Shown here: piece by piece, positions 1-12,420 of the stretch | How positions within the stretch are numbered: position 1 is the stretch's first letter | Layout of the letters: the number at the start of each line of letters is the position of its first letter | Assembly (NCBI GenBank): GCA_024278345.1 | Contig: JAJRTK010000095.1 | Coordinates: 1 to 12,420 of the forward strand | DNA from: a bacterium | GTDB lineage: Bacteria > CSSED10-310 > JAJRTK01 | Direction: 5' to 3' | Length of the DNA stretch: 12,420 nucleotides | Program-made: the position numbers and the translations under genes | Notes under the pieces: model-generated | The model's input: only the letters and a program-made list of their open reading frames with translations | Database searches by the model: none | Told to the model about the DNA's origin: nothing

Positions 1-450
1 CACCTACTCGGTGAGACAGCCGATCCCCGCAGTTTCTCCGCGCTTCTTGACAACCGCTCGCTCCGAGAGATCGATCTTCTGCAATACATCCACGGGAAGC
101 GAGCAACCCCTCAAACGCTGAAGCAAATCGCGGCCCACAATCGGTGGAAGCGCTCCATCAAGATCCTGGCCGCGCTGGTGGCCAATGAGCGCACGCCCTT
201 GGACACCGCGCTCCCCCTGGTGGAATCCCTTAGAATTCCAGAGCTTCGGGAAATCCTCACCGCCGGGCACGTCTCCCCCATCGTGCTCGGGGTGGTGAGG
301 CGCTACCACGAGGAGCGCTGGGTTGCGCAACATGGTGCGCCTCTACCAGCGAAGCTCAGTGCAGATGAGAAAAGCCCTCCGACAGTGTGGCGGGCCTCCG
401 AAGCAAGACCGACCAACAGCCCCCATCAACCTCACCCGGATAAATCATGA
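1..450 (+). CDS. C-terminal part of a helical-repeat protein (5' end outside window)
   Basis: An open frame enters from the left edge in frame 1 and ends at TGA 448-450, leaving 149 visible residues. I do not recognise a named function. Residues about 46-106 align by eye with the C-terminus of the next gene: both have an N-x-W-(K/T)-basic start, then I-x-x-x-LV-x-N-x-(R/K)-TP, then an LV-x-x-L helix and a basic V-(K/R)-R end. The two are therefore probably paralogues sharing an alpha-helical, HEAT-like C-terminal module. The last 40 residues are polar and proline-rich, probably disordered. There are no membrane segments or signal peptide in the visible part. The stop overlaps the next start as ATGA, which implies one operon and translational coupling. 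An in-frame ATG at 178 is internal, because homology to the neighbour begins upstream of it. Confidence 0.75.
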   Translation, partial: HLLGETADPRSFSALLDNRSLREIDLLQYIHGKRATPQTLKQIAAHNRWKRSIKILAALVANERTPLDTALPLVESLRIPELREILTAGHVSPIVLGVVRRYHEERWVAQHGAPLPAKLSADEKSPPTVWRASEARPTNSPHQPHPDKS

Positions 451-1580
451 CGGATCCATCTCTCGACCTTGGCCGCCAAATCCTGGAAGAAGCGCGAAGC
501 GGCGAGATCTCCCCGGAAATGAAAACGGCCCTGGCACAGGGTCTGATGCCGTTGGAAGAGGAGATTCTCGTCGAGATTCTCTTTCTTTTGAGCACGGATT
601 CGGATGAGAAGATCGCCAATGCCGCGCGCACGAGTCTCTACGAGCTTCCCGACAACCTCTTGGCCGGTATGGCAAGGAGCAGCGAAGCGACTCCCTCCCT
701 CTTGCACACGCTGGCGCGGATCAAAGTGGACTCCAGGGAGGTCATGAGAGATCTTGTGCTCAACCGCCTGGCGGAAGACCGAACCATCGAAATGGTGGCC
801 AGGCACTGCGAGCTACCTCAAGTGCTGGCCCTCATCGTCGGAAACCAGGAACGATTGCTTCGACATACGAGCCTCTTCGAGACCTTGCTGGGGAACCCGG
901 CTCTCCCCGGGTTCCAGAGAAACAAGCTCGACACATACCGAGAAGAGCTCCGGATGCGGGGACAACTGGACTCGGTAAAACCCGAGCCAACGGCGCCAGA
1001 AACGGCAGGGCCGATGACCGTTGCTTCCGAAGGTCCCAGCGAGGAGCTTTACGAGTTCGACCTCGATCTCATCGGCGAATTCGAAGAAGATGAGGAAAGA
1101 CCCATCGCCGATGAGGAGATGCTCCCTTTCGAAATCTACGCTGGCATGGAGCAGAGCCAAGAAGAACGCCAGCAGAGCATCTTCCAGCTCATTCAACTGA
1201 TGAACCCGGCGGAAAAACTACGCATGGCGACGCTGGGGAATACCGAAGCCCGCGCCATCCTTGTGCGCGACGGAAATCGAGCCGTCGCCCGAGCCGTCAT
1301 GGGCAATCCGAAACTCAAGGAAAACGAAGTCGAGCGGTTTTGCAAGATGCGAAACGTCCGGGACGAGATCCTCCGAATCATCGGAATGAACCGAAACTGG
1401 ACCAAGAACTACAGCATTGTTCACGGGTTGGTGGAAAATCCGAAAACGCCCGTGGGCATCAGCATCCGCCTGGTGAGCCGCCTCCACGCGGCCCACCTCA
1501 AGCAGCTCATGCGAAGCAAAGGCATTCCGGCAGCCTTGAAAGCAGCCGTGAAACGACGGCTCACAAAGGCGAAGGGATAG
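447..1580 (+). CDS. Helical-repeat (HEAT-like) protein of unknown function
   Basis: The 377-residue protein is soluble, with no signal peptide or membrane segment. Residues about 1-170 are leucine/alanine-rich amphipathic helices in repeat-like units, such as ILVEILFLLST and NAARTSLYELPDNLLAGMA, followed by a polar linker (about 175-200). An acidic stretch (about 200-228, rich in E and D) precedes a second helical domain, about 235-377. That domain carries an N-P-x-x-K-L block and the motifs VMGNPKL, MRNVRDEILR and NRNWTKNYSIVHGLVENPKTP. The architecture suggests a protein-protein scaffold, but no catalytic motif is visible and the substrate or partner is unknown. ATG 447 overlaps the upstream TGA (ATGA) with no clear Shine-Dalgarno, which supports coupled translation. 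It is convergent with the RND permease gene, whose stop lies 66 bases away. I have seen similar proteins in deltaproteobacterial and acidobacterial genomes, but that memory is unverified. Confidence 0.85.
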   Translation: MTDPSLDLGRQILEEARSGEISPEMKTALAQGLMPLEEEILVEILFLLSTDSDEKIANAARTSLYELPDNLLAGMARSSEATPSLLHTLARIKVDSREVMRDLVLNRLAEDRTIEMVARHCELPQVLALIVGNQERLLRHTSLFETLLGNPALPGFQRNKLDTYREELRMRGQLDSVKPEPTAPETAGPMTVASEGPSEELYEFDLDLIGEFEEDEERPIADEEMLPFEIYAGMEQSQEERQQSIFQLIQLMNPAEKLRMATLGNTEARAILVRDGNRAVARAVMGNPKLKENEVERFCKMRNVRDEILRIIGMNRNWTKNYSIVHGLVENPKTPVGISIRLVSRLHAAHLKQLMRSKGIPAALKAAVKRRLTKAKG

Positions 1581-1646
1581 CCTGTCTCCTGGAAAGAGCC
1601 GCGATTGTCCCACGTAGCATAGGCAGCGGTCGCAGTTCTTCTTTTT

Positions 1647-4600
1647 TTAGCTTTGGGGTTCGGGATCCCGCACAACTAAGCTGTAGACCGTGGGAATGAC
1701 CACAAGGGTCAAGATCGAAGAACTGGTCAACCCGGCAATGAGGGTCACTGCCAGTGGCACGCGCATCTCTGCCCCCTCCCCGATGCCAATGGCCATGGGA
1801 ATGAGCCCAAGGACAGTGGTGGCCGTCGTCATGAGAATCGGCCGGAGGCGAACCTGGCCGGCATGTTGGATGGCGCGGCGCACGTTCATCCCCCGCTGTC
1901 GGCACTGATTCGCATAGTCAATAAGAACAATGGCGTTGTTGACGACGATGCCCACAAGCACGATCATCCCGATGTAGACGACAATACTCACTGGGGTGTC
2001 GAGCAGGTACAGAGCTGCCAATGCACCGACGGCTGCAAGGGGAATCGAAAAGAGCACGATGAGGGGCTGGATGAACGACTCGAACTGGCTGGCCATCACC
2101 AGGTAGACAAGGAATACGGCCAGGGCCAAGGCGAAGATCAAGCTCTCGAAGGAAGCTTGCATCTCACGATTCTGCCCACTCACTTCCACGGTGGTTCCGG
2201 GAGGTAGGCTCTGGGAGTCAAGGATTCCCTGGATCTTTCGAGCCAGAGTTCCCAGGGCCACGCCGGATACGTTTGCGGAAAGTAGCGCAACCCGGCTTTG
2301 ATCGATCCGCTTGATCTCACTGGGACCGCGGCCGACTTCCAGCGTGGCCACGGCAGACAGGGGAATGGGGCGACCCACGCCGGGATTGACGATGAGGTTT
2401 GCCAGATCCGCGATGCTCCGTCGCTCCTTGTCCCTCAGGCGCACGCGGACATCGAGTTTCCGTTCGCCTTCATTGTATCTTGTGGCCACGTCGCCCTGAA
2501 CCAGGTCCCGTACAAGCTGAGCCACTTGCCGAAGATCCAGGCCCAGGGATGCCATCTTTTGACGGTGAAAGATGATCTGGATCTCGGGGTATCCGGCTTC
2601 GAGGTTGGAACGAAGGTCTTCCAGACCAGCGACCTCGTCAAGGCGTTTCACAAGCCTTACCGAGATTCTCTGGAGCTGGTCCAGATCGTCTCCTTTGACC
2701 TCGATCTCTAAGGGAGTTCTGAACGAAAAGAGGGAAGGAAACGAAAGTTGTGTCACAATTCCCGGCAGCTCTAAAAGAAGGTGGCGAAGCTTCTTGACTA
2801 CCCTTGTTTCCAGCGCGGCCAATGGCAGGCCCGCCAGAGCTGCCGCCGCTCGATCGAGGTAAAAATTCACAATGGCCTCGTTCTCCCGCTCCTGCGCCTC
2901 GGCAAAACTGCCTTCCTTCGAGATGCCCACGGTCGTATAGGTGGTAGCAATGCCTGGTATTTCCTTTGCCACGCCTTCCAGGCGGGCGGCAAAACGACTC
3001 GTTTCGTCCAGAGTCGTTCCAACGGGGCGTTCCAGGGAAACAGAGAACTCGCCCTGGTGCATACGCGGGATAAGCTCATCCCCCAAACGCGACCAGAGCA
3101 AAGTCGAGCCCCAAAGCAGGAGCAAGCTCAACCCGATGACACCGAGAGCGCGATCCATCGCCAAATCGAGGACCGCTGGATAGAAGCTGGTCAACCGTTC
3201 GAGAACCGCCTGAAAAAGCTTCTGGGGAAGCCAAATCAGAGCCCTGCAAAGCTGGAGGATGACCCAGATCCCGCCTCCGACGGTTCCCAGGGCCAACACG
3301 ACGATGATCTCCGCTACGTGACCCAAGAGGGTCAGCACCGCGCCGAGCAAAAGAGCCGTGAACCCAAAGAGCGCGCCGGCCAGGTGGAGAATCAGACGGG
3401 GTAGGAAGAGCAACGCTCCCAGGGCTCTCCGTGCTGGTCGAGGACCCGGTAGCCAGCGAGGCGGACGGAAAAGCGCCCGAAAGAACCCGAAAAAAAGATC
3501 CTTCACCGGCCGCCACAACTCGAATCTAACATAGGCGCCGAGCCGCTGTCCCAGAACGACGACGAACCCCACTGGCAAGAGCGCCACCACGAAGGGCGAC
3601 CACCGGCCAGAAGCGTCACCAGCCGGCAAGAGCTTGCCCCTTGCCCACGCCAAAGCGGATCGAGCGAAGTTGGCCGACCAGAGCTTCTCCCCCTCCAACC
3701 GACTGGGTAGGCGGAGCGCCGCGAGCATGGGAACCAAGGTCAAAGAGACAACCAAAGATGCCATGAGCGAAAAGGTCACGGTTAATGCCTGATCAGTGAA
3801 GATCTGCCCGGCCACCCCCTTGACGAACGAAATGGGAAAGAAAACCGCAACGGTGGTCAAGGTCGATGCCACGACGGCGGTCCCCACTTCACGGGTTCCC
3901 CGGCGGGCGGCATCGGTGACGGAATCTCCCTCTTCCCGGCATCGAAAGATCGATTCCAGCACGACAATGGCATTGTCCACCAACATGCCGATCCCCAGAG
4001 CCAACCCGCCAAGAGACATGATGTTCACTGAAACATGGCCAAAATACATGAGCGAAAAGGTGGCAACGACGCTGATGGGAATCGACAGGGCGACGATGAG
4101 GGTTGCCGGAAGCTTGCCCAAAAAGAAATAGAGGATCAGGATGGCCAATCCGCCGCCATAAATAGCGGCATCCAGGACCTCGCGTATGGAGTTCTCGATG
4201 AAGCGTGCCTGATCCTGAATCAACCGTAAATAGATGCCGCCAGGAAGGGTGTCGGCGAGTTTCTGACGCTCTTCGGGCTGCCCAAGAGCCGAAGCCGGTT
4301 TCTTCTGCTTGCCCGCGCTGCGATTCTTCCCCTGGATCTCCGATTCCTCGGTGCGTCGGCCCGCGGCACGCTGCACGTTCCTGGAAACCGCGACGGTATT
4401 GGCATCGGCCTCTTTGTAAATCGCAATCTCAACACTCTCCATGCCGCCGATGCGGGTGATCACCTTTCGGTCCTTAAACCCTATGCGGGCTGTGGCCACA
4501 TCTTGCAGCAAAATATTGGCACCAGCGATCTGCTTCAAGATGAGGCCGGAAATCTCTTGGAGGCCGCGGAATTCGTTGGTCGTGCGAAGAAGGTAATCGG

Positions 4601-5261
4601 CGTCCCCATGCTTGAGAGTCCCGCCGGCCAGGTTGACATTTTCCTGTGCCAGCCTTTGTTTGACGAGATCGGCCCCGATGCCGTAACGGATGAGCTTGTT
4701 CTTGTCGAGCTCGATGAGGATTTCCCTCTCGACGCCCCCCTGAACCTTGGCCGCCGCCACGCCGGGGATCCGCTCCAGTTGCGGCTTCAGTTCTTCCTCG
4801 GCAAGCTGCCGGAGCTCGTGTAGATCGGCGGCGCCATAAAGGCCGTACCGCATGATGGGATCGAGCGCCGGGTTATAGCGCAGAATCCGTGGCCGAGACA
4901 CCTCTTCAGGCAGGGCGATGAGATCGAGCTTCTGCCGGATATCGACGATGGTGTTATCGAGATTGGTGTCCCACTCGAGCTCCAGCAAGACTTCCGACGT
5001 GCCTGCCCTGGATAGAGAACTCAGGCGAGTAAGATTCCGCACGGCGGCCAGAGCTTCCTCGATGGGGATGGAGACCAGCCCTTCCACCTCCTGCGGGGCC
5101 GCTCCTTCATAGGCGGTACGGATGGTGATGCTCGGATAGGAGAGCTCCGGCATCAGATTGATCTCGAGGCGCGAGTAACTGAAGTAACCGAAGACCAACA
5201 CGCCAAGGGTGAACATACTGACGGTCACTGGCCTTTGGATGGCGGCGGAACTCAGCTTCAT
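1647..5261 (-). CDS. RND (AcrB/HAE1-type) efflux permease with unusual insertions
   Basis: This 1204-residue protein is an inner-membrane resistance-nodulation-division permease, which exports substrates by proton antiport with a periplasmic adaptor and outer-membrane channel. Family marks are the N-terminal IQRPVTVSMF helix, the porter domains with an INLMPELSYP start, TM4 G-x-x-LVDNAIVVLES (residues 425-437; D429), TM10 VGIVVNNAIVLIDYANQ (1103-1119), and RLRPILMTTATTVLG (1138-1152). ATG 5261 is chosen because AGGAG sits 6 bases upstream and the conserved N-terminus begins there; the open frame runs 26 codons further up, to 5339, but overlaps the adaptor gene. The adaptor's stop is 14 bases upstream, so the two form an operon. 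Typical family length is about 1040. The excess is a hydrophobic insertion at about 530-690 between TM6 and TM7 and a charged insertion at about 297-337. No substrate can be inferred. Confidence 0.95.
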   Translation of the reverse strand: MKLSSAAIQRPVTVSMFTLGVLVFGYFSYSRLEINLMPELSYPSITIRTAYEGAAPQEVEGLVSIPIEEALAAVRNLTRLSSLSRAGTSEVLLELEWDTNLDNTIVDIRQKLDLIALPEEVSRPRILRYNPALDPIMRYGLYGAADLHELRQLAEEELKPQLERIPGVAAAKVQGGVEREILIELDKNKLIRYGIGADLVKQRLAQENVNLAGGTLKHGDADYLLRTTNEFRGLQEISGLILKQIAGANILLQDVATARIGFKDRKVITRIGGMESVEIAIYKEADANTVAVSRNVQRAAGRRTEESEIQGKNRSAGKQKKPASALGQPEERQKLADTLPGGIYLRLIQDQARFIENSIREVLDAAIYGGGLAILILYFFLGKLPATLIVALSIPISVVATFSLMYFGHVSVNIMSLGGLALGIGMLVDNAIVVLESIFRCREEGDSVTDAARRGTREVGTAVVASTLTTVAVFFPISFVKGVAGQIFTDQALTVTFSLMASLVVSLTLVPMLAALRLPSRLEGEKLWSANFARSALAWARGKLLPAGDASGRWSPFVVALLPVGFVVVLGQRLGAYVRFELWRPVKDLFFGFFRALFRPPRWLPGPRPARRALGALLFLPRLILHLAGALFGFTALLLGAVLTLLGHVAEIIVVLALGTVGGGIWVILQLCRALIWLPQKLFQAVLERLTSFYPAVLDLAMDRALGVIGLSLLLLWGSTLLWSRLGDELIPRMHQGEFSVSLERPVGTTLDETSRFAARLEGVAKEIPGIATTYTTVGISKEGSFAEAQERENEAIVNFYLDRAAAALAGLPLAALETRVVKKLRHLLLELPGIVTQLSFPSLFSFRTPLEIEVKGDDLDQLQRISVRLVKRLDEVAGLEDLRSNLEAGYPEIQIIFHRQKMASLGLDLRQVAQLVRDLVQGDVATRYNEGERKLDVRVRLRDKERRSIADLANLIVNPGVGRPIPLSAVATLEVGRGPSEIKRIDQSRVALLSANVSGVALGTLARKIQGILDSQSLPPGTTVEVSGQNREMQASFESLIFALALAVFLVYLVMASQFESFIQPLIVLFSIPLAAVGALAALYLLDTPVSIVVYIGMIVLVGIVVNNAIVLIDYANQCRQRGMNVRRAIQHAGQVRLRPILMTTATTVLGLIPMAIGIGEGAEMRVPLAVTLIAGLTSSSILTLVVIPTVYSLVVRDPEPQS

Positions 5262-5275
5262 GGAGCGCTCCTGGT

Positions 5276-6448
5276 TCAGTTCCGCCCACCGACGACATGG
5301 ACCTGTGTTCCGGACTTGAGGCTCTGCTGGCCGACGCAAACCAGAAGATCCCCCTCTTCGATGCCAGACTTGGCTTCGAGAAACTTGTCGTTTTTGTACC
5401 CTGCCTCGAAAAGGACAAGCTCCGCGGTTTTCAGAGACTTTGGAGGCGCGGAGGCGGAATCGGAGGGAGGCTGCCCCTCGGCGGCCTCCGCCAACCCCAA
5501 ACTGCCCACAGCCGCTCCGCGGGACTTGGGCGTCGCAGCAGGCGCTGGCTCTTCTTCCTCTGGAACCTCCAGAGGCCTGATGACAAAGACGGCCATTCGT
5601 CCGTCACGGTCCATTGCGGCTCTCCGGGGCACCAAAACCACTCCTTCGTGGGTATCGGCAATGATCCGAACCTGGACGAACATTCCTGGCTTCAGCAGGT
5701 TTTTTCGATCTTCCAAGTCAATGGTCACCTTCACGGTACCGTTCCGTGGATCCACCGCGGGACTAATCCGCCGCACCCGGCCGGGGAAAATGATCTCTGG
5801 ATAGCCATCACTGAGGATCTCCGCTCGAAGGTGGGGCCGGATCTTTGCGACGACATTTTCCGGCAAGTGGACTTCGGCCACGCGGGAGCGCATATCGACG
5901 ATGGAAAAGGCGAGATTCGATGGGCTCACCCTCTCGCCAAAGCGAAGGCCACGCTGGGTGACAAGGCCCGGAATGGGTGCGACAATCTTGGTATTCTCGA
6001 GCCTGAGCTCGGCAAGTTCGCGGGAGATTTTGGCCTTCTTGACCGCGTATTTCGCGGCCTCGTAGGACTCCTGGCTGGTCATCCGGTTGCGGTGCATCTC
6101 CTCAAGGCGGATGAGCGTGGCTTGGAGTTCCGCATAACTTGTTTCCGCCTGTTTGTATGCTAACTCCAGCTCGGCGGGATCGATTCGAGCCAGGAGCTGC
6201 CCCTTCTTGACCCAGTCTCCTTCCTCCGCCTTGATAAGAACAATCTCTCCGGACACCTTTGGATAGACATCCACTTTCGACTCACTGTCGATGGTGGTGG
6301 TGGAAAGAATATAGGTGGAGATATCCCCTGTCACGGCGGAAACGACTTCCACGGGTGCTGGAGGCGTGTCCTGAGACTTGGCCTCCTCATCAGTCCGCGG
6401 CACACAAGAAGCGAGGAGAACCAGAACCACTAGACCCGGATATCTCAT
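5276..6448 (-). CDS. RND efflux periplasmic adaptor (membrane fusion) lipoprotein; start supplied by a MITE-like element
   Basis: This is a HlyD/AcrA-type adaptor of 390 residues that would bridge the RND permease to an outer-membrane channel. It starts MRYPGLVVLVLLASC, a short signal peptide with lipobox LASC; Cys15 would be lipidated. The order is a lipoyl/barrel-sandwich half (about 58-93, VYPKVSGEIVLIKAEEGDWVKKGQ), an alpha-hairpin (about 95-150), the second lipoyl half with APIPGLVTQRG (157-167), a beta-barrel (about 187-265) and a membrane-proximal domain with VLVPRRAAMDRDG. A low-complexity E/A/P/S segment (about 293-338) interrupts the last domain. No Shine-Dalgarno precedes ATG 6448, and that codon lies within the inverted repeat of an inserted element. 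The frame stays open upstream to ATG 6628, which gives a 450-residue form beginning MGLAL with 61 element-derived residues. The product is certain; which start is used is not. Confidence 0.9.
   Translation of the reverse strand: MRYPGLVVLVLLASCVPRTDEEAKSQDTPPAPVEVVSAVTGDISTYILSTTTIDSESKVDVYPKVSGEIVLIKAEEGDWVKKGQLLARIDPAELELAYKQAETSYAELQATLIRLEEMHRNRMTSQESYEAAKYAVKKAKISRELAELRLENTKIVAPIPGLVTQRGLRFGERVSPSNLAFSIVDMRSRVAEVHLPENVVAKIRPHLRAEILSDGYPEIIFPGRVRRISPAVDPRNGTVKVTIDLEDRKNLLKPGMFVQVRIIADTHEGVVLVPRRAAMDRDGRMAVFVIRPLEVPEEEEPAPAATPKSRGAAVGSLGLAEAAEGQPPSDSASAPPKSLKTAELVLFEAGYKNDKFLEAKSGIEEGDLLVCVGQQSLKSGTQVHVVGGRN
6430..6434. repeat. Target-site duplication copy 1 (CTAGA)
   Basis: CTAGA directly abuts the outer end of the left terminal inverted repeat. 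On the adaptor strand it reads TCTAG and lies in the codons for Gly-Leu-Val of the signal peptide. Confidence 0.8.
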
Positions 6449-6612
6449 CAAGGATCGTCGCGAGGCAGTCTGAGGCGCGTTTCCACCAAGGATGAGGAAA
6501 GGCGGACACCGGAGGCGTAGTCCTGCACTACGTCGAGGATGTCCCACCGACGAAGACGCCGGTGGAGACGATGAATCAGACGCCGCAGTAGATTTTTGAT
6601 GAGATATCCGGG
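6435..6612. mobile_element. MITE-like element, 178 bp, with 17-bp perfect terminal inverted repeats
   Basis: Its ends are CCCGGATATCTCATCAA at 6435-6451 and the exact reverse complement at 6596-6612. Both ends are bordered directly by CTAGA (6430-6434 and 6613-6617), as expected of a 5-bp target-site duplication. The interior is an imperfect palindrome around 6524. Its centre is CGTAGT(CCTGC)ACTACG at 6516-6532, with partial matches further out at blocks such as GTCTGA and TCCACC, so the whole unit could fold into one long hairpin. It carries no transposase gene and would need one in trans. Element plus duplication is 183 bp, exactly 61 codons, and it is open in the adaptor's frame. The CC-starting ends and 5-bp duplication would fit an IS1380-like parent, but that assignment is only a guess. 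Confidence 0.85.
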
Positions 6613-6617
6613 CTAGA
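6613..6617. repeat. Target-site duplication copy 2 (CTAGA)
   Basis: This is the identical pentamer abutting the outer end of the right terminal inverted repeat. Deleting the element and one pentamer copy joins the two flanks into a continuous coding sequence for a lipoprotein signal peptide. Confidence 0.8.
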
Positions 6618-6628
6618 GCCAAGCCCAT
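6613..6628 (-). other. Displaced native 5' end of the adaptor gene (ATG plus first codons)
   Basis: On the minus strand this reads ATGGGCTTGGCTCTAG. Joined to the sequence beyond the element it gives MGLALVVLVLLASC, a hydrophobic core with a lipobox, so this is the probable ancestral start. It still connects in frame to the adaptor through the element. Two cautions apply: no strong Shine-Dalgarno lies upstream, and the reconstructed signal peptide has no basic residue before its hydrophobic core, so a start further upstream cannot be excluded. Confidence 0.6.
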
Positions 6629-7008
6629 CTGAACACTGGAGCGGGCTCTTCGTCTAGGGTTTAGTTTTTGGTAAACTTTCTTTCCTTTTTGTGTTGCGTT
6701 CCGCTCCCGGCGGCGGCAATCCGTCCGCCGCCACTCGCCATTGTCGCCGCTCTTGCCATCCACTGCCCCAAGGTCGGAGCACCACCGAAAACCGCTCACG
6801 GGCATCTTCTCCCTATTTTGGTGTTGCACACCGGGTCTGGGCGTTCCACGCGAAGCCGACCAAGGAGAACATTCCGGGGAATCACCAAAACACACCCCTT
6901 ACAACTCCAAACGGCCAAGAGGTTTCAAAAATCGTTCGCCACAATGCCAGTATAGAACTCTTGACATTGGGTGCGATTCCAGCGTAAAAGTGCTTTCGTT
7001 CTGTGACT
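6629..7008. other. Gene-free spacer between the efflux operon and tRNA-Leu
   Basis: The spacer must hold the promoter of the minus-strand efflux operon and the plus-strand promoter of the tRNA. I see no credible protein gene in it: the open frames lack ribosome sites and recognisable motifs. It contains a perfect 8-bp GC hairpin, GGCGGCGG at 6709-6716 pairing with CCGCCGCC at 6725-6732. No T run follows on either strand, so it is not a terminator; it may lie in the efflux leader. I find no convincing minus-strand -35/-10 pair. Confidence 0.6.
6961..6990 (+). promoter_or_regulatory. Probable sigma-70-type promoter of tRNA-Leu
   Basis: A perfect -35 TTGACA at 6961-6966 is followed after 18 bases by TAAAAG at 6985-6990, a 4/6 match to TATAAT. 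The expected start is about 6997-7000, roughly 10 bases before the mature tRNA, a normal distance for a tRNA leader. Confidence 0.55.
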
Positions 7009-7093
7009 GCGGAAGTGGCGGAACAGGTAGACGCGCACGCTTGAGGGGCGTGTGGTGAGAGCCGTGGGGGTTCGAGTCCCCCCTTCCGCACCA
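7009..7093 (+). tRNA. tRNA-Leu (anticodon GAG)
   Basis: The cloverleaf can be drawn fully: acceptor stem GCGGAAG (7009-7015) with CTTCCGC (7083-7089), discriminator A 7090 and encoded CCA 7091-7093. The D stem is GCG/CGC around AACAGGTAGA. The anticodon stem CACGC/GCGTG encloses loop TTGAGGG, giving anticodon GAG at 7043-7045, which reads CUC and CUU. The variable arm is class II (13 bases, 7053-7065) with a short GGT/GCC stem. The T stem GGGGG/CCCCC encloses TTCGAGT. The class II form and this anticodon identify leucine. It stands alone, with its own promoter and terminator. Confidence 0.97.
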
Positions 7094-7107
7094 GACCGGT
7101 CATCGAT

Positions 7108-7135
7108 GCCACCATTTGGGTGGCCGTTTTTTTTT
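7108..7135 (+). terminator. Rho-independent terminator after tRNA-Leu
   Basis: Stem GCCACC (7108-7113) pairs with GGTGGC (7119-7124) across a 5-base loop, and nine T follow at 7127-7135. It lies 15 bases beyond the CCA end, so it should separate the tRNA from gap. Confidence 0.9.
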
Positions 7136-7200
7136 GCTCGAAAGCGGCTGTACTCGATCTTCCCACCGCCGAACGGCTTGCGCCAGTTGGGGGGGTGTGA

Positions 7201-8262
<1,062 letters not shown>

Positions 8263-8290
8263 TCTAGATAAGAAACCGGCGAGGCCCGCG

Positions 8291-9439
8291 GTGCGACAGC
8301 CCGATGCCACAAACAAGCAGGGCGATTCTCCGAAAGCGGCGACGCACGGGGGCTCTCGTTTCGACGACGGACAGGCGCCACGCCTATCCGTCGTGGTTCC
8401 CGTCTACAACGAGGAAGGCAATATCTTGCCCTTCCTCCGCCGTCTGCTGCCGGTCCTGGAAGGGCTCGGCGACAGCTTTGAAATCCTGCTGGTGGACGAT
8501 GGTTCCACCGACCAGGCTTTCGATCTGGTCCACCGGAACTACGCGGGAGATCCCCGGCTCCGGACGATCCACCTGACCCGGAATTTCGGGCAGCAGCAGG
8601 CGGTCATCGCCGGTTTTCACCGCTGCCTGGGCCAGCGGATCGTCACCATCGATTCGGACCTCCAAAACCCGCCGGAAGAAATCCCTCGGCTGCTGGAGAA
8701 GCTGGGCGAGGGTTATGACGTGGTGTGCGGCTGGCGCCGGGACCGAAAAGATCCCCTCCTCCGCCGTTGGAGCTCGTTGCTCCTGAACTGGATCGTGTCG
8801 CGGCTTACGGGAGTTCACCTCCACGACTACGGATGCATGCTCCGCGCCTACCGCCGCCCCATTATCGAGCGGGTCAAGCAATGCCCGGAGCGCTCGACGT
8901 ATATCACGGCTCTCGTCTGTTGGGTCGGAGGAAAATTCGCGGAGATCCGCGTCTCTCATGCACCTCGGGAGCAGGGCCGCTCCAAGTACAATTACTGGAA
9001 GCTTTTCGAGCTCTACTTCAATCTGCTGACGGGGTTCTCCATCTTCCCGCTCCAGCTCATCAGCTTCGCGGGGATGCTCTGTTCCTCAGTGGGTTTTGCG
9101 TTGGCCATCTGGCTGATGTTCCAACGCATTTTTATGGGGAACGACGAAGTGGGTCTGACCTCCATCTTCGCCGTGTTGTTCTTTCTGTTCGGGCTGGTAG
9201 TGCTCTCCCTTGGCCTCATCGGAGAATACATCGGTCGAATCTACATCGAGGTCCAGGGACGGCCCGGTTTCTTGATCCAGAGGGAAACCCGCCTCGATCA
9301 GCTATCCGGGCTCCCACCGGGTTCCCAAGGGTGGGAGGCGCCTCTGGATCGAGGTGATTCCCGGCCTTCGAATGCTGGCCGGCCAGACCACGCACCGGAG
9401 GGGGACGGAAAGCGAGCCCCCACGGTTCATGGCCCCTAG
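8291..9439 (+). CDS. ArnC-like family 2 glycosyltransferase (polyprenyl-phosphate sugar transferase)
   Basis: The 382-residue protein is predicted to transfer a sugar from a nucleotide donor to undecaprenyl (polyprenyl) phosphate at the inner membrane. GT-A motifs are SVVVPVYNEEGN (33-44), LLVDDGSTD (66-74) and the metal site DSDLQNPPEEIP (121-132; D121, D123). DYGCMLRAYRR (179-189), a C-P-E-R-S-T-Y block and GRSKYNYWKL (229-238) closely resemble E. coli ArnC. Two C-terminal membrane helices lie at about 251-275 and 290-315, followed by GEYIGRIYIEV. About 28 residues precede the catalytic domain and a hydrophilic 50-residue tail follows the usual end. GTG 8291 is chosen because GAGG lies 6 bases upstream and it follows gap closely. 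The neighbouring ArnB-like domain supports an aminosugar substrate, though the exact sugar is unknown. DPM1- or GtrB-like activity is the alternative. Confidence 0.93.
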   Translation: MRQPDATNKQGDSPKAATHGGSRFDDGQAPRLSVVVPVYNEEGNILPFLRRLLPVLEGLGDSFEILLVDDGSTDQAFDLVHRNYAGDPRLRTIHLTRNFGQQQAVIAGFHRCLGQRIVTIDSDLQNPPEEIPRLLEKLGEGYDVVCGWRRDRKDPLLRRWSSLLLNWIVSRLTGVHLHDYGCMLRAYRRPIIERVKQCPERSTYITALVCWVGGKFAEIRVSHAPREQGRSKYNYWKLFELYFNLLTGFSIFPLQLISFAGMLCSSVGFALAIWLMFQRIFMGNDEVGLTSIFAVLFFLFGLVVLSLGLIGEYIGRIYIEVQGRPGFLIQRETRLDQLSGLPPGSQGWEAPLDRGDSRPSNAGRPDHAPEGDGKRAPTVHGP

Positions 9440-9452
9440 AAAAGAGAAGATC

Positions 9453-11711
9453 ATGCCTCTCCCCTCCAACTCCGCGTCTCCGGAAAAGCGGCTCAATGTT
9501 CTTGTTACTGGCGGCGCGGGATATATCGGCTCGGTTCTCTGTCCCATGCTCCTTGAGCGGGGTCACCACGTTGCGGTTTACGACCGCCTTCTATATGGCC
9601 GGGACGGCGTCGAGCCGCTGCTGGGGCACGGGGAATTCGAGTTGGTGGAAGGCGACATCCGGCAGATCCAGAAGCGACCCGATCTTTTCCAGCAAGCGGA
9701 CGTGGTGGTTCACTTGGCATCGCTCTCCAATGACCCCACTTGCGAGCTACGCCCATCCCTCACCGACGAAGTCAACTACCGCGCCTTGGTCTCCACGGCT
9801 GATATGGCCAAGAAACACGGAGTTGCCAGGTTCGTTTTCGGCTCTTCGTGCAGCGTCTACGGGTCGGTGCCAGGAAGCGAGAGCGTGGACGAAGATGGTC
9901 CCCGGCGGCCGGTGAGCCTCTATGCGAAGACGATGGTCCGCTCCGAAGACTGGCTGCTGGCCGTCGGGAGCGAGGGATTCCAGCCATTCATCCTTCGGCA
10001 GTCCACGGTTTTCGGCTACTCGCCTCGGATGAGGTTCGATCTTGCCATCAATCTGATGGTCAAGACAGCGATGGAGCAAAAGAAGATCTACGTCATGGGC
10101 GGCGGGCAACAATGGCGCCCCTTCGTTCATGTCCGGGACACGAGCCGAGTGCTGCTGGCAGGTGTCGAGGGAAAGCTACGTTCAAGGATCCTGAACGTCG
10201 GTTTCGACGATCAAAACTACCGGATCGAACAACTGGCGCGAATGGTGGCGGAACGGATGGGAAACGTATCGGTGGAAGTTGTGCCCGATGACGCCGATCG
10301 CAGAAGCTATCGCGTTCGATTCCATCGACTTTCCCGGGAGCTTCCAGAACCCGGCCCCACCCGCGGGGTGGAAGATGGGGTCGATGAAATTGAAGAGGCG
10401 ATTCGGACGGGTGTCATCAAAGATCCCAATGCCCCCAAAACGGTGAACCTCCGGGTACTCAAGGCCAAAATGGCGCTGCCTGCCATTGCCGGCGGAGAAC
10501 CGGCTTTCTCCCGGTTTTTCCCTTTTTCTCTTCCGAAGCTGGGAAAGGCCGAAGAAAAGGCAGTTCTGGAAGTGTTGCGTTCGGGATGGCTCACCACCGG
10601 GCCGAAGGTTCTGCAATTTGAAGAAAAATGCCGAGAGCGCCTCGGCTGCGCCGAAGCGGTGGCTGTCTCTTCCTGCACGGCGGCCCTTCACCTCTCCTTG
10701 GTTGCCCTGGCCATTGGCCCGGGCAACGAAGTGATCACCTCGCCCATCACCTTCCCGGCCACGGCGAACGTGATTCTTCACGTGGGCGCAACGCCCATCT
10801 TCTGCGACGTCGAGCCGGGAACGCTCAATCTGGACGTGGAAGCGCTGGAATCGTTGATCACGCCGAAGACACGGGCCATCCTGCCCGTTCACATGGCCGG
10901 TCGTCCCTGCGACATGGCAAGGCTTTGGGAGCTTGCCGAGCGGCGCGGGATTGCCGTGATCGAGGACGCCGCACACGCCTTCGGAAGCCGGTACGAGACG
11001 ACCGCGGGATTTCGGGGAAGCGGCGGCGATGCGAAGAAGCTGGGAGGCCCGGTGGGAAGCGGCTCACCGGTGTCCTGTTTCTCTTTCTACCCCATCAAGA
11101 ACTTCACCACCATAGAAGGCGGCTTGATGGCGGTGAATCGCCCGGAACTGGCTCAAATTGCCCGAGTCGCGGCCCTCCACGGCCTGAGCCGTGACGCCTG
11201 GAACCGATACGGCGCCAAAGGAACCCACCACTGGGATGTCGTGCTGCCCGGCTACAAATACAACATGAGCGATGTCCAGGCAGCCATTGGACTCTGCCAG
11301 CTCCAGAGACTGGACGGGTTCCTGGAAAAGCGGCGCAAAACCGCCGCCTACTACCGAGAAGCTCTGGGGGGAGTGGAGGGAATCCAACTTCTGGATCCAC
11401 CCCACGAGGGGGATTCCCACCACCTGTTCATCATCCTGGTGCAACCGGAGATCCTGGGCGTGGACCGAGACCGGTTCACCGCGGCGCTCCGGGAGGAGAA
11501 TATCGGAACGGGCATCCACTTCCGGGCGTTGCACCTCATGACCGCTTACCGGGAGCGCTTCGGTTTCCAGCGGGGCATGTTTCCGGTCGCCGAGGCTGCA
11601 TCGGACCGGCTTCTCTCCCTTCCGCTCTATCCCGCCATGGAATACGAAGCAGTGGAACGTGTAGCGGAAGCCGTAAGGAAATTGGCCGACTACCTCCGCC
11701 GCGGAGCATAG
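9453..11711 (+). CDS. Fusion of extended SDR (epimerase/dehydratase) and ArnB-like PLP aminotransferase
   Basis: This 752-residue bifunctional protein probably makes an amino-deoxy sugar nucleotide in the cytoplasm. The N-terminal extended SDR (about 12-335) has the NAD-binding motif TGGAGYIG (19-26), LASLSNDPTC (88-97), SSCSVYG (131-137) and an active-site Tyr157. The usual YxxxK reads YAKTM, with Met161 in place of Lys. The C-terminal DegT/DnrJ/EryC1 domain (about 345-750) has GWLTTGPK (378-385), SSCTAALH (406-413), IEDAAHA (503-509), PLP lysine Lys549 in FYPIKNFTTIEGG, GYKYNMSDVQAAI (600-612) and GTGIHFRALH (685-694). It resembles E. coli ArnB throughout but has an extra glycine-rich loop at about 515-540. 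ATG 9453 follows the GT stop by 13 bases with a weak AAGAGAAG ribosome site; ATG 9429 is an overlapping alternative. The fused aminotransferase keeps a standalone-like N-terminus at Met340. Confidence 0.93.
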   Translation: MPLPSNSASPEKRLNVLVTGGAGYIGSVLCPMLLERGHHVAVYDRLLYGRDGVEPLLGHGEFELVEGDIRQIQKRPDLFQQADVVVHLASLSNDPTCELRPSLTDEVNYRALVSTADMAKKHGVARFVFGSSCSVYGSVPGSESVDEDGPRRPVSLYAKTMVRSEDWLLAVGSEGFQPFILRQSTVFGYSPRMRFDLAINLMVKTAMEQKKIYVMGGGQQWRPFVHVRDTSRVLLAGVEGKLRSRILNVGFDDQNYRIEQLARMVAERMGNVSVEVVPDDADRRSYRVRFHRLSRELPEPGPTRGVEDGVDEIEEAIRTGVIKDPNAPKTVNLRVLKAKMALPAIAGGEPAFSRFFPFSLPKLGKAEEKAVLEVLRSGWLTTGPKVLQFEEKCRERLGCAEAVAVSSCTAALHLSLVALAIGPGNEVITSPITFPATANVILHVGATPIFCDVEPGTLNLDVEALESLITPKTRAILPVHMAGRPCDMARLWELAERRGIAVIEDAAHAFGSRYETTAGFRGSGGDAKKLGGPVGSGSPVSCFSFYPIKNFTTIEGGLMAVNRPELAQIARVAALHGLSRDAWNRYGAKGTHHWDVVLPGYKYNMSDVQAAIGLCQLQRLDGFLEKRRKTAAYYREALGGVEGIQLLDPPHEGDSHHLFIILVQPEILGVDRDRFTAALREENIGTGIHFRALHLMTAYRERFGFQRGMFPVAEAASDRLLSLPLYPAMEYEAVERVAEAVRKLADYLRRGA

Positions 11712-11866
11712 AGCCTGTAAATGCAGGCAAAAACAAACGCCGCAATTCCGGTCCTGGTTCTTCCGCAGGGCATATTCCAAAGCCCTCAAGACAGACCACG
11801 AACCGAATCTTCAAGGGCACTGTCGGGAACCTTCCCGGTTTGCTAATATGGAACCGGAGGGTGCCC

Positions 11867-12420
11867 ATGAATCCTGTATCGCAAATGGTTGCCGACTCCG
11901 AGGTGACCTATCCGGAAAGCGACGGACAGCCCATGGCCGAGAATACGGAGCAGTTCGCCTGGATCGTTCTGATCAAGGAGGGACTGGAAGCCGTCTTCGC
12001 CGACGACGAAGATGTCTTCGTAGCCGGAGACCTTCTTTGGTATCCGGTGAGAGGACGCCCGGACATCCGTCGAGCCCCGGACGCTATGGTGGCATTCGGT
12101 CGGCCCAAAGGGCATCGGGGCTCCTACATGCAGTGGAAAGAAGGCGGGATCGCACCACAAGTCGTGTTCGAAGTGATGTCACCGGGCAACACGAAACGCG
12201 AAATGCGCCAAAAGCTGGAGTTTTACGAGCGGTACGGCGTGGAGGAATACTACCTGTGGGATCCGACCCAGGGGCGACTCCAAGGCTGGAACCGCAAGGA
12301 TACGCGCCTGGCGCCGGTCTTCCAGATGGAGGGCCACCGAAGCCGGCGCCTGGGAGTGCGCTTCGAAATCGTGGATGAAAACCTGGAGCTATACGGCCCT
12401 GGCGGCAACCGGTTCTTGAG
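11867..12420 (+). CDS. Uma2 family protein (PD-(D/E)XK nuclease fold), 3' end outside window
   Basis: ATG 11867 has GGAGG 6 bases upstream, and the frame stays open to the window edge, giving 184 residues. The protein reads as a Uma2/DUF820 family member: a DLLWYPV strand, APDAMVAFGRPKG (70-82; Asp72), then VVFEVMSPGNTKREM (99-113; Glu102) and KLEFYERYGVEEYYLWDP (116-133). Asp72, Glu102 and a nearby lysine are candidate metal-site residues of the restriction-endonuclease-like fold. The biological role of the family is not established, and members occur in many paralogous copies in some phyla. The 155-base gap upstream holds short hairpins (11713-11728 and 11824-11837) but no clear terminator or promoter. 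Separation from the sugar genes suggests an independent unit. The last residues and stop are not visible. Confidence 0.88.
   Translation, partial: MNPVSQMVADSEVTYPESDGQPMAENTEQFAWIVLIKEGLEAVFADDEDVFVAGDLLWYPVRGRPDIRRAPDAMVAFGRPKGHRGSYMQWKEGGIAPQVVFEVMSPGNTKREMRQKLEFYERYGVEEYYLWDPTQGRLQGWNRKDTRLAPVFQMEGHRSRRLGVRFEIVDENLELYGPGGNRFL

Follow-up and report, generated by a model that had tools for sequence, protein, structure and literature searches.

The window analysed here is a 12,420-nt stretch of DNA from a 6.06-Mb MAG in 550 contigs, referred to below as the host genome. It contains a gene for an HlyD/CusB-type efflux adaptor, in which a MITE occupies the N-terminal, signal-peptide region, and the gene for the adaptor's partner. 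The features are listed below, with the evidence for each in brackets.

1647-5339, minus strand: gene for an RND efflux pump (ACR_tran), the adaptor's partner (Pfam, 1.6e-230)
5276-6628, minus strand: HlyD/CusB-type efflux adaptor gene, interrupted in frame (Pfam HlyD_D23, 5.1e-25, and HlyD_3; reading frames)
6430-6434: left copy of the target-site duplication, CTAGA (sequence; 5-bp duplications around 18 further copies)
6435-6451, plus strand: left terminal inverted repeat, CCCGGATATCTCATCAA, whose minus strand reads ATG AGA TAT CCG G (sequence)
6452-6595, plus strand (the RNA-like strand): structured core, a long rod of five helices (covariance models R1 and R2; covariation)
6452-6456, plus strand: 5' arm of helix 1, pairing with 6591-6595 (covariation)
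6464-6473, plus strand: 5' arm of helix 2, pairing with 6576-6584 (covariation)
6478-6487, plus strand: 5' arm of helix 3, the GTTTCCACC region, pairing with 6561-6570 (both-side changes in 8 of 10 pairs)
6503-6510, plus strand: 5' arm of helix 4, pairing with 6537-6545 (covariation)
6509-6539, plus strand: most conserved motif, CCGGAGGCGTA-loop-TACGTCGAGGA, comprising helix 5 and an internal loop (near-invariant in 27 genomes/contigs)
6596-6612, minus strand: right terminal inverted repeat (sequence)
6613-6617: right copy of the target-site duplication, CTAGA (sequence)

A tRNA-Leu (gag) gene lies at 7009-7093 on the plus strand, and the long ORFs that overlap it on both strands are spurious.

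An earlier note on this DNA had described a 178-bp unit with perfect 17-bp inverted ends between identical CTAGA pentamers, and these boundaries were confirmed. The left end is matched by its exact reverse complement, the unit spans 6435-6612, and CTAGA stands at both borders. The inverted ends can be extended to 22 nt at 91% identity. Also as described there, taking out the unit and one CTAGA leaves a continuous minus-strand frame (...SSVQMGLALVVLVLLASCVPRTDEE; MGLALVVLVLLASC) that runs on into the adaptor. With the unit present, the frame is likewise open, over 183 bp or 61 codons (MGLAL-ARISHQKST...SLMRYPG-LVVLVLLASC).

The note's larger claim, that the unit is a MITE placed there by a real transposition event, is supported by its many copies, their differing 5-bp duplications and matching IS ends. 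When the host genome was searched with a 188-bp query, 46 DNA matches were found, and a 16-base end pattern occurred at 68 sites, compared to none for the reversed control pattern; the inverted-end unit is therefore not a product of chance. Further subfamilies are present at about 70-80% identity to the unit, and the structural model R2 (described below) finds copies at about 65 places. Exact 5-bp duplications border 19 of the 36 distinct host copies that have both ends, the kind of variation among copies that the note had named as support. These duplications are AT-rich and mostly differ in sequence (e.g. CTAGA, CTAAA, GTAGA, TTCTA, ATAAG, CATAA). Short and geneless, with terminal inverted repeats, varying target-site duplications and a high copy number, the element has the properties of a MITE. 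Some host copies (L024 1250-1648, L053 1501-1884, L011 1501-1739) are themselves interrupted by other repeats, in nested insertions, one of which is bounded by GGYATCCACGC / GCGTGGATGCC and another by GTGAACGG-type ends. Two contigs (L002 and L003; C97 and C364) end six bases past the same MITE end, indicating that the assembly broke at the repeat.

The sole host match to PF13701 (IS1380 transposase) is a C-terminal fragment (L062), with an outward end, CCCGAATATCTCATGA, and CTAAA about 190 bp further on. An intact IS1380-type element (L136, in genome G036) has CCCGGATATTTCATAA at both ends and TTAG on each side, and another element (L137) has CCCGGATTATTCACGA upstream of its transposase. The MITE ends are common to all three, in line with the note's expectation of an IS with matching ends. 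Because IS1380-like ends occur in both the host fragment and the intact element, IS1380 is the best candidate for the mobiliser, and we infer that a transposase of this family moved the window copy in trans. A check of single terminal repeats and their flanking frames in the host genome turned up no intact transposase with these ends, and an intact autonomous partner there was rejected on these grounds. PF13701 was also undetectable in G042, a genome of another phylum, despite 39 copies of the core there. Upstream of the host fragment (L062 1-225), a stretch of about 155 bp lies between CTCGGTCATGGTACCGGCCA and its reverse complement; this palindrome is either another palindromic insertion or an assembly fold-back.

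Insertion as such is ordinary for MITEs, and in-frame fusions are already well known. The presumed original ATG of the adaptor is at 6628-6626, and the lipobox LASC directly follows the insert. The left terminal repeat carries an ATG of its own at 6448-6446 on the minus strand, directed towards the adaptor gene. A start at this ATG would yield MRYPGLVVLVLLASC; it combines a positive n-region with a lipobox and is a short but plausible candidate for a new lipoprotein signal, and we infer that the terminal-repeat ATG may be used in this way. Since the frame is open and the terminal repeat supplies such a start, the interrupted adaptor can remain functional. Direct inspection of the sequence revealed no Shine-Dalgarno-like site ahead of either ATG (6448 or 6628), and no promoter was seen near the window copy of the MITE. 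The RNA-like strand of the core, the plus strand of the window, is antisense to the adaptor. The closest adaptor relatives, from a set of genomes with none from the host's family, are at most 34% identical, too distant to reveal an orthologous empty site.

We then turned to the interior of the element, whose conserved structure the note had not noticed. Once the terminal repeats are removed, the core is 144 nt long and forms a five-helix rod whose purine-rich internal loops are invariant. Folding of the entire unit is far better than that of its shuffles, both as RNA (z -8.2, minus strand) and as DNA (z -7.2, plus strand). Diverged subfamilies keep the pairing at one helix while its sequence changes (GTTTCCACC/GGTGGAGAC, GCAGCCGGC/GTTGGCTGC, CACGAGAAC/GTTCTCATG). 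Among 14 sequences aligned with plain MAFFT, both-side changes were seen in 22 of 39 pairs, and 87.5% of cells were paired, compared to 30-45% in slid controls. With 46 sequences, the number of such pairs rose to 36 of 39, and with 89 sequences to 38 of 39, with 88.3% of cells paired (33-40% in slid controls) and 1053 doubly changed cells (358 +/- 19 when shuffled). One caveat here is that the 89-sequence alignment was fitted to the model and hence leans towards its structure (alignments A2 and A4 were both model-fitted). Covariation nevertheless exceeds every control, shuffled and slid values alike being far lower, as is expected of a structured RNA.

Invariant or near-invariant unpaired positions include CCGGAGGC/GTYGAGGA around helix 5, AAGG and RACGCAG. 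Longer forms of the core have similarly conserved unpaired GCGAGG/GCAGTAG, which may resemble a sarcin-ricin/loop-E motif. A CsrA-type sponge (ACAAGGA) was considered and dropped, as the final A is not conserved. Neither the window nor the cores of 20 loci matched Rfam 15, even at E<=1, and a known Rfam family was rejected because nothing exceeded the gathering score. Open-literature searches, by motif letters and for MITEs with a conserved covarying core, returned nothing relevant. Thus, neither an Rfam 15 family nor an open-literature description was found for the core, which appears to be previously uncatalogued.

Mismatch types distinguish the core from the ends. In the core, G-U outnumbers A-C about fivefold (295 vs 58), compared to 1.5-fold in the ends (68 vs 45). 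The difference persists with helix 5 left out (199:56 in the core vs 68:45 in the ends, p = 0.0006), and the MAFFT alignment, which was not fitted to the model, gives 52 G-U vs 8 A-C. Moreover, the plus strand is the more stable one in 120 of 125 copies. With the terminal repeats as an internal control, these data suggest that selection acts on the ends as double-stranded DNA and on the core as a single folded strand. Judging from the covariation and the G-U excess, the core would be selected as the folded plus strand of the window, most simply as RNA.

To chart the distribution of the core, we used two covariance models, R1, built from 14 aligned cores with the terminal repeats trimmed off, and R2, built from 89 sequences; Infernal E-values for these searches are rough. 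R1 matched at E<=1e-3 in 25 of 386 genomes, mostly in multiple copies, with nearly all matches spanning model positions 1 to 144. The seven other genomes of the host's phylum gave no core match with R1 at this threshold. Three genomes (G387, G391 and G395) were first detected with R2, bringing the total to at least 28 genomes. These are spread across many bacterial families. R2 matches numbered 150 or more in G263, 114 in G214, 42 in G391, 39 in G042 and 13 in G387. The immediate flanks of the modelled region, from which nothing entered the model, are complementary in most copies; in 54 foreign copies, at least 11 of 15 flank positions are complementary or wobble, and many of these copies have duplications. 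The weak matches in G042 proved to be full MITEs with a related core and the ends CCCGGATTATTCATGAG.

Two phage contigs carry two core copies each, as found with the covariance model. These copies (L194, 9074-9220 and 13678-13798; L195, 745-875 and 5425-5552) have a shorter form of the core and lie about 4.6 kb apart, one of those in L195 just upstream of an apparent major capsid gene. Blastn against phage and plasmid collections gave no match, and a further viral match (L196) was rejected as a chance coding match. Core copies in G138 and G050 (L182, L240 and L254) adjoin tRNA-gene-like sequences. In G263, at least 150 copies occupy a 4.5-Mb genome, several of them at contig ends, and tandem copies with a period of about 160 bp stand at a contig end in G236 (L244 3-279).

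The ends that surround this core differ. IS1380-type ends flank it in the host, G042, G155, G278, G362, G214, G211 and G377. The ends in G263 are GAGCCAATTGCAAAAT, with 4-bp duplications, and those in G098 are GTAACTGCTCAGGT, with 8-bp duplications; others include AGGAGCCTGTCGGAGTAA (G300 and G161), GGTCCGGAAAGAAAC (G124) and GGATCGCGCCGCCCGG (G073). Duplication length accordingly varies among genomes (4, 5 or 8 bp). Ends differ between G073 and G214, which are of the same family, and G155 and G050 each have more than one kind of end. Because the ends vary within a family and within a genome, the core and the ends that the transposase recognises are evolutionarily separable, whether through cores being captured or through ends being replaced. 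A second end family in G263, suggested by L228, was dropped, because a truncated copy lies right next to the second hairpin at that locus.

Collectively, these data make it probable that the window holds an IS1380-moved MITE whose interior is a widespread structured module selected as a folded strand, and that this element jumped in frame into the adaptor gene. An IS1380-family transposase would move the non-autonomous unit in trans via its 17-bp ends, and insertion duplicates 5 bp of AT-rich target. The interior is not a decayed transposase gene but a member of a module of about 145 nt that occurs, in many bacterial families, within MITEs whose ends are of several unrelated kinds. The window copy inserted itself, in frame, into the adaptor's signal-peptide region. 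More speculatively, transcripts across the module might form a stable rod, recognised or tolerated by a widely conserved host factor, and elements bearing the module might spread or persist better, whichever transposase supplies their ends.

Strand asymmetry fits a folded DNA strand equally well, and, as noted above, the window unit also folds far better than its shuffles as DNA. The core could thus act as single-stranded DNA, one strand folding during replication or transposition and aiding excision or targeting. However, DDE transposases of the IS1380 type act on double-stranded ends, and the near-invariant G-U pair, like the internal loops, is suggestive of RNA. We consider this explanation unlikely.

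Somewhat less probable still is an ordinary IS1380-derived MITE with neutral filler, devoid of RNA function, and with palindromic arms whose complementarity is maintained by quasi-palindrome (template-switch) correction during replication. Such correction could also produce paired changes, though no strand-specific G-U excess, and MITE transcripts generally fold into long stem-loops (PMC2229807, PMC10969869). Copies have no preferred orientation with respect to the genes around them (41 of 75 on the same strand, p = 0.49), which is in keeping with neutral filler, and nothing therefore links the core to carriage in mRNAs. Arm homogenisation, however, would not be expected to leave unpaired loops invariant across 27 genomes/contigs, to place the same core within elements of unrelated ends, or to confine the bias of G-U over A-C to the core.

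That the core is selected, downstream of genes and in sense orientation, as a 3'-UTR or transcript-stabilising element was hinted at by the strongest foreign copies, 23 of 28 of which share the strand of their upstream ORF; this bias disappeared with all 75 fetched copies and a stricter ORF length (p = 0.49, above), and the host's own copies divide 12 to 12, making the explanation highly improbable. The same is true of a protein-coding insertion, similar to Rickettsia palindromic elements (RPE) and kept for its added peptide: most copies have an open minus-strand frame, the window copy is in frame with its gene, and in-frame MITE fusions are documented (PMC10969869, PMC2229807), but only 7 of 36 host copies lie inside predicted ORFs, several break long frames, and selection acts on base pairs and not on one peptide frame.

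Beyond the joint reading, there is a broader possibility, to which we give slightly less than even weight: one RNA or folded-single-strand module may be shared cargo, captured or kept by MITEs of several unrelated transposon families across many bacterial families, aiding their spread or tolerance independently of the transposase. Speculatively, a host factor or the way its transcript behaves might mediate the benefit to the element. If the shared-cargo reading is true, the core would be a selfish folded element, not tied to the transposase responsible for its movement. The usual view of MITEs is of decayed insertion sequences with an irrelevant middle, and this core contrasts with it. It makes several ideas testable, namely selection on a MITE interior, a host factor that reads it, and an advantage to any transposon, and it would add a new RNA family to genome annotation. 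In the window copy we also have a case where the target gene may owe its start codon and signal peptide to a terminal repeat.

Several known systems share some of these properties. IS1380-family ISs (PF13701) and their derived MITEs have the ends CCCGGATATYTCATSA and 4-5 bp AT-rich duplications, and a fragment with the same end is present in the host; here, however, the interior is not IS-derived, and the host MAG is one in which no intact partner was found. HEARO/OMEGA RNAs (mobile-element RNAs in Rfam) are likewise structured RNAs borne by transposable elements, whereas our core has no Rfam 15 match and no nuclease gene attached. RPEs are palindromic elements of about 150 bp that insert in frame into ORFs; in our family, in-frame intragenic copies are exceptional, and both the target duplications and the IS ends are evident. 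MITEs whose transcripts form stable stem-loops, and in-frame fusions of MITEs to ORFs, are well known from bacteria (PMC2229807, PMC10969869, PMC5896051), and Correia/NEMIS, ERIC, BOX, CIR and QMITE1/2 resemble the present element in being multicopy, 100-200 bp long, able to form a stem-loop in the transcript and, in some cases, fused to ORFs (PMC2229807, PMC10969869, PMC5896051). These are known from one genus or a few related genomes, whereas here one covarying core with invariant loops occurs between unrelated ends in many families.

Follow-up and report, generated by a model that had tools for sequence, protein, structure and literature searches.

The terminal repeat of a MITE-type palindromic element as the likely source of the start codon and first residues of an RND efflux adaptor

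The window, that is, the whole stretch of 12,420 nucleotides analysed here (contig JAJRTK010000095.1, positions 1 to 12,420), carries a pair of efflux genes on the minus strand. The gene for a membrane-fusion (HlyD/CusB-type) efflux adaptor occupies 5276–6448 (390 codons plus stop, counted from ATG 6448; Pfam HlyD_D23, 2.5e-25), and 14 bases beyond it, in the same direction, begins the gene for an RND efflux pump (1647–5261, ATG 5261; Pfam ACR_tran, 1.4e-230). Both reading frames are intact. Upstream of the adaptor gene and divergent from it is a plus-strand tRNA gene (7009–7090), the sole match in an Rfam scan of the window, which placed the element described below in no known RNA family. Elsewhere in the window, an open frame of 785 codons (9354–11711) apparently encodes a fusion of an NAD-dependent epimerase with a DegT-type aminotransferase, as judged by eye from its translation.

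A MITE-like palindromic element of 178 bp, to which no strand is assigned, lies at 6435–6612 and was recognized by inverted-repeat detection, by its copies and by its fold. On the plus strand its 5' end reads CCCGGATATCTCATCA and its 3' end is the exact reverse complement of this. The gene-proximal terminal inverted repeat spans 6435–6450 and the gene-distal one 6597–6612; pairing runs between 6435–6456 and 6591–6612 and is perfect over the outer 16 bp. Both flanks carry the 5-bp sequence CTAGA (6430–6434 on the gene side, 6613–6617 on the upstream side), a target-site duplication that reads TCTAG on the minus strand. When the flanks were joined with a single copy of the duplication, the result was ATGGGCTTGGCTCTAGTGGTTCTG, translating to MGLALVVLVLLASC; at the rebuilt empty site itself, ATGGGCTTGGCTCTAGTGGTT encodes MGLALVV.

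Read outward, an intact end of the element is TGATGAGATATCCGGG or a close variant, containing ATG-AGA-TAT-CCG-GG. The preliminary description had placed ATG 6448 and the Met-Arg-Tyr-Pro codons within the terminal repeat, and they are indeed found there, at 6448–6437 on the minus strand (ATG at 6448–6446), with the following Gly codon (6436–6434) straddling the boundary; the element contributes the adaptor's first four codons and the first two bases of codon 5. The repeat is followed by T CTA GTG GTT CTG GTT CTC CTC GCT TCT TGT, which produces MRYPGLVVLVLLASC, the proposed present signal peptide (6404–6448, minus strand; lipobox LASC, Cys codon 6406–6404), and then the adaptor. The former start, at 6626–6628 on the minus strand, is now 61 codons upstream. 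Since the element and one target duplication together measure 178 + 5 = 183 nt (61 codons), a number divisible by three, ATG 6628 is still in frame, and its use would add the 61 residues that the description had counted.

The empty-site reconstruction also agrees with the earlier proposal that a native MGLAL start was replaced by MRYPG with the addition of an arginine, as the N-region appears uncharged in the rebuilt MGLALVVLVLLASC and bears Arg in the present MRYPGLVVLVLLASC. A PROSITE-type lipoprotein rule calls for Lys or Arg among the first seven residues and a lipobox Cys at positions 15–35; MRYPGLVVLVLLASC just passes (Arg 2, Cys 15) and MGLALVVLVLLASC just fails (no Lys or Arg, Cys 14), a contrast to which we give no weight because the former leader could have changed since the element inserted. 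MRYPG in relatives without the element had been named as evidence that would speak against the proposal. Two members of the same phylum have lipoprotein signals at this position that lack MRYPG; these relatives, only ~39% identical, fit the view that MRYPG came with the element, yet are too distant to settle the matter.

The surveyed genome is a 6.06-Mb draft in 550 contigs, and copy counts were drawn from searches and fetched regions. The 178-bp sequence recurs in several contigs at 97, 96, 95, 94, 93 and 90% identity, along with many further diverged copies. The terminal repeat (≤1 mismatch) gave 130 matches in the genome versus 1 for a reversed control pattern, which together with the recurrence of the whole 178 bp excludes chance; a search with a loose seven-base pattern was uninformative. 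A profile built from 31 copies (nhmmer) yielded about 100 distinct matches within the fetched regions. Paired copies span 145–239 bp, no transposase gene lies in the element, and an exact 5-bp target duplication was found in 21 of 39 paired copies. Given these terminal inverted repeats, the short length, the many copies without a transposase gene and the target duplications of fixed length, the family is of MITE type, non-autonomous, and has transposed many times. In the fold of the 31-copy consensus, 94% of cells stay paired and two-sided changes occur at 14 of 39 pairs, but this covariation was not taken as evidence because a wrongly oriented imperfect palindrome yields the same signal.

A full-length match was absent from 60 other genomes, in which only two short weak matches were detected. 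No complete autonomous partner with the same ends was found in the draft genome searched. Contig C239 contains a fragment (C-terminal part; L265:1–760) of an IS1380-type transposase with a single repeat-like end, TCATGAGATATTCGGG, about 200 bp downstream; this may be what remains of the parent of the family. The IS1380-type loci of other phylum members, searched for a parent, have ends that do not match those of the family. Contigs C97 (L201:2958–3141) and C364 (L212) both stop 6 bases past an element copy, each with TCCAAA, a pattern to be expected from breaks in the assembly at the repeat. On contig C497 (L252), a long gene contains an in-frame 145-bp copy (12666–12810), preceded by ~110 codons and followed by ~600; it resembles an insertion of a Rickettsia palindromic element and is the only family copy with positive coding scores on both sides.

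The outward ATG is kept at 113 of 126 ends of true copies. Genes reading outward are distributed over frames 0, 1 and 2 relative to the repeat ATG as 19, 17 and 22; those open into the repeat as 9, 6 and 11; and those that in addition have a coding start within −40 to +60 nt as 5, 3 and 4. Selection for the ATG frame in neighbouring genes was rejected, as these counts show no bias, and start donation looks like a by-product of insertion, arising by chance from a repeat constrained by transposition, rather than a selected function. Several adjacent genes encode exported proteins (contigs C12, C97 and C42). At least one further gene appears to start at the repeat ATG: on C97 the ATG is followed by MRYPGWRGWLTLFLVLGSVAFVRG and the amidohydrolase domain of a secreted protein, with no better start visible, though the contig stops 6 bases past the element. 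A HEAT-repeat lipoprotein gene on C42 (MRNPSYGVFLFLAGLVFALASC) also reads in frame from the repeat ATG and is ambiguous as a case of donation owing to an in-frame GTG just after the repeat. This gene and those on C47, C62, C5, C14, C507 and C365, all in frame from the repeat ATG, were left uncounted, as their own downstream starts are plausible or the case is ambiguous.

At the adaptor gene, a Shine-Dalgarno-like tetramer (−16 to −5) is absent before both ATG 6448 and ATG 6628; in the fetched regions of the genome, such motifs precede 48 of 102 gene starts versus 21 of 104 control positions. Coding-like codon use sets in 4 nt past the repeat, and the sequence upstream of the element scores as non-coding. 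A signal sequence that starts only after about 60 residues is out of place for lipoprotein processing, and MRYPGLVVLVLLASC would be the only good N-terminus left for export and lipid attachment. ATG 6448 is probably the better candidate start. The RNA of the minus strand from 6640 to 6425 is predicted to fold at −98.2 kcal/mol (z −6.6), and in all modelled transcripts starting at 6613 or further upstream the unpaired probability of AUG 6448 is 0.00 at every base, in line with the earlier proposal that the start codon lies in the 3' arm of a long hairpin and could be masked in messages begun upstream. Such masking is physically reasonable from the modelled folds, and it could be relieved by ribosomes in transit, by RNase III cleavage or by an internal promoter. 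In transcripts starting inside the element, the surroundings of AUG 6448 are predicted to be more open, still largely paired; a promoter scan detected no sigma-70-like promoter within the element. Of the preliminary reading as a whole, the insertion at the start region, the change from MGLAL to MRYPG, the gain of Arg and the hairpin pairing stand on sequence and folding, and the use of ATG 6448 for initiation is best described as probable.

We consider it likely that a MITE-type element inserted in the signal-peptide codons of the RND adaptor, that the repeat ATG at 6448 is now the start, that expression has probably dropped, and that the donation was unselected. The non-autonomous element transposed into these codons, duplicating TCTAG, and the repeat, conserved for transposition, happens to read TGATGAGATATCCGGG outward with its ATG in frame with the adaptor. 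The insertion put distance between the former start and the hydrophobic core, and translation now most likely begins at ATG 6448. In messages begun upstream, the AUG would lie in the long hairpin and expression would probably fall below its former level, except where transcription starts inside the element or the hairpin undergoes processing. Against this stand the missing Shine-Dalgarno-like sequence at 6448, the missing sigma-70-like promoter in the element and the old ATG, which is still in frame. Continued use of that ATG, in which case the element would be translated in frame ahead of the signal sequence, as happens with Rickettsia palindromic elements, appears unlikely. In its favour, the frame is open through the 183 nt, the folded message leaves AUG 6628 more accessible than AUG 6448, and the copy on C497 scores as coding on both sides. 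Against it, the signal sequence would be misplaced for lipoprotein processing, ATG 6628 has no Shine-Dalgarno-like motif either, codon use before the element scores as non-coding, and chance often leaves a frame open through the element (11 such cases listed among 39 paired copies).

The fully paired AUG, the lack of a ribosome site at 6448 and the lack of a promoter-like site in the element could also be read as signs that the insertion silenced the adaptor, leaving a gene heading to a pseudogene, and the apparent recency of the insertion (copies 96–97% identical) means that the intact adaptor frame proves little. We regard silencing as rather improbable, considering that neither the adaptor nor the pump frame is broken, that ribosomes translating from 6628 could open the hairpin, and that a promoter scan has little sensitivity outside well-studied phyla. 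It is very improbable that the family spreads a start and hairpin independently adopted by genes for exported proteins (the efflux adaptor and those on C97 and C42), the hairpin making translation conditional on the transcription start. A selected portable start cassette, with copies kept because the repeat provides genes with a start codon and a basic n-region and with the hairpin acting as a regulator, would fit the high retention of the ATG and the exported products of several neighbours; it is extremely improbable, as the neighbours show no bias to the ATG frame, the ATG sits in a repeat that transposition conserves regardless, and the C42 gene retains its GTG just past the repeat. The family was probably not selected for donating starts, as the absent frame bias suggests.

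Among known systems, the Correia elements of Neisseria are MITEs of similar size that form a stable hairpin near gene starts and have characteristic terminal repeats and a TA duplication; by this general description they differ from the present family in their terminal repeats and in duplicating TA versus 5 bp here. MITEAba12 of Moraxellaceae donates MQQS, encoded by its outward-reading repeat, as the opening four residues of adjacent genes in three cases, from three genomes; it resembles our element in being short and non-autonomous, with 16-bp terminal repeats that donate first residues (PMC6382973). It differs in length (113 bp versus about 176 bp, 178 bp for the window copy), and in target duplications (8–9 bp versus 5 bp); it also folds weakly (about −24 to −27 kcal/mol) and carries outward promoters, versus a strong palindrome with no promoter detected here (PMC6382973). 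Rickettsia palindromic elements, repeats of ~150 bp that can be in frame with genes, are often intragenic and translated with the gene as a peptide insert (PMC10969869), whereas most copies here lie outside genes and in-frame intragenic insertion has one clear example, on C497. In the pneumococcal BOX, likewise a small interspersed repeat that donates a start codon, boxC supplies it to expressed open frames running past the element; these have no recognized homologues except hypothetical genes (PMC3049150), whereas here the frame encodes a Pfam-supported efflux adaptor.

The family is new to the searched set, with no full-length match outside this genome, and the mechanism is already described, with MITEAba12 among its precedents. 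The locus offers a clean case in which a transposon end would now encode the opening residues of a host protein, altering the charged region of an efflux adaptor's signal peptide.
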